Positions 1 through 64,000 of a DNA stretch of 64,000 nucleotides are shown here, piece by piece. Each line of letters begins with the position of its first letter. Position 1 is the stretch's first letter. Where the stretch lies: contig JAGAIY010000020.1 in assembly GCA_017626355.1 (NCBI GenBank), positions 55,264 through 119,263 on the forward strand. The letters run 5' to 3'. The notes under the pieces were generated by a model. It had not been told where the DNA came from, ran no database searches, and saw nothing but the letters and a program-made list of their open reading frames with translations. The stretch comes from Bacteroidales bacterium. GTDB taxonomy: Bacteria; Bacteroidota; Bacteroidia; Bacteroidales; UBA932. Position numbers and translations under genes: made by a program.

Positions 1-299
1 GCATATCCCTGACTGCCTACCGCGATCTTGAAAAAGGGGCCACATCCATAATAAACGGAAACATATACAAAATAGCCCGGCTCACAGGAGTCACCACTGA
101 AGAACTTGTACTCGGCTACCGTCCTGAGCAATCGGAAGGAAACATCGAAGATGTCAGGTCGGAATACGGCAGCAAAGTCGAGAACCTTATGACAAGAATC
201 TCAGATCTGGAGAAAATCGTGGCATCGCTCGAAGAAACCGTCGAAAGCAAGAATGAAATAATAGCCATGCTCAAGAAAAATATTGACGGAAAGCGATAG
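1..299 (+). CDS. XRE-family HTH regulator, C-terminal part (partial)
   Basis: The reading frame enters the window at base 3 and stops at TAG 297-299; the start lies outside. The first ~40 visible residues (SLTAYRDLEKGATSI, then KIARLTGVTTEELVLGY) fit the last helices of a Cro/C1-type HTH_3 domain. In that fold the motif is a glutamate-glycine turn followed by a helix and an 'eLl.G' ending. The remaining ~55 residues are charged, with heptad-like hydrophobic spacing (VENLMTRISDLEKIVASLEE), and probably form a dimerising coiled coil. It is a DNA-binding regulator with unknown targets. rnhB starts 18 bases downstream in the same direction, so the two may be cotranscribed. Confidence 0.7.
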   Translation, partial: ISLTAYRDLEKGATSIINGNIYKIARLTGVTTEELVLGYRPEQSEGNIEDVRSEYGSKVENLMTRISDLEKIVASLEETVESKNEIIAMLKKNIDGKR

Positions 300-317
300 A
301 TTGCGTATTTTTGCAGA

Positions 318-929
318 ATGCGCATAAGACAGGAACTGTTGAACTTCATGCATGAAGGCCTGATAGAGGCAGGATGCGACGAAGCCGGAAGAGGCCCGCT
401 GGCGGGACCGGTTTTCGCCGCTGCCGTCATATTGCCGAACGACTTCCACCACCCACTTCTGAACGACTCGAAAAAGATGACGGAGAAGGCCCGCGACATC
501 CTCCGCCCCATCATAGAGCAGGAAGCCGTAGCATGGGCCGTGGAAGAGGTCAGCGCAGAAGAGATCGACACCATAAACATACTGAACGCCTCAATAACAG
601 GCATGCAGCGTGCCGTACGCAGGCTTTCGGTGCGCCCCGACCTGCTGCTCATCGACGGCAACAGATTCAAGCCTTTCGACGGATACAGATATGAATGCGT
701 GGTCAAGGGAGACGGGAAGTTCGCCAGCATAGCGGCGGCATCGGTTCTAGCCAAGACATACAGGGACGAGCATATGCGCAGGCTTGCGAAGGAATATCCG
801 GAATACGGATGGGAAAGGAACATGGGCTATCCGACCAAGGAACATGTGGAAGCGATAATCAGCCACGGCTACACTCCTCATCACAGGAAAAGCTTTCACC
901 TCAAGCAGCTGGAGCCAACCCTGTTCTAG
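318..929 (+). CDS. rnhB: Ribonuclease HII
   Basis: Endonuclease that cleaves the RNA strand of RNA-DNA hybrids and removes single misincorporated ribonucleotides; cytoplasmic. The 203 residues are the usual length. The signature GCDEAGRGPLAGPV begins at residue 19 and gives catalytic Asp21 and Glu22; LLIDGN gives Asp113; the AKTYRDEHM segment gives Asp150, completing the DEDD metal site. A KGDGKF loop precedes the last aspartate, as in the family. ATG 318 was chosen because a downstream ATG at 348 would leave only ten residues before the catalytic Asp. The gene sits 18 bases after the regulator tail and 29 bases before the peptidase start. Confidence 0.96.
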   Translation: MRIRQELLNFMHEGLIEAGCDEAGRGPLAGPVFAAAVILPNDFHHPLLNDSKKMTEKARDILRPIIEQEAVAWAVEEVSAEEIDTINILNASITGMQRAVRRLSVRPDLLLIDGNRFKPFDGYRYECVVKGDGKFASIAAASVLAKTYRDEHMRRLAKEYPEYGWERNMGYPTKEHVEAIISHGYTPHHRKSFHLKQLEPTLF

Positions 930-958
930 ATAATGGAAACTATAAAACAACAACAGAT

Positions 959-3100
959 ATGAAAAGGATTTTATGCATCATTACAGCCTTCACGGCACTG
1001 GTCGGCACACTCAGGGCGGACGAGGGCATGTGGCTTCTGCCTCTTCTTGAGAAGATGAACGGCAAGGCGCTCAGCGAAGCAGGCTGCGAACTTACCCCAA
1101 AGCAGATCTATGACATCAACAACACTTCCATCAAGGACGCTATCGTGCAGTTCGGAGGCGGCTGTACCGGAGAGATCATCTCGAGCGAAGGTCTTCTGGT
1201 GACCAACCACCACTGCGGCTACGGCAGCATCCAGAAGCTCAGCAGCGTGGAGCACGACTACCTCAAGGACGGATACTGGGCGATGAACCGCAGCGAGGAA
1301 CTTCCTTGCGAAGGCCTCACAGTGACCTTCCTCGAGTACATGAAGGACGTGACCGCGGAAATAGCAAAGGTGGAGAAAAAGGCTGGCAGGCAGTTCGCCG
1401 GTCAGGAGGACAAGGACAAGAAAGTAGAAGATGCCGTAAGGAAGGAAATGCTCCGCATGGTCGAGGAAGCCGAGAAGCAGAATCCTCACTGCGACGTGAC
1501 CGTGGAATCTTTCTACAACAACAATGTATTCTACCTCATAGCATACAAGATCTACAAGGACATCCGTTTCGTAGGAGCACCGCCTTCATCGATCGGAAAG
1601 TTCGGAGCAGATACCGACAACTGGATGTGGCCTCGTCACACAGGCGACTTCTCCATGTTCCGCGTGTACAGCGCACCGGACGGATCACCGGCAGAATATG
1701 CACCGGAGAATGTTCCGCTCAAGGCGAAGAACCATTTGAAAATCTCGCTTGCAGGCGTACAGGAGGGCGATTATACAATGATCATGGGATATCCGGGACG
1801 CACAACACGTTTCCAGACATCGCCGGAACTCAGGAACCAGATCGCGACCAACGATATCAGAATCGCAGCCCGCACGGTACGTCAGGATGTTCTGCTTGAG
1901 GACATGCTCGCAGACCCTAAGGTAAAGATCCAGTATGCAAGCAAGTACTCAGGCTCTTCAAACGGCTGGAAGAAATGGCAGGGCATGAAGCTCGCCTTCG
2001 ACAAGCTCGACATCATCGGACGCGCCGAGCAGGAGGAGGCCGCTTTCGCAGAGTGGGTCAATGCAGGCAGGAAGCGCCAGGAGAAGTACGGCACCGCACT
2101 TGAAGACCTCAGAAAGGCTGCGGCCACAGGCTTCGATGAGAACTGCATCTATCAGTATGCCAATGAGTCGCTCGCGAGAATCGAGCTTGTAAGTGCAGGA
2201 GCGCTTGCGAACGTCTATTTCGACTCTGCCCTCAAGGAAGGTCTCGATACTGCAGCAGCCCTCAAGGACATGTGCGGAAAGATTGAACAGTTCTACAAGG
2301 ACTACTCCGTAAGCACAGACAGGAAGGTTGCAAAGGCCATGATCAGGTTCTACAGGGACAATGTCGACAGAGAGCATTACCTTGACCTGGAGAACTTTGC
2401 GGATATGGACATAGACGCATATGTCGACGCTCTCTTCGACGGCAGCGTATTCACATCGCCGGAAAGACTTGCCGCAGCAAAGGCTCAGGACATAAAGAAT
2501 GACAAGGCCATGGACCTTCTCACATCCATAAGGAACAACTTCATGAAGCTCACGCCGGCCATCATGGAAGGCAACCGTCTCACCTCTGATGCCCGCAAGA
2601 CTTACACAGCAGGTCTTCTCGAGTGGAAGAAAGGCGAGCCTTCATACCCTGACGCAAACTTCACCATGCGACTCACCTACGGAAAAGTCGGCGGCTACTC
2701 ACCTAAGGACGCCGTGACATACAAGCACTACACCACCCTCGACGGAGTGATGGAGAAGGAAGACCCTGACAACTGGGAATTCGTTGTGCCAGAGAAGCTT
2801 AAGGAGCTTTGGAAGAATCAGGACTATGGTCAGTACGGCACCGAGGACGGCAAGATGGTGACATGTTTCCTCAGCAACAACGACATCACCGGCGGTAACT
2901 CCGGAAGCCCTATCATGAACTCGCGTGGCGAACTCATCGGTCTCGCCTTCGACGGAAACTGGGAGTCCATGAGCAGCGACGTCATGTTCGAGCCTGACCT
3001 TCAGAGATGTATCAATGTGGATATCCGCTACGTGCTGTTCATCGTCGACAAGTTCGGCGGTGCAGGCTGGCTGATCGATGAAATGGATATTGTAAGATAA
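959..3100 (+). CDS. S46 family dipeptidyl-peptidase (DPP7-like)
   Basis: Secreted serine exopeptidase of family S46 that releases dipeptides from peptide N-termini in the periplasm; typical of asaccharolytic and gut Bacteroidales. 713 residues, matching DPP7/DPP11 (~710-720). The frame stays open far upstream, but ATG 959 is chosen because it is followed at once by a Sec signal peptide (MKRILCIITAFTALVGTLRA) and by the mature DEGMWLLPLL start seen in this family. TNHHCGYG places the catalytic His at residue 85, and GGNSGSP places the nucleophile at Ser648. Eighteen residues further on, FDGNWE has Gly666. In P. gingivalis enzymes this position is Gly in DPP7 (hydrophobic P1) and Arg in DPP11 (acidic P1), so DPP7-like specificity is inferred. 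Confidence 0.93.
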   Translation: MKRILCIITAFTALVGTLRADEGMWLLPLLEKMNGKALSEAGCELTPKQIYDINNTSIKDAIVQFGGGCTGEIISSEGLLVTNHHCGYGSIQKLSSVEHDYLKDGYWAMNRSEELPCEGLTVTFLEYMKDVTAEIAKVEKKAGRQFAGQEDKDKKVEDAVRKEMLRMVEEAEKQNPHCDVTVESFYNNNVFYLIAYKIYKDIRFVGAPPSSIGKFGADTDNWMWPRHTGDFSMFRVYSAPDGSPAEYAPENVPLKAKNHLKISLAGVQEGDYTMIMGYPGRTTRFQTSPELRNQIATNDIRIAARTVRQDVLLEDMLADPKVKIQYASKYSGSSNGWKKWQGMKLAFDKLDIIGRAEQEEAAFAEWVNAGRKRQEKYGTALEDLRKAAATGFDENCIYQYANESLARIELVSAGALANVYFDSALKEGLDTAAALKDMCGKIEQFYKDYSVSTDRKVAKAMIRFYRDNVDREHYLDLENFADMDIDAYVDALFDGSVFTSPERLAAAKAQDIKNDKAMDLLTSIRNNFMKLTPAIMEGNRLTSDARKTYTAGLLEWKKGEPSYPDANFTMRLTYGKVGGYSPKDAVTYKHYTTLDGVMEKEDPDNWEFVVPEKLKELWKNQDYGQYGTEDGKMVTCFLSNNDITGGNSGSPIMNSRGELIGLAFDGNWESMSSDVMFEPDLQRCINVDIRYVLFIVDKFGGAGWLIDEMDIVR

Positions 3101-3106
3101 CAAACG

Positions 3107-4168
3107 ATGAAACAGAACGAAATAAACAAATGGCTGCTGGAAGTCGAGCATCCGGCAAAAGGCGACAAGAGCATCGTGGAGCTGGGAATGGTCGAGAAGG
3201 TGGAAATCGGGGAGAACAGCGTGACCGTGACCCTCGCATTCACCAAGCACCGTGACCCGCTTGCGGAATACCTTATAGGCAGCGCCAAGGCCGCCATCAT
3301 AAGAAACGCCCCTGAAGGAACTCAGGTGGAGGTGAAGACCATCATAAAGGACGAGGCGGCACCGAAGAAGAAACCGGGACTCGACCTCGGTATGGAAGAG
3401 CTTGAAAATGTGAAGCATATCATCGGCATAGCTTCCGGAAAGGGCGGAGTCGGCAAGTCAACTGTTTCTGTCAATCTGGCCGTAGCCCTCGCCCGTCTGG
3501 GCTACAAGGTCGGTCTCGCAGATGCGGACGTGTACGGTCCTTCCGTACCAAAGATGACTTCGACCGAAGACCAGATGCCTGACGCAATGCAGGACGGAGA
3601 CAAGGAGGTCATCATGCCGCTTGAGAAATATGGGGTGAAGTGGATGTCCATAGGATATTTCGCAAAGCCTGAACAGGCTCTCATCTGGAGAGGTCCTATG
3701 GCATGCAATGCATTGAAGCAGATGATCCTGCAGGTGCGTTGGGAAGAACTTGACTTCCTCCTTATCGACATGCCTCCGGGAACAGGAGACATACACATAA
3801 GCCTTGTCCATGATATCCCGATGGAGGGAGCTGTGATCGTCAGCACGCCTCAGGATGTGGCTCTGGCTGATGTGGAAAAGGGAGTGAACATGTTCCGCAA
3901 CGAAAGCGTCAACAAGCCTATCTTCGGTCTCGTGGAGAACATGGCCTGGTTCACCCCGGCAGAGCATCCGGATGAGAAATACTACCTCTTCGGAAAGGAC
4001 GGCGGCCTGAAGATGGCTCAGAAATACGACATACCTCTTCTGGGACAGATTCCTATAGTGCAGAGCATCCGCGAAGGCGGAGACAACGGTGAACCTGCAG
4101 CCCTCTCCACCCGCCCGGACGGCCTGGCATTCATCGAAATAGCTAAAAAACTGGCGGAAACTGTCTGA
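3107..4168 (+). CDS. mrp: Mrp/NBP35-family iron-sulfur carrier ATPase
   Basis: Cytoplasmic P-loop ATPase that carries and delivers Fe-S clusters. 353 residues: an N-terminal MIP18/DUF59 domain (about 1-85), then a ParA-like ATPase with deviant Walker A GKGGVGKST at 111-119 and LLIDMPPGTGD as the switch/Walker B region. The CxxC that bridges a cluster in ApbC/Mrp of other phyla is missing. The matching segment reads ENMAWFTPAEHPDEKYY, a replacement I associate with Bacteroidetes homologues. Cluster binding may therefore work differently, or this protein may act only as an ATPase chaperone. It follows the peptidase stop by six bases and ends in a strong terminator. Confidence 0.93.
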   Translation: MKQNEINKWLLEVEHPAKGDKSIVELGMVEKVEIGENSVTVTLAFTKHRDPLAEYLIGSAKAAIIRNAPEGTQVEVKTIIKDEAAPKKKPGLDLGMEELENVKHIIGIASGKGGVGKSTVSVNLAVALARLGYKVGLADADVYGPSVPKMTSTEDQMPDAMQDGDKEVIMPLEKYGVKWMSIGYFAKPEQALIWRGPMACNALKQMILQVRWEELDFLLIDMPPGTGDIHISLVHDIPMEGAVIVSTPQDVALADVEKGVNMFRNESVNKPIFGLVENMAWFTPAEHPDEKYYLFGKDGGLKMAQKYDIPLLGQIPIVQSIREGGDNGEPAALSTRPDGLAFIEIAKKLAETV

Positions 4169-4217
4169 AAAAAGTGGGAATCAGAGTTCTGATTCCCACT
4201 TTTATTTTCTTTTTTTA
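4169..4217 (+). terminator. Rho-independent terminator after mrp
   Basis: Immediately after the mrp TGA there is a near-perfect hairpin, arms AAGTGGGAATCAGA and TCTGATTCCCACTT with a two-base loop, followed by T-rich sequence (TTTATTTTCTTTTTTT). It separates the rnhB-mrp block from the cytochrome cassette that starts at 4272. Confidence 0.85.
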
Positions 4218-4271
4218 TCAATTATGTCTAATTTTACACCGATATACTGAAAATGATTATAATCCCGTAAT

Positions 4272-5801
4272 ATGTCAAGCCAGAAAAACACTAAAAACTA
4301 CCTTCTGACCGGTCTTGTCGGTCTCGTGATCGGCGTTTCCGCGATGATCGTATTCAACACATTCTGGGTAAGAAGTTCTTCCAACGACTCATGCATGTCC
4401 TGCCATGCACATCCTGAATCGGACGCAAGCTGGAAGCAGTCCTACCACCACAACAACGGCAGCGGCACAAAGACCGACTGCGCTGCCTGCCACCTCCCTC
4501 CGAAGGGCACGTTCAAATATGCCAGAGTGAAGGCAAGAATGGGCGTAAAGGATTTATGGTCACATCTTACAAAGGATGTAGAGACCATCGACTGGACCAG
4601 AAAGAGCGAGCTTGACTATGCCCAGACAATCGTATACAACGAATCCTGCAAGGAATGTCATGTGAACCTCTATCCTGAGGGCATCACCGACGAAGGCATC
4701 ACCGCCCATCTCTATTATGACGAAAACGAGGAGAAGCTGAACCTGCAGTGCATCAGCTGTCACCTTGATGCAGGCCACTATGATCCTAACTATCAGCATG
4801 CTTCCCTCAAGAGCGCGCCTAAGCTCAGCGGAATCATCCATGAAAAAGCAGCGGAAGTCACTGAATTCAAGAACTTTACAGAGACAGTACCGGGAACCGT
4901 CGCATCTATCAGGATGATTGCCGTCCCTGGAGGTGAGTTCCTGCTCGGAAGTCCTGAAGACGAGCCTCTCCGCAAGGAGGACGAAGGCCCTCAGAAGAAG
5001 GTAAGGATATCTCCGTTCTTCATGGGAGAGTACGAAGTGACCTGGGATCAGTTCTGGGCCTTCTACACGGAGACAATGTCAGAGGGACGTACTCCGCCAA
5101 GCAAGATCTACGCGAACAATTCACGCGAAGACATCGACGCAGTCAGCGGTCCTACACCTCCGTTCGGAGCACCGGACCAGGGCTGGGGAATGGGTGACCG
5201 TCCTGCCATCACCATGACACATTATTCGGCAGAGACCTTCTGCCAGTGGCTCAGCCTCAAGACAGGAAGGAAATACCGTCTCCCTACCGAGGCAGAGTGG
5301 GAATATGCTGCACGAGGCGGCACATCTACCCCATACTTCTTCGAAGGAAATCCGAAGAAATTCTCGAACGAGGGCTTCCTCAAGAACATATTCAAGCCTG
5401 ACACAACAGGAATCAACGGCTTCACGATCTATGCGAACAACAGTTCGAACCGCTCGCAGGAGCCATCCAAGGTCAAGGCCAATCCGTTCGGTCTCAAGAA
5501 CATGCTCGGAAACGTAGCCGAGTACTGCGCAGACAAATATTCGGAAGATGCTTACAAGAACATCCAGGACGGAGCTCTTGACCCTCAGGGTCCTTCCGAC
5601 GGTGAGGAATATGTGATCCGCGGAGGTCTCTACAACAGCGACGCCGCAGACCTCAGAAGTGCAGCCAGAGCGCATACACAGCACGATGCATGGCTCAAGA
5701 CAGACCCTCAGAACCCTAAGAGCATCTGGTGGTATTCGGACTTCAAGGGTATCGGATTCCGCGTTGTATGCGAAGTTCCGGAAGGAGTGAATGTTAATTA
5801 A
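4272..5801 (+). CDS. Membrane tetraheme cytochrome c (NapC/NrfH-like) fused to FGE/SUMF1-like domain
   Basis: 509 residues. One N-terminal membrane anchor (about 11-33, TGLVGLVIGVSAMIVFNTFWV) is followed by four CxxCH heme sites: CMSCH 41-45, CAACH 70-74, CKECH 126-130 and CISCH 160-164. This is the NapC/NirT/NrfH layout, a family that oxidises menaquinol or accepts electrons in the periplasm. From about 213 to 503 follows a formylglycine-generating-enzyme-like (SUMF1) fold: MIAVPGGEFLLGS, YEVTWDQFWAFY, YRLPTEAEWEYAARGG, GNVAEY, VIRGG and GIGFRVV. The segment that carries the catalytic cysteines in true FGE reads RGGLYNSDAADLRSAARAH here, without cysteine. The domain is therefore probably a binding or scaffold module, as in GldJ/GldK. 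It is the first gene of the dehydrogenase/isomerase/GH127 cassette, 25 bases before the next start. Domain calls are firm; the electron partner is inferred. Confidence 0.88.
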   Translation: MSSQKNTKNYLLTGLVGLVIGVSAMIVFNTFWVRSSSNDSCMSCHAHPESDASWKQSYHHNNGSGTKTDCAACHLPPKGTFKYARVKARMGVKDLWSHLTKDVETIDWTRKSELDYAQTIVYNESCKECHVNLYPEGITDEGITAHLYYDENEEKLNLQCISCHLDAGHYDPNYQHASLKSAPKLSGIIHEKAAEVTEFKNFTETVPGTVASIRMIAVPGGEFLLGSPEDEPLRKEDEGPQKKVRISPFFMGEYEVTWDQFWAFYTETMSEGRTPPSKIYANNSREDIDAVSGPTPPFGAPDQGWGMGDRPAITMTHYSAETFCQWLSLKTGRKYRLPTEAEWEYAARGGTSTPYFFEGNPKKFSNEGFLKNIFKPDTTGINGFTIYANNSSNRSQEPSKVKANPFGLKNMLGNVAEYCADKYSEDAYKNIQDGALDPQGPSDGEEYVIRGGLYNSDAADLRSAARAHTQHDAWLKTDPQNPKSIWWYSDFKGIGFRVVCEVPEGVNVN

Positions 5802-5826
5802 TCACAAAACAATACACAAGACAACT

Positions 5827-7173
5827 ATGGCTAACAAAGAAATGAACAGAAGAGACTTCCTCCAGGCTACCGGTATGCTCGGAGTAGGACTCGTAGGAAC
5901 ATCCGCACTTCTTTCTTCATGCGGAAAAAAGACAGTCAATACCCCGCTTCGCGAGGCTGGCACATATTACGTACCCGAAATGCCGGACAAGGCCGACAAC
6001 GGAAAAGAGATCAGAGTAGCTCTCGTAGGTTGTGGCGGACGTGGATACGGTGCAATGAACAATGTGCTTGCAGCTGCTGACAATGTAAAGATCGTCGCTC
6101 TTGCTGACGTCTGCGAAGACCGTCTTCAGGGAATACGCGAAGACCTCAAGAAGGAGCATGGTCAGGAAATTCCTGACGAAATGTGCTTCATCGGTTTCGA
6201 TGCCTACAAGAAGGCTCTTGACGCAGATGTGAACTATGCCATCCTCACAACACCTCCTGCATTCCGCCCAGAGCACTACAAATATGCTGTAGAGAAGGGA
6301 ATCCACTGCTTCCTCGAGAAGCCTGTCTGCGTTGACCCTAAGGGTTACAGGACTGTGATGGCTGCCGCAAAGCAGGCAAAGGCCAAGAACCTCGTTACAA
6401 TCTGCGGAACCCAGCGCCACCACGAGCGTCAGTATGTAGAGGCTTTCCAGAAGATTTCCGAGGGTATGATCGGAGAGATCACCGGAGGTAATGTATACTG
6501 GAACCAGGGTATGCTCTGGTACAGGAACCGCGAGAAGGGCTGGAGCGACATGGAGTGGATGATCCGTGACTGGGTGAACTGGACATGGCTTTCAGGCGAC
6601 CATATCGTGGAGCAGCACGTCCACAATATCGACGTATTCCTCTGGATGTCAGGACTCAAGGTTAAATCTGCGACCGCATTCGGTTCTCGTCAGCGCCGTG
6701 TGACCGGTGACCAGTACGACAACTTCAGCGTTGATTTCGAGTGCGAGAACGGTGTTCATTTCCACAGCATGTGCCGCCAGATCGACGGTTGCGCCAACAA
6801 GATCGGCGAGATGGTGGTCGGAACAAAGGGAGTATGGACAAGCTGGGATGAGACCATCAGAGACCATCAGGGCAATGTCCTTTGGGCCTTCGACTGGGAC
6901 GGAGAGAGAGCTAAGCACTCTCAGTTCGACCCATATACAATCGAGCATATCGATGCAATCAACCATATCCGCAGAGGAGAAAGCCACGACGAAGCGACAG
7001 CATGCGCAATGTCGACACTTGCCGGCATCATGGGTCGTGAGGCTGCCTACACAGGCAAGGCTGTGACTTGGGACGAGATGAGCCAGTCAGAAATGAATCT
7101 TGTACCTGAGAACCCTCAGATGGGCCCTATGGACCTTACAGCAAATATCCCTGTACCAGGAAGTGCACAGTAA
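5827..7173 (+). CDS. Tat-exported lipoprotein Gfo/Idh/MocA oxidoreductase
   Basis: 448 residues from ATG 5827, chosen because the residues upstream in frame are unlike a signal peptide. A twin-arginine motif (NRRDFLQATG, Arg8-Arg9) with a following hydrophobic stretch ends in a lipobox LLSSC (Cys32), so the folded, cofactor-loaded enzyme should be exported and lipid-anchored. The Rossmann dinucleotide motif GCGGRG lies at 68-73 and the family signature EKPV at 164-167. GDHIVEQHVHNIDVFLW is the C-terminal catalytic region containing the conserved His. Family members oxidise or reduce hydroxyls of sugars and cyclitols with NAD(P); several exported gut enzymes make 3-keto-glycosides. Placed between the tetraheme cytochrome and a TIM-barrel partner, it is the likely redox core of the cassette. 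Substrate not known. Confidence 0.9.
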   Translation: MANKEMNRRDFLQATGMLGVGLVGTSALLSSCGKKTVNTPLREAGTYYVPEMPDKADNGKEIRVALVGCGGRGYGAMNNVLAAADNVKIVALADVCEDRLQGIREDLKKEHGQEIPDEMCFIGFDAYKKALDADVNYAILTTPPAFRPEHYKYAVEKGIHCFLEKPVCVDPKGYRTVMAAAKQAKAKNLVTICGTQRHHERQYVEAFQKISEGMIGEITGGNVYWNQGMLWYRNREKGWSDMEWMIRDWVNWTWLSGDHIVEQHVHNIDVFLWMSGLKVKSATAFGSRQRRVTGDQYDNFSVDFECENGVHFHSMCRQIDGCANKIGEMVVGTKGVWTSWDETIRDHQGNVLWAFDWDGERAKHSQFDPYTIEHIDAINHIRRGESHDEATACAMSTLAGIMGREAAYTGKAVTWDEMSQSEMNLVPENPQMGPMDLTANIPVPGSAQ

Positions 7174-7185
7174 TCCCTTTCAGAT

Positions 7186-8121
7186 ATGAACAGAAGAGAT
7201 TTCCTTAAAAGTTCTATGGTCGGCGCCACTGGCGTCGCCATAGCTTCATCTCCGCTTGCTGCCCTCACATCATGCGCTCCAAAGCAGCAGGAAGGCTGTG
7301 ACAAGGCCTGCTGCATGCATGGAAACGGCCAGCTGAACATCTCGTTCCAGGAAGGCACAGCTCCACGTGAGACCCTCAACGAGAAGTTCGACTATATGGA
7401 AGCCCTCGGCGTGACAGGATTCGAGCCGGGCGGATGGGATCTTGTAGACCGTGTAAACGAAATCCAGCAGGCCCTCAACGGCCGCAACATCAAGGTTTCA
7501 GCGATCTGCGCCGGCTTTGACGGTTTCATCCTTGCCGAAGATCCTAAGGTGAAGGCTCAGTTCGACAGCACCATGCGCGAGATCATCGCCGCTGCCGGAG
7601 AGCTCGGTTCTACCGGTGTGATCATGGTACCTGCCTTCAACGGACAGACTCCTTGCAAGCCTCACACACGCGAGACCCGCGAATTCCTCTGCGAGCAGAT
7701 GCATGAGCTCGGAGAATATGCCCTCAAGCACAATACCACTGTGATTCTCGAGCCGCTCAACCGTGACGAGGCACACTACCTCCGTCAGGTAGCAGATGCA
7801 GCCGCCATCTGCCGTGACTCCAAGAGTGCAGGTGTCAAGTGCATGGGTGACTTCTGGCATATGAAGGAAGAGACCTCAGATTTTGCCGCCTTCCTTGCAG
7901 CCGGTCCTGAATATCTCCAGCATGTACACATTGCAAGCCGAGGACACCGCAGAATGCCTTCGGAGGACGGCGTACTCGACAACTATGTTGACGGATTCCG
8001 TGCCCTCAAGATGATGGGATACGACAAATATGTGAGCTTCGAATGCGGCTGCGACGGTGACCGTGAGATCCTCGTTCCTGCAGCAGTAGAACTCATCCGC
8101 AAGCAGTGGGAAGAAGCATAA
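7186..8121 (+). CDS. Tat-exported lipoprotein TIM-barrel sugar isomerase/epimerase-like (AP_endonuc_2)
   Basis: 311 residues. It starts with a twin-arginine motif MNRRDFLKSS and a lipobox ALTSC (Cys30), like the upstream dehydrogenase, which implies export after folding, usually for a metal-bound enzyme. The body is a xylose-isomerase-like barrel. VILEPLNR (Glu), CMGDFWHM (Asp/His), YLQHVHIA (His) and YVSFECG (Glu) are the expected metal-binding strand ends. Relatives isomerise or epimerise keto-sugars, or act as lyases/hydratases on 3-keto-glycosides. It lies 12 bases after the dehydrogenase stop and 27 before the GH127 start, so the genes are almost certainly one transcript. Isomerase versus lyase cannot be settled from sequence alone. 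Confidence 0.85.
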   Translation: MNRRDFLKSSMVGATGVAIASSPLAALTSCAPKQQEGCDKACCMHGNGQLNISFQEGTAPRETLNEKFDYMEALGVTGFEPGGWDLVDRVNEIQQALNGRNIKVSAICAGFDGFILAEDPKVKAQFDSTMREIIAAAGELGSTGVIMVPAFNGQTPCKPHTRETREFLCEQMHELGEYALKHNTTVILEPLNRDEAHYLRQVADAAAICRDSKSAGVKCMGDFWHMKEETSDFAAFLAAGPEYLQHVHIASRGHRRMPSEDGVLDNYVDGFRALKMMGYDKYVSFECGCDGDREILVPAAVELIRKQWEEA

Positions 8122-8148
8122 CATGAAACAGACCAAACATATTTAAAT

Positions 8149-10644
8149 ATGAGACTTGAAAGACTTGTGGCGACCGGATTAATGGCCGCCACGGTTTTTG
8201 TTGCCTGCAACAGTACTTCTGTAGAGAAGCCTCAGGAGGCACTTAAACCGATAACCTTTGAAAAAGTTACGCTGGAAGACGAATTCTGGCTTCCAAGACT
8301 CCAGACACAGAAAGAGACACTCGTTCCTTTCTCTCTTGAAAAGACCGAAAGCGCTGTGGAGAATCTCCGCCGCGTGGGTAACTATCTGAATACAGGCAAG
8401 AAGGAAAAGCTTCTTCCTCTCGCACGCTATGTCGCTTCCGACCTGTTCAAGGTAATGGAAGGCGCAGCCTATCTTCTTGCTCTCGAAAGGGATCCCGCAC
8501 TCGAGAAGCAGATGGACGAGATAATCGACATCATAGCCGAGGCCCAGTGCGAGGACGGATATATTTATGAGCCTCTTACCGTAGATCCTTCGATGTACAA
8601 GAGAAACACATATACCGGCTTCGAGCCGTATTCGTTCGTTGTACACAGCCATGAGCTTTACGACATGGGACATATGTACGAGGCTGCCATAGCATACTAC
8701 AGGGCTACAGGAAAGAGGAAATGGCTTGATGTGGCCGAAAAGAACGCAAGACACATCAACAAGGTATTCTTCGAAGGAGATCCTGCATACAACGGAGGCA
8801 AGCCTGTCAATCAGGCTCCGGGACATCAGGAGATCGAGCTCGCCCTTGTAAAGATGTATGAGACCACAGGCGAGCAGCTCTACCTCGACATGGCCAAGAA
8901 GTTCATAGATATCCGCGGAATTACATATGTTCCTGAAGGAACAGGCGTGATGGCCCCATCGTATGCCCAGCAGCATCAGCCGGTCCGCGACCAGCGCACA
9001 GCTGAAGGACATTCCGTACGTGCCCTCTACCTCTATTCGGGAATGGCCGACGTACTGGCACATACCGGAGACAACACCCTCAGCCCTGCCCTTGACGCCA
9101 TCTGGCACAATATCGCCGATACCAAGATCCACATCACAGGAGGACTCGGATCAGTTCCGGGCATCGAAGGCTTCGGCCCTGAGTACATGCTCCCTAACAA
9201 GGATACATATGACGAGACCTGCGCTGCCGTAGCCAATGTATTCTTCAACTACAGGATGTTCCTTGCCACCGGTGATGCGAAATATGTCGATATGGCAGAA
9301 ACTTCCCTCTATAACAACGTACTTGCAGGCGTAAACCTTGAAGGAAACCGTTTCTTCTATGTCAATGTCCTCGAGGCTGACGGAAGAAAGGCCTTCAACC
9401 ACGGAAATGCAGGACGTTCCCCTTGGTTCGGTACCGCATGCTGCCCATCAAACATGGCGCGTCTCATCCCTCAGGTGGCGGGAATGGTCTACTCACAGAC
9501 CGACAACGACATATTCTGCGGCTTCTACGCAGGCTGTTCGACTGAAGTGAAACTTGCCGGAGGTAAGGTAAAGCTCGAGCAGGAGACAGGCTATCCATTC
9601 GAGGGTGACGTCGATATCGAGGTCGAGCCTGAAACAGAGGGAATGGAATTCACTCTCTGGCTCCGTATCCCGACATGGTGCACAGACCGCTTCATGCCTG
9701 GAGAACTCTACAGATATGCCGATGATGCATCGACCGACATTACAGTCAAGGTGAACGGAAAAAAGGTACGCGCAGCTGTCAAGGACGGTTACTTCCCTGT
9801 AAACCGCAGCTGGAAGAAAGGCGACAAGGTGGAGCTTGAACTTTCGATGCCGGTACGCTACAATGTGGCTGACGAGAGAGTGGAAGCCGATATCAACCGC
9901 GTCAGTGTGACAAGAGGCCCGCTTCTCTACTGCGCAGAAGAGCCTGATAATGAACACAATCCAAGCCTCTATGTACTTGACTGCATAGGACAGGCCGGCG
10001 TTGTGGACGAGTTTGAGGACGGTGTGATGGAGGATATCAAGACCATCAGCCTCAAGGCCTCTGCAGCACTCGAAGACGGAAGTACGGTTCCGGCAGAAAT
10101 GGTTCTCATCCCTTACTACGCATGGAACAACAGAGGTGACTACAAGAAGATGAACGTATGGTTCGGCCGCGATGCACAGACCTCGCTTCAGAGCCTTCCT
10201 AAGCTTGCAGGAAATGTTGCCGATGCAACAGCTACACATACAGGAAGAAGCGACGATGTCTATGCTGCAGTAGACGGCAGACTCCCTCAGAACTCTTCGG
10301 ACAGGACCATCCCAAGGTGGACAAGCTGGAGCAAGAGAGGAGAAGCCCAGCAGGTTACCATCAAGCTCAAGGCAGAGCAGGAAGTGGAAAGCATCTCTGT
10401 CTACTGGTACGATGAGGGTAAGGATGGAGGAGTCCAGCTCCCAGCATCATGGAACGCGGAATATCTCCAGAACGGTCAATGGAAAACATATGTTCCATAT
10501 ACAACCGACAGCTTCGGGGTACAGAAAGACCAGTTCAACATGGTTCATCCTGACCAGAAAATCAAGGCTGAGGCAGTCCGCCTCAACATCACTCCTAAGA
10601 AGGATGCCTGCGTGGGAATCCTCGAAGTTGTAATCGAAAACTAA
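8149..10644 (+). CDS. GH127 beta-L-arabinofuranosidase-like lipoprotein
   Basis: 831 residues with a Sec lipoprotein signal (lipobox VFVAC, Cys at about 20). The body matches GH127 (formerly DUF1680), an (alpha/alpha)6 barrel with a zinc-thiolate active site. YDETCA provides Glu356 and Cys358, and GTACCPSN provides Cys431 (nucleophile) and Cys432; together these form the Cys3Glu zinc site known from HypBA1. Glu340 in GIEGFG is 16 residues before Glu356, the same spacing as the acid/base Glu322 to Glu338 in HypBA1. All catalytic residues are therefore present. The C-terminal ~120 residues look like an appended beta-sandwich. It is last in the cassette, before a large palindrome. Family members hydrolyse beta-L-arabinofuranosides; some act on other furanosides. 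Confidence 0.9.
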   Translation: MRLERLVATGLMAATVFVACNSTSVEKPQEALKPITFEKVTLEDEFWLPRLQTQKETLVPFSLEKTESAVENLRRVGNYLNTGKKEKLLPLARYVASDLFKVMEGAAYLLALERDPALEKQMDEIIDIIAEAQCEDGYIYEPLTVDPSMYKRNTYTGFEPYSFVVHSHELYDMGHMYEAAIAYYRATGKRKWLDVAEKNARHINKVFFEGDPAYNGGKPVNQAPGHQEIELALVKMYETTGEQLYLDMAKKFIDIRGITYVPEGTGVMAPSYAQQHQPVRDQRTAEGHSVRALYLYSGMADVLAHTGDNTLSPALDAIWHNIADTKIHITGGLGSVPGIEGFGPEYMLPNKDTYDETCAAVANVFFNYRMFLATGDAKYVDMAETSLYNNVLAGVNLEGNRFFYVNVLEADGRKAFNHGNAGRSPWFGTACCPSNMARLIPQVAGMVYSQTDNDIFCGFYAGCSTEVKLAGGKVKLEQETGYPFEGDVDIEVEPETEGMEFTLWLRIPTWCTDRFMPGELYRYADDASTDITVKVNGKKVRAAVKDGYFPVNRSWKKGDKVELELSMPVRYNVADERVEADINRVSVTRGPLLYCAEEPDNEHNPSLYVLDCIGQAGVVDEFEDGVMEDIKTISLKASAALEDGSTVPAEMVLIPYYAWNNRGDYKKMNVWFGRDAQTSLQSLPKLAGNVADATATHTGRSDDVYAAVDGRLPQNSSDRTIPRWTSWSKRGEAQQVTIKLKAEQEVESISVYWYDEGKDGGVQLPASWNAEYLQNGQWKTYVPYTTDSFGVQKDQFNMVHPDQKIKAEAVRLNITPKKDACVGILEVVIEN

Positions 10645-10674
10645 CCGGCGCGTATATAGCTGGTTTTCAACAGA

Positions 10675-10720
10675 TTGCTCGATAAGCCTGCCGCCCCGGG
10701 GCGGCAGGCTTATCGAGCAA
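10675..10720. terminator. Perfect 46-bp palindrome between convergent genes
   Basis: Two 23-base arms (starting TTGCTCGATAAGCC and meeting at CCCC/GGGG) are exact reverse complements with no spacer. It sits in the 95-base gap between the GH127 stop and the converging glycosidase stop, so a bidirectional transcription stop is likely. There is no clear T-run on either side. Its central part recurs in shorter form at 24381-24406. Confidence 0.7.
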
Positions 10721-10739
10721 TTATCTGACACGCAGAGTG

Positions 10740-12449
10740 TTAGGCGGCGTTTATGCTCAACGTCCAGTCTTCCATATCTGGCTTAGAAGGCAGCTTCAAG
10801 CTTCCGTCAGCAGCCACAGTCATCTTTACTGCCGGAGTCGTTTCGCCCGTTCTCGGATTGAACCATTCCAGCTCTACTTCTGAATCCGGATTCATATCCT
10901 TTATGGTTCCGGTAGCGAGCTCGTTCTTTGCGAAGAAATACAGAACGTGTTTCTTATCGGTCTTCGCATAGAAATATGCAGCAGATTCAGCATCGAAAGA
11001 AGGTTCATCGCTGAGGACCGGAACCAGATTCCACCAGTCGAAGGACTCCAGATATGAACGGAGGTAGCCCATCTGATGCGCACTCGGATATTCGATCGAC
11101 TCAGACCATGGCTTGGCCTTGTCCTCTACACTAATGCTGTCGACTCCATCAAAAGAAGGGACTCCTGCATCAAAGCTGCTGTCATACAGCCAGATATCTA
11201 TGGCACCGTATCCATAGCCGCAGAAACCGCAGAGAAAGGCAGCCCAGCCCTGAACTCGCGAGCCGAAGTCCTTGGTCCAGAGACCGCAGTATTTTCCTTC
11301 GTAGTTTACTGCAGGGCGCGGCGAGTTGTAATAATCCCTGATGAGCTCAGGCTCGGCCGGCTCAACGAACTGAGGTCCCCACTGGGCAGCCCACCAGTTA
11401 TGACCGGTTCTTTCAGCCACTTCTTCCGATACGAATACAGATGTGCTTCGTCCCTTTGAAACATCCTCTTTCCAGCCGACTCCGGTCACTGTAGTATGCA
11501 CATTATGCTCCTGATGGCCGGAGAGCGGATGCGAATATGAATCATACTTATGCATGTATTCGGCAACCTTCACCCAAGGATTGTTTGTGTAGTCATAATG
11601 TGTATTGAACCCCTGTTCGTTATAGAAGTCGTTGTCTATCTCCTGGGCAAGGGTCCACATCACAGGCCAGGCACCGAAACGTGCCACCCAATAGCGTGAA
11701 ATGTTCTCAAGCTTGTCCTGCTGAGCAGCCAGAGCCGCAGTCATTTCGTTTGAGAAGAAGAACTGCGCATTAGCATGCACCATACCGGCATCGGCAATAT
11801 ACTGGAAATACTTGTCCGCAAGGCGGAAGCCTTCTATATCCTCCTGATCCACAGTACCGTCTCCAAGCCTGAACTTTGAACCGATAGGCTCGCTCTGATA
11901 TACGGTGAAGCCCTGCTCGACACGCCTGTCCACTATGTATTTGAAATGTGACTGCGCACCTGTATTTCCAGCACGATGACCGGGCTGGTCGTATTCCTCC
12001 GTAAACATGCCCCAGTGAGTGTCACCAAGGTAAAAGAAAGGTGTGCCGTCGGCATAAGTGAAATACTTCTTGCCCGGCATCACCGTCACAAAACCGCGGC
12101 GGTAGATCTCGAGATCACCTTCGTACTCCTTGCAGCAGAAAGTTCCTTCAAGACCTGCAAGCGAAGCATCCTCGGGACAGGTCGAAGTCCAGTTCCATCT
12201 TCCCTTCACAGTTGGGGCAAAACGGACTATGAAAGTGTTGTCTCCATCCCAGAAAGCCGGTCTGGTTATGATCTCGCCTGAATCCTTATGGGTAAAGACC
12301 ACATCCATCCTCACCTCATCCGCTCTCGTCTGGGAGTAATCCGTGTCAGATGTGAATGAAAGCTCCATCATCCTCCATGTTTCCGCTTCCGGAACGGCAC
12401 AGCCTGCCATGATAAAAGACAGGAATACTAAAAACGCTGTTTTTTTCAT
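10740..12449 (-). CDS. DUF5060/DUF4038 glycoside hydrolase-like lipoprotein
   Basis: 569 residues from the ATG at 12449, chosen because it begins a lipoprotein signal (MKKTAFLVFLSFIMAGC). Residues ~20-110 resemble the DUF5060 beta-sandwich (RADEVRMDVVFTHKDSGEIITRPAFWDG, FAPTVKGRWNWTS). The rest is a DUF4038-type TIM barrel (FTYADGTPFFYLGDTHWGMF, FFSNEMTAAL, VMWTLAQEIDND), related to the apiosidase/GH140 group. Likely acid/base and nucleophile are Glu residues such as that in LAQEID, but this is inferred. It converges on the GH127 gene, and its upstream region is the repeat-rich gap before tnaA. It probably degrades plant side chains; substrate unknown. Confidence 0.75.
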   Translation of the reverse strand: MKKTAFLVFLSFIMAGCAVPEAETWRMMELSFTSDTDYSQTRADEVRMDVVFTHKDSGEIITRPAFWDGDNTFIVRFAPTVKGRWNWTSTCPEDASLAGLEGTFCCKEYEGDLEIYRRGFVTVMPGKKYFTYADGTPFFYLGDTHWGMFTEEYDQPGHRAGNTGAQSHFKYIVDRRVEQGFTVYQSEPIGSKFRLGDGTVDQEDIEGFRLADKYFQYIADAGMVHANAQFFFSNEMTAALAAQQDKLENISRYWVARFGAWPVMWTLAQEIDNDFYNEQGFNTHYDYTNNPWVKVAEYMHKYDSYSHPLSGHQEHNVHTTVTGVGWKEDVSKGRSTSVFVSEEVAERTGHNWWAAQWGPQFVEPAEPELIRDYYNSPRPAVNYEGKYCGLWTKDFGSRVQGWAAFLCGFCGYGYGAIDIWLYDSSFDAGVPSFDGVDSISVEDKAKPWSESIEYPSAHQMGYLRSYLESFDWWNLVPVLSDEPSFDAESAAYFYAKTDKKHVLYFFAKNELATGTIKDMNPDSEVELEWFNPRTGETTPAVKMTVAADGSLKLPSKPDMEDWTLSINAA

Positions 12450-12575
12450 TTTTGAGTAATCACCTAAAATATTGATATACAATCATTTCCAATCTCACGG
12501 GTGCACCCAAAGGAACACCCGTGAAATTGGAAATTGCTGATAGTCAATCGATTGACTGATAGAATCCTCTCTTAT

Positions 12576-12657
12576 GGTAAGTCCCCTCTCCGAGAGAGGG
12601 GATTCAGGGGAGAGTCTACGAACGTAGTCCCGAGACTTTCACTGTAAAGTTAGAGTC
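12576..12657. repeat. 82-bp structured repeat, copy 1
   Basis: First of two direct copies in the 303-base gap 12450-12752, which I find otherwise free of genes. The unit holds two internal inverted repeats: CCCCTCTC...GAGAGGGG and CTACG-AA-CGTAG. It ends in TTTCACTGTAAAGTTAGAGTC, a sequence related to the complement of the tnaA 3' end. It resembles a small non-autonomous intergenic element. Confidence 0.8.
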
Positions 12658-12678
12658 GCTCACCTTATTCCTTTACCT

Positions 12679-12760
12679 GGTAAGTCCCCTCTCCGAGAGA
12701 GGGGATTTAGGGGAGAGTCTACGAACGTAGTCCCGAGACTTTCACTGTAAAGTTAGAGTC
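12679..12760. repeat. 82-bp structured repeat, copy 2, overlapping the tnaA stop
   Basis: Differs from copy 1 at one base (ATTTAGG versus ATTCAGG) and starts 103 bases later. Its last eight bases overlap the end of the tnaA coding sequence. Confidence 0.8.
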
Positions 12761-12780
12761 TTTCTAACTTTACAGTGAAA
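12740..12780 (-). terminator. Hairpin spanning the tnaA stop codon
   Basis: Perfect 18-base arms (12740-12757 and 12763-12780) around a five-base loop. On the minus strand the ascending arm encodes the last residues of TnaA (HFTVKLE), and the TAA stop at 12755-12753 lies in the descending arm. The stem is long enough to stop transcription or protect the 3' end, but it begins inside the coding region. Confidence 0.6.
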
Positions 12781-14126
12781 TGTCTCATAAGCTCAGTCTC
12801 CCAAACAATCTTTACACCGCGTGTAATCTCATGACGACGGTCATAAACATTCTTGAGAGCAGCCGCGATCACATCCATGTGGTTGTTTGTATATACACGA
12901 CGTGCGATGCAGAGACGAAGAAGGTCAAGTCCTCCGAAACGGTTCTCACGGGTCACAGGATCACGGTCAGCAAGGATGTATCCGATCTCGCATCCACGTA
13001 CACCTGCCTCGATATAAAGCTCGATGGCGAGAGTCTGTGCAGGGAACTCCTCCTTAGGAACCTGATCAAGGACACGGTCAGCGTCAACAAACAGAGCATG
13101 ACCTCCGACAGGGCGCTGGTAAGGGATTCCGTACTCGTCGAGCTTTGCAGCAAGATACTGCACCTGGCGTACACGGGTCTCGATAGTCTCAAGCTCAGTG
13201 TTCTCGTCAAGACCCACAGCAAGAGCTGCCATATCACGACCGTTCATACCGCCATAGGTAAGGAAGCCTTCGAATGGAATGCAATACTTCTTTGCACCCT
13301 CGAACCAGTCCTCATGACGTGTAGCGATGAAACCGCCCATGTTCACGAGACCGTCCTTCTTTGACGACATTGTCATACCGTCCGCATATGAGAACATCTC
13401 CTTGCAGATCTCCTTGATGGTCTTGTCACCATAGCCCTCCTCGCGTGTGTAGATGAAGTATGCATTCTCCACGAAACGTGCAGAGTCGAAGATGACCCTC
13501 TTTCCATACTTGTCGGCAATGGCACGTACCTCACGAAGGTTCTGCATTGATACAGGCTGGCCGCCGGCAGTGTTGTTTGTAATGGTAACGATGATGAAAG
13601 GAACGAGCTCGGCCTTCTCAGCGAGAACAGCCTCAAGCTTCTTAGGGTCTACATTACCCTTGAAAGGAACCTCGAGCTGAGTGTCCTTGGCCTCATCGAC
13701 AGTACAGTCCACAGCGAAGGCCTTACGGCTCTCGATATGACCCTTGGTTGTATCGAAGTGAGAGTTGCCCGGTACGATTGCTCCCGGAGTCACAAGGTGG
13801 CTGAAGAGGACATTCTCGGCAGCACGGCCCTGATGTGTAGGGATTACATATTCGAAACCTGTAATCTTAGTAATTGTATCCTTCAGCTGGAAGAAAGATG
13901 CCGAACCTGCATAGCTCTCATCTCCCATCATCATGGCAGCCCACTGGCGGTCGCTCATGGCGCCTGTACCGGAGTCTGTGAGGCAGTCGATGTAGACCTG
14001 ATCCGACTTAAGCTGGAAAAGGTTATAATCCGCTTCCTTGATCCACTGTTCGCGCTCCTCGCGTGTACTCTTGCGAAGAGGCTCCACCATCTTGATCTTC
14101 CAAGATTCTGCAAAAGGTAATTCCAT
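12753..14126 (-). CDS. tnaA: Tryptophanase (indole-forming)
   Basis: PLP-dependent lyase converting L-tryptophan to indole, pyruvate and ammonia; cytoplasmic. 457 residues. MSSKKDG gives the PLP lysine at 257. It was tested against the sister enzyme tyrosine phenol-lyase: the FDTTKGH motif has Asp125, where tryptophanase has Asp and TPL has Thr (FTTTRYH). GVRGCEIGY has Ile where TPL has the tyrosine-specific Arg381. Both positions favour tryptophanase. No leader peptide tnaC or tryptophan permease is adjacent. It lies 21 bases after the GH97 stop, in the same direction as mutS and GH97, so it is probably read through from them. Its stop codon is inside a hairpin and a repeat. Confidence 0.92.
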   Translation of the reverse strand: MELPFAESWKIKMVEPLRKSTREEREQWIKEADYNLFQLKSDQVYIDCLTDSGTGAMSDRQWAAMMMGDESYAGSASFFQLKDTITKITGFEYVIPTHQGRAAENVLFSHLVTPGAIVPGNSHFDTTKGHIESRKAFAVDCTVDEAKDTQLEVPFKGNVDPKKLEAVLAEKAELVPFIIVTITNNTAGGQPVSMQNLREVRAIADKYGKRVIFDSARFVENAYFIYTREEGYGDKTIKEICKEMFSYADGMTMSSKKDGLVNMGGFIATRHEDWFEGAKKYCIPFEGFLTYGGMNGRDMAALAVGLDENTELETIETRVRQVQYLAAKLDEYGIPYQRPVGGHALFVDADRVLDQVPKEEFPAQTLAIELYIEAGVRGCEIGYILADRDPVTRENRFGGLDLLRLCIARRVYTNNHMDVIAAALKNVYDRRHEITRGVKIVWETELMRHFTVKLERL

Positions 14127-14147
14127 GATTCTTAAATGTTTTTATTG

Positions 14148-16142
14148 TTATTTCTTAGTGATTTTTGCTGCATATCCGCCGCCCGGAGCCATGTGGACAT
14201 TGATCTTTCCAGGAGTGAAGTCCTCAACTACCTTCTTGTAGTCGCGTGCTGCACGGTCAGCGTTGATACCGTCCTTGTAATATTCGATAGTATAGTTTCC
14301 TGCAGGGAGGAATGAAAGGTCGATCGCGAGATCACGCTCATCCCAGTTGGTCAATGCACCTACATACCACTCGTCACCGCTGCGGCGTGCCATTACGACA
14401 TACTCGCCGACCTTACCGTCAAGAGGCTTGGTCTCATCCCATACGGTAGGAATACCTGCAATGAACTCTGTGCACTCAGGCTCTGCCATATAGTTTGAAG
14501 GAGAGTCGCAGAGCATGCTGAACGGAGCATCGAATACCATGAACTCCGCAAGCTGACGGCAACGTGTACCCTGGCTCATAGCTTCTGAGTCAACAGCACG
14601 GTGATTGTCGTATGTCGCATTGCGCATTGCGCCCTGAGTGTAGTCGAAAGGACCTGCAACCATACGGATGAACGGAATCTGCACATCGTATGTAACCTGA
14701 TCGAAATCATCAATAGAACTCCACTTCATCTGCTCAAGACCATTGACACCCTCGTAGTTCACAACGTTAGGATAAGTCCTGTGGAGACCTGTAGGCTTGT
14801 ATGTTCCATGGAAGTCAACCATCATATGATACTTTGCACACATCTCTGCGGCACGACGGTGGAAGTCAACCATCACCTGGTCGTCACGGTCCATGAAGTC
14901 AACCTTGAAACCCTTCACACCCATCTCGCTGAAATACTTGCAAGCCTTCTCAATGTCACGGTCAAACGCCCAGTAACCTGCCCAGAGGATGATGCCTACA
15001 TTACGCTCTGCAGCATAGTCCACGAGCATCTGGAGGTCGATCTCAGGAATAACCTGGAAGAGGTCAGCCTTAAGATTCACTGCCCAGCCCTCGTCCATGA
15101 TCACGTACTCGATTCCGTTCTTTGAAGCGAAGTCGATATAATACTTGTAAGTGTCGTTGTTGATACCTGCACGGAAGTCAACACCGTAAAGGTTCCAGCC
15201 ATTCCACCAGTCCCAAGCAACCTTGCCAGGCTTCACCCAGCTCCAGTCAGTTGAAGGATCGGCTGGAGTAGCAAGTTTCCATACCATGTCGTTGTCTGCC
15301 ATCTGAGCATCATTCTCAGAAATTGTGACAACTCTCCATGGGAAGGTGCATGCACCGTCACACTTTGCGATATAGTCCTCAGTCTCAGTAACGATCATCT
15401 GGAGCTCATTATGTCCGCCCTGCTGAAGCTTCTTAGGAACCGGAGCATAATGACCGGCAAGCTTCGAACCACCCTCATTGTTGTAGAGGAACATACCAGG
15501 ATAATTCATAAGGTCAGCCTCAGTGATGACAATCTTCTTGCCCTTAGGACCGTCCACCATAAGGGGAACGAAAGAAAGGAAATCCTTGTCATATTCCGAG
15601 ATCTTATGATATACATACTGGTTCTCGAATGAGTTCATGTGCTGAGACTCAAGAGTTTCTGTATTCTGTGTTACGTAAGGAATCCACATGTTCCAGTCTT
15701 CTGCAAAATTGAATTCCGCACACTCGGACTCCACGAAGAAAGGAGCCTTCGCATGAGAAACGAAACGGTATGCCATACCCTCGTCATATGCACGGAATAC
15801 AACCGAATATTCCTTGTACTTGAGGGTCATTTCGTTGAAGTTGTCCACAACCTGTGACTTCTTGTAAGTGATTGCAGGAAGAGTCTGGTTCACACTTCTG
15901 CGGGTAACCTTCGGAGCCTTCTGTACGCCTCCGTAGATGGTTCCGTCTTTAAGGAGCATGTTTATCTCCGACTTGTCGACAAGGAGGTCGCCGCCGTGGG
16001 TAAGAGTGTAGGTCAAGCCTTCTCCTGATTCTACAGTAACCTTGATTTTTCCGCCAGGTGACGTAAGATCATAAGTCTTCGGTGCAGCAAAAGCACTGAC
16101 TGCTGTCAGGGCTGCTACGAAAATGGTCATTAATTTCTTCAT
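14148..16142 (-). CDS. GH97 retaining alpha-galactosidase
   Basis: 664 residues with a Sec signal (MKKLMTIFVAALTAVSAFAA); periplasmic. Family GH97: N-terminal beta-sandwich, central (beta/alpha)8 barrel (WDWWNGWNLYG, VIMDEGWA, GIILWAGYW) and a C-terminal sandwich. Asp415 in GFKVDFMD and Glu470 in NGLEQMKW fall at the same positions as the nucleophile and acid/base of the retaining alpha-galactosidase BtGH97b. Inverting SusB-type members lack this Asp, so an alpha-galactosidase is inferred. It follows mutS by 35 bases and precedes tnaA by 21, with no SusC/SusD pair nearby. Galactose released could feed the galM and galK products encoded elsewhere in the window. Confidence 0.9.
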   Translation of the reverse strand: MKKLMTIFVAALTAVSAFAAPKTYDLTSPGGKIKVTVESGEGLTYTLTHGGDLLVDKSEINMLLKDGTIYGGVQKAPKVTRRSVNQTLPAITYKKSQVVDNFNEMTLKYKEYSVVFRAYDEGMAYRFVSHAKAPFFVESECAEFNFAEDWNMWIPYVTQNTETLESQHMNSFENQYVYHKISEYDKDFLSFVPLMVDGPKGKKIVITEADLMNYPGMFLYNNEGGSKLAGHYAPVPKKLQQGGHNELQMIVTETEDYIAKCDGACTFPWRVVTISENDAQMADNDMVWKLATPADPSTDWSWVKPGKVAWDWWNGWNLYGVDFRAGINNDTYKYYIDFASKNGIEYVIMDEGWAVNLKADLFQVIPEIDLQMLVDYAAERNVGIILWAGYWAFDRDIEKACKYFSEMGVKGFKVDFMDRDDQVMVDFHRRAAEMCAKYHMMVDFHGTYKPTGLHRTYPNVVNYEGVNGLEQMKWSSIDDFDQVTYDVQIPFIRMVAGPFDYTQGAMRNATYDNHRAVDSEAMSQGTRCRQLAEFMVFDAPFSMLCDSPSNYMAEPECTEFIAGIPTVWDETKPLDGKVGEYVVMARRSGDEWYVGALTNWDERDLAIDLSFLPAGNYTIEYYKDGINADRAARDYKKVVEDFTPGKINVHMAPGGGYAAKITKK

Positions 16143-16177
16143 AATATTACAGTTGTTTGATAAAAAATTGTTCTCTG

Positions 16178-18868
16178 TCAGGACAGTCCGAGCTGTTCCT
16201 TCATGTTCCTCAGCAGGTCGAAAGCCTGAAGGGGGGTCATGTTGTTCAGATCCGCAGCCTCAAGGCCCTCCTTGAGAGAGGACAGAAGCGGATCCTCAAG
16301 CTGGAAGAACGAAAGCTGGAGCGAGCCGTCGCTTTCCACCCTGCCTTCCTTTACATTATATGGTTTTATAGTATTCTTCTTCCTGTTTCCGACCGTAGGA
16401 CCAGCCATACCCGGAGCGGATGAGCGTTCTGCCGCCGTCATGACCGGAGCGTTGCCATGCTCCAGAGAGGCAAGAGTCTTCTCGGCGGACTCCAGCACCT
16501 GTTTCGGCATGCCGGCGAGACGCGCCACATGAAGACCGAAGCTGTGGGCCACTCCCCCTTCCATGAGCTTGCGCAGGAAGATGATGTTCTTGCCCACTTC
16601 CTTCACGGCGATATGATAGTTCCTGACACGGCCATACAAGTCCTCAAGATCGTTAAGTTCATGATAATGAGTGGCGAACAAAGTCTTCGCACCTTCGCCA
16701 TATTCATGAACATACTCGACTATCGCACGGGCGATGGACATTCCGTCATAGGTCGAGGTACCACGGCCGATCTCGTCCAGAAGCACCAGCGAACGCGACG
16801 AAAGGTTATGCAGAATCATCGAAGTCTCGAGCATCTCCACCATGAAGGTAGACTCTCCGCGCGAGATGTTGTCAGACGCTCCCACACGGGTGAAAATCTT
16901 GTCGCAATAACCGATGCGGGCCTCGAGCGCGGGCACAAAGCTGCCGACCTGAGCCATCAGCACGATCAGAGCCGTCTGTCGCAGAAGGGCGGATTTACCC
17001 GCCATGTTCGGACCTGTAAGGATAATCACCTGCTGGCTGTCATTGTCAAGATATATGTCATTAGGGACGAACTCCTCTCCGGCCTGCATCATTGTCTCGA
17101 TCACAGGATGGCGTCCCTGCTTTATGTCTATGGTCTTGCCTGCGTCCATCTTCGGACGGCAGTATCTGTTGCTTATCGCAAGGTCTGCAAATCCGCTGAG
17201 CACATCCAGACGTGCCAGAATGCGGCAGTTCCTCTGGATTGCAGCGATATCAGCCTGAATTTCAGCTACTAGCTCTCCGTATATCCTTGATTCTATGGCA
17301 TATATGCGTTCCTCCGCACCAAGGATCTTCTGTTCGTATTCCTTCAGTTCTTCGGTAATATAGCGTTCCGCATTGACAAGGGTCTGCTTCCTTATCCACT
17401 CCGGCGGCACGCTGTCCTTGTAGGTATTGCGCACTTCAAGATAATAGCCGAAGACATTGTTGAAGCCGATCTTGAGCGAAGATATGCCGGTACGCTCGCT
17501 CTCCCTCTGCTGGACTTCGAGCAGGTAGTCCTTGCCGTAACGGGCTATCCTTCTGAGCTCATCCAGCTCCGGATCGACACCCTCCGCGATGACATCACCC
17601 TTGCCCAGAGCTGCCGCCGTCTGAGGATGCATCGTCCTTCCGAGATAGTCCAGAAGCTCCGAACATCCGATCATATTGTCAAGCATCTCATCCAGTGCCG
17701 CCGTTCCCCTTCCCCTGCAAAGCTTCATTATAGGATCGGTCTGGCCCAGACCCCTGCGCAGCTGCATGACCTCGCGCGGCATTATCTTGCCTGCCGCGGC
17801 ACGGGAAATTATACGCTCAAGGTCTCCTATATCCCCTATCATATCCTGAAGAGCAGACAGATCTTCCTGATTATCAACAAAATGCTGAACCACAGAATAC
17901 CTTGCCTCAAGCTCATTCAAATCCATCACCGGCATCGCCAGCCATGTGCGGAGCATACGGGCACCCATCGGTGAAGAACATTTGTCCATGACCTCTACCA
18001 GCGATGTACCTTCCTTTCCTGCTGTCGACGCGAATATTTCCAGATTGCGGAAAGTGAAGCGGTCCATCCATACGAAGGCACCTTCATCGATACGCGAGAT
18101 CGAACAGATATTGCTCATATCGGTGTGCTGGGTCTGCTCCAGATAAATCAGAAGAGCACCGGCAGAAGTTATTCCAAGGGGGAAGCTGTCTATGGCAAAA
18201 CCCTTCAGGGAATCCACCTTGAGCTGTCTTTTGAGCCTTTCCACCGAACTGTCGTAGACAAAGGCCCACTCTTCAAGAGTGGAGATATAGAAACCGTCGC
18301 CGTATTTTTCCCTTGTACCCTTTTCATATCCTCTCGGAACAAGAAGTTCCTTCGGAGAGAACGAACTCAAAAGAGTGCCTATATAGTCCAGAGACCCCTC
18401 GGCCACCTGAAATGTGCCTGTGGAAACATCCAGGAAGGCAGCGCCGCATCTGTCCTTATGAAAGGTAAGACCGGCTATATAGTTATGTTCCTTCTGTTCA
18501 AGAAGCTGGTCGCTGAAAGCTATGCCTGGAGTTACAAGCTCCGTGATTCCTCGCTTGACTATCTTCTTCGTGAGCTTAGGGTCTTCCAGCTGGTCGCAGA
18601 CCGCGACCTTGTATCCGGCTCTGACGAGCCTTGGCAGATATGTCTCAAGGGAATGATGCGGAAAACCGGCCATCGGAATCGAATCCGGAGCCGCATTTGA
18701 ACGTTTTGTCAGAACAATTCCCAGCACCTTGCTGGCCGTAAGGGCATCATCTCCATATGTTTCATAAAAATCGCCGCACCTGAACAGAAGCAGAGCTTCC
18801 GGATGCTGAGCCTTCACAGTGAAGAACTGCTTCATCATAGGTGTTTCGGACGGTTTTTTCTGTGCCAT
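16178..18868 (-). CDS. mutS: DNA mismatch repair protein MutS
   Basis: Recognises base mismatches and small loops and recruits MutL. 896 residues. N-terminal mismatch-binding motif GDFYETYGDDA (Phe-X-Glu), then connector, lever and clamp domains. The C-terminal ABC-type ATPase has Walker A GPNMAGKSALLRQ and LVLLDEIGRGTSTYDG as Walker B/signature. The C-terminal ~60 residues contain the MutL-independent tail region. It is divergent from a glycosyltransferase across a 164-base gap and leads a same-direction run into GH97 and tnaA. Confidence 0.97.
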   Translation of the reverse strand: MAQKKPSETPMMKQFFTVKAQHPEALLLFRCGDFYETYGDDALTASKVLGIVLTKRSNAAPDSIPMAGFPHHSLETYLPRLVRAGYKVAVCDQLEDPKLTKKIVKRGITELVTPGIAFSDQLLEQKEHNYIAGLTFHKDRCGAAFLDVSTGTFQVAEGSLDYIGTLLSSFSPKELLVPRGYEKGTREKYGDGFYISTLEEWAFVYDSSVERLKRQLKVDSLKGFAIDSFPLGITSAGALLIYLEQTQHTDMSNICSISRIDEGAFVWMDRFTFRNLEIFASTAGKEGTSLVEVMDKCSSPMGARMLRTWLAMPVMDLNELEARYSVVQHFVDNQEDLSALQDMIGDIGDLERIISRAAAGKIMPREVMQLRRGLGQTDPIMKLCRGRGTAALDEMLDNMIGCSELLDYLGRTMHPQTAAALGKGDVIAEGVDPELDELRRIARYGKDYLLEVQQRESERTGISSLKIGFNNVFGYYLEVRNTYKDSVPPEWIRKQTLVNAERYITEELKEYEQKILGAEERIYAIESRIYGELVAEIQADIAAIQRNCRILARLDVLSGFADLAISNRYCRPKMDAGKTIDIKQGRHPVIETMMQAGEEFVPNDIYLDNDSQQVIILTGPNMAGKSALLRQTALIVLMAQVGSFVPALEARIGYCDKIFTRVGASDNISRGESTFMVEMLETSMILHNLSSRSLVLLDEIGRGTSTYDGMSIARAIVEYVHEYGEGAKTLFATHYHELNDLEDLYGRVRNYHIAVKEVGKNIIFLRKLMEGGVAHSFGLHVARLAGMPKQVLESAEKTLASLEHGNAPVMTAAERSSAPGMAGPTVGNRKKNTIKPYNVKEGRVESDGSLQLSFFQLEDPLLSSLKEGLEAADLNNMTPLQAFDLLRNMKEQLGLS

Positions 18869-18967
18869 ATCTTATCTGTTAAAGTATTGCCATGCAAATT
18901 ATGCAAATTTACCAATTATTATCAGAAAGGCACACAAGTTCTTTAAAAAAATATATGAGGATATTTG

Positions 18968-18975
18968 TATCTTTG
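18968..18975 (+). promoter_or_regulatory. Bacteroidetes -7 element upstream of the glycosyltransferase
   Basis: TATCTTTG fits TAnnTTTG and lies 57 bases before ATG 19033. A clear TTTG -33 partner is not visible. On the other strand CAAATTTA at 18904-18911 could serve mutS in the same divergent gap. Confidence 0.4.
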
Positions 18976-19032
18976 TTCGTTTTTATGCAGGATTCATGTG
19001 ATGAATATTGCAGCAAGGAATATCAATACGAT

Positions 19033-20364
19033 ATGAAAAGGGTACTGATCATAACATATTATTGGCCTCCGACAGGTGGCTCTGGAGTGCAGAGATGGGT
19101 GAAGTTTGCAAAATACCTTCCGCAGTTTGGATGGCAGCCGGTAATCTATACCCCGGAAAATCCGGAGCAGCTGGCGGTCGACACCACTCTTGAGGCAGAG
19201 ATTCCGGCAGAGGTGGAGGTGCTGAAGACCCATATAACCGAGCCGTACGAGCTCTACAAGAAGTTCCTCAGGAAGTCGGGACACAGCAAGGAGGCGGTGG
19301 AGGTCAATCCTGTCAACGCCCAGAAGAAGTCCTTCATGCAGAAGGCGGCCATGTGGGTCAGGGGAAATTTCTTCCGTCCGGATCCGAGATGTCTCTGGAT
19401 CAGGCCTTCAGTGAAGTTTCTGAAGGAGTATCTGAAAGACCATCCGGTCGACCTTATCGTCAGTACCGGACCTCCGCAGTCCATGCATCTGATAGGCCGT
19501 TCGTTGGCTGCGCAGACCGGGCTGCCGTGGATTGCAGATTTTCGTGACCCTTGGACCAAGATATTCTATTTCAAGCACTTGTCAATGACAAAGGCTACCG
19601 TAAGATGGCACAAGAAGATGGAGAAGAAGGTTCTTGACGACGCTTCTGCCGTGGTGGCTGTGTCCCCTTTGGTGCAGGAGGAGTTTCAGGCAATGACCCA
19701 GACCCCTGTCGAGCTGATTACAAACGGATACGACGAGTGCGATTTCCCTGAAGGCCAGTGCAGGGAGGCGTATGGATGCACGGCAGAAAATCCGGAAAAG
19801 GAATTCATCATAACCCACACCGGTCTGTTCGCAGCCGACGGCAACCCTACCGTACTGTGGGAAGTGCTCGGAGAAAAGTGCAGAAAAGAGGAAAGGTTCG
19901 CCAGATTGCTTAAGATCAGGCTTGTAGGCAAGTCCGACGAGCAGATAATAAGCTCTATTGAAAGCGCCGGCCTGGGTGACAACATAGAAGACATGGGATA
20001 CCAGCCTCATGCAGTTGCGACAGACGAGCAGCGCAAGGCCTCGCTTCTGATCCTGCCTTTGAGGAAGGAACCGGAGTACAAGGCTGTCCTTCCGGGCAAG
20101 CTGTTTGAATATCTGGCTTCGTGGAGGCCTGTCCTGGGCATAGGACAGACGGACGGGGCCATGTCCATGATCCTGAATCAGACCAAGACCGGAATTGTCC
20201 TCAACTGGGACGACAGGGAATCCCTCTCAAGGTTCATCGACCTCTGCTGGCACAGACATCTGGAAGGAGACCTCACGGTGGAGGATGCGGATATTTCGCA
20301 GTTCACCCGCAGGAGGCTGACCGAACGTATGGTGGAACTTTTTGAAAAAGAAACATATAAATGA
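19033..20364 (+). CDS. GT4-like glycosyltransferase
   Basis: 443 residues from ATG 19033, chosen because MKRVLIITYYWPPTGGSGVQRWVKFAKYL is the canonical N-terminus of this family and a -7 promoter element lies just upstream. GT-B fold: N-terminal acceptor domain with DLIVSTGPPQSMH and PWIADFRDPW; C-terminal donor domain with SLLILPLRKEPEYKAVLPGKLFEYLA, the nucleotide-sugar binding loop. It transfers a sugar from a nucleotide donor, probably to a cell-surface glycan. Its stop overlaps the start of the next gene (ATGA), indicating translational coupling. Confidence 0.85.
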   Translation: MKRVLIITYYWPPTGGSGVQRWVKFAKYLPQFGWQPVIYTPENPEQLAVDTTLEAEIPAEVEVLKTHITEPYELYKKFLRKSGHSKEAVEVNPVNAQKKSFMQKAAMWVRGNFFRPDPRCLWIRPSVKFLKEYLKDHPVDLIVSTGPPQSMHLIGRSLAAQTGLPWIADFRDPWTKIFYFKHLSMTKATVRWHKKMEKKVLDDASAVVAVSPLVQEEFQAMTQTPVELITNGYDECDFPEGQCREAYGCTAENPEKEFIITHTGLFAADGNPTVLWEVLGEKCRKEERFARLLKIRLVGKSDEQIISSIESAGLGDNIEDMGYQPHAVATDEQRKASLLILPLRKEPEYKAVLPGKLFEYLASWRPVLGIGQTDGAMSMILNQTKTGIVLNWDDRESLSRFIDLCWHRHLEGDLTVEDADISQFTRRRLTERMVELFEKETYK

Positions 20365-23018
20365 ATATGAACAAGGAAACATTGAAAAAGATCGGCATAT
20401 ATGCAGGAATAATCCTGCTTTTCGCCGTGATCGCATACAGCTTCGTGCCTCAGGTATTGAGCGGTAAGATAGTGAATCAGAGCGACATAGCCGGATGGAA
20501 AGGTATGGCTCAGGAAGCGATTGCACATAACAATGCACATCCGGACGACCCTACGGCATGGACAGATTCCATGTTCGGCGGCATGCCGACCACTGCGATG
20601 ATCGATGATTTCGACGGCGACTGGACCAAGAAGATCTACCAGTTCCTGATGCTTGGAAAGCGCCCTGCGAGCTATCTTTTCATAACCCTGGTCGGAGCTT
20701 TTCTGCTTCTGCTGTCGATGGGTGTGAACGGAATAGTGGCCGTGGCAGGAGCGATTGCAATGGCGTTCTGTTCATACAACATGCAGATAATCCAGGTGGG
20801 CCATAACACAAAGATGCAGGCCATAGCGTTCTTCCCTTGGGTTCTGGCAGGGGTGATATTCACTTATCGTGCGGCCATGGAAGGCTGGAAAGCCTCGGAA
20901 CGCCAGAGCATCTGGCAGTGGCTGCCCAAAACGGTACTGGGAGCCGTCCTGTTCGCTCTTGCACTCAGCATGCAGATAAAGGCGAATCATATCCAGATCA
21001 CATATTACCTCGCCATAGTCATATTCATATATGCCGCAGCAATGCTCATAAGCCTCTGCATAGACAAGGAAAAACGTGCGAAACTCGGCCGGTTCTTCGC
21101 CGCATCGGGTCTCCTTCTGGTGATCGGAATCGTGGGCATAGCGACCAACGCCAACAAGCTCATCCCAACATATGAATATACGCCATACACCATGAGAGGC
21201 GGTTCCGAGCTGTCAGGAAGCGGCAACGGCCACAATGCCGACGGTCTTGACCTCGACTACGCGACAGCCTGGTCATACGGAATCGAAGAAATGCCTAACC
21301 TCTTGATTCCCAACTATAACGGAGGATCGTCAGCCGGAGCCATAGACCCGGATGATTCCGAAGTGTACGATCTTCTGCGCTCGGCAGGTCAACCGAACCT
21401 GAGGGAAACGATGAAGGCGCTTCCGCTCTATTGGGGCCCTCAGCCTTTCACAGCCGGACCTATGTACATGGGAGCCATATCGATCTTCCTCTTCATGCTC
21501 GGACTTTTCCTTGTGAAGGGACGCGAAAAATGGTGGATGCTGACAGCGACCCTCGTTGCTGTCCTTCTGGCATGGGGAAGCCATTTCATGTGGTTCACGA
21601 AGCTATGGTTCGACTATGCTCCGTTCTACAACAAGTTCAGGACTGTGTCAATGGCCCTGACAGTGCTGCAGGTGACGGTGCCTCTGCTCGGTTTCTACAC
21701 CCTTGACAGAATCATCAAGGAACAGTATACAGCCAAGGAATTCGGCCGTGCCGGACTCATGGCCTATGCACTTACCGGACTTTTCTGCCTTGCATGCGCG
21801 ATTGTCCCAAGCATAGCCGGCACATTCACCGGAGCTGTGGACGCAGGACAGCCTGATGTGCTGGTAGATGCTCTGATAGCTGACAGACAGACACTTCTGG
21901 CAAAGGATGCATGGAGGTCGTTCTGGCTCATAAGCATCGTTGCAGCCCTGATCATGTGGGCATACCATACTCCGAAGGTCGATGCTGCCGGCCCTAAGGG
22001 GTCATTCGTACGCAGGGGAAGGATGGTGATCGTAGCTGTCGCAATGGTCGCCCTCGTATGGTTCGACCTCGTTCCGATGGGCAAGAGATACCTCAACAGA
22101 GACCATTTCATAACCCCACGCGACTTCACGGCTGCATACAACCTCCGCCCGGTAGACGAGATCATACTTGAGGACCCTTCACTGAGCTACCGCGTTCTCG
22201 ACATCAGCGTAAACACATTCAACGACGCCATTCCGAGCTACCACCACAAGACCATCGGAGGTTACAGTCCTGTGAAGATGCAGAGATATCAGGACCTCAT
22301 CGAGAAATACCTTACTTCCGAGATACATCAGGTCTATAATACCGTAGGGAAATCAGCTACTGTCCAGGAAGTTACAGACAGCCTGCCTCATCTGAAGATG
22401 ACATCGGCCCTCAACGGAAAATATATAGTCATCGGGGAGGAATATCCTCCTGTGGAGAACCGCCATGCCTACGGAAACGCATGGTTCGTTTCTTCATTCG
22501 TGCCGGCAGCCACTCCAGATGAGGAGATCGCCCTTCTGGCTTACACAGACCTTCGCGATACGGCAGTGATAGGCAATGATTTCGCCGCTTCTGCAGAGGA
22601 GTTCCCACAAGCAGACGCCGATTCAAGCGCCTCAGCTGCCATAAGCCTGACTCACTATGCTCCGAACGAACTCCGCTACAGCTACAGTACAGACACCGAC
22701 CGTGCCGCCATATTCAGCGAAATCTACTACCCTGAAGGCTGGAAGGCATGGATAGAGCCGGCAGGAACCTACGGAGAAGTACGCAACGGCCATTATCAGC
22801 CGACCCCTGAAGCCAAGCCTCTCGAGCTCTTCAGAGCCGACTGGATACTCCGCGGCGCCATTCTCCCTGAGGGTGAAGGCCAGATCGTGATGCGTTTCGA
22901 GCCGGAGTCATATCAGCTTGGAGAGAACATCTCACGCGCAAGCTCCATCCTGCTGATTCTTCTGCTTCTGGGCTCTGTGGCCGGCGCAATTATGCTACCA
23001 GGCCGTAGACAAAGATGA
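20361..23018 (+). CDS. YfhO-like multispanning membrane protein
   Basis: 885 residues. An N-terminal half with many membrane segments (GIYAGIILLFAVIAYSFV, ASYLFITLVGAFLLLLSM and others up to about residue 560) is followed by a large soluble extracytoplasmic part and a final helix (ASSILLILLLLGSVAGAIML). It resembles the Bacteroidetes YfhO-like proteins thought to handle lipid-linked sugars or glycosylation of envelope polymers. The first codon overlaps the stop of the glycosyltransferase, so the two probably work together. The 3' end overlaps the converging transporter gene by 29 bases. Role inferred from family and context only. Confidence 0.75.
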   Translation: MNMNKETLKKIGIYAGIILLFAVIAYSFVPQVLSGKIVNQSDIAGWKGMAQEAIAHNNAHPDDPTAWTDSMFGGMPTTAMIDDFDGDWTKKIYQFLMLGKRPASYLFITLVGAFLLLLSMGVNGIVAVAGAIAMAFCSYNMQIIQVGHNTKMQAIAFFPWVLAGVIFTYRAAMEGWKASERQSIWQWLPKTVLGAVLFALALSMQIKANHIQITYYLAIVIFIYAAAMLISLCIDKEKRAKLGRFFAASGLLLVIGIVGIATNANKLIPTYEYTPYTMRGGSELSGSGNGHNADGLDLDYATAWSYGIEEMPNLLIPNYNGGSSAGAIDPDDSEVYDLLRSAGQPNLRETMKALPLYWGPQPFTAGPMYMGAISIFLFMLGLFLVKGREKWWMLTATLVAVLLAWGSHFMWFTKLWFDYAPFYNKFRTVSMALTVLQVTVPLLGFYTLDRIIKEQYTAKEFGRAGLMAYALTGLFCLACAIVPSIAGTFTGAVDAGQPDVLVDALIADRQTLLAKDAWRSFWLISIVAALIMWAYHTPKVDAAGPKGSFVRRGRMVIVAVAMVALVWFDLVPMGKRYLNRDHFITPRDFTAAYNLRPVDEIILEDPSLSYRVLDISVNTFNDAIPSYHHKTIGGYSPVKMQRYQDLIEKYLTSEIHQVYNTVGKSATVQEVTDSLPHLKMTSALNGKYIVIGEEYPPVENRHAYGNAWFVSSFVPAATPDEEIALLAYTDLRDTAVIGNDFAASAEEFPQADADSSASAAISLTHYAPNELRYSYSTDTDRAAIFSEIYYPEGWKAWIEPAGTYGEVRNGHYQPTPEAKPLELFRADWILRGAILPEGEGQIVMRFEPESYQLGENISRASSILLILLLLGSVAGAIMLPGRRQR

Positions 23019-24330
23019 AGATGATGGCCAGAGGACAGATGTAACGGATCAGGAACCAGAGCACGCCGAAGACCTTCACATTGGTGGAGAGACTTCCGCC
23101 GTTGGTAAATTCGTCATAGACATCTGTCTTCTTGAGTCTCCAGCCCACGAAGATGACTGTAAGGAGACTTCCGAGGGTCATCAGAATATTCGAAGAAAGA
23201 TTGTCGAAGAAGTCGAAGATGGTCCTTCCTCCTATCGTGAAGTCCGAAAGCGGGCCGAAGGAAAGCGAACACATTGTTCCTACCGTCCAGCAGAGGGCGA
23301 AAAGTGCCGCACAGGCTCCGATACGGGAGAACTTCTTTTCTTCCATAAGATAGGCCACAGCCACTTCTATCATTGAAATCGAAGAAGTCAGAGCCGCCAC
23401 GAGCAAGGCCACGAAGAAGAGTATCGCAATGAAGCCGCCGGCCGGCATCTGTCCGAACACAAACGGAAGTGTCTCGAAGACAAGGCCGGGACCCGACTGA
23501 GGGTTGAGTCCGAAGGCAAAGACCGCCGGCATTATGGCCATTCCTGCAATCAGAGCGAACATCAGGTCAGAAACCGCCGTAGCTGTGCTCTGGAACAGAG
23601 CGTTTTCCTTCTTGTCCACATATGACGCATAGGTCAGGATGGTACCGAAACCAAGAGAAAGGGAGAAGAAAGCCTGTCCGAGGGCAGCTGCAATGGCCTT
23701 TCCGTCTATCTTGGAAAAATCCGGATTGAAAAGATAGTCCAATCCTGCCTTCGCTCCCGGAAGACATACGGAATATATGGCGATAGCTATGACTATGAAG
23801 AAAAGCAGCGGCATCATGACCTTGCTGAACTTCTCTATACCATCCTTGATGCCCACTACAACGATAAGACAGGTAGTCAGGAGGAAAATGGTATGACAGA
23901 TCAGAGGTGCCCATGGAGAGGATACAAAATCCGTGAACATTGAACTCATGGAAGCCTGAGATCCATTGAAAGAGAAGGTGCAGGCCTTGAACAGATACTC
24001 GAACGACCATCCTCCTATGACACTGTAATATGAAGCTACTACAAGCGGAACTATGACCGTCATCAGGCCGACATACTTCCATGCAGAACCTCCGGACAGA
24101 TCCCTGAATGCCGCATAGGCATTCTTCTGGCTTCTGCGGCCGAGCACGAACTCAGATACGAAGATCGGAAGACAGATGATGAAACTCAAGAGGATATATA
24201 TGATGATGAATGCGGCGCCTCCGTTCTCACCCACAAGGTAAGGGAAACGCCAAAGATTGCCGAGGCCCACTGCCGAGCCTGCCATTGCCACAAGGGCACC
24301 GAAACGGCTGCCGAAACTATCTCTTTTCAT
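22990..24330 (-). CDS. Sodium-dependent transporter, NSS (SNF) family
   Basis: 446 residues, about 11-12 membrane helices. The N-terminus SRFGALVAMAGSAVGLGNLWRFPYLVGENGG is the diagnostic NSS motif carrying the unwound TM1 and Na+ site. The family imports amino acids or related amines with Na+ (MhsT, LeuT). Bacterial members of this length often have 11 helices. The substrate cannot be told from sequence. The neighbours share no pathway with it, and its 3' end overlaps the YfhO-like gene in a convergent arrangement. Confidence 0.92.
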   Translation of the reverse strand: MKRDSFGSRFGALVAMAGSAVGLGNLWRFPYLVGENGGAAFIIIYILLSFIICLPIFVSEFVLGRRSQKNAYAAFRDLSGGSAWKYVGLMTVIVPLVVASYYSVIGGWSFEYLFKACTFSFNGSQASMSSMFTDFVSSPWAPLICHTIFLLTTCLIVVVGIKDGIEKFSKVMMPLLFFIVIAIAIYSVCLPGAKAGLDYLFNPDFSKIDGKAIAAALGQAFFSLSLGFGTILTYASYVDKKENALFQSTATAVSDLMFALIAGMAIMPAVFAFGLNPQSGPGLVFETLPFVFGQMPAGGFIAILFFVALLVAALTSSISMIEVAVAYLMEEKKFSRIGACAALFALCWTVGTMCSLSFGPLSDFTIGGRTIFDFFDNLSSNILMTLGSLLTVIFVGWRLKKTDVYDEFTNGGSLSTNVKVFGVLWFLIRYICPLAIIFIFVYGLVA

Positions 24331-24380
24331 ACAAAACTACGTGCAACGTAAATCATTAATAATTAACCACTTAACCGATT

Positions 24381-24406
24381 AGCCTGCATCCCCGGGGCGG
24401 CAGGCT
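24381..24406. repeat. Partial copy of the 46-bp palindrome, possible folA terminator
   Basis: Arms AGCCTGCATCCCC and GGGGCGGCAGGCT pair except at two positions and share the GCCTGC...CCCCGGGGCGGCAGGCT core with the palindrome at 10675-10720. It lies between the folA stop and the start of the NSS transporter gene. Confidence 0.6.
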
Positions 24407-24416
24407 TTTCCTTTAT

Positions 24417-24932
24417 TTATTTGATACTCAGGAAATTGGACTCCACGCGGGTATATTGAACAAATTCGAAGTCGAAGCCGGTTTCTTCGTCATGGAAAAT
24501 TTCCGAGCGTTCCGACACCTGCCATACGGAGGGATCGATCGGAGGGAAGAAGGTATCCGCGTCTTCGATGACTGTATGGACATGGGTCACGATGAGCTTG
24601 TCCGCGTGGTCGAGGGCCTGGGCATAGATCTGGCCTCCGCCCATGACGAAACAGCGCTCGAGGTTGGTAGCGGCCGCCAGCTCAAAGGCTTCTTCGAGAG
24701 AGTGCACAAGGGCAACCCCGTCGGGGGCCTGACTGCCGCGCGAGACGACTATGTTTATTCTCTGCGGCAGGGGACGTCCGATGGATTCATAGGTTTTCCG
24801 GCCCATGATGACCGGGCAGCCCAGGGTGTTACGTCTGAAGAACCTCAGGTCTTCGGAAATATGCCATAGAAGCGCGTTGTCACGTCCTATGGCATTATTG
24901 TCGGCTATTGCAACGATTATGCATTTTTCCAT
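24417..24932 (-). CDS. folA: Dihydrofolate reductase
   Basis: Reduces dihydrofolate to tetrahydrofolate with NADPH, recycling the product of ThyA, which is encoded just upstream. 171 residues from ATG 24932, where the family start MEKCIIVAIADNNAIGRDNALLWHI begins. IMGRKTYESIGRPLP and CFVMGGGQIYAQAL are the cofactor loops, and LRFFRRNTLG is part of the folate site. The frame remains open for 27 more codons to an ATG at 25013 that overlaps the thyA stop as TGATG. That extension is made of 18-bp repeats (VIPAP units), so the shorter start is preferred but coupling to the upstream ATG is possible. Confidence 0.93.
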   Translation of the reverse strand: MEKCIIVAIADNNAIGRDNALLWHISEDLRFFRRNTLGCPVIMGRKTYESIGRPLPQRINIVVSRGSQAPDGVALVHSLEEAFELAAATNLERCFVMGGGQIYAQALDHADKLIVTHVHTVIEDADTFFPPIDPSVWQVSERSEIFHDEETGFDFEFVQYTRVESNFLSIK

Positions 24933-24946
24933 ATTCATTCGGTTTG

Positions 24947-25008
24947 GATTCCCGATCGGGTCGGGAATGACGAGGGGGGCGGGAATGACGGAGGGAGCGG
25001 GAATGACG
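24947..25008. repeat. 18-bp tandem repeats downstream of thyA
   Basis: GGGAATGACG occurs at 24963, 24981 and 24999, exactly 18 bases apart, preceded by GATTCCCGATCGGGTC. Because the period is six codons, the folA frame stays open through it. A related block lies on the other side of thyA. Confidence 0.8.
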
Positions 25009-25012
25009 GGCA

Positions 25013-25807
25013 TCAGACTGCTACGGGTGCAGGAATGCGTGGATACGGGTCGTAATCCACAAGCTCGAAATCCTCATACCTGAAGTCGAAGATGTCCTTC
25101 ACTTCCGGGTTGATCTTCATGCGAGGCAGGGCACGGGGCTCACGGGAGAGCTGCGTTGCAACCTGCTCGAAATGATTGACATAGATATGGGTATCTCCTG
25201 TCGTATGGACGAATTCTCCCGGCTGGAGACCGCAGACCTGAGCTATCATCATGGTCAGAAGGGCATATGAAGCTATATTGAACGGCACTCCGAGGAAGAC
25301 ATCTGCACTGCGCTGATAGAGCTGACAGGAGAGTTTTCCGTCCGCCACATAGAACTGGAAGAGGCTGTGGCATGGAGGAAGGGCCATCTTCTCGACTTCG
25401 GCCACATTCCATGCAGACACGATCATTCGGCGTGAATCAGGATTGCGCTTTATGGTTTCGATGACATTCGAGAGCTGGTCTATGGTACCGCCGTCGGGGG
25501 TCGGCCAGCTGCGCCACTGATGGCCGTAGACCGGGCCGAGGTCTCCGTTTTCATCCGCCCACTCATCCCAGATGGTGACTCCGTGATCCTGAAGATATTT
25601 CACATTAGTATCACCTGCAATGAACCACAGAAGTTCGTGGATTATGGATTTCAGATGTACCTTTTTGGTAGTCAGAAGAGGGAAACCCTCGCTCAGATCG
25701 AAGCGCATCTGGTAACCGAACACGCTCTGCGTGCCGGTGCCGGTGCGGTCTGACTTCATGGTTCCGTTTTCACGGATATGGCGTAGGAGGTCTAAGTATT
25801 GTTTCAT
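25013..25807 (-). CDS. thyA: Thymidylate synthase
   Basis: Methylates dUMP to dTMP using methylene-tetrahydrofolate and yields dihydrofolate for FolA. 264 residues, the same length as E. coli Thy[11 protein letters not shown] holds the nucleophile Cys146, and SDRTGTGT gives the phosphate-binding Arg. [18 protein letters not shown] and [10 protein letters not shown] are the nucleotide and folate contacts. It is followed by folA, with stop and a possible folA start overlapping. Short GGGAATGACG repeats flank it on both sides. Confidence 0.97.
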
Positions 25808-25822
25808 GTTTCTATTTGGGTA

Positions 25823-25890
25823 GATTCCCGGTCAGGCCGGGAATGACGTTGGTGAGGGGGAATGACGTTGGTGAGGGGGGGGGAATGGCG
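25823..25890. repeat. GGGAATGACG repeats upstream of thyA
   Basis: GATTCCCGGTCAGGCC is followed by GGGAATGACGTTGGTGAGG-type units at 25839 and 25858 and a variant GGGAATGGCG at 25881. It fills the gap between the galM stop and the thyA start and has the same orientation as the block at 24947-25008. Confidence 0.75.
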
Positions 25891-26943
25891 TTACTGACGG
25901 ACTCCGAAGGCGAAGATGATGGCCTGCTCGTAAACTTCTCCCGGACGGAGGACAGGTGACGGATAGTCAGCCTTGTTCGGAGCATCCGGATAGTTCTGAC
26001 ACTCTATCGCAACGCCTGTATAGTCCTCATAGACATGGCCGTTCTTGCCCTCAGGGCAGCCTGAAAGCCAGTTTCCGGTATAGACCTGCACTCCTGGCTG
26101 GGTTGTGTGGATGGTAAGGACTCGGCCGCTTTCAGGAGCATGAAGCTCGCCGCATTCCTGAAGCTGACCAGGCTCCGCTCCGTCGATCACCCAGCAATGG
26201 TCATAGCCCTTGCCGATCTTAAGCGGTTCGAAATCAGCCTTGATGTCCTGGCCTATAGGTTTCGCGTTTACGAAGTCCATAGGGGTGCCGGCTACAGGTT
26301 CGCTGTCGCCGAGAGGAATCTGGGTCGGATCTGTCGGAAGATATTCCGAAGCGTTGAGTCTGAGGATATGACCGAGGATGTCGCCGTTTCCTTCACCATT
26401 GAGGTTGAAATATGCATGGTTGGTGAGATTGATCACGGTAGGAGCATCAGACTCTGCTGTGAGGGTGAGACGAAGCTCGTTCTCCTCTGTCCAGTCGTAA
26501 CGCGCGACTGTCTTTACAGCTCCTGGATAGCCCTGTTCGCCATCTTCAGAAAAATAAAGGAACTCCACACCGCCTTCATGCTCACGGCTTTCCCATACCT
26601 TGTTCTGGAAACCCTCTGGGCCGCCGTGAAGATGGTTAGGGCCGTTGTTTATCGGAAGGGTATATTCCTTGCCGTCAAGCTCGAACTTTCCGAGGGCCAC
26701 ACGATTGGCATATCTGCCTGGAACCTTTCCTGCGCACGGGCCGTCACCGAAATAGCTTTCAGCAACAGGATAGCCGAGCACCACATCCGCCATCTTACCG
26801 TCCTTGTCCGGCACGACAACCGAAACGATTCCTGCGCCTACGCTCGAAAGCTGAACATATGCACCGCTCTGATTCTTAAGTGTATAGAGATAGATTTCCT
26901 TACCGCATGAGGTCTTGCCCCACAGTTCCTTTGTGATTTCCAT
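25891..26943 (-). CDS. galM: Aldose 1-epimerase (galactose mutarotase)
   Basis: Interconverts alpha and beta anomers of aldoses, feeding the alpha form to GalK. 350 residues from ATG 26943, chosen because a -7/-33 promoter pair lies just upstream and a longer frame would overlap it. GRYANRVALGKFELDG and NHLHGGPEGFQNKVWE include the first active-site His. NLTNHAYFNLNG gives the second His (catalytic acid) and VAIECQNYPDAPN the catalytic Glu. No signal peptide is visible, so it is cytoplasmic. galK is about 19 kb away. Confidence 0.93.
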   Translation of the reverse strand: MEITKELWGKTSCGKEIYLYTLKNQSGAYVQLSSVGAGIVSVVVPDKDGKMADVVLGYPVAESYFGDGPCAGKVPGRYANRVALGKFELDGKEYTLPINNGPNHLHGGPEGFQNKVWESREHEGGVEFLYFSEDGEQGYPGAVKTVARYDWTEENELRLTLTAESDAPTVINLTNHAYFNLNGEGNGDILGHILRLNASEYLPTDPTQIPLGDSEPVAGTPMDFVNAKPIGQDIKADFEPLKIGKGYDHCWVIDGAEPGQLQECGELHAPESGRVLTIHTTQPGVQVYTGNWLSGCPEGKNGHVYEDYTGVAIECQNYPDAPNKADYPSPVLRPGEVYEQAIIFAFGVRQ

Positions 26944-26975
26944 AAGTCTTGTGTTTTTGTTTTCGAAATAATCTT

Positions 26976-27007
26976 CAAAAATACACAACATATTTGATTT
27001 TGACAAA
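26976..27007 (-). promoter_or_regulatory. galM promoter (Bacteroidetes sigma-AB type)
   Basis: On the minus strand TATTTTTG (26983-26976) fits TAnnTTTG and TTTG (27007-27004) lies 20 bases upstream, the expected -33/-7 spacing. The -7 element ends 32 bases before the galM ATG. Confidence 0.6.
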
Positions 27008-27013
27008 AGAATA

Positions 27014-27064
27014 TCAACCACCCCGTCCGGAAGGACTCAGCCAGGGGTGGTTGACGTTGAGCGT
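27014..27064 (-). terminator. Hairpin ending the fimbrial operon
   Basis: Eleven-base arms TCAACCACCCC (27014-27024) and GGGGTGGTTGA (27054-27064) surround a loop that can itself pair (GTCC/GGAC). It lies downstream of the last fimbrial gene and just before the galM promoter. Confidence 0.65.
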
Positions 27065-27122
27065 AGTATTGAATGTTGTTGGCTGCTTTGTTAATTCAGA
27101 AGAGCCTCATCCCTCAGGGCGA

Positions 27123-30100
27123 TCAGTTGGTCTGAGTCGGTGTAAGCACAAGATCCGGACTCTTGAAGAGATCCTCGAGGGACTTGACCTTCACCGAGTA
27201 ATGTACTCCTCCAGCATTGTATTCGAACATGATCTCGTCTGTATTCCAGTTGAAATCGTATTCGGCACGAAGACGAAGTTCATAGTGGCCGTCCGATGTG
27301 ATTGTCATCGAACCGATTCGGGTTCCGTCGTATGTCCTTTCCATCGGAACGAAGGATCTTACAGGAACAGCTGTCGCTGAGGCATTGTCCGCTCCGAAAC
27401 GGATTGTTCCAGCTATGGACTCGTTGGTAAGTCTGAAGGTCTTGGTATAGAACCTCACTTCCTCCTGCTGCGAGCTTATCACGATATCTCCTGCGCTTAC
27501 GATGTTCCTGGTCTTGAAAGGAATGACCTTTCTTTCACCGGCCTGGTCGGCAGTGTATGTGTCTGTCTTGTTCAGATAAGTATGCGTACTGTTATCCGTT
27601 ATTGCAGCTTCTTCTGCGCCATGATCTCTTTCCTCTTCACGGGAAGCATCCACCTTGTAGACGAATCTGCCCGGTACAGAAGGATCCGCTGCGATCTTTC
27701 CTGCAAGATATGGAGGCAGATCTCCAAGTTCGAGCATAGGAGCATCTATGTAGATTTCAAAAGATCTTCCGAAAGGATCAACCGAAAGCTGCTCGGAAGC
27801 CGCTGCAGTCTGGATCTGAGACATGAAGCTGGTGACATCGAACTCGATGACCGCATCGCGACCCACACCGTACTGAACGGTAACATTGTCGACTACTTCC
27901 TCATTCTGTCCTGAAACGATGGTTCCGTTGCCGTTGAACTCTGCCGCAAAGTGGAACGGATGGAAGGTTGCAAGCTCGAATACGGCCGAACGGTAAGGCG
28001 CACTCGCGCTGGTTCCGCTTCCCTTTACTGAAGGCTGGCCCGCAGGATTCGAAGCGATACGTACGACTTCGTTTGCATCCGAAGAATTTGTAACCATATG
28101 GAAGGTTGCACCATAATCAGTAGTAAGATTACCTTTTGGTACGAATCCATGTACACGTCCTCCGGTCGACCAGTAAGCCTCATTGATAGCATGGAAATCA
28201 AAGTACTTGGTATCTGTCGTTTGATCATTATGATCGAGATAGTTCGAGTAGAAAAGGAACTCGTCACCACTACCCGGAGCCACAGCCGTATAAGACTTTA
28301 CCGTATGGTCTGTATTCCAGACAATATCCTTTCCAAGATGTGTAGGGAACTCAACCAAAGCACCCTTCTTTGCAGGAACGAGGTAGAAGTAAATAACATC
28401 GTCCGCAGGCTGTGCCGCAACATATGAACGGAGATTGTGCAGAAGGATGTACTGGTCCGCCTGATTCTGGAAGGTCGAGATCTTTGTCATAGGCTCGAAA
28501 TGCTCGGCCTCGATAGTCACTTCAATCTGAGCTGCAGTTTCATGCGAAAGGATAGTCTCAAGGTAAAGTCTCTGAGTACCAGGATCATCCACAGTAAGGA
28601 CATACTTATATCCTATAGGCTCAGCACCTGTTGCCGGAGTGAAGACATCCGCTCCGTGATTCTCATAGACAGGCTTTCCATAGCGCTCATCGTCCTGCCT
28701 GATGACCGGAAGGGTCATTCCTGACTCGTTTCTTACATCAAGGTCGTTCACCGATACGAGAACTTCCATAGGGAACAACTCTGCAGGGAAGGTCTCCGGG
28801 ATGTTGAACATCATCGTCACTTTTTCACCTGTGTCTGTTCCGTAGACATTGGTAGTAATCCATGCCGGCTCGAAGTTCTGGGTCTTCAATGTTGTGACCT
28901 TTATCTTTCTCTGGAGGGTTCCGTACTTCACGAGAAGGGTTCCTTCGCGCACAACGTCATCATTACCGAACTCATTCAGATTTATGGTAACAGTACCGTT
29001 ACCTGAAGAATAAGAATTGGTAAAGCCATACTCTGCAACGTTATTGCCGTCAAGCCATGACACTGCAGGAGCTTCACTGCCTGCCAATGCCGAACCGTCT
29101 GCCTGCCTCAGGGTATACTTGAGGTCAAGGGTCCTGGTCGAAGGATCACTTACAACCACATGAGTCTGATCGACCGTAAGCTGATAGCCGTTACCTATCA
29201 CTGTCTTGATGTCATCGGAAATCGAAAGCCATACGTTGTTTGTCGCAGGAGCTGTGAGAGCATCTGCAAATGAGTCCTGACCATATGAAAGAGGACCGGC
29301 TATGTTGATGACATACGAATGGTTACGCATTACAGGGATGAATTCGCCATCCTGGTCCATAAGCATCACGCGATAATACTTTGCATTCGCATCACGGATG
29401 ATGACGCTTACAGGATCGTCAGATGTGTTCTCGCATTCGAAGACATACTGATATGGCTCGGAAGCTATAGTACGGGTGTCATTGATGTCCGAAAGCTTCG
29501 ATTCGTCATGAGGAAGGGTCACGAAGATACGCTGAGGATTTCCTGTATATGTAGGAACGACCCAGCCTTCTGTGTCACTGTACGGAGCAACTGTTCCGAA
29601 AGCGTTTGTATTCACTGCAGCAAAGCCTGTTATAGCAACCGAATGCTGAGGGTTCTCTCCGATAGATATTCTCGCATGGTTCCTGACAAGGGTCACTGTT
29701 CCTTCAGCCTTAAGCTGTTCTGCAAATGATCCTGTACCTGAAGCATCCTTCACGAAACGCGCCCAGTAGATCATCATTCCCGACGATCCTTCCATGGCCG
29801 AAAGCACTTCAGTCTCGGTTTTTGCGATGAAGCTGCTCTCAGGGAAGAGGCTCATGTTCTGATTCGCAACGAAATGGATCCTGTCCGTATGCTCCGGAAT
29901 CACAGCATCAAACTTTCCGCTGAGCGAAGGAGTACCTGAATCCGGTGTCAGGGTTGCAGAAACGGTCGAGAGGAAGAGTCCGCGCGAATCGAAGCAGAAA
30001 AGGGTCATGTTGCTGATGTCCTCACCATCGGGATCCACCACCTTTGTCTTCACTTCCGTCATGTCAGGAACCTCAGCAGAGAAGCTGACGCGGACATAAC

Positions 30101-30209
30101 CATCCTGAACCGGATCATTCGGGGTATCCAGAATGACTGGTTCCTGGCAGGATGCGAAGCTCAGAAGAAGGGTCGCAAGAAGACCGGTTATGCTAATATT
30201 TCTTTTCAT
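27123..30209 (-). CDS. Large fimbrial accessory lipoprotein (Mfa-like)
   Basis: 1028 residues with lipoprotein signal (LLLSFASC). The N-terminal part (GYVRVSFSAEVPDMTEVKTK...NMTLFCFDSRGLFLS...AVIPEHTDRIHFVANQN) resembles the fimbrillin-type beta-sandwich. 'MTxVKTK' followed by a 'V.LFCFD' strand and a strand ending in 'VANQN' recurs in FimA/Mfa1-class proteins. The long remainder is beta-rich with several repeated immunoglobulin-like stretches. It is the last gene of the minus-strand fimbrial operon, 66 bases after the gene upstream, and is followed by a hairpin. It is likely a tip or accessory adhesin of a type V pilus; the exact family (DUF4906-like or other) is uncertain. Confidence 0.7.
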   Translation of the reverse strand: MKRNISITGLLATLLLSFASCQEPVILDTPNDPVQDGYVRVSFSAEVPDMTEVKTKVVDPDGEDISNMTLFCFDSRGLFLSTVSATLTPDSGTPSLSGKFDAVIPEHTDRIHFVANQNMSLFPESSFIAKTETEVLSAMEGSSGMMIYWARFVKDASGTGSFAEQLKAEGTVTLVRNHARISIGENPQHSVAITGFAAVNTNAFGTVAPYSDTEGWVVPTYTGNPQRIFVTLPHDESKLSDINDTRTIASEPYQYVFECENTSDDPVSVIIRDANAKYYRVMLMDQDGEFIPVMRNHSYVINIAGPLSYGQDSFADALTAPATNNVWLSISDDIKTVIGNGYQLTVDQTHVVVSDPSTRTLDLKYTLRQADGSALAGSEAPAVSWLDGNNVAEYGFTNSYSSGNGTVTINLNEFGNDDVVREGTLLVKYGTLQRKIKVTTLKTQNFEPAWITTNVYGTDTGEKVTMMFNIPETFPAELFPMEVLVSVNDLDVRNESGMTLPVIRQDDERYGKPVYENHGADVFTPATGAEPIGYKYVLTVDDPGTQRLYLETILSHETAAQIEVTIEAEHFEPMTKISTFQNQADQYILLHNLRSYVAAQPADDVIYFYLVPAKKGALVEFPTHLGKDIVWNTDHTVKSYTAVAPGSGDEFLFYSNYLDHNDQTTDTKYFDFHAINEAYWSTGGRVHGFVPKGNLTTDYGATFHMVTNSSDANEVVRIASNPAGQPSVKGSGTSASAPYRSAVFELATFHPFHFAAEFNGNGTIVSGQNEEVVDNVTVQYGVGRDAVIEFDVTSFMSQIQTAAASEQLSVDPFGRSFEIYIDAPMLELGDLPPYLAGKIAADPSVPGRFVYKVDASREEERDHGAEEAAITDNSTHTYLNKTDTYTADQAGERKVIPFKTRNIVSAGDIVISSQQEEVRFYTKTFRLTNESIAGTIRFGADNASATAVPVRSFVPMERTYDGTRIGSMTITSDGHYELRLRAEYDFNWNTDEIMFEYNAGGVHYSVKVKSLEDLFKSPDLVLTPTQTN

Positions 30210-30275
30210 AGTTCTTAGTTTTTCTCAATACTACTTTCTGTTGTCATGGTGAGGGCTTAGCCCTTAAGTGTTCTA

Positions 30276-32789
30276 TCAATATGCGTCGCGTACGCAGCGG
30301 ACAGCGGTATTGTCATTTGTTGTTGTACTCATGGTGTTGGAAACATAATAATTACCATCATCTGTATAAGCACACCAGTAACGTTTTCCAGAAAGGACTT
30401 CAGCCATTGCATCGCTTACATATTGATGCTGGATGATGATTTCAACCTCGGCAGCTGTCGGTAATCGCCAGTCTGAATAAATCTTTTTATTACCATCCAT
30501 ATCCTCCTGAGTAACCTCCACATACTGCTCACAATGTGATTTTGCTTCCTCTACAGATCCTGGAGACGTAGTCGCTCCTAACTGAGATGCAATCATAAAT
30601 GAAGGAGATACAAGTTTTGCGTTATCTGAAGTACTTTGAGTATATCCATCAGCATCGAGTCGAGGCACAGCCACTGTATAAAGAGAAGATGTCGCTGTTA
30701 CATGAACATGGTACATACGATGGTTTGTAAGATCACCATAATTGATATGCTCTACAGAATTTAGATTCCAATAAAAATAATCAATTTCATTATTCTGAGA
30801 ATCATATACTTTAGACTGAAATCTTCTGCTTCCATATCCATCCTCTATATGATAGCTCCATGTATTGGAATTCTTGTCATACCCACTACATGCATTAACA
30901 CCTGTACCAGGAGTCTCATATGTAGTTCCTCCAAAATCATCGCGATAAGAATACCACCCATGTTCATTTGTAATATAGAGCGTAGGATACTGTGACACGG
31001 TAAATTCTTCAGTTAATCCACCCTGATTGACAACTTTGAATTTCAAATAACGTATCGCATTACTATGAGAGTTTCCTTGCAAAGTTTCAAATCTTTCATA
31101 ATATTCATCTCTTGCCTTATGAGACTGAACTGCAACATTGTATTCTGCAAGAGCAGCTTGATATTCAGCTATTTTTGACTGCTTGTCTTCTGAAGACATC
31201 TCATTCCAATTATTATATAACTCCATCGCTGAATCCCACTCTGCCTGCGTTTCCTCATCACTACTCCAGTCGCGCCAACCACCTGTTATTCTTCTGCTAC
31301 GATATTGAAAAGTTATAGTTCCATCAGCATTTTCAACATACTGATACTGCATTCTATTAGTATCATTCTTTAAATAATCCTTAGGATCCGGAGCTTCGGT
31401 TATCTCAGGATTAACAGGTACCGGAGGCACTGGTAAAACAGTTGGAGGGTTACCTATTTGAGCAATAATATCAGCATCAGATAGACCTACGAATGGGGAA
31501 ATTATCGTAATACCTCCATTCAGGACTCCAACTTCAGCCTCAGCCTCAATATGATCGTATACATTATATTTATCCGTAACTGACAGATCCACTCTCTGGT
31601 CAAGATAGTTATAGTAATAAGCCTCCAGAAGTTCTATCTCTGTTATCTCTGATGAAGAGGCAAATTCAAGAGTACTGTTATCCTCATTGACATTGTACAT
31701 GTCGACATGGTTGGTATTAAGCTGGAGGTATGCAGGCTTATTCGCATCGTCTCCCACTGTCACGCCCACTTCATTCCATTCCTCAACATTATAAATCAGA
31801 TCGTCCAGTTCCTGAGGGTTGTCGGGACTGATGGCTCCGAGGGCATTTACAGTCACTGTCGCTGTATAAATGTGGTTTCTGTCGAAACTGCTGGTCTGGC
31901 TTACAGGAATCTTGTACCAGTTGTTCTCACTGAAACCTTCGGCTGTTGTATTCACAGGAATATTGACAACAAGACTGGCCTCCTTGTCATGGATACTCTG
32001 ATCCTTCCAGTCATATTCGTAGGCATATGCCGTTACGGTTATGACATTCTCACCCCATACGAAATTCTTGTTCTGAGGGGCCGGAGACGGGGTCTCAAGG
32101 GTCGGATTGATCGGATATCCGTCGATCACTGTAGTTGACACAGGCGTGTTTCTCATGTAGTATGCAGCCTTTGCTGTCTGGTCTCCGGTAGCAAATGAGA
32201 TATCCGTTCCCTTATTGATGGTAACTACCACCTTTGCAGCCGCACGGCGGAAAGTCGCCTTGAGATAGGTGCTGTTGCTCATCACTCCATCGTAAAGAAC
32301 AACTGTTCCCGGTGTCTGAGGCTCGGCGTCACCTGTATAGGCCACTGCGTCCATAAGGAAATGGTGCGGAGTATCGCCACTGTTCGCATACAGGATTCCG
32401 CTGTCTTCCTGAACCATCTCACGGAGAGCATCAAGATCAGCAAGCCCGTTGAAGACAGAAGCATCAGCACTGCCGTTGGCTACGAGATATACATAGTATC
32501 CTGCATCTGCTGTGAAAGAAGACCTTTTGGCAGCAAGAGTGAAAGAGCTGTTTCCGCCGTTGACTACCCTCTCATGATGAACCTTAACCTCGGAAGCATT
32601 GAAAATGAGCACATCCACATGGTCGACATAGGCTTCGGCCTCTGTGTCAGCCGCCTTGGTCATAGCCGCTCCATCGAAGGTAAGAACGATGTCGTCATTC
32701 CCCACAGGCTCCACCATATCCTCCTGAAAGCAGGATACTGCGGTCAGCGGAAGAAGGCAGCAGATTATATATTTCAAATATTTGTTCAT
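30276..32789 (-). CDS. Fimbrial tip-like lipoprotein with C-terminal WRLPT...AVRCVRD domain
   Basis: 837 residues from ATG 32789, chosen for its lipoprotein signal (YIICCLLPLTAVSC). Residues ~20-330 resemble Mfa-like fimbrillin (IVLTFDGAAMTKAADTEAEAYVDHVDVLIFNAS, YYVYLVANGS). The final ~90 residues (DWRLPTAAEVEIII...GKRYWCAYTDDGNYYVSN...TAVRCVRD) look like the DUF1566/FGE-type module often found at the ends of Bacteroidales fimbrial tip proteins. From about residue 365 to the end the DNA is clearly richer in A+T than the N-terminal third and than the neighbouring genes, suggesting the distal domain was exchanged. It is 20 bases after the upstream gene, so cotranscribed. Confidence 0.72.
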   Translation of the reverse strand: MNKYLKYIICCLLPLTAVSCFQEDMVEPVGNDDIVLTFDGAAMTKAADTEAEAYVDHVDVLIFNASEVKVHHERVVNGGNSSFTLAAKRSSFTADAGYYVYLVANGSADASVFNGLADLDALREMVQEDSGILYANSGDTPHHFLMDAVAYTGDAEPQTPGTVVLYDGVMSNSTYLKATFRRAAAKVVVTINKGTDISFATGDQTAKAAYYMRNTPVSTTVIDGYPINPTLETPSPAPQNKNFVWGENVITVTAYAYEYDWKDQSIHDKEASLVVNIPVNTTAEGFSENNWYKIPVSQTSSFDRNHIYTATVTVNALGAISPDNPQELDDLIYNVEEWNEVGVTVGDDANKPAYLQLNTNHVDMYNVNEDNSTLEFASSSEITEIELLEAYYYNYLDQRVDLSVTDKYNVYDHIEAEAEVGVLNGGITIISPFVGLSDADIIAQIGNPPTVLPVPPVPVNPEITEAPDPKDYLKNDTNRMQYQYVENADGTITFQYRSRRITGGWRDWSSDEETQAEWDSAMELYNNWNEMSSEDKQSKIAEYQAALAEYNVAVQSHKARDEYYERFETLQGNSHSNAIRYLKFKVVNQGGLTEEFTVSQYPTLYITNEHGWYSYRDDFGGTTYETPGTGVNACSGYDKNSNTWSYHIEDGYGSRRFQSKVYDSQNNEIDYFYWNLNSVEHINYGDLTNHRMYHVHVTATSSLYTVAVPRLDADGYTQSTSDNAKLVSPSFMIASQLGATTSPGSVEEAKSHCEQYVEVTQEDMDGNKKIYSDWRLPTAAEVEIIIQHQYVSDAMAEVLSGKRYWCAYTDDGNYYVSNTMSTTTNDNTAVRCVRDAY

Positions 32790-32809
32790 ATTTCTTCGAT
32801 TTTTCCGGG

Positions 32810-34300
32810 TTAATTGTTCTCTATCTGTTTCACTACGATAAGGTCTGCTGTCGAACCTGGTGTAGTCCATTTCAAAGAACCGGATGTTCCGTTGATAAGG
32901 AGGAATTCAGGATCATCTGACCATGTCGGCTTGTACGCGATTCCGAACTGGACGACATTGCCTACATTTTCCGGTTTCCTTGGTATTATCTTGATCGTGT
33001 AGAAGTCTTCCGATGCAGCAACCGGGGTCTGAACCTGTGTTCCATTCTTGTCATAGACCCTTATTTCATAGTCGCTTGCGTTTCCGAAGAAGGTAGGGTT
33101 CCAGGTCTGTCCTGACGGAGCTGTCATCTTGAAGTCCACCGAGAATGCTCCTTCTTCCGTACCTGTGTAATACATGGTCGCTTCACCGCCTGGATTGCTA
33201 TGGTCTCCTGTCTTGAGAACCGGATTCTGATATGTCGGATGCGCAAAATCAAGAGTCCACTGATGGTCGCCTTCCCAGTCCGCAACCACATAGCTCACCT
33301 CGATGCTTCCTTCGCCAGGAGGGAAGGTACAGTATACCTTGTAGTGGGTATTTCTTTCGATCGGAGGCATGTAGACCGAGCCGTTTCCTCCTGTGTACGA
33401 AATGTCGAACACTACGGAGTTGTCTGAATTTGGCATATTCCAGACCGCCGAGCCGTAAGGAACCTCGAAGAAATAATATTCTTCAAACACAGGCATCGGA
33501 GAGGATGCGGTTCCCGTAACCAATATTGTCGAAGAAAGGAAATCAATGCCGGTTCCTGTTGCAGGTATGCTCTGGAGGGTCTCGATAGTCTGAGGGAAAA
33601 GATAACCGTACTGTCTTGTTCCTTTTGCAGGCATCGTGAGGTCGGAAAGGTAGACCTGATCGGCAGAGCCGTCAGGAGCCTGGGCATAGAAAGAAACCTT
33701 TGCAACAGGTCGCTCGAGGTCGAGGTTTACGGTAAATACTCCTTCAGCTTCTGTTCCGTCTGTAATGTAGCTGTGGTCAGTATGACCTTCCGCAGTATTC
33801 TTCTGTGAAGAAACATTTTCCACATTTATAGTGACATCAGCTGTGCCGTACATCGGAAGGCTGCCATCTGATGCTCCGAATGCGCTGATCGCAAAGCTGC
33901 CAAGAGCTGTTTCCGTCGTAGACTCGCTCAGGGCTGTCGTACCGGAAGTGAGGGTCATGCTTGTCTCGTTCGCGATGACATAGAAGTCAAGGTCACAGGT
34001 GCCGGTCTCAGGAAGTCTGAGGTCCATCACGATAGGATCGGAATCCACAGACCCGCTGTAGTAGTGTCCGCTGAGATTTCCATCGCGGAAGGCATAGATA
34101 CGGATGGTGTTGATAGCCTTCTCAGCTTCCGTAGGAGCCTCAGCCTTGGTCATCATCTCTCCAGAAGAGACGTTGACCTGAATCAGCACGCTCTGCAGAT
34201 CCTCCGGCATAGCCATCTTTTCGAAGATGCAACCGGTGGCGAGGAATGCCGCGAAAACCGCCAAAGCCGCCTTGATTATTATGTTGTTTGTCTTCTGCAT
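32810..34300 (-). CDS. Mfa-like minor fimbrillin lipoprotein
   Basis: 496 residues, lipobox FLATGC. The N-terminal region (VLIQVNVSSGEMMTKAEAPTEAEKAINTIRIYAFRDGNLSGHYY...LDFYVIANE) fits the fimbrillin fold. 'MTKA' precedes the first strand, and 'IRIYAF' and 'FYVIANE' are the conserved paired strands. A further beta-rich part (ERPVAKVSFYAQ, NTHYKVYCTF) contains the 'R.T.Y.V.' motif typical of these domains. Twelve bases separate it from the anchor gene upstream. It is probably an adapter or minor pilin between stalk and tip. Its exact position in the fibre is inferred. Confidence 0.72.
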   Translation of the reverse strand: MQKTNNIIIKAALAVFAAFLATGCIFEKMAMPEDLQSVLIQVNVSSGEMMTKAEAPTEAEKAINTIRIYAFRDGNLSGHYYSGSVDSDPIVMDLRLPETGTCDLDFYVIANETSMTLTSGTTALSESTTETALGSFAISAFGASDGSLPMYGTADVTINVENVSSQKNTAEGHTDHSYITDGTEAEGVFTVNLDLERPVAKVSFYAQAPDGSADQVYLSDLTMPAKGTRQYGYLFPQTIETLQSIPATGTGIDFLSSTILVTGTASSPMPVFEEYYFFEVPYGSAVWNMPNSDNSVVFDISYTGGNGSVYMPPIERNTHYKVYCTFPPGEGSIEVSYVVADWEGDHQWTLDFAHPTYQNPVLKTGDHSNPGGEATMYYTGTEEGAFSVDFKMTAPSGQTWNPTFFGNASDYEIRVYDKNGTQVQTPVAASEDFYTIKIIPRKPENVGNVVQFGIAYKPTWSDDPEFLLINGTSGSLKWTTPGSTADLIVVKQIENN

Positions 34301-34312
34301 AAAACGTGTTGA

Positions 34313-35266
34313 TTAGAAAATTGGTTTTACAAGTTCGATGAACCATGTAGGGACTCCGATCGTTATGTCCACGCAGTTCTCATCTCCCGGAGTCGGTGGT
34401 GTCGGTGGATCCGGTGGTGTCGGAGGAGGTACAGGATCCGAGAATTCGATTCTGAACGGAATCAGACACTCATGCTTTTCGGTGTCGATGTAGTCCTTGT
34501 ACTTTGCTATGTGCTCTGCAAAGTTGATCAGGGCCACTTCCGTTCCATCCTCTCCCGTCACTCTCACATAAACATCCTGATGGTTCTTATGTCTCATTAT
34601 GTTATTGACTGCCGTAGTGGTTTCTATGCCATCATGTACGGTTTCCATAACATAGTCTGTCGCCGTGCCCTTCGCTGTGTTGTGGAAGTCGGTCTGCGGA
34701 GATACACCTACAAGTTCGATCTTAGGGTGCTTTCCGACATTTTCAGGAGCATTCACAACCTCGACAAGGATGTCGTAGTGCGAGCTGGCGAAATAGGTAG
34801 TCCGGGTCTCTTCCATCTTGTACTCGCTGAAAGGCTCGATAGGATAGTCGATAGCAGACCAGTAAAGGGAATCGTTGCCGGATACAGTCTCTCCGTTTAT
34901 ATAGTCCTCGGCAGCGAAGGTTATCTTGCTCAAGTCTCTTGAGTCAAGGTTCTCGACCTTTGTTCCATACGCATTGCCCACGCACACGATGCGGTAGTCG
35001 CCCGGCTCGAGCGGAGGGAGCGTAGTCAGCTGCGCATCCACCTCGGCGTCGGTCAGACGTGTCGAGCTGACGCAGTTGCTGTTCTGGTCAAAAACATACA
35101 GGTCGACGCTGCCGATCTTCTGAGGGAAGATATCAGTCGTACCGTCACCGTGATAGCTCAAGGCCAGGCGGTAGATGTTATAGCAATCGCTGTTGTCTTC
35201 TCTGATGCAGGAAGCGGAGAGTCCTCCTACGAGCAAGAGACACATTGCAAGATTTCTTAGTTTCAT
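34313..35266 (-). CDS. Fimbrial anchor subunit, FimB/Mfa2 family
   Basis: 317 residues, lipobox GLSASC. CIREDNSDC followed by YRLALSYHGDGTTDIFPQKIGSVDLYVFDQNSNCV is the typical FimB/Mfa2 N-terminus: a Cys-rich start, then 'v.vyvFd..g'. Mfa2 anchors the pilus in the outer membrane and limits its length. Unusual: after a proline-rich linker (PPPTPPDPPTPPTPGD) the C-terminus carries a strand of the pattern CVDITIGV..W...LV.P.F. The same pattern is found at the C-terminal end of the upstream major fimbrillin. It follows that gene across a 125-base gap with a strong hairpin. Confidence 0.8.
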   Translation of the reverse strand: MKLRNLAMCLLLVGGLSASCIREDNSDCYNIYRLALSYHGDGTTDIFPQKIGSVDLYVFDQNSNCVSSTRLTDAEVDAQLTTLPPLEPGDYRIVCVGNAYGTKVENLDSRDLSKITFAAEDYINGETVSGNDSLYWSAIDYPIEPFSEYKMEETRTTYFASSHYDILVEVVNAPENVGKHPKIELVGVSPQTDFHNTAKGTATDYVMETVHDGIETTTAVNNIMRHKNHQDVYVRVTGEDGTEVALINFAEHIAKYKDYIDTEKHECLIPFRIEFSDPVPPPTPPDPPTPPTPGDENCVDITIGVPTWFIELVKPIF

Positions 35267-35298
35267 AATCTGTATGTTTTTTCAGGTGTTTAATTGTT

Positions 35299-35352
35299 AA
35301 TAAATATCGGAGGGGCGGGCCTGCGGGGCTGACGCCCCTCCATATATTTATT
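35299..35352 (-). terminator. Strong hairpin between major fimbrillin and anchor genes
   Basis: Arms GGAGGGGCG (35309-35317) and CGCCCCTCC (35333-35341) are extended by A/T-rich flanks that also pair (TAAATA / TATTTA). It sits in the 125-base gap after the major subunit, where partial termination or mRNA stabilisation would make major subunit exceed accessory subunits. Confidence 0.65.
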
Positions 35353-35391
35353 GATGTTGTTTCAAAATAATCTTAAAAGTCGTTACAGGCC

Positions 35392-36612
35392 TTATTCGCT
35401 AAGCTGCTGGGTTGAACCGCCTGAGAAGTCTGGAGTAATGAGAACGACTGCCCAGTCAATCACGTCTACAGTCACATCGATGCACTTCTGTATAGGATCG
35501 AGGTCGTCCGGAATGACTACAGAGCCGTCACCTGCAACTTCACCGGCACCTGACATACGGTAGATCTTACCTGGCTCAATATGAGAGATAACTGAACCAT
35601 CTGCCTTCTTGTAAATGCTTGTCCATACATATGCAGGATCGTCGTCTGCAAGAAGCTTTACGTACATTGTAGGGACAATTGTTCCTGAATAGAAGTGATA
35701 TGCACGTGGAGATGCAGCATCTGCTCTGTTCTCATATACTGCTGTTGTAGAAGGATCATCCGGAGTCATCACGAGATCAGTGAACGAATCCTTGTACCAA
35801 CGGTCGAGGGTAGCGATTGTGTTGAACCATGTGTAAACCTCATTGTCATCAGTAGGTTCAGCGACAGCCTTCACATGCTCACCGGTAGGAATCGCACCGA
35901 ATACGCCGTTGTGCTCATCGAGAATCATTGTTGGCCAATAGTGGTCAAATGCCACGTCAGTAACCTGAATCTTGTCGAACTTAGGAGTCTCGCTGAATGC
36001 TACAGAAAAACCGTCGAGCTCGAAACGTGAGATTGCCGGAGTAAGGGTAAGAGCTGCCTCCCAAAGTTCATTGTACTTTCCGTCATCCGATGTATGAACG
36101 GACTCGTCAACATCCGGAGTTGATGGATCATCCTCTGCTCTTGCAAGAACCTTGTCTGCAACGAGTACGAGAGTTGTAGGATTCTGCTGCTCAGCGATAG
36201 GCTTCTCTAAGTTGGTAAGATCCTGAAGAGAGATGTTACCTACATTTGCTACAGCAACCACTCTGGTACACTTCGAATCAACATAGTGGAAAGTAGCGTC
36301 TATAGGACCAGCTGAAAAATCAGCGGCAGTCCAATACATGGTTGCACGGTTCTGTCCAGTAACGTCATAGGCTGCATATTCCTGAGAGAAAGACGCATCT
36401 GTAAGGAAAACCTTGAAATTACTTACATCAACAGCCTGACCATCCGAGATCTTTTTAACAGCATCACCCTTGGTCATAACAATGTTCTCGAGGGAAATCT
36501 GGACAGATTTCATACCTGTACCCTTAACTGAAGGATCGAGGTCTTCCTTGTTACAAGAAACAAGAACGGCAGCAGCTGCGAGAGCTGACAACATCAATTT
36601 TGTAATTTTCAT
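35392..36612 (-). CDS. Major fimbrial subunit, FimA/Mfa1-like
   Basis: 406 residues, lipobox VLVSC (Cys20). Type V pilus stalk subunit, exported as a lipoprotein, cleaved after its first strand and polymerised by donor-strand exchange. ISLENIVMTKGDAVKKISDGQAVDVSNFKVFLTDASF and RVVAVANVGNI are the conserved N-terminal strands. The C-terminus has the strand CIDVTVDVIDWAVVLITPDF, expected to be the donor strand. It lies 47 bases after the OmpA/TPR gene and before the hairpin and anchor gene. The size agrees with Mfa1-type stalk pilins. Confidence 0.82.
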   Translation of the reverse strand: MKITKLMLSALAAAAVLVSCNKEDLDPSVKGTGMKSVQISLENIVMTKGDAVKKISDGQAVDVSNFKVFLTDASFSQEYAAYDVTGQNRATMYWTAADFSAGPIDATFHYVDSKCTRVVAVANVGNISLQDLTNLEKPIAEQQNPTTLVLVADKVLARAEDDPSTPDVDESVHTSDDGKYNELWEAALTLTPAISRFELDGFSVAFSETPKFDKIQVTDVAFDHYWPTMILDEHNGVFGAIPTGEHVKAVAEPTDDNEVYTWFNTIATLDRWYKDSFTDLVMTPDDPSTTAVYENRADAASPRAYHFYSGTIVPTMYVKLLADDDPAYVWTSIYKKADGSVISHIEPGKIYRMSGAGEVAGDGSVVIPDDLDPIQKCIDVTVDVIDWAVVLITPDFSGGSTQQLSE

Positions 36613-36659
36613 AACTTTAAAGATTTTAAGGTTAATATTGGTTTTGTTTGTTGATATTA

Positions 36660-37991
36660 TTATTCAAATCTCTTGAGGTACTCCTCGCGCTCATCACGCT
36701 TGAGCTGCTCGTACTTGAGCTCGGCGTTGATGGTGTCGATATTTCCCTGGGCTTCCTTCGATTCATTTTCAAGAGCCTTCTCCAGCCATGGGAGGGCCTT
36801 CTCGAACTCGCCCTGCATCATCAGAGCCACTCCTACAGTGTTGTATGCCCTGAAGTCATCGTCGTACGGCTTCACAAGGTCATAAGCCTCTGCATACTTT
36901 CCTTCGCGGATCAGCTGGTTCGCCTGATTGATGACATCGACTGCCTCGTCCTGGGTTGAGTCGTAATAGACAGCGAGATATCTTGCGCAGCGCAGGTGAG
37001 GATAAACCTCGTCAAGCATCTTCTTCCAGACCTTGCCATTGTCGATAGCCTTGATCCTGAGCTTCTTCTCTTCATCAGGAAGATCCATGTCGATGATCTC
37101 CACTACCTGATCCTTCTCAACGATTGTCGAAGCAAGGAGGTGTCTGCGAAGTCCTGCCCAGTTCTCTTCTCCGTTGCGGAGGCGGAAGTTGGCCTCTGTG
37201 AGATTGTACTGCGGACGGTGCTCGATGATGTAGTCGATCAGGGCCTTTGCACGATTCTCTCCGAGCCAGTTGTTGAAGCTTCTGCTTCCCTCAGGTGAGG
37301 CGTAACCTGCGATCTCGATCTGGTCCACCTTGAACTTAGGGTTAGAGTAGATCTTGTCGACTGCCGAGAGGATCTTTCCGAAGGTAACCTCGTTGTTGAA
37401 CACCGATGAGTCGATCTCTATCTTGGATACCTTGAAGATGATTTCAAGCTCGTCCTGACCGAAGTCCCACTGTCTTGAAGCATCTGCCACTGCGAAGTCC
37501 TTAGGGATGCGTCTTGCCGCTACAGGAGGCTCCTCGAAAAGGGTTGCCGATGCTACATTCTCGTCTGCGAGATCCTCTTCACATGCACATCCTACGATTT
37601 CCCTTCTGATGCCGAGGTTCGCCGGTGCCATCCATCTCTTGAGAGGAGCGGTATCACGGTAGCTGTAGACATCTCCCTTGAGGATCTGACCTTCTCCGAG
37701 GTCCCAGCCCTTGTTTCCGTCGAGGTGGTTCTCCTGCTTTTCCCTCTTGTAACGGTTCTTTCCGTAGACTTCCACTGTTTCGAGCCATACGGTGTCCTTT
37801 CCGTTATAGATATAAGGCATTATGACTTCCTTGCGCTTTGACGGGATGGAATTGTCGTCTGTCTCGATGTTGAAGGTGACGATGGCGTTCTTTCCGTCAT
37901 GAGCGACTGTCTGGCCGGTGATCTTTGACTGTGCCCCTGCGATCACGCTCATGCCGAGAATTGCGATTGCTATGAGTATTGCTTTCTTCAT
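36660..37991 (-). CDS. DUF3868-type outer-membrane protein with OmpA-like and TPR regions
   Basis: 443 residues from ATG 37991, which begins a Sec signal peptide (MKKAILIAIAILGMSVIAGAQ). Residues ~20-130 form a DUF3868-like beta domain. IEIAGYASPEGSRSFNNWLGENRAKALIDYI (about 230-265) is an OmpA peptidoglycan-binding motif. The last ~110 residues carry TPR-like helices (AYNTVGVALMMQGEFEKALPWLEKALEN). Genes of this type precede Bacteroides fimbrial operons together with a DUF3575 barrel, as here, and probably tie the export or assembly platform to the cell wall. Confidence 0.75.
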   Translation of the reverse strand: MKKAILIAIAILGMSVIAGAQSKITGQTVAHDGKNAIVTFNIETDDNSIPSKRKEVIMPYIYNGKDTVWLETVEVYGKNRYKREKQENHLDGNKGWDLGEGQILKGDVYSYRDTAPLKRWMAPANLGIRREIVGCACEEDLADENVASATLFEEPPVAARRIPKDFAVADASRQWDFGQDELEIIFKVSKIEIDSSVFNNEVTFGKILSAVDKIYSNPKFKVDQIEIAGYASPEGSRSFNNWLGENRAKALIDYIIEHRPQYNLTEANFRLRNGEENWAGLRRHLLASTIVEKDQVVEIIDMDLPDEEKKLRIKAIDNGKVWKKMLDEVYPHLRCARYLAVYYDSTQDEAVDVINQANQLIREGKYAEAYDLVKPYDDDFRAYNTVGVALMMQGEFEKALPWLEKALENESKEAQGNIDTINAELKYEQLKRDEREEYLKRFE

Positions 37992-38007
37992 GATTCGTCC
38001 CTCCATA

Positions 38008-38619
38008 TTAATTAAAAAGGTAAATGAATGAGAGGCCGCATCTGGTCGGTCCAATCAGATGGCGCTCAAAACTCTGCTGGAAGAGGCCGCACTTGCGGTT
38101 CTCGAACTGGTCATAGACTGTGTACCAGTAGCCGAGTCCTACGGTTGCCTCCAGATTCCAGCGCTTGCCGAGAATCCACTGGTAGCCGTATGTGATACCA
38201 GCTCCGGCAGCCCAGCCCTGATTCCTGACTGTCTCCCCGGATCCAGTAAAACCCTTAGGAGCGTTCAAGGCGTAGAACATCTCAGGCACCGGAATCGCGC
38301 TGAGGTTGAACTGGGTATAGCTTGCATTGATACCCATGAAATGGCCGTTGAACGATTCGCAGAACCAGTAACGTACTTCCGGACTTACGAGGAAGTGCTT
38401 CATCTTCCTGTTTACCTCGACATTCTTATTAAGAGTCCACGGGTTGTAGCCTCCTTCAAGATAGAAAGAGAAACGGTCACCCATTCCGACTTCAAGACCG
38501 AGGTTCGGGGTCGTAGTCGCCCAGTAGAGGGCGTTTGTCTTCAGACCGACTTTCTGAGCGTTCGAAATGCTCGGGAAAGCGAAGACAAGAAGCAGTACAA
38601 TGATCAGATACTTTTTCAT
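38008..38619 (-). CDS. DUF3575 outer-membrane beta-barrel protein
   Basis: 203 residues from ATG 38619, chosen because the signal peptide MKKYLIIVLLLVFAFPSISNAQ starts there. VGLKTNALYWATTTPNLGLEVGMGDRFSFYLEGGYNPW is the DUF3575 signature, and the whole protein alternates as short beta strands ending in GLSFIYLFN with aromatic C-terminus, typical of barrels. First gene of the fimbrial operon; 16 bases separate it from the OmpA/TPR gene. Exact function unknown. A 331-base gap lies upstream, shared with the divergent regulator. Confidence 0.78.
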   Translation of the reverse strand: MKKYLIIVLLLVFAFPSISNAQKVGLKTNALYWATTTPNLGLEVGMGDRFSFYLEGGYNPWTLNKNVEVNRKMKHFLVSPEVRYWFCESFNGHFMGINASYTQFNLSAIPVPEMFYALNAPKGFTGSGETVRNQGWAAGAGITYGYQWILGKRWNLEATVGLGYWYTVYDQFENRKCGLFQQSFERHLIGPTRCGLSFIYLFN

Positions 38620-38950
38620 CAGCACGTCGGTTATTAATAAATAAAGGTTGGTGCTGGTGACGATATGAAAATCTAACAAGAATTGAGAATTGGGACAATC
38701 ATCCCATTCAATACCGCCGCTCAGCTGATGCAAAGAGAGCAATAAAATCCCAAACGGCAAAACATCGCAAAAAGCTTTTCGCAGAGACGAAAAAAGTTTT
38801 GAAAAAGACGAAAAAATTGAATGAAATGCAAATTTAAGGGATCAAAAAGACACCTAGAAGAAAATTTATTTTTTGCGTGCGTAAAAATTTTGAAGCAGAC
38901 GCAAATTTATGTACCTTTGTACTGAGATAGTATTGAATTTCACATATAAC
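38620..38950. other. Divergent regulatory gap between fimbrial operon and AraC regulator
   Basis: 331 bases without a credible gene. The half nearest the regulator is A/T-rich (about 38760-38910). Two CAAATTTA sequences (38829-38836 and 38902-38909) read as TAAATTTG on the minus strand and could be -7 elements for the fimbrial operon, though I see no matching TTTG at the right distance. The plus-strand promoter for the regulator is listed separately. Confidence 0.4.
38889..38919 (+). promoter_or_regulatory. Promoter of the AraC-type regulator
   Basis: TTTG (38889-38892) and TACCTTTG (38912-38919) are separated by 19 bases, a clean Bacteroidetes -33/-7 pair, 31 bases before ATG 38951. Confidence 0.65.
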
Positions 38951-40123
38951 ATGGACAGTCGGATATTAAGCATCATCTGCGCCACGTTGTTTCTTGTATT
39001 GAGCGTGGCTTTGCATGTGGTAATCATTCCGTCGAAGAACGAATATAACGACTATAAGAAGTCCAGACGCATACTCTCATCCGGTTTCTTGCTGATAGCG
39101 TCTGCCGTCATTATACGCCTGCTATGTTTCCCTCCGACGTCAGAGGTCGGTTTCCACGGCTTTATTGCAGTCGTCAGTCTGAGTCTGTTGTTCAACATCC
39201 TCAACTTCATCAGCTTTCTCTACATGATAGAGACTTCACGCCCCAAGAGGAAGATGCTGAAGAAGATAGCGATAGTCTGTGTCTCCATTCTTGCAGCACT
39301 CGGAATGACAGGCGTGATGCTCCCGGCGGGTCAGTTCTACCTTAAGATAGCTATGAGCATCGTTTACATGTTCCTGACCATCGTGCTTTTCACCGGAAGC
39401 ATCAGAGAATACGACAAATTCATCCTGCAGATGGATAATTTCTACGAGGATGAGCTGAATATCAGATGGATACCCGGGTTGCTATGGGTAACTTTCGCAC
39501 TTGCTATGACAATGACAGGAGCCTTCTACTATAAACACGTATCTATCGTTACAGGAGTCGGTTCGGCTATCGTATATACCATTGTGGCTATGAAGATGCT
39601 GAGTTTCGTACCTGAAAACATCCATGTAGTAAGGAAACAGATCAGGTCCCATGAGATAATTGCAGAAGACCACGGCGAACATATCCACATTTTCCCTATT
39701 GACGGACCGGTAGCCCCTACAGAAAAGCCTGCGGAAGAAATCGCGGCAACAGATGAAAAGGAAGCCAAAAGAAATGAAAAGATAGCCCTCCTGATAGAAA
39801 GATGGGTACTTCTCGAAAATTATGTCAGGGCTGACATAAACATCAAGGACGCCGCTTCAGAAATGGGTACCAACACAAGTTACCTGTCTGCATACCTCAA
39901 CAAGGTCATGAACACATCATTCGCCATGTGGCTCAATACTCTCCGCGTTGAAAAGAGCAAGGAATATCTCTGCGGAGAACAGAAGATAAGCGTGGAGGAA
40001 TGCGGTATAAAGGTAGGTTACCAGAGCATCTCGAACTATTCCCGCTGGTTCAAGACCATAACAGGAATGTCCCCTCTGCAGTGGCGCAAGACCCGGTGCA
40101 GCACCGATACTGCTACAAAATAG
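38951..40123 (+). CDS. Membrane-bound AraC-family transcriptional regulator
   Basis: 390 residues from ATG 38951, chosen because an earlier in-frame ATG at 38909 lies inside the promoter. The N-terminal ~230 residues hold about six or seven membrane helices (IICATLFLVLSVALHVVII, GFLLIASAVIIRLLCF, IAIVCVSILAALGMTGVM and others). A charged linker follows. The C-terminus is a double HTH_18 domain (INIKDAASEMGTNTSYLSAYLNKVM, then ISVEECGIKVGYQSISNYSRWFKTITGMSPLQWR). It is therefore a one-component sensor anchored in the inner membrane. It is divergent from the fimbrial operon and the obvious candidate regulator. Its 3' end overlaps the converging thioredoxin-like gene by 11 bases. Confidence 0.87.
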   Translation: MDSRILSIICATLFLVLSVALHVVIIPSKNEYNDYKKSRRILSSGFLLIASAVIIRLLCFPPTSEVGFHGFIAVVSLSLLFNILNFISFLYMIETSRPKRKMLKKIAIVCVSILAALGMTGVMLPAGQFYLKIAMSIVYMFLTIVLFTGSIREYDKFILQMDNFYEDELNIRWIPGLLWVTFALAMTMTGAFYYKHVSIVTGVGSAIVYTIVAMKMLSFVPENIHVVRKQIRSHEIIAEDHGEHIHIFPIDGPVAPTEKPAEEIAATDEKEAKRNEKIALLIERWVLLENYVRADINIKDAASEMGTNTSYLSAYLNKVMNTSFAMWLNTLRVEKSKEYLCGEQKISVEECGIKVGYQSISNYSRWFKTITGMSPLQWRKTRCSTDTATK

Positions 40124-40613
40124 CCTGAATGTCGGAGAGAAGATCTTCGTAGGTCGGGATAGGATCGTCCTTGTAGCAGCTTGTCACTTTTCCGTCCTTA
40201 CATACATAAACCCTCGGCACTCTTGAAGTTGCAAAGAGATTGTATATCACTCTGTCCTGCTGGGGAGAGTACGGGAGGGTGTATCCTTTTTCCTGCCAGT
40301 ACGGCTGGACTTCCTCATATGCCTGCTCACGGCTTATCAAAATGACCTTTACCTCTTCCTTATACTTGTCATAGATCTTCTGAACTGACGGGATGGTGTT
40401 CTGACAGTCAGGGCAGCCTGTGTGGAAGAACATTATAAGGGCTGCTCCTTCGATGAGCTGAGCCGAGGTCATGGATGTGCCGTCCGCCATCAGAACGGTG
40501 AATTTCGGGATACTGTCTCCGGGCTTCAGTTCGAATTCCTGTTCGGGATCGTCGTAGATGCAGGAGGTGACTGCCATCATGGCCATGAAGAGGGCTGCAA
40601 TATACTTTTTCAT
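40113..40613 (-). CDS. TlpA/AhpC-like thioredoxin-fold lipoprotein
   Basis: 166 residues, lipobox VTSC. MFFHTGCPDCQNTIPSVQKIYDKY is a thioredoxin-fold active site with CPDC, and RVPRVYVCKDGKV has the cis-proline loop. It is expected to be a periplasmic disulfide reductase of the TlpA type. The next gene in the same direction upstream is another CxxC lipoprotein, so the two may act on the same substrate. It overlaps the regulator gene tail-to-tail. Confidence 0.83.
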   Translation of the reverse strand: MKKYIAALFMAMMAVTSCIYDDPEQEFELKPGDSIPKFTVLMADGTSMTSAQLIEGAALIMFFHTGCPDCQNTIPSVQKIYDKYKEEVKVILISREQAYEEVQPYWQEKGYTLPYSPQQDRVIYNLFATSRVPRVYVCKDGKVTSCYKDDPIPTYEDLLSDIQAIL

Positions 40614-40710
40614 ATTGTTACTGTTGTCTGTCTGAAGCGTCGGTACACGAATTCGCCTTTACATGTACCCACGGTAGCAAAAATAGTTGAAAATGATGTG
40701 AAAACCATAG

Positions 40711-40746
40711 CGTCGGTACACAAAACCGCGAATTTATGCACCGACG
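40711..40746 (-). terminator. Hairpin at the stop of the CQSC lipoprotein gene
   Basis: CGTCGGTACA (40711-40720) pairs with TGCACCGACG (40737-40746) with one mismatch. The arm includes the last codons of the minus-strand gene. AGCGTCGGTACAC also occurs as an extra direct copy at 40636-40648. Confidence 0.4.
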
Positions 40747-41726
40747 GTCTGCGAGAGTACCTTTTCCGGAGTTGCATCCTTCAGAAGGACGGTCTTGTCG
40801 GAGTCCAGGAGGTACAGTGACGGGATCGCACGCACGTTATAGGTCTTGTCCGTCCTTATGACAAGGTCGGGATCGAAGCCGTTGTACCATTCTTCCGGAT
40901 ACACAGACATATATTCCTTCCAGCCCTGCAGGTCTTCGTCTATATATATGTTAAGCACTGCAAGTCTTCCGTCAGCAATCATCTGAGCCACAGCCGGTTC
41001 CGCCTTAAGCATATTGATGATTTCAAGGCAGGACTGGCAGCCTGGGTTGCTGAAGAAGAGAAGAGTGCGCTCTGCCTTTATGCCATGGAGGGTGTGCATG
41101 CGGCCTGACTTGTCGCAGAAACGGAAGTCGGCAGCCTTGGTCCCCTTTTCATTGAGCCTGCACATCTCGGTCACATAGGCATAGCGGTCTCTTGTGGCTT
41201 CGTCCAGGTGAGTGCTCCTTGAGAGCTTGTCGGCAAAAGGAGAATAGAGATCCTCGTTGCGCAGAGGTGAATTAGGATCGAAAAGATATTTTTCCGCCAT
41301 CTTCACGAAAGTCTCGAACACATTAGAACTTGTGTCGGCTGTTTCACAGGCCTGGGCCATGTCCGCTACCCTTGCAACAGCCTTCTGAGCCGTCTTGAGA
41401 GGCAGGGATTCAAGTATATAGATGTAGTTGGCAAGGTTCTGCTCGAAGTCACCCATCGGCACTCCCGATACATGAAGAGAGTCGCATCTGTACCCGGAAC
41501 CGTCCTCCTGAGTCTTGCCGGTCTGCATGAAAGCATCCCAATAATGCATGGCCATATACTCGGCAGCCTCCTGACGGTCCTGAATCATCGAAGGCAGGGT
41601 CACTGTCGGCAATGACCTCGTCTCCAACCGCTTGTCTTCCTTGGTCTTTTTATTTCCGCCTCCTGCGCATGACAACAGAAGCGACATAAGAAATGCTGTT
41701 GAAATTATGCTGATACACCTGTTCAT
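40734..41726 (-). CDS. DUF5106-like thioredoxin-fold lipoprotein
   Basis: 330 residues, lipobox LLLSC. The first ~190 residues are a helical domain of the DUF5106 kind (YMAMHYWDAFMQTG...LPLKTAQKAV). The C-terminal thioredoxin fold has LLFFSNPGCQSCLEII (CQSC) and VRAIPSLYLLD with cis-proline. It is a periplasmic thiol-disulfide protein, gene order shared with the 166-residue partner downstream. Substrate unknown. Confidence 0.8.
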   Translation of the reverse strand: MNRCISIISTAFLMSLLLSCAGGGNKKTKEDKRLETRSLPTVTLPSMIQDRQEAAEYMAMHYWDAFMQTGKTQEDGSGYRCDSLHVSGVPMGDFEQNLANYIYILESLPLKTAQKAVARVADMAQACETADTSSNVFETFVKMAEKYLFDPNSPLRNEDLYSPFADKLSRSTHLDEATRDRYAYVTEMCRLNEKGTKAADFRFCDKSGRMHTLHGIKAERTLLFFSNPGCQSCLEIINMLKAEPAVAQMIADGRLAVLNIYIDEDLQGWKEYMSVYPEEWYNGFDPDLVIRTDKTYNVRAIPSLYLLDSDKTVLLKDATPEKVLSQTVGA

Positions 41727-41812
41727 ATTATAAGCATCCGGTATTCATTAAACGAAATGTAAATCTAACTATTTTTTCAAGAAAACATAACCTCCATTAT
41801 ATTTATTTGATG

Positions 41813-41820
41813 TACTTTTG
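41813..41820 (+). promoter_or_regulatory. -7 element upstream of the metalloprotease-like barrel gene
   Basis: TACTTTTG fits TAnnTTTG, 37 bases before ATG 41858. No clear -33 partner. The ATG is preceded seven bases upstream by GGAGG (41846-41850), an unusually good Shine-Dalgarno for this phylum. Confidence 0.4.
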
Positions 41821-41857
41821 TATTATTATCAGCAGGCTCTCTGCCGGAGGAAATCAT

Positions 41858-44800
41858 ATGACTGGAATGAAGAAACATATAATATCATTGATACTGATGC
41901 TGCTGCCGATGATGGCGGGGGCACAGTTTTATGTTACGGGAGACGATCCGGGAAGGCTGAAGTGGTATTCGATGGATACGGACAACTTCAGACTCATCTA
42001 TCCTGAGGGAAATGACTCTCTTGCAAGGGTTTACGGCGGCAATCTGGAAAAGTACAGGGTTCCTGTGTCGTTGACATCAGGGTATCTGCCGGGGGGTCCG
42101 GGCAGTAAGAGGATGCCTGTGGTGATGCACACATGGAACACTTCGAACGGTTCTGTGGCCTGGGCCCCGAAGAGGATGGATCTTTTCACCGTCCCTTCCG
42201 CATACGATCCGGAGCCGCTTCCTTGGGAGCAGATGCTTGCAGTGCACGAGTCCCGTCATGTGAGCCAGATGCAGTTCGGAATGACAAAGGCCATGAAACC
42301 TTTCAACTGGTTCTTCGGAGAGATGTTCAATGTGCTTGTAGCTGTGCTGTATCCGAACATTTCCACAATGGAGGGAGATGCGGTAATCACCGAAACGGCA
42401 TATTCAAATTCCGGCCGCGGCCGTACTTCCGACTTCCTGAACTACTACCGCGTGGCCTTTGACAACGGCCTGGACAGGACATGGAGCCAGTGGAGGTTCC
42501 CTTCGCAGAAGAACTACAGTCCGAGTTACTATGCCCTCGGCTACATGACAGTCGGAGGCATCAGGCATTTCTACAATTATCCCGACTATATGGACGAGGC
42601 CTATCATCTTGTGGCCCGAAGGCCTTACAGGTTCATGGGTTTCCGCGCTCTGGCAAAGGAGGCTGCCGGCAAGAAGAAATTCGACGAAGTCTTTGATGAG
42701 ATAACGGATTCCATGGCCGTGGTATGGAAGGCTGAGGCCGATGCAAGAGCTCCGTACATACCTATGGAACCTGTAACCAAGGAGCCGAGACTATATACCG
42801 ACTACACTTCCAACATATTCATAGGCAATGACTTATATTCCTTGAAAAGAGGACATCTCAACACACCGACACTGGTAAGGATAGGCCCGGACGGCGAACA
42901 CAGGGTTTCGGCCTTCGCCTCGCAGACTGGAAAGCTCAAGTCGCATGGTAACCGCCTCTACTGGAGCGAGGGTATGCCGGACGAGAGATGGACAATGCAG
43001 TCGCATTCGAAGATAAGGTTCATGAAAGGAACGCTTTCACCTGAGGGAAAGCCGCTTTGGTCGGCGGACAAGTCGTTCAGCGACGGAAAGAGGCTGCTGT
43101 ACAATCCTTCTCCGTCTGAAGACGGGGGTCTTCTTGCCTGCGTGGAATATATGGTGAAGGGAGGATCGGCCCTTGTGGTGCTGGACGCTGCCGGCGATGA
43201 TGCAGAGCTTGCAGCCGTTTCTGCGGCTCCGGATGGAGTGCAGCTTGTGGAGACCGCATGGATCGGAAATGAAATATATGCTACAGGAATCACAGAAGAG
43301 GGTTATGGCATATACAGGGTCGGCAGAACAGATTCTGACGGGGGCTTCGAAGGGCTTTGGGAGATTGTTCTTGAGGCTGAGCCTGTGATGGTGAAGGATT
43401 TCGGTTCATATGGTTCCGAGCTTATCTTCACCTGCGACAGAACCGGTGTGAATGAGCTGTATCACCTTGATCCTCAGAGCGGAAGACTTGTGCAGAAGAC
43501 AGCTGTAAGGCACGGAGCGGAGAGTTTCGCCTATAGTCCGGACGGACAGTGGCTGTATTTTTCATCGCTTACAGTCAAGGGAAAGCAGATGTTCAGGACT
43601 CCGGTATCGTCTCTGCTGGATCGCGAGGCAGAATATCGGGACAGACATATGTACATGCTCGCCGAGTCACTTACCGCACAGGAAAAGAAAGCCGGAAAGA
43701 AAGCATCGGCATGCACTGCCTGCAACGACAGCAAGGGTACAGGAAAGGTATCGTTTTCCGATCCGGTGCGCTACAGGAAGTTCCCGCATATGTTCAATGT
43801 ACATTCATGGGCTCCGGTATATGTGAGCGTGAACAATATCATGAACATGTCCTTCGACCGCATCTATGAGGCTGCTTCCTTGGGAGCTACCGGTATAATC
43901 CAGAACAGACTTTCCACAGCTGTGGGAGAATTCGGATATTCAGCCCACAAGGATCCTTACCATCCTTCGAAATGGAGACATTCCGGTCATGCAAAATTCA
44001 CATATTCAGGACTTTATCCTGTTTTCGAAGCTTCAGTCGACTTCAATGACAGAGGGGTAAGACAGTACAATACAAGAGGTTATATTCTGGATAACGGCAG
44101 CAGGATTTCTCTTGAATCGACAGAACTTGACGCACCTTCCCTCAATGTAGGCCTCAAGGCCTATGTACCGCTCGACTTCTCGTCAGGAGGCTGGTTCAGG
44201 GGCCTTATTCCTCAGGTCTCATACACACTGACCAATGACCACATGAACAATTCCCTTATAGTTCTCAGTCACAGGGCTCAGGACGGATACGACCCGCTTA
44301 AGGGAGACGTCTTCATAAGAGCGGAAGAAGGAGGCAACCATCTGATGCAGTATATGAGCGGAAGCATAAGGATGTATACCATGCTGGGAACAAGCAATTC
44401 CTGCGTCTATCCGCGCTGGGGAGCCGGTCTGGAAGTCGGAGGCTGGGCAAATCTCAATGCTCCGGAATATTTCTCCCCTATGGCATATGCCTATGCATAC
44501 GGCTATGTGCCAGGTGTGGCCCGGTCGCATGGAATGAAGCTGACGGCTACATATCAGGGAAGAATGAATGACGGGATATTCGGCCAGAGCGTAGTCAATG
44601 TGCTTCCGAGAGGCTTCAACAATGCTTCAATGGCTTCCGGTCTCGCCACAAGGACAGAATCAATGCTCAGACTTACGGCTGACTATGCCGTTCCTTTTTA
44701 TATAGGTGACCTTTCAATCCTCGGTAATTTCCTGTATATCAAAAGAATGGTTCTTACCCCTCATTTCGACTACACCTTCATAGATCCTTTCGCTTCTTCA

Positions 44801-44992
44801 TCTGTAAAGGGAGGACTCTGGTCGGCAGGATGCAGCCTTACTTTCAATCTTGAAAGCGTGGTGTTCATTTCGTGGCCTTGCTCGGCAGGTGTCACCGCGT
44901 CATACAATGGAGGAAAATCATTCATGCTGAGGGATCTGGAATATAATCTGTCGAGATGGTTCGTAGGCCCTGTTTTCAGTGTAACTTTTTAA
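41858..44992 (+). CDS. HExxH metalloprotease-like / beta-propeller / outer-membrane barrel protein
   Basis: 1044 residues. ATG 41858 is supported by GGAGG seven bases upstream and opens a signal peptide (MKKHIISLILMLLPMMAGAQ, from the second Met). Residues ~100-250 contain AVHESRHVSQ with a zincin HExxH (His130, Glu131, His134), then TMEGDAVITETAYS, matching the EGxA...E that supplies the third zinc ligand in MA-clan peptidases. Residues ~300-620 look like a WD40/PD40 propeller (YSPDGQWLYFSSL). The C-terminal ~400 residues are a surface-antigen-like barrel ending in FSVTF, with terminal aromatic. It is probably an outer-membrane zinc peptidase or a degenerate relative. No partner gene is obvious. 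Confidence 0.75.
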   Translation: MTGMKKHIISLILMLLPMMAGAQFYVTGDDPGRLKWYSMDTDNFRLIYPEGNDSLARVYGGNLEKYRVPVSLTSGYLPGGPGSKRMPVVMHTWNTSNGSVAWAPKRMDLFTVPSAYDPEPLPWEQMLAVHESRHVSQMQFGMTKAMKPFNWFFGEMFNVLVAVLYPNISTMEGDAVITETAYSNSGRGRTSDFLNYYRVAFDNGLDRTWSQWRFPSQKNYSPSYYALGYMTVGGIRHFYNYPDYMDEAYHLVARRPYRFMGFRALAKEAAGKKKFDEVFDEITDSMAVVWKAEADARAPYIPMEPVTKEPRLYTDYTSNIFIGNDLYSLKRGHLNTPTLVRIGPDGEHRVSAFASQTGKLKSHGNRLYWSEGMPDERWTMQSHSKIRFMKGTLSPEGKPLWSADKSFSDGKRLLYNPSPSEDGGLLACVEYMVKGGSALVVLDAAGDDAELAAVSAAPDGVQLVETAWIGNEIYATGITEEGYGIYRVGRTDSDGGFEGLWEIVLEAEPVMVKDFGSYGSELIFTCDRTGVNELYHLDPQSGRLVQKTAVRHGAESFAYSPDGQWLYFSSLTVKGKQMFRTPVSSLLDREAEYRDRHMYMLAESLTAQEKKAGKKASACTACNDSKGTGKVSFSDPVRYRKFPHMFNVHSWAPVYVSVNNIMNMSFDRIYEAASLGATGIIQNRLSTAVGEFGYSAHKDPYHPSKWRHSGHAKFTYSGLYPVFEASVDFNDRGVRQYNTRGYILDNGSRISLESTELDAPSLNVGLKAYVPLDFSSGGWFRGLIPQVSYTLTNDHMNNSLIVLSHRAQDGYDPLKGDVFIRAEEGGNHLMQYMSGSIRMYTMLGTSNSCVYPRWGAGLEVGGWANLNAPEYFSPMAYAYAYGYVPGVARSHGMKLTATYQGRMNDGIFGQSVVNVLPRGFNNASMASGLATRTESMLRLTADYAVPFYIGDLSILGNFLYIKRMVLTPHFDYTFIDPFASSSVKGGLWSAGCSLTFNLESVVFISWPCSAGVTASYNGGKSFMLRDLEYNLSRWFVGPVFSVTF

Positions 44993-45003
44993 TATTCAAT
45001 CAT

Positions 45004-45690
45004 ATGTCAATAATAAACCAGGCTATTGCCCCATGTAGCAAATGCGGTCATCAACATACAGTTACAGTCTATAAAAGCATAAATACAGCGGATAATCCAG
45101 AACTCAAGGACAAGGTACGTGACGGATCGCTCTTCCTTTGGGAATGCCCTCACTGCGGTCAGATGAACCTTGCCAGATACGAGACTCTATACCATGATCC
45201 GGCTGCAAAGCTGATGGTCTGGCTCATGCCTGAAGGTGATATTTCCGAAACCCAGATGAAGGCCATAACCCTGCATACAAAGGCGATGGGAGGATATACC
45301 CTGCGCAGGGTGAAGGATATGGGTTCTCTGATGGAGAAGGTGCTGGTAAATGATGCCGGACTGGACGATGTGGCCGTGGAGATGTGCAAATACGTCACAA
45401 AACTGGAGATGGTCCAGAAAATGGTAGGACAGGAACAGAAGGACGCCTTCATGGCCTCGGTCTTCCATTTCTACAGATGCTCTTCCGATGATGCCGGTTC
45501 AGAACAGAAAGCCGGAGAAGGAAGCCTGCTTACCTTCATGTACGGAATGGACGGACAGATGATGGGAGTGAATGTCGGATGGAATGTCTATCAGGACTGC
45601 ATGGGAATCCTTGAGCGCAACCCGCAGATGCGCCCTGCAGAAGGCTTCGAACTCATCGACTCCGCCTGGCTCGCCTCAAAATTAGCCTGA
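45004..45690 (+). CDS. CpXC domain protein
   Basis: 228 residues from ATG 45004, 11 bases after the upstream stop. CSKCGHQHTV and LWECPHCGQMN form the paired zinc-knuckle cysteines of the CpXC domain. The rest is a helical region without further motifs I recognise. CpXC proteins are cytoplasmic and uncharacterised. No signal peptide is visible. A hairpin follows the stop. Confidence 0.82.
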   Translation: MSIINQAIAPCSKCGHQHTVTVYKSINTADNPELKDKVRDGSLFLWECPHCGQMNLARYETLYHDPAAKLMVWLMPEGDISETQMKAITLHTKAMGGYTLRRVKDMGSLMEKVLVNDAGLDDVAVEMCKYVTKLEMVQKMVGQEQKDAFMASVFHFYRCSSDDAGSEQKAGEGSLLTFMYGMDGQMMGVNVGWNVYQDCMGILERNPQMRPAEGFELIDSAWLASKLA

Positions 45691-45706
45691 CACCCAACAC
45701 ACAGAA

Positions 45707-45740
45707 AAATCCCTATAACTCATGCGAGTCATAGGGATTT
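45707..45740. terminator. Bidirectional hairpin between CpXC gene and galK
   Basis: Arms AAATCCCTATAACTC and GAGTCATAGGGATTT pair with one mismatch around ATGC. The A-run before and T-run after make it usable from both convergent genes. Confidence 0.75.
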
Positions 45741-45758
45741 CCTATATTCTGAGAATTA

Positions 45759-46895
45759 TTATGCGAGCTTGCGCGCTCCGTCACTGATAATTACAGGAAT
45801 TACGATAGGCTCGTGGCCGTATTTCTCTGCAAATGAAGCCTTGGCCTTCTCGATGAATGCATCGTAGAGCTCAGCTTTCACGAGGTTGATTGTGCAGCCG
45901 CCGAAGCCGCCACCCATGATGCGTGATCCTGTAACACCACACTCCTGAGCTACTGTCGCAAGGAAATCAAGCTCCTCGCATGACACTTCATAGTCCTTTG
46001 ACATTCCCCAGTGAGTCTCGTACATACGTGCTCCTACTGTCTCATAGTCACCCTTTCCGAGTGCATCGCAGACATCAAGGACTCTTTTCTCTTCACCTAT
46101 CACATAACGTGCGCGGAGGTAGTCTTCCTCTGAGATCTGATCCTTGACAGCCTCGAGCTGATCCATTGTAGCTCCACGGAGGAATTCCTGACCGAGAACC
46201 TTGGCTACGCGCTCGCATGATGCACGGCGGTCGTTGTATGGAGATCCTACGAGTTCGTGCTTCACGCATGAGTTCAGAAGCACGAGCTTATAACCATGCT
46301 GCTCAGGATCGAACGGGAAGTATTCAAACTCCATAGAGCGGCAGTCAAGACGCATGAGATGACCGGCCTTTCCAAATACGGATGCGAACTGGTCCATGAT
46401 TCCGCACTTCACGCCGCAGTAGTTGTGCTCTGTGCTCTGGCCGATACGTGCAAGCTCGAACTTGTCGATACCGAGGTTGAAGAGTTCATTGAGAGCATAT
46501 GCGAATGTGCTTTCAAGAGCAGCTGACGATGACATACCGGCTCCGAGAGGAACATCACCTGCGAATACTGTGTCGAATCCTGCGATGACACCGCCTCTCT
46601 TCTGGATCTCACGGCATACTCCAAAGATATATCGCGCCCAGCTCTGAGAAGGAGCATCCTCCTCGTTGAGTCCGAATTCGCAATATTCATCAAGGTCAAG
46701 AGCAAATGCACGGACCAGATTGGTTCCGTTGAGCTTTATCTCAGCAATCATACCCTTGTCGATTGCGCCAGGGAACACGAAACCTCCGTTATAGTCAGTG
46801 TGCTCACCGATAAGGTTGATACGTCCTGCAGACGCAAAGAATTCACCCTCTGTCTGGAAAAGGGTCTGGAATTTTTCAGCAATTCTCTGTTTCAT
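45759..46895 (-). CDS. galK: Galactokinase
   Basis: Phosphorylates alpha-D-galactose to galactose-1-phosphate, the first committed Leloir step. 378 residues from ATG 46895. GRINLIGEHTDYNGG is the galactokinase signature, PLGAGMSSSAALE is the GHMP ATP-binding loop, and GGGFGGCTINL is the third GHMP motif. CGVKCGIMDQFAS includes the catalytic Asp. It stands alone, without galT or galE beside it. The GH97 alpha-galactosidase and galM elsewhere in the window supply and anomerise its substrate. Confidence 0.96.
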   Translation of the reverse strand: MKQRIAEKFQTLFQTEGEFFASAGRINLIGEHTDYNGGFVFPGAIDKGMIAEIKLNGTNLVRAFALDLDEYCEFGLNEEDAPSQSWARYIFGVCREIQKRGGVIAGFDTVFAGDVPLGAGMSSSAALESTFAYALNELFNLGIDKFELARIGQSTEHNYCGVKCGIMDQFASVFGKAGHLMRLDCRSMEFEYFPFDPEQHGYKLVLLNSCVKHELVGSPYNDRRASCERVAKVLGQEFLRGATMDQLEAVKDQISEEDYLRARYVIGEEKRVLDVCDALGKGDYETVGARMYETHWGMSKDYEVSCEELDFLATVAQECGVTGSRIMGGGFGGCTINLVKAELYDAFIEKAKASFAEKYGHEPIVIPVIISDGARKLA

Positions 46896-46944
46896 GGTTA
46901 TGTGTTTAATTATTAATTGTCGTGGCAATGATTATAAAATCTCT

Positions 46945-46952
46945 CAAATATA
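46945..46952 (-). promoter_or_regulatory. -7 element upstream of galK
   Basis: CAAATATA on plus reads TATATTTG on minus, fitting TAnnTTTG, 49 bases before the galK ATG. No clear -33 partner. Confidence 0.4.
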
Positions 46953-46976
46953 GTAATATTATTTAAAATAAAGCAT

Positions 46977-47957
46977 TTACTGACCAATAAACCTCAGCAC
47001 AATCGGACAATGATCGCTGACTCCTCCCATATATTTCGGCCCGGAATAGGTTCTGAAGGGCTTTTCGCCTGCATGCTTCGTGTCCCGTGTCATGAGGAAC
47101 GGCACTTTCACGATCTCCATCCTCACATCCTCCTGCATATCCTGACTGACAAGGAACATGTCGATCAGTTCCCATCTTCCTTCATATCGGATCGTTCCCT
47201 TTCCTCTGCTATGCAGGTCTTCTCCCATATTGACAAGGCTTCTCTTCATCATTTCAAACGGACCGGATTCAGGATTGTCATTGAAGTCACCCATAGCTAT
47301 GATATGGTGGTTCGGGCCACGCACAGCTGCCAGCGAATCCGTAAGTTCCTTCAGTGCGGACATCGCCGCTTCCCTTCTTGCCTGCGACTCGTCCGTACCT
47401 CCATATTTCGAAGGATGATGATTGACTATAAGGTCCACTGAAGGAGATTCCATAGGTTTAAGTTCCACATGGAGGATTTCTCTTGTCTGAAGTGTGTCCC
47501 CTTCCCGGGTTACGGGAATCTTCCGTGTATGGGATATCTTCCTGAAGCCTGCTTTCCTGTACAGAAGGGCTACGTCTATTCCTCTGCGGTCATTGCCCTC
47601 ATAATGCACGAATGAATATCCCGCCTTCTTCAAGGCCGTGTCATTCAGAAGTCTGTACAGGACGTTACTGTTTTCTATCTCTGCAAGACCTATAATATCA
47701 GGAAGTCTTCCATATCTGTCCGATATCCAGTATATTGATTTGGATACGGCATTGCACTTTGCCATGAACCTCCTTTTCGTCCAATGCCTTTCACCATATG
47801 AGGAGAATTCCCTGTCGGACTCCCCTGCTCCCCCGTCCCTGTAATCGAAGAAATTCTCCATATTCCAGAACATCACCAAAAGGGAGTCCCCATCCTGTCC
47901 CATGCAGCCGGTCAACAGCAGCACGAACGACGCCATTGTCATAAACATCCTTTTCAT
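46977..47957 (-). CDS. Secreted endonuclease/exonuclease/phosphatase-family lipoprotein
   Basis: 326 residues, lipobox LLLTGC. EEP fold: VMFWNMENFFD (Asn/Glu metal site), IIGLAEIEN, LIVNHHPSKYGG (His), IIAMGDFNDNP (Asp-Asn) and GGVSDHCPIVL (Asp-His). These cover the full catalytic set of the DNase I-like family. It is exported, so it may scavenge phosphate from extracellular DNA or other phosphodiesters. It is divergent from ychF. Substrate unknown. Confidence 0.85.
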   Translation of the reverse strand: MKRMFMTMASFVLLLTGCMGQDGDSLLVMFWNMENFFDYRDGGAGESDREFSSYGERHWTKRRFMAKCNAVSKSIYWISDRYGRLPDIIGLAEIENSNVLYRLLNDTALKKAGYSFVHYEGNDRRGIDVALLYRKAGFRKISHTRKIPVTREGDTLQTREILHVELKPMESPSVDLIVNHHPSKYGGTDESQARREAAMSALKELTDSLAAVRGPNHHIIAMGDFNDNPESGPFEMMKRSLVNMGEDLHSRGKGTIRYEGRWELIDMFLVSQDMQEDVRMEIVKVPFLMTRDTKHAGEKPFRTYSGPKYMGGVSDHCPIVLRFIGQ

Positions 47958-48059
47958 ACAAACTGCAAAAATGCATGAAATTCCATGGGAAGGGTATAAA
48001 AAAGAAAAAAAGGTTCTATAAAAAAAAGAAATTCCTTAAAGAAAAAGAAAAAGTTGGAG

Positions 48060-48067
48060 TAAATTTG
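48060..48067 (+). promoter_or_regulatory. -7 element upstream of ychF
   Basis: TAAATTTG fits TAnnTTTG, 47 bases before ATG 48115, within A-rich sequence. A TTTG -33 box is not visible. Confidence 0.4.
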
Positions 48068-48114
48068 CGACCGGATTATTAAAAAAGGAAATTTACATTT
48101 AAAAAATTCATAAC

Positions 48115-49218
48115 ATGGCACTTAAATGCGGTATCGTAGGACTTCCTAATGTAGGAAAATCAACTTTGTTCAACTGCGTCAGCTCGGGAAAGGCACAGAG
48201 CGCCAATTTCCCTTTCTGCACAATAGAACCGAATATCGGATCTACCATCGTTCCGGACAAGAGACTCGAGGTTCTGGAAAGCCTCTGCAATCCTAAGAGG
48301 GTGATTCCGGCTACAGTGGAAATCGTGGATATCGCAGGTCTGGTAAAGGGTGCCAGCAAGGGAGAGGGACTTGGAAACCAGTTCCTCGCAAACATCAGGG
48401 AGACTGATGCCATCCTTCATGTGCTCCGCTGCTTCGACGACCCGAACATCGTCCATGTGGACGGAAGCGTGGATCCTGTCCGCGACAAGGAGGTGATCGA
48501 CTGCGAGCTTCAGCTCAAAGACCTTGAGACTGTCGAGAACCGCATATCAAAGGTTCAGAAGCAGGCACAGACAGGAGGAGATAAGAATGCAAAGAAACTT
48601 TTTGACCTTCTTACAAGATACAAGGCAGCTCTGGAACAGGGTAAGTCATGCCGTACAGTGGTTCCGGAAAATGCTGAGGAAGAGCAGCTTGCAAAGGAGC
48701 TTTTCCTTCTTACCAACAAGCCTGTGATGTATGTCTGCAATGTTGACGAGGCATCGGCCAAGACAGGCAACGAGTATGTGGAGAGAGTAAGGGAGGCTGT
48801 GAAGGATGAGAATGCGGAAATTCTTGTCATTGCGGCAAAGATCGAGTCCGACATCGCTGAGCTCGAGAGCTATGAGGAGCGTCAGATGTTCCTGGAGGAA
48901 ATGGGTCTGGAGGAGTCAGGTGTCGTAAGGCTTATCCAGAGTGCATATTCTCTTCTGAATCTGCGCACATATTTCACTGCCGGAGCGGACGAGTGCCGTG
49001 CATGGACCATCAACAAGGGTGACAAGGCTCCGAAGGCCGCAGGAGTGATCCACACAGACTTCGAAAAAGGCTTTATCCGCGCCGAAGTCATCAAGTACGA
49101 GGATTTCGTCGAGCTGAAGTCAGAATCGGCCTGCAGGGCGGCTGGAAAGCTTGGAATCGAGGGTAAGGAATATGTGGTTCAGGACGGCGACATCATGCAT
49201 TTCCTCTTCAATGTATAA
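48115..49218 (+). CDS. ychF: YchF/OLA1-family ribosome-binding GTPase/ATPase
   Basis: 367 residues, the usual length. GLPNVGKSTLFNCV is the P-loop, DIAGLVKGASKGEGLGNQFL the switch II/G3 region, and the TGS domain at the C-terminus ends with GKEYVVQDGDIMHFLFNV. The G4 position reads NVDE rather than NKxD, in line with the ATP preference of this family. Cytoplasmic translation-associated factor. It is followed 22 bases later by the small ABM-domain gene. Confidence 0.96.
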   Translation: MALKCGIVGLPNVGKSTLFNCVSSGKAQSANFPFCTIEPNIGSTIVPDKRLEVLESLCNPKRVIPATVEIVDIAGLVKGASKGEGLGNQFLANIRETDAILHVLRCFDDPNIVHVDGSVDPVRDKEVIDCELQLKDLETVENRISKVQKQAQTGGDKNAKKLFDLLTRYKAALEQGKSCRTVVPENAEEEQLAKELFLLTNKPVMYVCNVDEASAKTGNEYVERVREAVKDENAEILVIAAKIESDIAELESYEERQMFLEEMGLEESGVVRLIQSAYSLLNLRTYFTAGADECRAWTINKGDKAPKAAGVIHTDFEKGFIRAEVIKYEDFVELKSESACRAAGKLGIEGKEYVVQDGDIMHFLFNV

Positions 49219-49240
49219 TCCTTCTTAAAATATTACGACT

Positions 49241-49525
49241 ATGATCAGATTAAATGCATTTTTCACCCTCAGGGATGATGTAAGCCTCGAAGAACTGAAG
49301 GCTGTAACAGACGAACTCGTAGCCAAGTCACGTGAAGACGAGGGCAATAAAGGATATGATCTCTATCAGAGCACTACCAACCCTAAGGTGATGATGTTCT
49401 GCGAAACCTGGGAAAGTCAGGAGGCTCTTGACAAGCATTCTTCTGCACCTCATTTCAATGAGGCTGTTCCAAAGATCGGAGCAATGGCTGTAGACGGTCT
49501 TAAGATAGAGCAGTTCGAAAAATAA
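49241..49525 (+). CDS. Antibiotic biosynthesis monooxygenase (ABM/YgiN-like) domain protein
   Basis: 94 residues, a single dimeric alpha/beta ferredoxin-like ABM domain: MIRLNAFFTLRDDV, GNKGYDLYQSTTNPKVMMFCETWESQEALDKHSSAPHF. The central FxExWxSxEALxxH motif is typical. Relatives are quinol monooxygenases or stress proteins. It probably shares the ychF transcript. Actual substrate unknown. Confidence 0.85.
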   Translation: MIRLNAFFTLRDDVSLEELKAVTDELVAKSREDEGNKGYDLYQSTTNPKVMMFCETWESQEALDKHSSAPHFNEAVPKIGAMAVDGLKIEQFEK

Positions 49526-49568
49526 TTTTTTTATTAAAACCGGCCTTACATCCTGTTCTGAAGCCTAT

Positions 49569-49621
49569 TTTCCAGAGAATTATCCGTATACTTTTTCGTT
49601 ACTCGGGTAATTCTCTGGAAA
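49569..49621. terminator. Hairpin between convergent ABM and deacetylase-like genes
   Basis: 18-base arms (49569-49586 and 49604-49621; TTTCCAGAGAATTATCCG against its complement) with one mismatch and a 17-base loop containing a T-run. Confidence 0.7.
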
Positions 49622-49660
49622 TTTGCATATACTAAAAATCAAATACTATCTGATAATATC

Positions 49661-51331
49661 TTATTCTGCTATCACTCCGCTGAGCACGAGTCTGCCGTTC
49701 TGCGGAAGGATATGCCAGTTTACAAAGTCTGAGGACTTCGGGCTGAATTTACCTTCGGTAAGGCGGACATTGTAGTCGTAGCCTTTGTATGAAGCGCTGA
49801 TGGCCTTGTCTGCGATCTTTATAAACGGAAGGTTATCCTTGACGAATGCATTGAATTCAAGGGCCCATTTCAGCGGTTCTGAGCCCGCAGCAGGTGCAAA
49901 TGATACTGTCATGGCGTCTTCGTTGAAGATAAGCTCAAACTGGCCGTAATCGGTGCCACAGAGGACAGAAAGAACGTCTGCAGCGCTTTCTACGTATTCA
50001 TGCGATTTTACCGGAATCACTTCTGTTGTGCCGTCTGCCTTGAATGTCACAAGACGAAGGCCTGCCAATTCAGTCTGTGAACTCCAGAAGAATCCATCTA
50101 TGAAAGGTGGTGTGAGATATTCGCAATAAGTGGTGGTGAGAGGCTTACGGAGGTAATCAGACTCAATCTTCTCATCGAACATATGGATGTCACGGATGAT
50201 GAATTCCGTACCTGCCCAATAAAGTCCTGCACGATAGTATCTGCTGTCGTACCAGACTGCGCTTTTGCCGACATTAAGAAAATCGTCAGAAACCGTAACA
50301 GATGAAACTGGTGTCACCGGGAAGTTTTCTTTAAACCAACGTCCTGATTCTGAGAGAGTTTCCACTCTGAAAGCACCTTCATCAGTCAACTTTCTGAAAA
50401 CAGGCATCTGCATTTTCAGACCCTTCTTCATGGACTTCCATCCGAAGGAATTTTCCTGACCGGCCTGAACATAATTGAAAGTCAGGCTCTCACTTTCCGC
50501 CATGGCTGGAAGAAACCAGTCGATCCATTTCCGGACTCCTCCTCCACCACCTTCACCTGTATACACAGGTTCAAGGGTAAGGATTCCCTGACTGGCATCA
50601 CCTATACCACTGTAATACTGATATATAGGATCACTTCCTAACATTCTGAAAACCGGAACAGGAATCTGACCTTCCTCTGTCTGGGCAGGCATATAGGCAT
50701 TGAGTCTGCTCGGATAGTAAGCCTGGTTCCAATATCCTCCCCACAGGGTATAACCGTCTGTTCCTACCTGATCCTTGCAGTTGCATGACGCTACAATATT
50801 ATAGCGGTCATACATATAAGTCAAGGTATGGGCGTCGATGAACCATGAACCTACCGAAGTCGGATAATATCCGAAAATGCTGCGGAATTCCTCCATAAAA
50901 ACATCTACAAGACGTTCTCTTTCCTGCGGAGTATATCCTGTAGCAAAACCGACATGTGCATGCCAGTCCCAAGGATAACGGCCACGCCATTCGATACCTG
51001 CTTTCTTCACATGAGGTTCCGTGATTTCCCACCATGCACCGATCTCATGTCCATCAGCTTCAGCTTTTTTCATCAAGCTCTGAAAATCTGGATTTAAGAG
51101 GGCATCATATTGAAGAAGAAAAGTACCGGTAAAACCATAGTCATTCAACTGGTTCAACTCATTTCGTGTGGCTACATAAAGATATCTGTCCTTTTCGGAG
51201 TTGTTTCTCGGCTCTACATCACGCACGAAATTGATGAAATTGACTATGCACGGTACATCTTTTTCTTGAGAAAACATGCTTGCAGGAGCAAATGAAGACA
51301 AAAATGCCACTAAAATCAAGATACGTTTCAT
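49661..51331 (-). CDS. Secreted polysaccharide-deacetylase-like protein, copy B
   Basis: 556 residues from ATG 51331, the Met directly before a signal peptide (MKRILILVAFLSSFAPASMFSQ). The first half has a NodB-like barrel pattern: CIVNFINFVRDVEPR, YGFTGTFLLQYDALLNPDF, GHEIGAWWEITEPHV, SVGSWFIDAHTLTYM. These resemble CE4 motifs but not their exact metal ligands. The second half is beta-rich. It is a close tandem paralogue of the gene upstream, 36 bases away, sharing most motifs and the C-terminal GRLVLSGVIAE. Function in surface glycan processing is inferred. The start region is a 21-bp duplication giving three in-frame ATGs. Confidence 0.6.
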   Translation of the reverse strand: MKRILILVAFLSSFAPASMFSQEKDVPCIVNFINFVRDVEPRNNSEKDRYLYVATRNELNQLNDYGFTGTFLLQYDALLNPDFQSLMKKAEADGHEIGAWWEITEPHVKKAGIEWRGRYPWDWHAHVGFATGYTPQERERLVDVFMEEFRSIFGYYPTSVGSWFIDAHTLTYMYDRYNIVASCNCKDQVGTDGYTLWGGYWNQAYYPSRLNAYMPAQTEEGQIPVPVFRMLGSDPIYQYYSGIGDASQGILTLEPVYTGEGGGGGVRKWIDWFLPAMAESESLTFNYVQAGQENSFGWKSMKKGLKMQMPVFRKLTDEGAFRVETLSESGRWFKENFPVTPVSSVTVSDDFLNVGKSAVWYDSRYYRAGLYWAGTEFIIRDIHMFDEKIESDYLRKPLTTTYCEYLTPPFIDGFFWSSQTELAGLRLVTFKADGTTEVIPVKSHEYVESAADVLSVLCGTDYGQFELIFNEDAMTVSFAPAAGSEPLKWALEFNAFVKDNLPFIKIADKAISASYKGYDYNVRLTEGKFSPKSSDFVNWHILPQNGRLVLSGVIAE

Positions 51332-51367
51332 ACTATACAAGATACTTTTCATACTATACAATCAGAT

Positions 51368-53056
51368 TTATTCTGCTATCACTCCGCTGAGGACAAGTCT
51401 GTTGTCCTGCGGAACAATGTGCCACTTTGCAAAATCAGAATCCTTCTGGACGAACTTACCTTCGATAAGATTTACATCGTAATCATAGCCCCTGTGTGAA
51501 GCGCTGATAACCTTATCGGACATCTTTGTGAAAGGAAGATCATCCTTCTTCACTGCAGTGAATTCAAGGGCCCAATCAAGCGATTCCGCGCCATCTGCAG
51601 GCGAGAATGCCACTGTCATGGCATCTTCCTCGAAAAGAAGGCTGAACTGGCCGTAAGCGGTATTGCAATTTACAGTAAGGGCATTTTCGCCGCTTTCTAC
51701 GAATTCATGTGATTTTACTGAAATCTCCTTAGCAGTGCCGTCTTCCTTGACTGCAACGAGACGCAGACCTGCCTTTTCCTTCTCGGTACTCCAGAGGAAA
51801 CCATCTACAAATGGTGGAGTTATGTATTCACAGTAAGTAGTAGTACCTGCCTTACGGAGATAATCCGACTCTATACCTGCATCGAACATATGGATATCGC
51901 GGATCACGAATTTATTCTTTATCCAAAGCAGACCGGCACGATAGAAACGGCTGTTGTACCATACTGAAGAAATATCCTTTCCACGATAGTCATCCATGAC
52001 AGTTACGGCTGTAGCCGGAGTAACAGGGAAATTCTTCTTATACCAGCTTCCTGACTCACCAAGTGTCTCTACACGTACAAGTCCTTCATCCGCCATTCCA
52101 CGGACAAGCTCCACCTGCATAGTGAGACCATTCCTTATGGCATTCCAACCGAATGAATTTTCCTGTCCGGCCTGAATGTAGTTGAAATTGATGCTCTTGC
52201 TGCCTGCCATTGCAGGGAAGAACCATTCAACCCATCTGCGGTTACCGCCACCATTCTTATATACAGGCTCAAGAGTGATAACTCCCTGACCATTGTTACC
52301 TATTGAACTGTCATACTGATAGATAGGATCGCTTCCCAACATACGGAAGACAGGAATAGGAATCTGCTCCTCCTGAGTCTGGGCAGGCATGTATGAATTC
52401 AAACGGCTAGGATAGTAAGCCTGATTCCAATAACCTCCCCAAAGAGTATATCCGTCAGTACCATACTGATCCCTGCACATACAAGCCGTCTTTACATTGT
52501 AACGGTCGTAAAGATATCCCATCGTATGAGCATCGATGAACCATGAACCTACAGATGCCGGATAGCAGCCGAAAATGCTATGGAACTTCTCCATATAGAC
52601 ATCAACGAGGCGGATTCTCTCGTCTGGGGTGTAGCCTGTAGCAAAACCTACATTCGCATGCCAGTCCCAAGGAAAGCGTCCACGCCAGTTCATGCCTGCA
52701 TCCTTTACATGAGGCTCAGTAATTTCCCACCAGGCACCTACTTCATGTCCCTGCTCGATCGCCTTTTTCATAAGTTCCTGATAATCAGGATTTATAAGAG
52801 CATCATACTGGATAAGGAAGGTACCTTTGAAACCGAATTCGTTCAACTGCTTCAACTCTTCAACTGTAGTATTGAAGAGATATTCATCAGGATAATCCTC
52901 AGGCCATCTCGGCTCAGTCTGTCTGATGAAGTTGATGAAGTTGATTATGCATGGAGAGTCCTTATCCGAATTTTCAGCAGAAAACATATTTACAGGTGCT
53001 GCAAGCCATGCAAAAGATATCAAAAGCAAAGAAATCGTAACCTTGAAAGATTTCAT
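51368..53056 (-). CDS. Secreted polysaccharide-deacetylase-like protein, copy A
   Basis: 562 residues from ATG 53056, which begins a signal peptide (MKSFKVTISLLLISFAWLAAPVNMFSA). It has the same pattern as copy B: CIINFINFIRQTEPR, FGFKGTFLIQYDALINPDY, GHEVGAWWEITEPHV, SVGSWFIDAHTMGYLYDRYNV, FRMLGSDPIYQY. It also ends NRLVLSGVIAE. The two differ at many positions throughout, so this is an old rather than recent duplication. It is first of the pair, downstream of a terminator-like hairpin of the PpiD operon. Confidence 0.6.
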   Translation of the reverse strand: MKSFKVTISLLLISFAWLAAPVNMFSAENSDKDSPCIINFINFIRQTEPRWPEDYPDEYLFNTTVEELKQLNEFGFKGTFLIQYDALINPDYQELMKKAIEQGHEVGAWWEITEPHVKDAGMNWRGRFPWDWHANVGFATGYTPDERIRLVDVYMEKFHSIFGCYPASVGSWFIDAHTMGYLYDRYNVKTACMCRDQYGTDGYTLWGGYWNQAYYPSRLNSYMPAQTQEEQIPIPVFRMLGSDPIYQYDSSIGNNGQGVITLEPVYKNGGGNRRWVEWFFPAMAGSKSINFNYIQAGQENSFGWNAIRNGLTMQVELVRGMADEGLVRVETLGESGSWYKKNFPVTPATAVTVMDDYRGKDISSVWYNSRFYRAGLLWIKNKFVIRDIHMFDAGIESDYLRKAGTTTYCEYITPPFVDGFLWSTEKEKAGLRLVAVKEDGTAKEISVKSHEFVESGENALTVNCNTAYGQFSLLFEEDAMTVAFSPADGAESLDWALEFTAVKKDDLPFTKMSDKVISASHRGYDYDVNLIEGKFVQKDSDFAKWHIVPQDNRLVLSGVIAE

Positions 53057-53088
53057 TGTGTCAATCGTCTTAGTGTTTATACAATAAA

Positions 53089-53128
53089 ACGGGAAAGAAA
53101 TCATGTCAAATACAAATCTCTCTCCCGT
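53089..53128 (-). terminator. Possible terminator of the PpiD operon
   Basis: Arms ACGGGAAAGA and TCTCTCCCGT (one mismatch); on the minus strand the stem is followed by TTTTATTGT. Confidence 0.45.
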
Positions 53129-53152
53129 TCTTATTATTTTATGGTTGTCTTC

Positions 53153-55144
53153 TTAGAAGAAACGTGCGCGATTGTCTTTCACTTCAGCGTCATCCATCAT
53201 CACTGGAAGAACCATCTGAGCTGCATACTGGTTCATCTGAGCATCACGTGTCTTAGCATCATCCTCAGTGAAGAATGAGCCTGTATCACGGCCTGTAACC
53301 TTATATACATATACTCCGATGTTACCACTTACCGGACCGCAGATCTTTCCTTCCTCTGAAACGGAAGCTGCACCGATGAACTTAGGATCAAGACCCTGAG
53401 CTGACATTGAAGAGAATGCGATACCGTCCTTAGTGCTTACTGTTGTTCCGAGAGCCTCTGCAATAGCCTGCATGTCGTTGAGACCTGCGATCTTCTCAGA
53501 TACCTCAGCAGCCTTCTTTGCGACAGCCTTCTCTGAGTAGAGGACATTCTTGATTGACTCTGAAACCTCAGCTACAGGAGCATAGCCCTCCTTGTGGATA
53601 CCCTTGAGAGCAGCTACGATGAAGTAGTTGTTGTTTACAGTGATGATGTTGGAAACATCGCCTACCTTAGCATCGAAAGCCCATCTTGTAACCTCCTTAG
53701 TATTTTCTACTGCACCAAGTCTGTCAGCGCTTTCGAGCATCTTGTTTACAGGATGAGCATAAACGCTCTCCTCTGCAACCGCCTTCACGAAATTGTCATA
53801 CTTGCCAGCAGACTTTGTAGCGAGTGTATTTGCCTTTGCATAGAAGCCGTTTACTGTCTCCTTGCTTGCAACTGCTGCCTTCTCAAGCACAGCCACTCTC
53901 TTCTTAGCTACTGGAGCAGTCCTGTCGATTACATTGAATACCATGCCGTTGACAGTTACAGTACTGTTCTTTGCAGCTGTCATGAGATCCTCGAAACCTG
54001 CGATCTGAGGGAGCCATGTAGCCTCTGAAGCTGTAAGCACGCTGTCAACATTCTCTACTGTTGCAGGAGCATACTTGACATATATTGAATCAGGAACCAT
54101 AGCCTCTTCCACTACCTTCACTGCGTAGAATGTGTTGCCCTTAGTGATGACAGGAGAAACACCCTCTACCTTCTTGTCAGCAAAAGCGAAGTCATTGACT
54201 TCCTTTGCAACAGAGTTGAGTTCACCTGCCTTGTACCAACGGCTGTCGTACTGACGGTCAGAGTTTGCAAGAAGGAAAGCCTTCATGTTATCTGTAGAAG
54301 CGAACTCGTCATATACGTTAACGAGAGCCTGATTTGCTGCTTCAATATCCTCTGCTGAAGGAACAACCTCGTATACAACATACTCGATATCCCTGCTTGC
54401 AGGCTGACGGTAGAACTTCTTGTGAGCATCGTAGTACTTCTTGATCTCGCTGTCTGAAACCACGATTGTAGAATCCTGACCTGCATATCCCATAGGAACC
54501 ATAACGAACTCTACATTGAATGTATTGTTGTTGTCAGCGATCTGGTTCGCAAGAGTGAGAGGGTTGGCATAATTCGAAGCAGTAAAGAGTGAGTTGTACT
54601 TAGCATAGTACTGCTGGTTCTTAGCCTGCTCCTGAAGCCACTCCCAATAGAGATTGAGACGTCCTGTCTGGTCTGAATCCATGTATGAGATAAACTCAAG
54701 AACCATGTTCTTTGAGAAGTTTCCGTTCTCATCGAAGAATGCAGGGTTCTGGGTAAATACAGGAGACTCAAGATCACCTGAGATAAGGCTGAGGAGCTCC
54801 TCCTCACCTACATGGATACCTGCCTTCTCGGCATTCTTTACGAAAAGATACTTGTCAACGAGTGACTGCCATGCAGCGTTTCTGATAGAAGCGTGCTGCT
54901 GCTCGTTCTGAGCTGAACCGCCTGTAAGAATCTCGTTGATTGTAGTGAATTTGTCTACGTCTGCCTGAAAGTCGGTATATGAAATAGATTTACCGTTGAT
55001 TTCTCCTACATCATACTTGGATGACATTGAAGACGATACAGACTGAAGTGTGCTCGGATCGATGATAAACGACAACAGCGCCACAGCGATGAGCACTGTA
55101 ATCAGAATTCCGAGCTTTACACGGATTGTTTCAAGTACTGCCAT
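53153..55144 (-). CDS. PpiD/SurA-like membrane-anchored folding factor
   Basis: 663 residues. One N-terminal membrane helix (IRVKLGILITVLIAVALLSFII) is followed by a SurA_N-like chaperone domain (GEINGKSISYTDFQADVDKF...AWQSLVDKYLFVKNAEKAG). The long C-terminal region contains parvulin-like segments (TRWAFDAKVGDVSNIITVNNNYFIVAALKGI). A clear active parvulin domain is hard to recognise, so it may act mainly as a periplasmic chaperone for outer-membrane proteins. Last gene of the coaX-lptC operon, 78 bases after lptC. Confidence 0.83.
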   Translation of the reverse strand: MAVLETIRVKLGILITVLIAVALLSFIIDPSTLQSVSSSMSSKYDVGEINGKSISYTDFQADVDKFTTINEILTGGSAQNEQQHASIRNAAWQSLVDKYLFVKNAEKAGIHVGEEELLSLISGDLESPVFTQNPAFFDENGNFSKNMVLEFISYMDSDQTGRLNLYWEWLQEQAKNQQYYAKYNSLFTASNYANPLTLANQIADNNNTFNVEFVMVPMGYAGQDSTIVVSDSEIKKYYDAHKKFYRQPASRDIEYVVYEVVPSAEDIEAANQALVNVYDEFASTDNMKAFLLANSDRQYDSRWYKAGELNSVAKEVNDFAFADKKVEGVSPVITKGNTFYAVKVVEEAMVPDSIYVKYAPATVENVDSVLTASEATWLPQIAGFEDLMTAAKNSTVTVNGMVFNVIDRTAPVAKKRVAVLEKAAVASKETVNGFYAKANTLATKSAGKYDNFVKAVAEESVYAHPVNKMLESADRLGAVENTKEVTRWAFDAKVGDVSNIITVNNNYFIVAALKGIHKEGYAPVAEVSESIKNVLYSEKAVAKKAAEVSEKIAGLNDMQAIAEALGTTVSTKDGIAFSSMSAQGLDPKFIGAASVSEEGKICGPVSGNIGVYVYKVTGRDTGSFFTEDDAKTRDAQMNQYAAQMVLPVMMDDAEVKDNRARFF

Positions 55145-55222
55145 TTTATTGATTATTTTAGATTATTTCCTGTAAAATCACGTATTAGGGCGCGAAGATA
55201 GCAATTTTCTGTCAATCTGTTA

Positions 55223-55849
55223 CTATTTTTTTTGCATTGGGCCTATAAAATTGACAGAATCAACTGAAACCTGCGTACTATCCTGTACTACAATGCCATA
55301 ACTGTTGAACGGCTTGAAGATGATGGAATTCCTGGCACGCTGATCGGATTCCATTCCGTAACCCTGCATGAATCCGTCCGGAGAATACATCCTCACATAG
55401 CAGTGGGTATATATTTTCTCATTCTGCTGATCCCAATACAAGGTGTCGGTCTCCATGACCTCCTGCTTGATAAGATTCTTCACCACCACATTGCCGAATG
55501 CCGACCAGGATTCTTCTCCGTTATCGTGCTTGAGATGTTTTGCATTATCGGCAACTATCTCGGTTTCAAGGAGTCCCTCATCCGTATATCCATAAACGAA
55601 GAAACCTTCCGGAAAAAGTTCATATGAAAGACTGTCCTTCTCATATTTCTCCATGAGAGGAGCCTGCGCCCTCATCTGAATCTGCCCGTTCTTGGTCTGT
55701 ACGATGAACATGTCATCCACAGTCTGGACTGGAGTTTCCGCAAGATTTATGGCCTCAGCTTCAGCAAGCTTGCCTTTACAAGAATAAACGATGAAAGCAA
55801 CCGCCACAGCGGTTGCCATCATCTTCATCATATGTATCAAACGATTCAA
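55223..55849 (-). CDS. lptC: LPS export protein LptC
   Basis: 208 residues, N-terminal hydrophobic segment with lipobox-like FIVYSC. The LptC beta-jellyroll is recognisable: ETPVQTVDDMFIVQTKNGQIQMRAQAPLMEKYEKDSLSYELFPEGFFVYGYTDEG, followed by ADNAKHLKHDNGEESWSAFGNVVVKNL. It binds LPS in the periplasm and passes it from LptBFG to LptA. ATG lies six bases after the TPR gene stop. Family assignment is firm; gene-order context (coaX, barrel, TPR, lptC, ppiD) is common in Bacteroidetes. Confidence 0.87.
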   Translation of the reverse strand: MNRLIHMMKMMATAVAVAFIVYSCKGKLAEAEAINLAETPVQTVDDMFIVQTKNGQIQMRAQAPLMEKYEKDSLSYELFPEGFFVYGYTDEGLLETEIVADNAKHLKHDNGEESWSAFGNVVVKNLIKQEVMETDTLYWDQQNEKIYTHCYVRMYSPDGFMQGYGMESDQRARNSIIFKPFNSYGIVVQDSTQVSVDSVNFIGPMQKK

Positions 55850-55855
55850 TACTGA

Positions 55856-57184
55856 TTACTTCTGAGTTCTTACAGTTGTTGTAGCTCTCATTCCACCACA
55901 TGAAACAGTGTAAGACTGACCGTCGGTAACATCGTACATGAACGCCTCAGCTGTCTGTGGGTAATAAGCAGCGTACTGACGGATGTAGTTGCTTGCATCC
56001 TCTGCAAGTGACTCGTCAGCAGCCTTTGCCTTGTTCATATAATCAACTGCAACCCAGTACTTTGCCCTCTGCTCGATTTCATTTCCAGGACAAACCACGC
56101 TACCCCAGATTGTTCCCATGAGCATGTAAGCCTTACCTGCAAGAGTCTCATCAAGCTCCACAGCCTTCTGAGCTGAAGACAGAGCCTTTGCATTGTTTCC
56201 GTTCTTGAAGCAGAATGCAGCAAGCTCATAGAGATATGAAGCATCAGTAGCATTGTCAGACTCCGGATAGTTTACAGCCTCATCCATGTACTTGAGAGCA
56301 TTCTCCATATCAGCCCTGCCTGCATAGAGCTTGTACAGATAATATGCAGAAGTGTGTGAAGGCTCCTGATTGTATGTTGTTGTCACAGCCTTGAGGAAGA
56401 GCTCATTGTCTGTACATCCTTCAGTCATACCCATCATTCTCACAACGTTCTTTGCAAGAGCAAGATCATCCGGTGCAGCCTCTACTCTTGGTCCGAAGAG
56501 AGCAAGGAGGTTATCGCAGCTTGCCACCTGGCTTGTGATGAAGAGACTCTCCACATCCTCTACTGTCTTGTCAATGCTTCTCTGCTCGACATCGTTCTTT
56601 GCTGTCATCTTGCCGAGATACTCGATACCTTTCTCATATACATTGATAACTGACTCAGGATCGAGCTGACCGTTCTTGTAAAGATCCACAGCTGTATTGA
56701 GCTGGAAAAGGAAGATGTTAGGTCTTGTCTTCTCCTTTGCAGTCTCAACTACATTTGTAAGAACCTCGTAAAGCTTCTGAGGCTCATCCTTTACATAGTT
56801 GTACATGTCGAGAGCCTTGTTGTTGAGAGAGCTTACCGCATATTTAGGCCAGTACTGAACACGCTGATCGTAGATAGTCATGAGCGAGTCAACAAGTTCC
56901 TTCTTGTATACAGGATTGTTGGCATTCTTCTGAATGAGGTTACGGATAAGGGTAGTACCATCTGAAAGAAGAGAGTATCTTGCTGTAGGCGGACAGTACT
57001 TGTAAGCCTTTCTCCAGTTAGGAAGTGCAGAATCATAGTTCTTCTGCTTGTAATACTCTGTATAGTACGACAGATACTTGATACACTCAGTGCTGTCAGG
57101 ACCATACTTTCCCTGTGCGGAAACAGTGCTGCTGCTGAACAATGCGATCGCAGCCACAGAAATCAACAGTACAATTTTTTTCAT
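55856..57184 (-). CDS. Periplasmic TPR repeat protein
   Basis: 442 residues, signal peptide MKKIVLLISVAAIALFSSSTVSAQ. TPR units are visible (YYTEYYKQKNYDSALPNWRKAYKYCPP near the start; ASYLYELAAFCFKNGNNAKALSSAQKAVELDE near the end). It is a helical scaffold probably serving envelope assembly, as it sits between the barrel gene and lptC with spacings of 17 and 6 bases. Specific partner unknown. Confidence 0.82.
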   Translation of the reverse strand: MKKIVLLISVAAIALFSSSTVSAQGKYGPDSTECIKYLSYYTEYYKQKNYDSALPNWRKAYKYCPPTARYSLLSDGTTLIRNLIQKNANNPVYKKELVDSLMTIYDQRVQYWPKYAVSSLNNKALDMYNYVKDEPQKLYEVLTNVVETAKEKTRPNIFLFQLNTAVDLYKNGQLDPESVINVYEKGIEYLGKMTAKNDVEQRSIDKTVEDVESLFITSQVASCDNLLALFGPRVEAAPDDLALAKNVVRMMGMTEGCTDNELFLKAVTTTYNQEPSHTSAYYLYKLYAGRADMENALKYMDEAVNYPESDNATDASYLYELAAFCFKNGNNAKALSSAQKAVELDETLAGKAYMLMGTIWGSVVCPGNEIEQRAKYWVAVDYMNKAKAADESLAEDASNYIRQYAAYYPQTAEAFMYDVTDGQSYTVSCGGMRATTTVRTQK

Positions 57185-57201
57185 AGCGATATTTTGTGTT
57201 T

Positions 57202-58506
57202 TTAATTATATTTCGGTTTCTGGAACCATATGTCATGAATATTGAATCCTACAACGAACATGGCGTACCGCTCCCTTATCATATTGTTTCTTGCGCTTGC
57301 ACGCTGACCTAAATCCACACCAAGGGTCAGACCGTTGTACCACCTGAATACAGGAAGCGTTATACCTAAGGTTATACCCATGGAATTGACATTGTTTCCG
57401 TCAAGCTTATAGTAGGACTGGTCATAATATATACCACCTCTATACGCACATCTCTTGAAGAAATATCTGATATCATTCCTGTTAGGAACCAACTCGAATC
57501 CTGCTCTGAACGACTGCGAAACCGTAGAAGAGAATTTGGAATCTCCTGACACTCCGAAACCTCTCGCACCGTCGAATCCCGATCTTGTCCAGTCCGACCT
57601 GAGATAATCGAATTCCACAGACCATTTGTCACCGCCTTTCAATGCAATACCTACTCCTATCTCGTCCGCTATTCTGAGTCCGGATGAAGCAAGGGTATCC
57701 ACATTGTATCTCAATGTATCCGAAACGCTTGAAAGGTTCGCATATCTGTATTCGGTCGCATATCCCTTCATTCCTGTGCCAAGCCTGTATGTGGCACCTA
57801 AGGTCATCGATACGTTTCCAGCTATCTTCTGCTCGTACTGTAAACCGAATTTTCCGGTAAACGCATTGATTGAAAGATCGTTACCACTGTTTATAGACCT
57901 GTATGAAGAGTTGGAATAATCCATATTGGTAACCTTGTCTATATTACCGAAATAATAGATGGCTTCCGCTCCGAGGGAAAGTCTCTTCCAGAATGTAACT
58001 CCAGCTCCGAAGAATACCTGATAGATGCTTCCGGAACCGAATGAGTCATATGTGATGTTTCCTGTGTTTCCTATTATTTCAGGATCAGTCTCAATCGAAG
58101 AGAAGTCATATCCGACATCGCTGAAAGGAGTTATTCCCACCATGAAGGCAGAAGACCTGTAGATAGGGAAACTCATCACGAAATCATATATGTTGAATGT
58201 ATTGTTCGCTGATTTTATATCTCCCTGCCTGTAGACAGTGTTCTTCTGAGAAAGTCCGAAATCCGCCATGAACGAGAGAGAGTCCCTTGCCGTCACGGAT
58301 GCAGGATTGAGATAGTTTATGAATCTCTTGTTCCTTGTTGCGATACCTGTTCCTCCCATTCCCTTGTTGAAGGCCGTTCCCTCTTTGGATATATCTCCTA
58401 TTCCGTATATAGAATACGGAGAATAGGCACCATGCGCACCTTCCTGAGCTCGCGCACAGATGCACATGACGATGAATGTGAGTATCAGATATATTTTTCT
58501 ATTCAT
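57202..58506 (-). CDS. Outer-membrane beta-barrel protein
   Basis: 434 residues from ATG 58506, preceding signal peptide MNRKIYLILTFIVMCICARAQ. AYSPYSIYGIGDISKEGTAFNKGMGGTGIATRNKRFINYLNPAS is a FadL/PorV-like start, and alternate aromatic strands run to the C-terminal FQKPKYN. Its start overlaps the coaX stop by eight bases, indicating coupling. It belongs to the envelope operon with TPR, lptC and the PpiD-like gene. Cargo unknown. Confidence 0.75.
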   Translation of the reverse strand: MNRKIYLILTFIVMCICARAQEGAHGAYSPYSIYGIGDISKEGTAFNKGMGGTGIATRNKRFINYLNPASVTARDSLSFMADFGLSQKNTVYRQGDIKSANNTFNIYDFVMSFPIYRSSAFMVGITPFSDVGYDFSSIETDPEIIGNTGNITYDSFGSGSIYQVFFGAGVTFWKRLSLGAEAIYYFGNIDKVTNMDYSNSSYRSINSGNDLSINAFTGKFGLQYEQKIAGNVSMTLGATYRLGTGMKGYATEYRYANLSSVSDTLRYNVDTLASSGLRIADEIGVGIALKGGDKWSVEFDYLRSDWTRSGFDGARGFGVSGDSKFSSTVSQSFRAGFELVPNRNDIRYFFKRCAYRGGIYYDQSYYKLDGNNVNSMGITLGITLPVFRWYNGLTLGVDLGQRASARNNMIRERYAMFVVGFNIHDIWFQKPKYN

Positions 58507-59212
58507 TCCTTCTATATTCAACAGCCGTTAATGCCAAACCCATTAAGACTAAATTACAAACTACAAAGATGGAGTTTTTCATCCTTTTTGCAAAATAATT
58601 CGCATCTCCACCAGTAAAAACAACAATATTTTCCGGATTTCTACAAATGTGTCCCTGAACTTCAAACATTATGCCTGATATTACTCCGGAAGATATGGAA
58701 TCTGCTGTAGACAAACCTTTTTCATCGATGCTGTCCGGTATTTCAAGCAGGGGAAGATGTTTTGAATACCTGTTTACCGACTTGAAACGTGTAACGCATC
58801 CGGGAGATATGCATCCTCCTTCATAACACCCCTCCGAATCTATGTAATCCACTGTAAGCATGGTTCCGAAATCGAAGATGCTACAGCTCCGTCCCTTGAA
58901 AAGATATCTTGATGCTATTATGGATGCCGCACGGTCCGGAGTCAGATATTCCGGAATGGAATAATGAGAGAACATAGCCGAATCCATAAGAAGGAGACGG
59001 TCACAGACTTCTTCAAGCCTTGCAAGATTCTGTTGGGTAAATTTCCTTACACTGCTGAGCACCAGCACTTCAGGCCTTTCCTTATCTATAAGGGACAGGA
59101 TGAAATCAAACATTCTTTCACCCTGATACCTGAATGTCTTGCCGAGAGTCATCCCGTCAGCCCAGGCAGCTTTCAGAGCTGTATTTCCTATGTCGATTAT
59201 AAGATTAGCCAC
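58499..59212 (-). CDS. coaX: Type III pantothenate kinase
   Basis: Phosphorylates pantothenate, first step of CoA synthesis. 237 residues. LIIDIGNTALKAAW is the ASKHA phosphate-1 motif, TPDRAASIIASRYLF the substrate loop, and IFDFGTMLTVDYID and CISPGCVTRFKS the central motifs. The usual GADR reads TPDR. Heads the envelope operon, a position common in Bacteroidetes. A promoter lies just upstream. Confidence 0.93.
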   Translation of the reverse strand: MANLIIDIGNTALKAAWADGMTLGKTFRYQGERMFDFILSLIDKERPEVLVLSSVRKFTQQNLARLEEVCDRLLLMDSAMFSHYSIPEYLTPDRAASIIASRYLFKGRSCSIFDFGTMLTVDYIDSEGCYEGGCISPGCVTRFKSVNRYSKHLPLLEIPDSIDEKGLSTADSISSGVISGIMFEVQGHICRNPENIVVFTGGDANYFAKRMKNSIFVVCNLVLMGLALTAVEYRRNE

Positions 59213-59234
59213 TATCCTTATCTTTATATCAGGG

Positions 59235-59265
59235 CAAATTTAAGAAATTAAAAGAATGATTACAA
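59235..59265 (-). promoter_or_regulatory. Possible promoter of coaX operon
   Basis: TAAATTTG on minus (59242-59235) with TTG (59265-59263) 20 bases upstream; 22 bases before the coaX ATG. The -33 part overlaps the end of mfd. Confidence 0.45.
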
Positions 59266-62200
59266 CCTCTTAAGCAATGAATAGGCAGCAGTCAGGCCGT
59301 CGACATTCTTCGAGAAGACTCTGAGCTTGTTGTCGTTCTGCTTGAGTTCGAAAAGCTTCGGATTGAGAGTTACATTTTCCAGGATACGGGCAAACATGTC
59401 GCTGCGGTAATACTGCGACAGAGGATTGGATATGAAGAAGGCTATCATCACTCCGTTCTTTATTATTATCTTTTCGAAGCCGAGCTTCTGTCCGAGCTGT
59501 CTTATCTTCACTATTTCGAAAAGCCTGAGGACTTCATCCGGAATGGCTCCGAACCTGTCGGCAAGCCTCTTCTTCAGCTGTTCCATCTCCTTTTCGGAAC
59601 CAAGGGAATCCAGTTCCTTGTAGATCCTTATCTTTTCGGCAGTCATGTCTATGTAGGTATCCGGAATGAGGGCCAGCTGGTCAGTCTCTATGGTACAGTC
59701 GGAAACATAGCTTTCATCCCTGCTGCGCGTGGTTATTCCAGTCTCCACTCCGATTTCCTCCATCGCTTCGGCAAGAATCTTCTGATAGGTCTCGAAGCCC
59801 ATGTCGGTGATGAAGCCGCTCTGCTCTGCTCCAAGAAGGTTTCCCGCTCCCCTGATATCGAGGTCCTGCATGGCTATATTGAAGCCGCTTCCAAGATCGG
59901 AGAAGGATTCGATGGCCTTGAGCCTGCGTCTCGCATCATCCGTAATGGACACCAGAGGAGGCACAATGAGATAGCAGAACGAACGCCTGTTCGAGCGTCC
60001 TACCCTGCCCCTGAGCTGATGAAGGTCACTCAGACCTATGTTCTGGGCCTGGTTTATCATTATGGTATTGGCGTTCGGAATATCCAGACCATTCTCTATT
60101 ATGGTGGTACACAAGAGCATATCATAGTCACCTGCCATGAATTCAAGAATCTTGTTCTCAAGAACCTTGGCCTCCATCTGACCATGGGCCACGCAGATCT
60201 TCATGTCCGGAACAAGCCTGTGCAGGATATCATGTATGGCCTGAAGCTCTTCCACCCTGTTGTGCACGAAGAATATCTGTCCTCCCCTGTTGAGTTCATA
60301 CCTTATTATCTTCTTGACCTCATCATGGTCAAAGAGCATGATTTCAGTCTGCACAGGTATCCTGTTAGGCGGAGGTGTGTTTATTATGGAAAGGTCTCGC
60401 GCACCCAGAAGAGAGAACTGCAGGGTACGTGGAATAGGGGTCGCCGTGAGGGTAAGCGTATCCACGGAAGCCTTGAGCTGGCGCAGCTTTTCCTTGGCAC
60501 CTACTCCGAACTTCTGCTCTTCATCTATTATGAGAAGCCCCAGATCCTTGAATTCGAAGCCCTTTCCTATAAGCTTATGCGTACCTATCACAATGTCCAG
60601 AGCTCCGCTCTTGAGCCTTTTCTGTATGTCGGATATCTCCTTGGCCGTACGCAAGCGGCTCACGTAGTCGATATTGCACGGAAAATCCTTAAGTCGGGAC
60701 TGGAAAGTCTTGAAATGCTGGAGAGCAAGGATGGTAGTAGGGACAAGAACCGCCACCTGCTTGCTGTCCGCCACAGCCTTGAAGGCAGCCCTCACCGCCA
60801 CCTCAGTCTTGCCGAAGCCCACATCACCGCAGACAAGCCTGTCCATAGGACAGTCGTCCTCCATATCCCTCTTGACTGCAAGTACAGCCTTCTCCTGATC
60901 AGGAGTATCCTCGTACATGAATGAAGATTCAAGCTCCTGCTGCATGTAGGTATCAGCCGAAAAGGCGAATCCCTTCGCCCCCTTCCTCTTGGCATAAAGC
61001 TGTATGAGGTCCTTGGCTATATCCTTCACCTTAGATTTGGTGCTGGCCTTGAGGTTCTGCCATGCCCTAGAGCCGAGCTTATGTATCTTCGGAGGCTCGG
61101 AATCCTTTGATTTATAACGTGATATCTTATGAAGGGCATGTACGGAAACAAAGACCACATCTCCATCCTTGTATGTAAGCTTGACGACTTCATGCATCCT
61201 TCCCCTGTCATCCTTCATACGCACAAGACCGCCGAATATTCCGACTCCGTAATCTATATGAACTATGTAATCCCCTATCGCAAACGAAGTCAGGTCGTTG
61301 ACCGTAAGCTGCTCGCTCTTTTCCACGGACCTTCTGATGGTCACACGATGGAAGCGATCGAAGATTTCATGATCGCTGTAGCAGCAGACCTTGTCGTCAT
61401 GGTCTATGAAGCCGTTATGGATATTCTTCTTTGCAACGAACTCAGGCAGGACGGCATTGTCCTGGGACAGAATGGATCTGAGCCTTTCCAGCTGAGAAGG
61501 CTTCTCCCCGTACACCCTCACCCTGTACCCTTCCTCAAGATGTTTCCTTATGTCCTGCGCAAGAAGCTCGAAGTTCTTGTTGAACGAAGGCTGAGGAGCT
61601 ATGTTGAACCTGACAGGTTCCGCATCCTGACGTGAAAGAGGAACGTCAGTATATATCCTTGTAAATCTTTCAAGCTCCAGGAAGAAATCCTTCTGACGGT
61701 ACATGTCCGACGAATCGAGCCAGAACACGGTGCCTTCCGGAAGCATGCTGCAGATGCTCGTCATGCCTTCCGAATCCGATCCGGCTGTGACGATGTCGGG
61801 ATATATATCCGCCGCATCGGTCTTCTCCTTGGACAGCTGGGTGTTGCAGTCGAATATGTTTATCCCGTCTATTTCATCTCCGAAGAAGGATATTCTGAAA
61901 GGATCGTTATATGAATAAGAGAATATGTCCACGATTGCTCCCCTTATAGCGAACTGACCCGGCTCCGCTACAAAGTCCACCCTTTCGAATCCGCTGTCGA
62001 ACAGCACCTTGACTATTTCCTCATGACTTATCTCGTTTCCCGTTTCAAGCCTTATAAGGGAATCCTTTATCTTCTTGGAATCCGGTACAGGCTCCTCCAT
62101 CGCCGAAGGATAGGTGACTATATAGAGCTGTCCCCCTTTGTAATCCGCGATACGGCCTACTGCAGATGTCCTCTGGACTCCGAGAGAGGCCTTGTAGTTG

Positions 62201-62448
62201 CTCTTCTCGAGCGCCCTGCCGGAATCCGGCAGAAAGAACACATTGTCAGCATCGGTCAGATTGTAAAGATCGGCCGCGCAGTACTCCGCACTGTCCTTGT
62301 CCGGAAGCACGATCACCTGAAGGGCATCCATGTCGAGCTGGGACACGGCGAACCATCTTGCGGAAAGAAAGAGCCCGCTGCAGAATATTTCCTTGTCCTT
62401 CTGCAACTTTCCGGCGATCTTTTCTGTGGATTTCGAACTTATTAACAT
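59260..62448 (-). CDS. mfd: Transcription-repair coupling factor
   Basis: ATP-dependent translocase that removes stalled RNA polymerase and recruits UvrA. 1062 residues. An N-terminal UvrB-like module (IRGAIVDIFSYSYNDPFRISFFGDEIDGI) is followed by the CarD-like RNAP-interaction domain (FAIGDYIVHIDYGVGIFGGLVRM). The helicase motifs are GDVGFGKTEVAVRAAF (Walker A), IIDEEQKFGV (DEEQ), TLTATPIPRTLQFSLLGARDLS and LHQLRGRVGRS. The TRCF domain ends the protein. Divergent from ruvB across a 286-base gap. Confidence 0.96.
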   Translation of the reverse strand: MLISSKSTEKIAGKLQKDKEIFCSGLFLSARWFAVSQLDMDALQVIVLPDKDSAEYCAADLYNLTDADNVFFLPDSGRALEKSNYKASLGVQRTSAVGRIADYKGGQLYIVTYPSAMEEPVPDSKKIKDSLIRLETGNEISHEEIVKVLFDSGFERVDFVAEPGQFAIRGAIVDIFSYSYNDPFRISFFGDEIDGINIFDCNTQLSKEKTDAADIYPDIVTAGSDSEGMTSICSMLPEGTVFWLDSSDMYRQKDFFLELERFTRIYTDVPLSRQDAEPVRFNIAPQPSFNKNFELLAQDIRKHLEEGYRVRVYGEKPSQLERLRSILSQDNAVLPEFVAKKNIHNGFIDHDDKVCCYSDHEIFDRFHRVTIRRSVEKSEQLTVNDLTSFAIGDYIVHIDYGVGIFGGLVRMKDDRGRMHEVVKLTYKDGDVVFVSVHALHKISRYKSKDSEPPKIHKLGSRAWQNLKASTKSKVKDIAKDLIQLYAKRKGAKGFAFSADTYMQQELESSFMYEDTPDQEKAVLAVKRDMEDDCPMDRLVCGDVGFGKTEVAVRAAFKAVADSKQVAVLVPTTILALQHFKTFQSRLKDFPCNIDYVSRLRTAKEISDIQKRLKSGALDIVIGTHKLIGKGFEFKDLGLLIIDEEQKFGVGAKEKLRQLKASVDTLTLTATPIPRTLQFSLLGARDLSIINTPPPNRIPVQTEIMLFDHDEVKKIIRYELNRGGQIFFVHNRVEELQAIHDILHRLVPDMKICVAHGQMEAKVLENKILEFMAGDYDMLLCTTIIENGLDIPNANTIMINQAQNIGLSDLHQLRGRVGRSNRRSFCYLIVPPLVSITDDARRRLKAIESFSDLGSGFNIAMQDLDIRGAGNLLGAEQSGFITDMGFETYQKILAEAMEEIGVETGITTRSRDESYVSDCTIETDQLALIPDTYIDMTAEKIRIYKELDSLGSEKEMEQLKKRLADRFGAIPDEVLRLFEIVKIRQLGQKLGFEKIIIKNGVMIAFFISNPLSQYYRSDMFARILENVTLNPKLFELKQNDNKLRVFSKNVDGLTAAYSLLKRL

Positions 62449-62734
62449 TTACCCCGTTTTTCTGTTGATAACCTGTTTAAAAACCTGTTGAAAGCAATTG
62501 AAAAGTAAATTAGCAAATAATCAAAAGCCGTATATTACGGCGGCCGTTCTTCATGCGCAAATCTTTCTCAAACTTTTTCCAAATAAGATTCCAATAAGCT
62601 TATCAACACAATATGTCATATATAAAATACTGATACTCAGATACGCTCTGACGTTTTCAACATTTCAACAGCTTTATAAAAATCATAAAATCTTAAAATA
62701 AATATATATATTTGTATGATGTAATTTGATTTTC
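62449..62734. other. A/T-rich divergent gap with DnaA-box-like sites
   Basis: No gene. TTATCAACA occurs at 62600-62608 and, inverted, at 62463-62471 (TGTTGATAA); each differs by one base from the TTATCCACA DnaA box. Several CCTGTT(G/T)AAA and TTTCAACA sequences lie between or beside them. Confidence 0.45.
62707..62714 (+). promoter_or_regulatory. -7 element upstream of ruvB
   Basis: TATATTTG fits TAnnTTTG, 20 bases before ATG 62735. No clear -33 partner. Confidence 0.4.
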
Positions 62735-63763
62735 ATGGCGCACGATTTCGATCCCCACAAAGCTGTCGAGGGCAAAGATAAGGATTTGGACGGAATAATC
62801 CGTCCGCAGGACCTGAAGGAATTCACGGGTCAGGACAAGATTGTGACCAATCTCAAGATCTTCGTGGCGGCTGCCAGGATGAGAGGGGAGTCTCTTGACC
62901 ATGTACTGTTCCACGGCCCTCCAGGTCTGGGCAAGACCACGCTTGCACATATAATAGCCAACGAGCTGGGAGTCAATATGAAAGTGACTTCCGGACCTAT
63001 TCTTGACAAGCCCGGTGACCTTGCCGGTCTGCTTACGTCCCTTGATGAGGGAGACGTGCTTTTCATCGACGAGATCCATCGTCTGTCTCCGGTGGTGGAG
63101 GAGTATCTGTACTCGGCCATGGAGGACTATGTCATAGATATAATGATAGACAAGGGCCCGGGAGCACGTTCCGTGCGCATATCCCTGAATCCCTTCACCC
63201 TTGTCGGTGCGACGACAAGAAGCGGCCTTCTGACCTCTCCTCTGCGTGCGCGTTTCGGAATCACATGCGCGATGGAGTACTATGACACGATGACCCTCGT
63301 CAATATAATAAAGAGGAGCGCATCCATACTTAATATAGGAATAGAGCAGGATGCGGCTTATGAGATAGCCTTGAGGAGCCGCGGAACTCCGCGTATAGCC
63401 AATTCCCTCCTGCGCCGTGTCAGGGATTTCGCCCAGGTTATGGGTAACGGCAGCATAGACCTGGCCATCGCCCGTTATGCCCTTGACGCTCTGAACATAG
63501 ACAAGAGGGGACTGGATGCGATAGACAACAAGATCCTCAGGACCATAATAACGAAGTTCAAAGGCGGTCCTGTCGGAGTCAATACCATCGCGACCGCCGT
63601 CGGAGAAGACCAGGGAACGATAGAGGAGGTCTACGAACCTTTCCTTATAAAGGAAGGATTCATCAACCGCACACCTCGCGGAAGAGAGGCTACGGAACTT
63701 GCCTACAGGCATCTCGGACTGGAAAAAGGCAACATTAACCTTGACGGTCCGTCGCTGTTCTGA
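62735..63763 (+). CDS. ruvB: Holliday junction branch migration ATPase RuvB
   Basis: 342 residues from ATG 62735. AAA+ motor: [15 protein letters not shown], Walker [13 protein letters not shown], Walker B FIDEIHRL, and [14 protein letters not shown] containing the arginine finger. The C-terminal winged helix ends with [20 protein letters not shown]. Drives branch migration with RuvA. No ruvA or ruvC next to it. Shares a divergent upstream gap with the repair gene mfd. Confidence 0.97.
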
Positions 63764-63810
63764 CATAATTCAGGACCTGATAGGGAATAACCCTCTCATT
63801 AATGATAGGT

Positions 63811-63843
63811 ATTCGGCTGATTTAATTGCTAAATCGGCCGAAT
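63811..63843 (+). terminator. Hairpin after ruvB
   Basis: Arms ATTCGGCTGATTTA and TAAATCGGCCGAAT (one mismatch) with loop ATTGC, followed by TTCGTTAAAATT. It separates ruvB from the sdhA-like gene. Confidence 0.6.
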
Positions 63844-63885
63844 TTCGTTAAAATTGTGCCCGAAATTTCACTAACACACTATAAA

Positions 63886-64000
63886 ATGGCCGAAAAACTT
63901 ATTTCTAAGATTCCTGAGGGTCCTTTGGCCGAGAAATGGACAAAGCACAAATCTCAGATCCGTGTTGTCAGCCCTGGCAACAAAAGAAAACTCGAAGTCA
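63886..64000 (+). CDS. sdhA: Succinate dehydrogenase/fumarate reductase flavoprotein subunit, N-terminus (partial)
   Basis: Only 38 residues are in the window. SKIPEGPLAEKWTKHKSQIRVVSPGNKRKLEV closely follows the N-terminus of Bacteroidetes SdhA/FrdA (SKIPEGPLAEKW...NPANKRRLDI), which continues into the FAD-binding Rossmann motif outside this window. The enzyme links succinate/fumarate to menaquinone at the inner membrane. In this phylum sdhC normally precedes sdhA, but here ruvB and a hairpin lie upstream. Confidence 0.75.
   Translation, partial: MAEKLISKIPEGPLAEKWTKHKSQIRVVSPGNKRKLEV

Follow-up and report, generated by a model that had tools for sequence, protein, structure and literature searches.

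The window, a 64,000-nucleotide stretch of a Bacteroidales contig, carries four open reading frames between positions 4272 and 10644, all on the + strand (Table 1). The first-pass annotation had described a run of four genes with gaps of 25, 12 and 27 bases. The layout and the last two gaps are confirmed, and the 25 bases between the cytochrome and Gfo/Idh genes hold if translation of the latter begins at 5827; taking the first ATG of the Gfo/Idh frame instead gives an 11-base overlap with the cytochrome gene. A terminator-like hairpin stands between the upstream gene and the four-gene set. The twin-arginine and lipobox signals noted earlier are also visible in the translations, as RRDF plus a lipobox-type cysteine in both Tat proteins.

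Table 1. Features of the four-gene locus, in window coordinates
Feature	Position	Strand	Basis or remark
Terminator-like hairpin	4170..4203	+	15-pair stem, then T-rich tail; closes upstream unit
Tetrahaem NapC/NrfH-type cytochrome + SUMF1-like fusion, 509 aa	4272..5801	+	Pfam PF03264, PF03781
Putative N-terminal membrane anchor of cytochrome, residues 9-33	4296..4370	+	hydrophobic stretch
Haem motif 1 CMSCH, then invariant His47	4392..4406	+	translation, alignment A1
Haem motif 2 CAACH	4479..4493	+	translation, alignment A1
Lys87 and Asp94	4530..4553	+	profile alignment to 2j7a_C; invariant in alignments A1 and A5
Haem motif 3 CKECH	4647..4661	+	translation, alignment A1
Haem motif 4 CISCH	4749..4763	+	translation, alignment A1
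SUMF1-like domain, DPQxPKS subfamily	4863..5801	+	alignments
Flavinylation-like motif D289-A-V-S-G-P-T295	5136..5156	+	column counts, 127 subfamily members
Signature D478-P-Q-N-P-K-S-I-W-W487	5703..5732	+	mostly gapped in 23 SUMF1-like controls
Tat-exported lipoprotein Gfo/Idh oxidoreductase, 460/448 aa	5791..7173, probable start 5827	+	Pfam GFO_IDH_MocA
Tat-exported lipoprotein TIM barrel, xylose-isomerase-like, 311 aa	7186..8121	+	Pfam AP_endonuc_2
GH127-family lipoprotein, 831 aa, probably local passenger	8149..10644	+	Pfam; absent from 126 related loci

The N-terminal part of the fusion belongs to the NapC/NirT family (PF03264, 91.5 bits against a cut-off of 24.1) and contains the CXXCH motif four times (residues 41, 70, 126 and 160), each copy invariant in alignment A1 (the window fusion plus 23 homologues). 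Its nearest solved relative is NrfH (2j7a), matched by a profile search, unlike phmmer with the haem domain alone, which returned no match. In the profile alignment, Lys87 and Asp94 fall on NrfH Lys82 and Asp89, which we take to form the quinone site. Like the NrfH/NapC quinol dehydrogenases, the protein has a membrane tetrahaem domain that conserves this Lys and Asp; it differs in an invariant His47 in place of NrfH Met49 (presumably the haem-1 ligand), in being joined to a SUMF1-like domain, and in its partner, which is Gfo/Idh rather than NrfA. It falls outside NrfH proper, scoring 60.4 of 134.2 bits on the NCBIfam equivalog and lacking an NrfA partner; NrfA was rejected as partner of the cytochrome, none being found in the searched 74% of the window's genome.

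The C-terminal part of the fusion (PF03781, 134.6 bits) falls in a distinct SUMF1-like subfamily marked by the motif DPQxPKSxWW, haem-free members of which exist in other groups, likewise usually beside the same Gfo/Idh clade and often beside ApbE. Profile matches lie in the FGE, PvdO and EgtB fold family and include PorK/GldK, presumably a structural use of the fold. The domain is set apart from its FGE-like relatives (FGE, PvdO, GldK/PorK) by the C-terminal DPQxPKSxWW and a D-x-x-[ST]-x-[PA]-[TS] loop, and by the lack of a conserved cysteine pair. We would expect the catalytic cysteine pair of FGE between the RGG and DPQ motifs, and the subfamily alignments hold no conserved cysteine there; formylglycine-generating activity was therefore rejected despite the domain match. 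In a quick tree the tetrahaem NapC fusions form one clade (100% SH-aLRT), and they occur only in Bacteroidales-type genomes, both among 295 genomes of the order and among the matches listed for 80 of 569 relatives. Two long reading frames considered as natural Gfo-SUMF1 fusions (L214 and L141) were rejected, as they hold no Gfo domain.

Fusion and Gfo/Idh travel together. Across the 295 genomes of the order, fusion homologues (43-64% identity) occur in 38, including the window's genome, the Gfo/Idh clade in 39 and both in 38 (Fisher p ~3e-47, uncorrected for kinship); recurrence on this scale indicates that the fusion is not due to chance. Loci were counted around 126 anchors (48 tetrahaem and 78 other motif-bearing; 124 distinct proteins, not thinned for kinship), the wide scan listing 80 of 569 relatives. 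The Gfo/Idh clade is present at 46 of the 48 tetrahaem loci and adjacent (same strand, no more than 400 bases away) at 42. It is likewise adjacent at 57 of the 78 other motif-bearing loci, among the matches listed, versus none of 23 motif-less SUMF1-like loci; 13 of the 78 have no member of the clade even after a six-frame recheck, one with a contig-end fragment. By score the partners form one group at 390-681 bits, with others at 57-107 and two fragments at 160 and 218, on a model trained on such partner proteins. A lipobox marks the partner Gfo/Idh at 44 of 46 fusion loci (one unscorable) versus 1 of 60 haem-free loci (three unscorable), as expected if both partners had shifted to the membrane together. 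A check on whether the fusion usually stands alone thus gave the opposite result, and of the system proposed in the first-pass annotation the link between cytochrome fusion and Gfo/Idh holds in 38 of 38 fusion genomes, whereas GH127 drops out. By gene content, the cytochrome fusion and its Tat-exported Gfo/Idh partner are an almost obligate pair, and the pairing is well established.

Ten loci without a callable anchor reading frame had been left out (L064 of the 40; L086, L089, L107, L112, L120, L123, L124, L128 and L139 of the 80). The six-frame recheck recovered the DPQ motif in all except L128, and revealed that Gfo/Idh genes at L090, L208 and L214 had likewise been missed by the caller. 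Once these are included, the Gfo/Idh clade stands at 47/49 tetrahaem and 70/86 other motif loci, and ApbE at 0/49 and 35/86; the main counts given here precede the additions and are hence slightly lower.

The window Gfo/Idh has the PF01408 Rossmann domain, and its Lys177, His278 and Asp281 align with solved inositol dehydrogenases; across an alignment of 104 proteins, Arg20, Glu176-Lys177-Pro178, His278 and Asp281 are each kept in 99% or more. None of its solved-structure matches is named as a GH109 glycosidase. It lies outside BT_2158_fam, which is not among its listed NCBIfam matches and which the relative at L093 matches at 55.7 of 750 bits. It shares family and catalytic Lys with the BT_2158 family and DgpA, and differs in being partnered with an apparent electron outlet. 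Those FAD (GMC) glucoside 3-dehydrogenases that have a cytochrome subunit similarly couple periplasmic sugar 3-oxidation to cytochrome c, but they are an unrelated enzyme family with FAD where the window-type dehydrogenase would have nicotinamide. DgpA is reported to convert glycosides to 3-keto forms (PMC11239390). The TIM barrel, earlier proposed as a partner, proves a frequent third member (19/48 fusion loci; 28/78 other loci, among the matches listed; 0/25 controls). It matches 3kws and 6wn6, the 3-keto-D-glucoside 4-epimerase YcjR (98.9 bits, E 2.7e-27); it is a homologue of YcjR whose activity is only predicted. The fourth protein is a GH127 member (PF07944 catalytic domain, 305.9 bits, with middle, C-terminal and F5/8 type C domains) and retains YDETC and GTACC, which presumably hold the catalytic and zinc residues; its nearest NCBIfam model, aceric acid hydrolase, scores far under the cut-off (423 of 950 bits). 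Among the matches listed, GH127 is found at none of the 126 related loci, so its place in a conserved system was not borne out; it is probably incidental, and the arabinoside substrate idea was rejected for want of comparative support.

ApbE attaches FMN covalently to exported proteins. The subfamily pattern D-x-x-[ST]-x-[PA]-[TS] is close to the ApbE consensus D-x-x-[ST]-G-A-[ST] (PMC12052999). Column 295 is Thr/Ser and column 294 Pro/Ala in all 127 aligned members, and column 292 is Ser/Thr in 109. The exact consensus occurs in 12 of 126 SUMF1-like proteins, nine of them tetrahaem fusions, versus 0/110 Gfo/Idh, 0/48 TIM-like and 0/30 ApbE proteins and 2/1024 other reading frames of at least 150 aa. 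The window motif, DAVSGPT, departs from it once, with Pro for Ala as in 38 of the 48 tetrahaem fusions. Ordinary SUMF1-like proteins (L131, L137, L144) share Asp289, Ala290, Pro296 and Tyr298, which indicates that some of the motif reflects ancestral structure. ApbE lies beside 31 of the 78 non-tetrahaem loci, among the matches listed, often in the order SUMF1-Gfo-ApbE(-TIM), versus 0/23 motif-less controls; it is near none of the 48 tetrahaem fusions, and at L084, L122 and L187 it sits in a different kind of operon. Bacteroidota genomes with the haem-free form all encode ApbE (36/36, versus 45/59 others sampled; p 0.0008, uncorrected for kinship). Within the order its genome-wide presence (36/37 fusion genomes, 268/295 overall) was rejected as a discriminating signal, being common anyway; the window's genome encodes both ApbE and TatC. 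Known ApbE-flavinylated carriers (NqrC, RnfG, NosR, PceC) resemble the DPQxPKS domain in extracytoplasmic location, ApbE linkage (in the haem-free relatives) and a D-x-x-[ST]-G-A-[ST]-like motif; the fold differs, and most DPQxPKS members deviate at Gly and/or Ala. The main texts of PMC8238504 and PMC11334425 make no mention of formylglycine, SUMF1 or FGE, and we found no description in the literature of an exported sugar dehydrogenase-cytochrome system with this adaptor domain.

Building on what can be read from the sequences (pairing, conservation, subfamily, motif and the ApbE linkage of haem-free relatives), we infer a substrate, an electron direction, a bound NAD(P) and a flavin as follows. 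The Gfo/Idh would fold around its NAD(P) before leaving the cytoplasm, be exported by Tat and lipid-anchored, and oxidise a sugar or glycoside, probably to the 3-keto form, which the neighbouring TIM barrel may isomerise or cleave. The SUMF1-like domain would reoxidise the reduced nicotinamide in place and hand electrons singly to the four haems and onward to menaquinone; ApbE may attach FMN to Thr295, the simplest explanation of the two-electron to one-electron step. We consider it fairly probable that the fusion and its Gfo/Idh partner are one extracytoplasmic redox module passing electrons through the SUMF1-like domain, possibly with covalent FMN, to haems and menaquinone. The first-pass annotation's proposal that the cytochrome reoxidises the cofactor would fit this scheme. 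Its suggestion that the SUMF1-like part docks the dehydrogenase is plausible, and the occurrence of the SUMF1-like/Gfo-Idh pairing without a cytochrome, together with the ApbE link, suggests that the domain is more than a dock. More tentatively, at somewhat under an even chance, the DPQxPKS domain could be a new class of ApbE-flavinylated electron carrier through which an exported Gfo/Idh, its NAD(P) permanently bound, becomes a respiratory dehydrogenase; NAD(P)H would give its hydride to the covalent FMN, which would serve the cytochrome fused or supplied in each lineage.

With module and electron direction unchanged, the domain might instead be a flavin-free platform bringing the nicotinamide near haem or quinone. 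We think this unlikely: it accords with the lack of ApbE at all 48 tetrahaem loci, the Pro at -1 in the window motif, the D-A-...-P-Y framework common to ordinary SUMF1-like proteins and the match to PorK/GldK, a structural use of the fold, but it leaves unexplained ApbE at 31/78 non-tetrahaem loci and the invariant Thr/Ser295, and direct hydride-to-haem transfer would be chemically awkward. There is a small chance that flow is reversed, from menaquinol through the haems to a Gfo/Idh that reduces a keto-sugar or other substrate as an anaerobic respiratory reductase. NrfH is a quinol dehydrogenase, and the restriction of the tetrahaem fusion to Bacteroidales-type genomes (among the matches listed) would suit such a role. 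Against it, the same Gfo/Idh-SUMF1 pair occurs, among the matches listed, in the commonly aerobic Flavobacteriaceae, Pedobacter and Planctomycetes, and transfer from menaquinol (~-75 mV) to NAD (~-320 mV) is uphill.

It is similarly improbable that the Gfo/Idh recycles its own cofactor through oxidation, elimination or hydration and re-reduction, the cytochrome-SUMF1 protein serving an unrelated periplasmic redox reaction and the genes being merely co-regulated. DgpA offers a precedent, being reported to regenerate its own NAD with 3-oxo-glucose and to need no outlet (PMC11239390), and the window's TIM barrel is similar to a 3-keto-glucoside epimerase. Arguing against such independence are the almost perfect co-occurrence and adjacency across several phyla, the correlated lipobox change and the separate cytochrome fusions. 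Very improbable, finally, is a domain acting as an FGE-like modifying enzyme in Gfo/Idh maturation, for which the cytochrome would feed electrons to a metal site: it shares the fold family of FGE, EgtB and PvdO, but has no conserved cysteine in the stretch where the catalytic cysteines of FGE would lie, and a visual inspection of the Gfo/Idh alignment columns showed no invariant cysteine.

Bacteroidota and Planctomycetota commonly possess exported Gfo/Idh enzymes, and a conserved partner resembling an electron outlet would make NAD(P) regeneration outside the cytoplasm a testable question. If the redox module is real, glycan breakdown would be tied to anaerobic respiration in gut-type Bacteroidales; if the domain is flavinylated, ApbE substrates would gain a new fold. 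A flavinylated carrier would further imply a widespread sugar-respiring system with nicotinamide as prosthetic group, drawing on tetrahaem NapC in Bacteroidales and PSCyt1 in Verrucomicrobia. PSCyt1, the second cytochrome type on the same domain, is fused to it at four loci (domain confirmed in three), and the tree places these fusions as four changes, of which supported branches force two or more.

ORF translation and domain search bore out the four ORFs of the first-pass annotation, the domains assigned to them, the four haem motifs and both Tat/lipobox signals. The 25-base gap it gave between the cytochrome-SUMF1 fusion and the Gfo/Idh gene holds for the start at 5827 and is lost with the earliest ATG, at 5791. 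The genome itself, of Bacteroidales type, is 74% complete (1.70 Mb, 28 contigs).

Coordinates of the features discussed (window positions unless a locus is named)
Feature	Position	Strand	Remark
Terminator-like hairpin	4170-4203		between the four-gene set and an upstream apbC-like gene
Tetrahaem cytochrome-SUMF1 fusion	4272-5801	+	
Tat Gfo/Idh lipoprotein	5791/5827-7173	+	
TIM barrel	7186-8121	+	
GH127	8149-10644	+	
Apiosidase-like gene (PF13204)	10740-12482	-	convergent with GH127
L002 (G000:C3, same genome)	1096-3372	-	second, different cytochrome-SUMF1 fusion; 759 aa; two CXXCH motifs
L073	6925-7866		hemerythrin-like and LuxR-type regulator as one gene
L033	13087-14452		hemerythrin-like and LuxR-type regulator, two genes

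The proposed association of the fusion with a Tat-exported Gfo/Idh was upheld across the order. The fusion is present in 38 of 295 genomes, the window's included (E up to 1e-40), and the Gfo/Idh profile matches 39 of the 295 at E up to 1e-100, namely the same 38 and G160. Among the loci fetched (40 from the order, plus the best 80 of 569 relatives with named organisms), the Gfo/Idh clade lies inside 46 of 48 tetrahaem-fusion loci and is adjacent, on the same strand and within 400 bases, in 42. Clade members score 390-681 bits, versus 57-107 for other Gfo/Idh proteins in the loci; scores of 160 and 218 belong to fragments. A six-frame check of the fetched stretches found no clade member in the sole two exceptions (L043 and L049), but their genomes do encode the enzyme: in G112 it sits some 9 kb further along the contig that carries the fusion, and G270 has several clade members on other contigs. 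In the order-wide searches, a genus mate given as 100% complete (G008) has neither gene, from which we infer that the pair behaves as a unit gained or lost together.

The SUMF1-like domain extends well beyond the tetrahaem fusion. Among the matches listed, relatives without the tetrahaem part (30-44% identity over the domain) occur in Flavobacteriia, Chitinophagaceae, Sphingobacteriaceae, Planctomycetes, Verrucomicrobia, Acidobacteria and others, and a profile run against 296 Bacteroidota genomes hit 37 at E up to 1e-70, from which the analysis took in 39 places outside the window. Members with a C-terminal DPQxPKSxWW signature (DPQ motif) mostly lie directly 5' of a same-clade Tat Gfo/Idh; in loci with an anchor SUMF1-like ORF, the enzyme is adjacent in 56 of 74 haem-free loci, in one of four with one or two haem motifs, and in none of all 23 without the DPQ motif. 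Even by the six-frame check it is missing from 13 of the 78 non-tetrahaem, motif-bearing loci. A lipobox is present on the partner Gfo/Idh at 44 of 46 fusion loci (one unscorable) versus 1 of 60 haem-free loci (three unscorable). Both the pairing and the SUMF1-like subfamily are solid.

A quick maximum-likelihood tree groups the tetrahaem fusions, L072 (cut at a contig end) among them, in a single clade (100% SH-aLRT). To account for the other four haem-motif loci (L095, L096, L088 and L108) the tree needs four changes, of which supported branches force two or more; a domain scan of the last three loci confirmed PSCyt1 in each, and a Gfo/Idh adjoins in L096 only. The domain has therefore become fused to c-type cytochromes of two unrelated kinds. 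The sequence of the L002 fusion lacks the DPQ signature.

Genes resembling ApbE, which attaches FMN covalently to exported proteins, first appeared in some loci lacking Gfo/Idh. Of 126 motif-bearing loci, 78 have no tetrahaem domain; a model seeded from five of the first finds picked up ApbE in 31 of these 78, in none of the other 48 and in none of 23 controls, and Pfam confirmed three of the genes. The usual orders are SUMF1-Gfo-ApbE-TIM and ApbE-SUMF1-Gfo. Seven of the 31 have no Gfo/Idh ORF; the six-frame check recovered it in L090, L208 and L214, and did not in L084, L108, L122 and L187. In L084 and L187, a flavobacterial operon encodes a DPQ-type SUMF1-like protein, YceI, ApbE, a PSCyt1/PSCyt2/PSD1 protein and a Tat protein, with no Gfo/Idh, and L122 shows just the first three genes of such an operon. 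The SUMF1-like domain may have other redox partners. At the genome level, all 36 Bacteroidota genomes that have the haem-free form encode ApbE, versus 45 of 59 others (p 0.0008, uncorrected for kinship; a sample of 61 minus G000 and G296). Within the order nearly every genome has it (268 of 295; 36 of 37 with the fusion), so its presence there says little. The window's genome carries a single ApbE gene, away from the locus; in G296, G416, G505 and G521, the genome's sole ApbE match is no more than about 4 kb from the SUMF1 gene.

ApbE recognizes D-x-x-[S/T]-G-A-[S/T] and places FMN on the last residue (PMC12052999). Residues 289-295 of the window's fusion read DAVSGPT. Across 127 aligned subfamily members, selected through the distant DPQ motif and hence independently of these residues, position 289 is Asp in 124 and Glu in 3, position 292 is Ser/Thr in 109, and positions 294 and 295 are Pro/Ala and Thr/Ser in all. 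An exact match to the consensus is seen in 12 of 126 anchors, against 2 among 1024 other ORFs (150 aa or longer), and in none of 110 Gfo/Idh, 48 TIM-like or 30 ApbE proteins. Against the motif, Asp289, Ala290, Pro296 and Tyr298 are matched in ordinary SUMF1-like members (DAFEGRDPKY in L137), the consensus Gly (Gly293) is replaced by Arg in 51 of 127, and position 294 is Pro in the window's protein, as it is in 38 of 48 fusions. That Thr295 carries a flavin is a bold prediction, though a testable one, and we would put its chances a little below even.

A haem-domain profile picks up NrfH (2j7a; E 3.8e-8). In the alignment (residues counted by hand), NrfH Lys82 and Asp89, residues of its quinone site, correspond to fusion Lys87 and Asp94, making quinone contact plausible, and the position of NrfH Met49, a ligand of haem 1, is taken by an invariant His47. 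The direction of electron flow is inferred from redox potentials. Overall, the best explanation is that electrons pass from the Gfo/Idh to haem, and it is a fairly probable one. Alternatively, the Gfo/Idh could recycle its own cofactor, the cytochrome-SUMF1 protein serving an unrelated periplasmic redox reaction. The precedent is DgpA, which regenerates its own NAD using a 3-keto sugar (PMC11239390). Set beside the recurrent pairing of the two genes, this alternative appears improbable. Our literature search, with limited coverage of subscription papers, showed no paper on a cytochrome-SUMF1-Gfo/Idh system among the matches listed, and the main texts of two flavinylation surveys do not contain formylglycine, SUMF1 or FGE.

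Turning from electron transfer to the sugar, the Gfo/Idh retains Lys177, His278 and Asp281 (alignment and comparison with solved structures), and Asp106, the Asp ending the second strand, suggests NAD as cofactor. The TIM barrel matches 3kws (a putative sugar isomerase) and 6wn6 (3-keto-D-glucoside 4-epimerase). By eye, some fusions are also neighbored by ThuA-like and further Gfo/Idh genes, and with the barrel matches these point to 3-keto sugar chemistry. A 3-keto-glycoside pathway has reportedly been studied in Bacteroides, and NCBIfam family names reflect it. The TIM-barrel partner is a frequent one: a TIM-like gene accompanies 19 of 48 fusion loci, 28 of 78 other motif-bearing loci and none of 25 controls. 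GH127, annotated as a fourth member of the system, was found in none of 126 related loci and is probably incidental. In the closest named relative among the matches listed (L073, a Bacteroidales MAG; 73% identity), a ResB-like membrane protein, judged by eye, takes its place after the TIM gene. Together with the convergent apiosidase-like gene, the window's GH127, nearest to aceric acid hydrolase, hints at rhamnogalacturonan-II-type substrates. Judged by eye and by length, a recurrent set follows the fusion pair 3' in L047, L057, L060 and L078, comprising a second Tat Gfo/Idh, a ThuA-like protein, a glycosyltransferase and a large membrane protein. Finally, the hemerythrin-like/LuxR-type regulators seen by eye beside the fusion operons of L073 and L033 may serve redox-sensing control.
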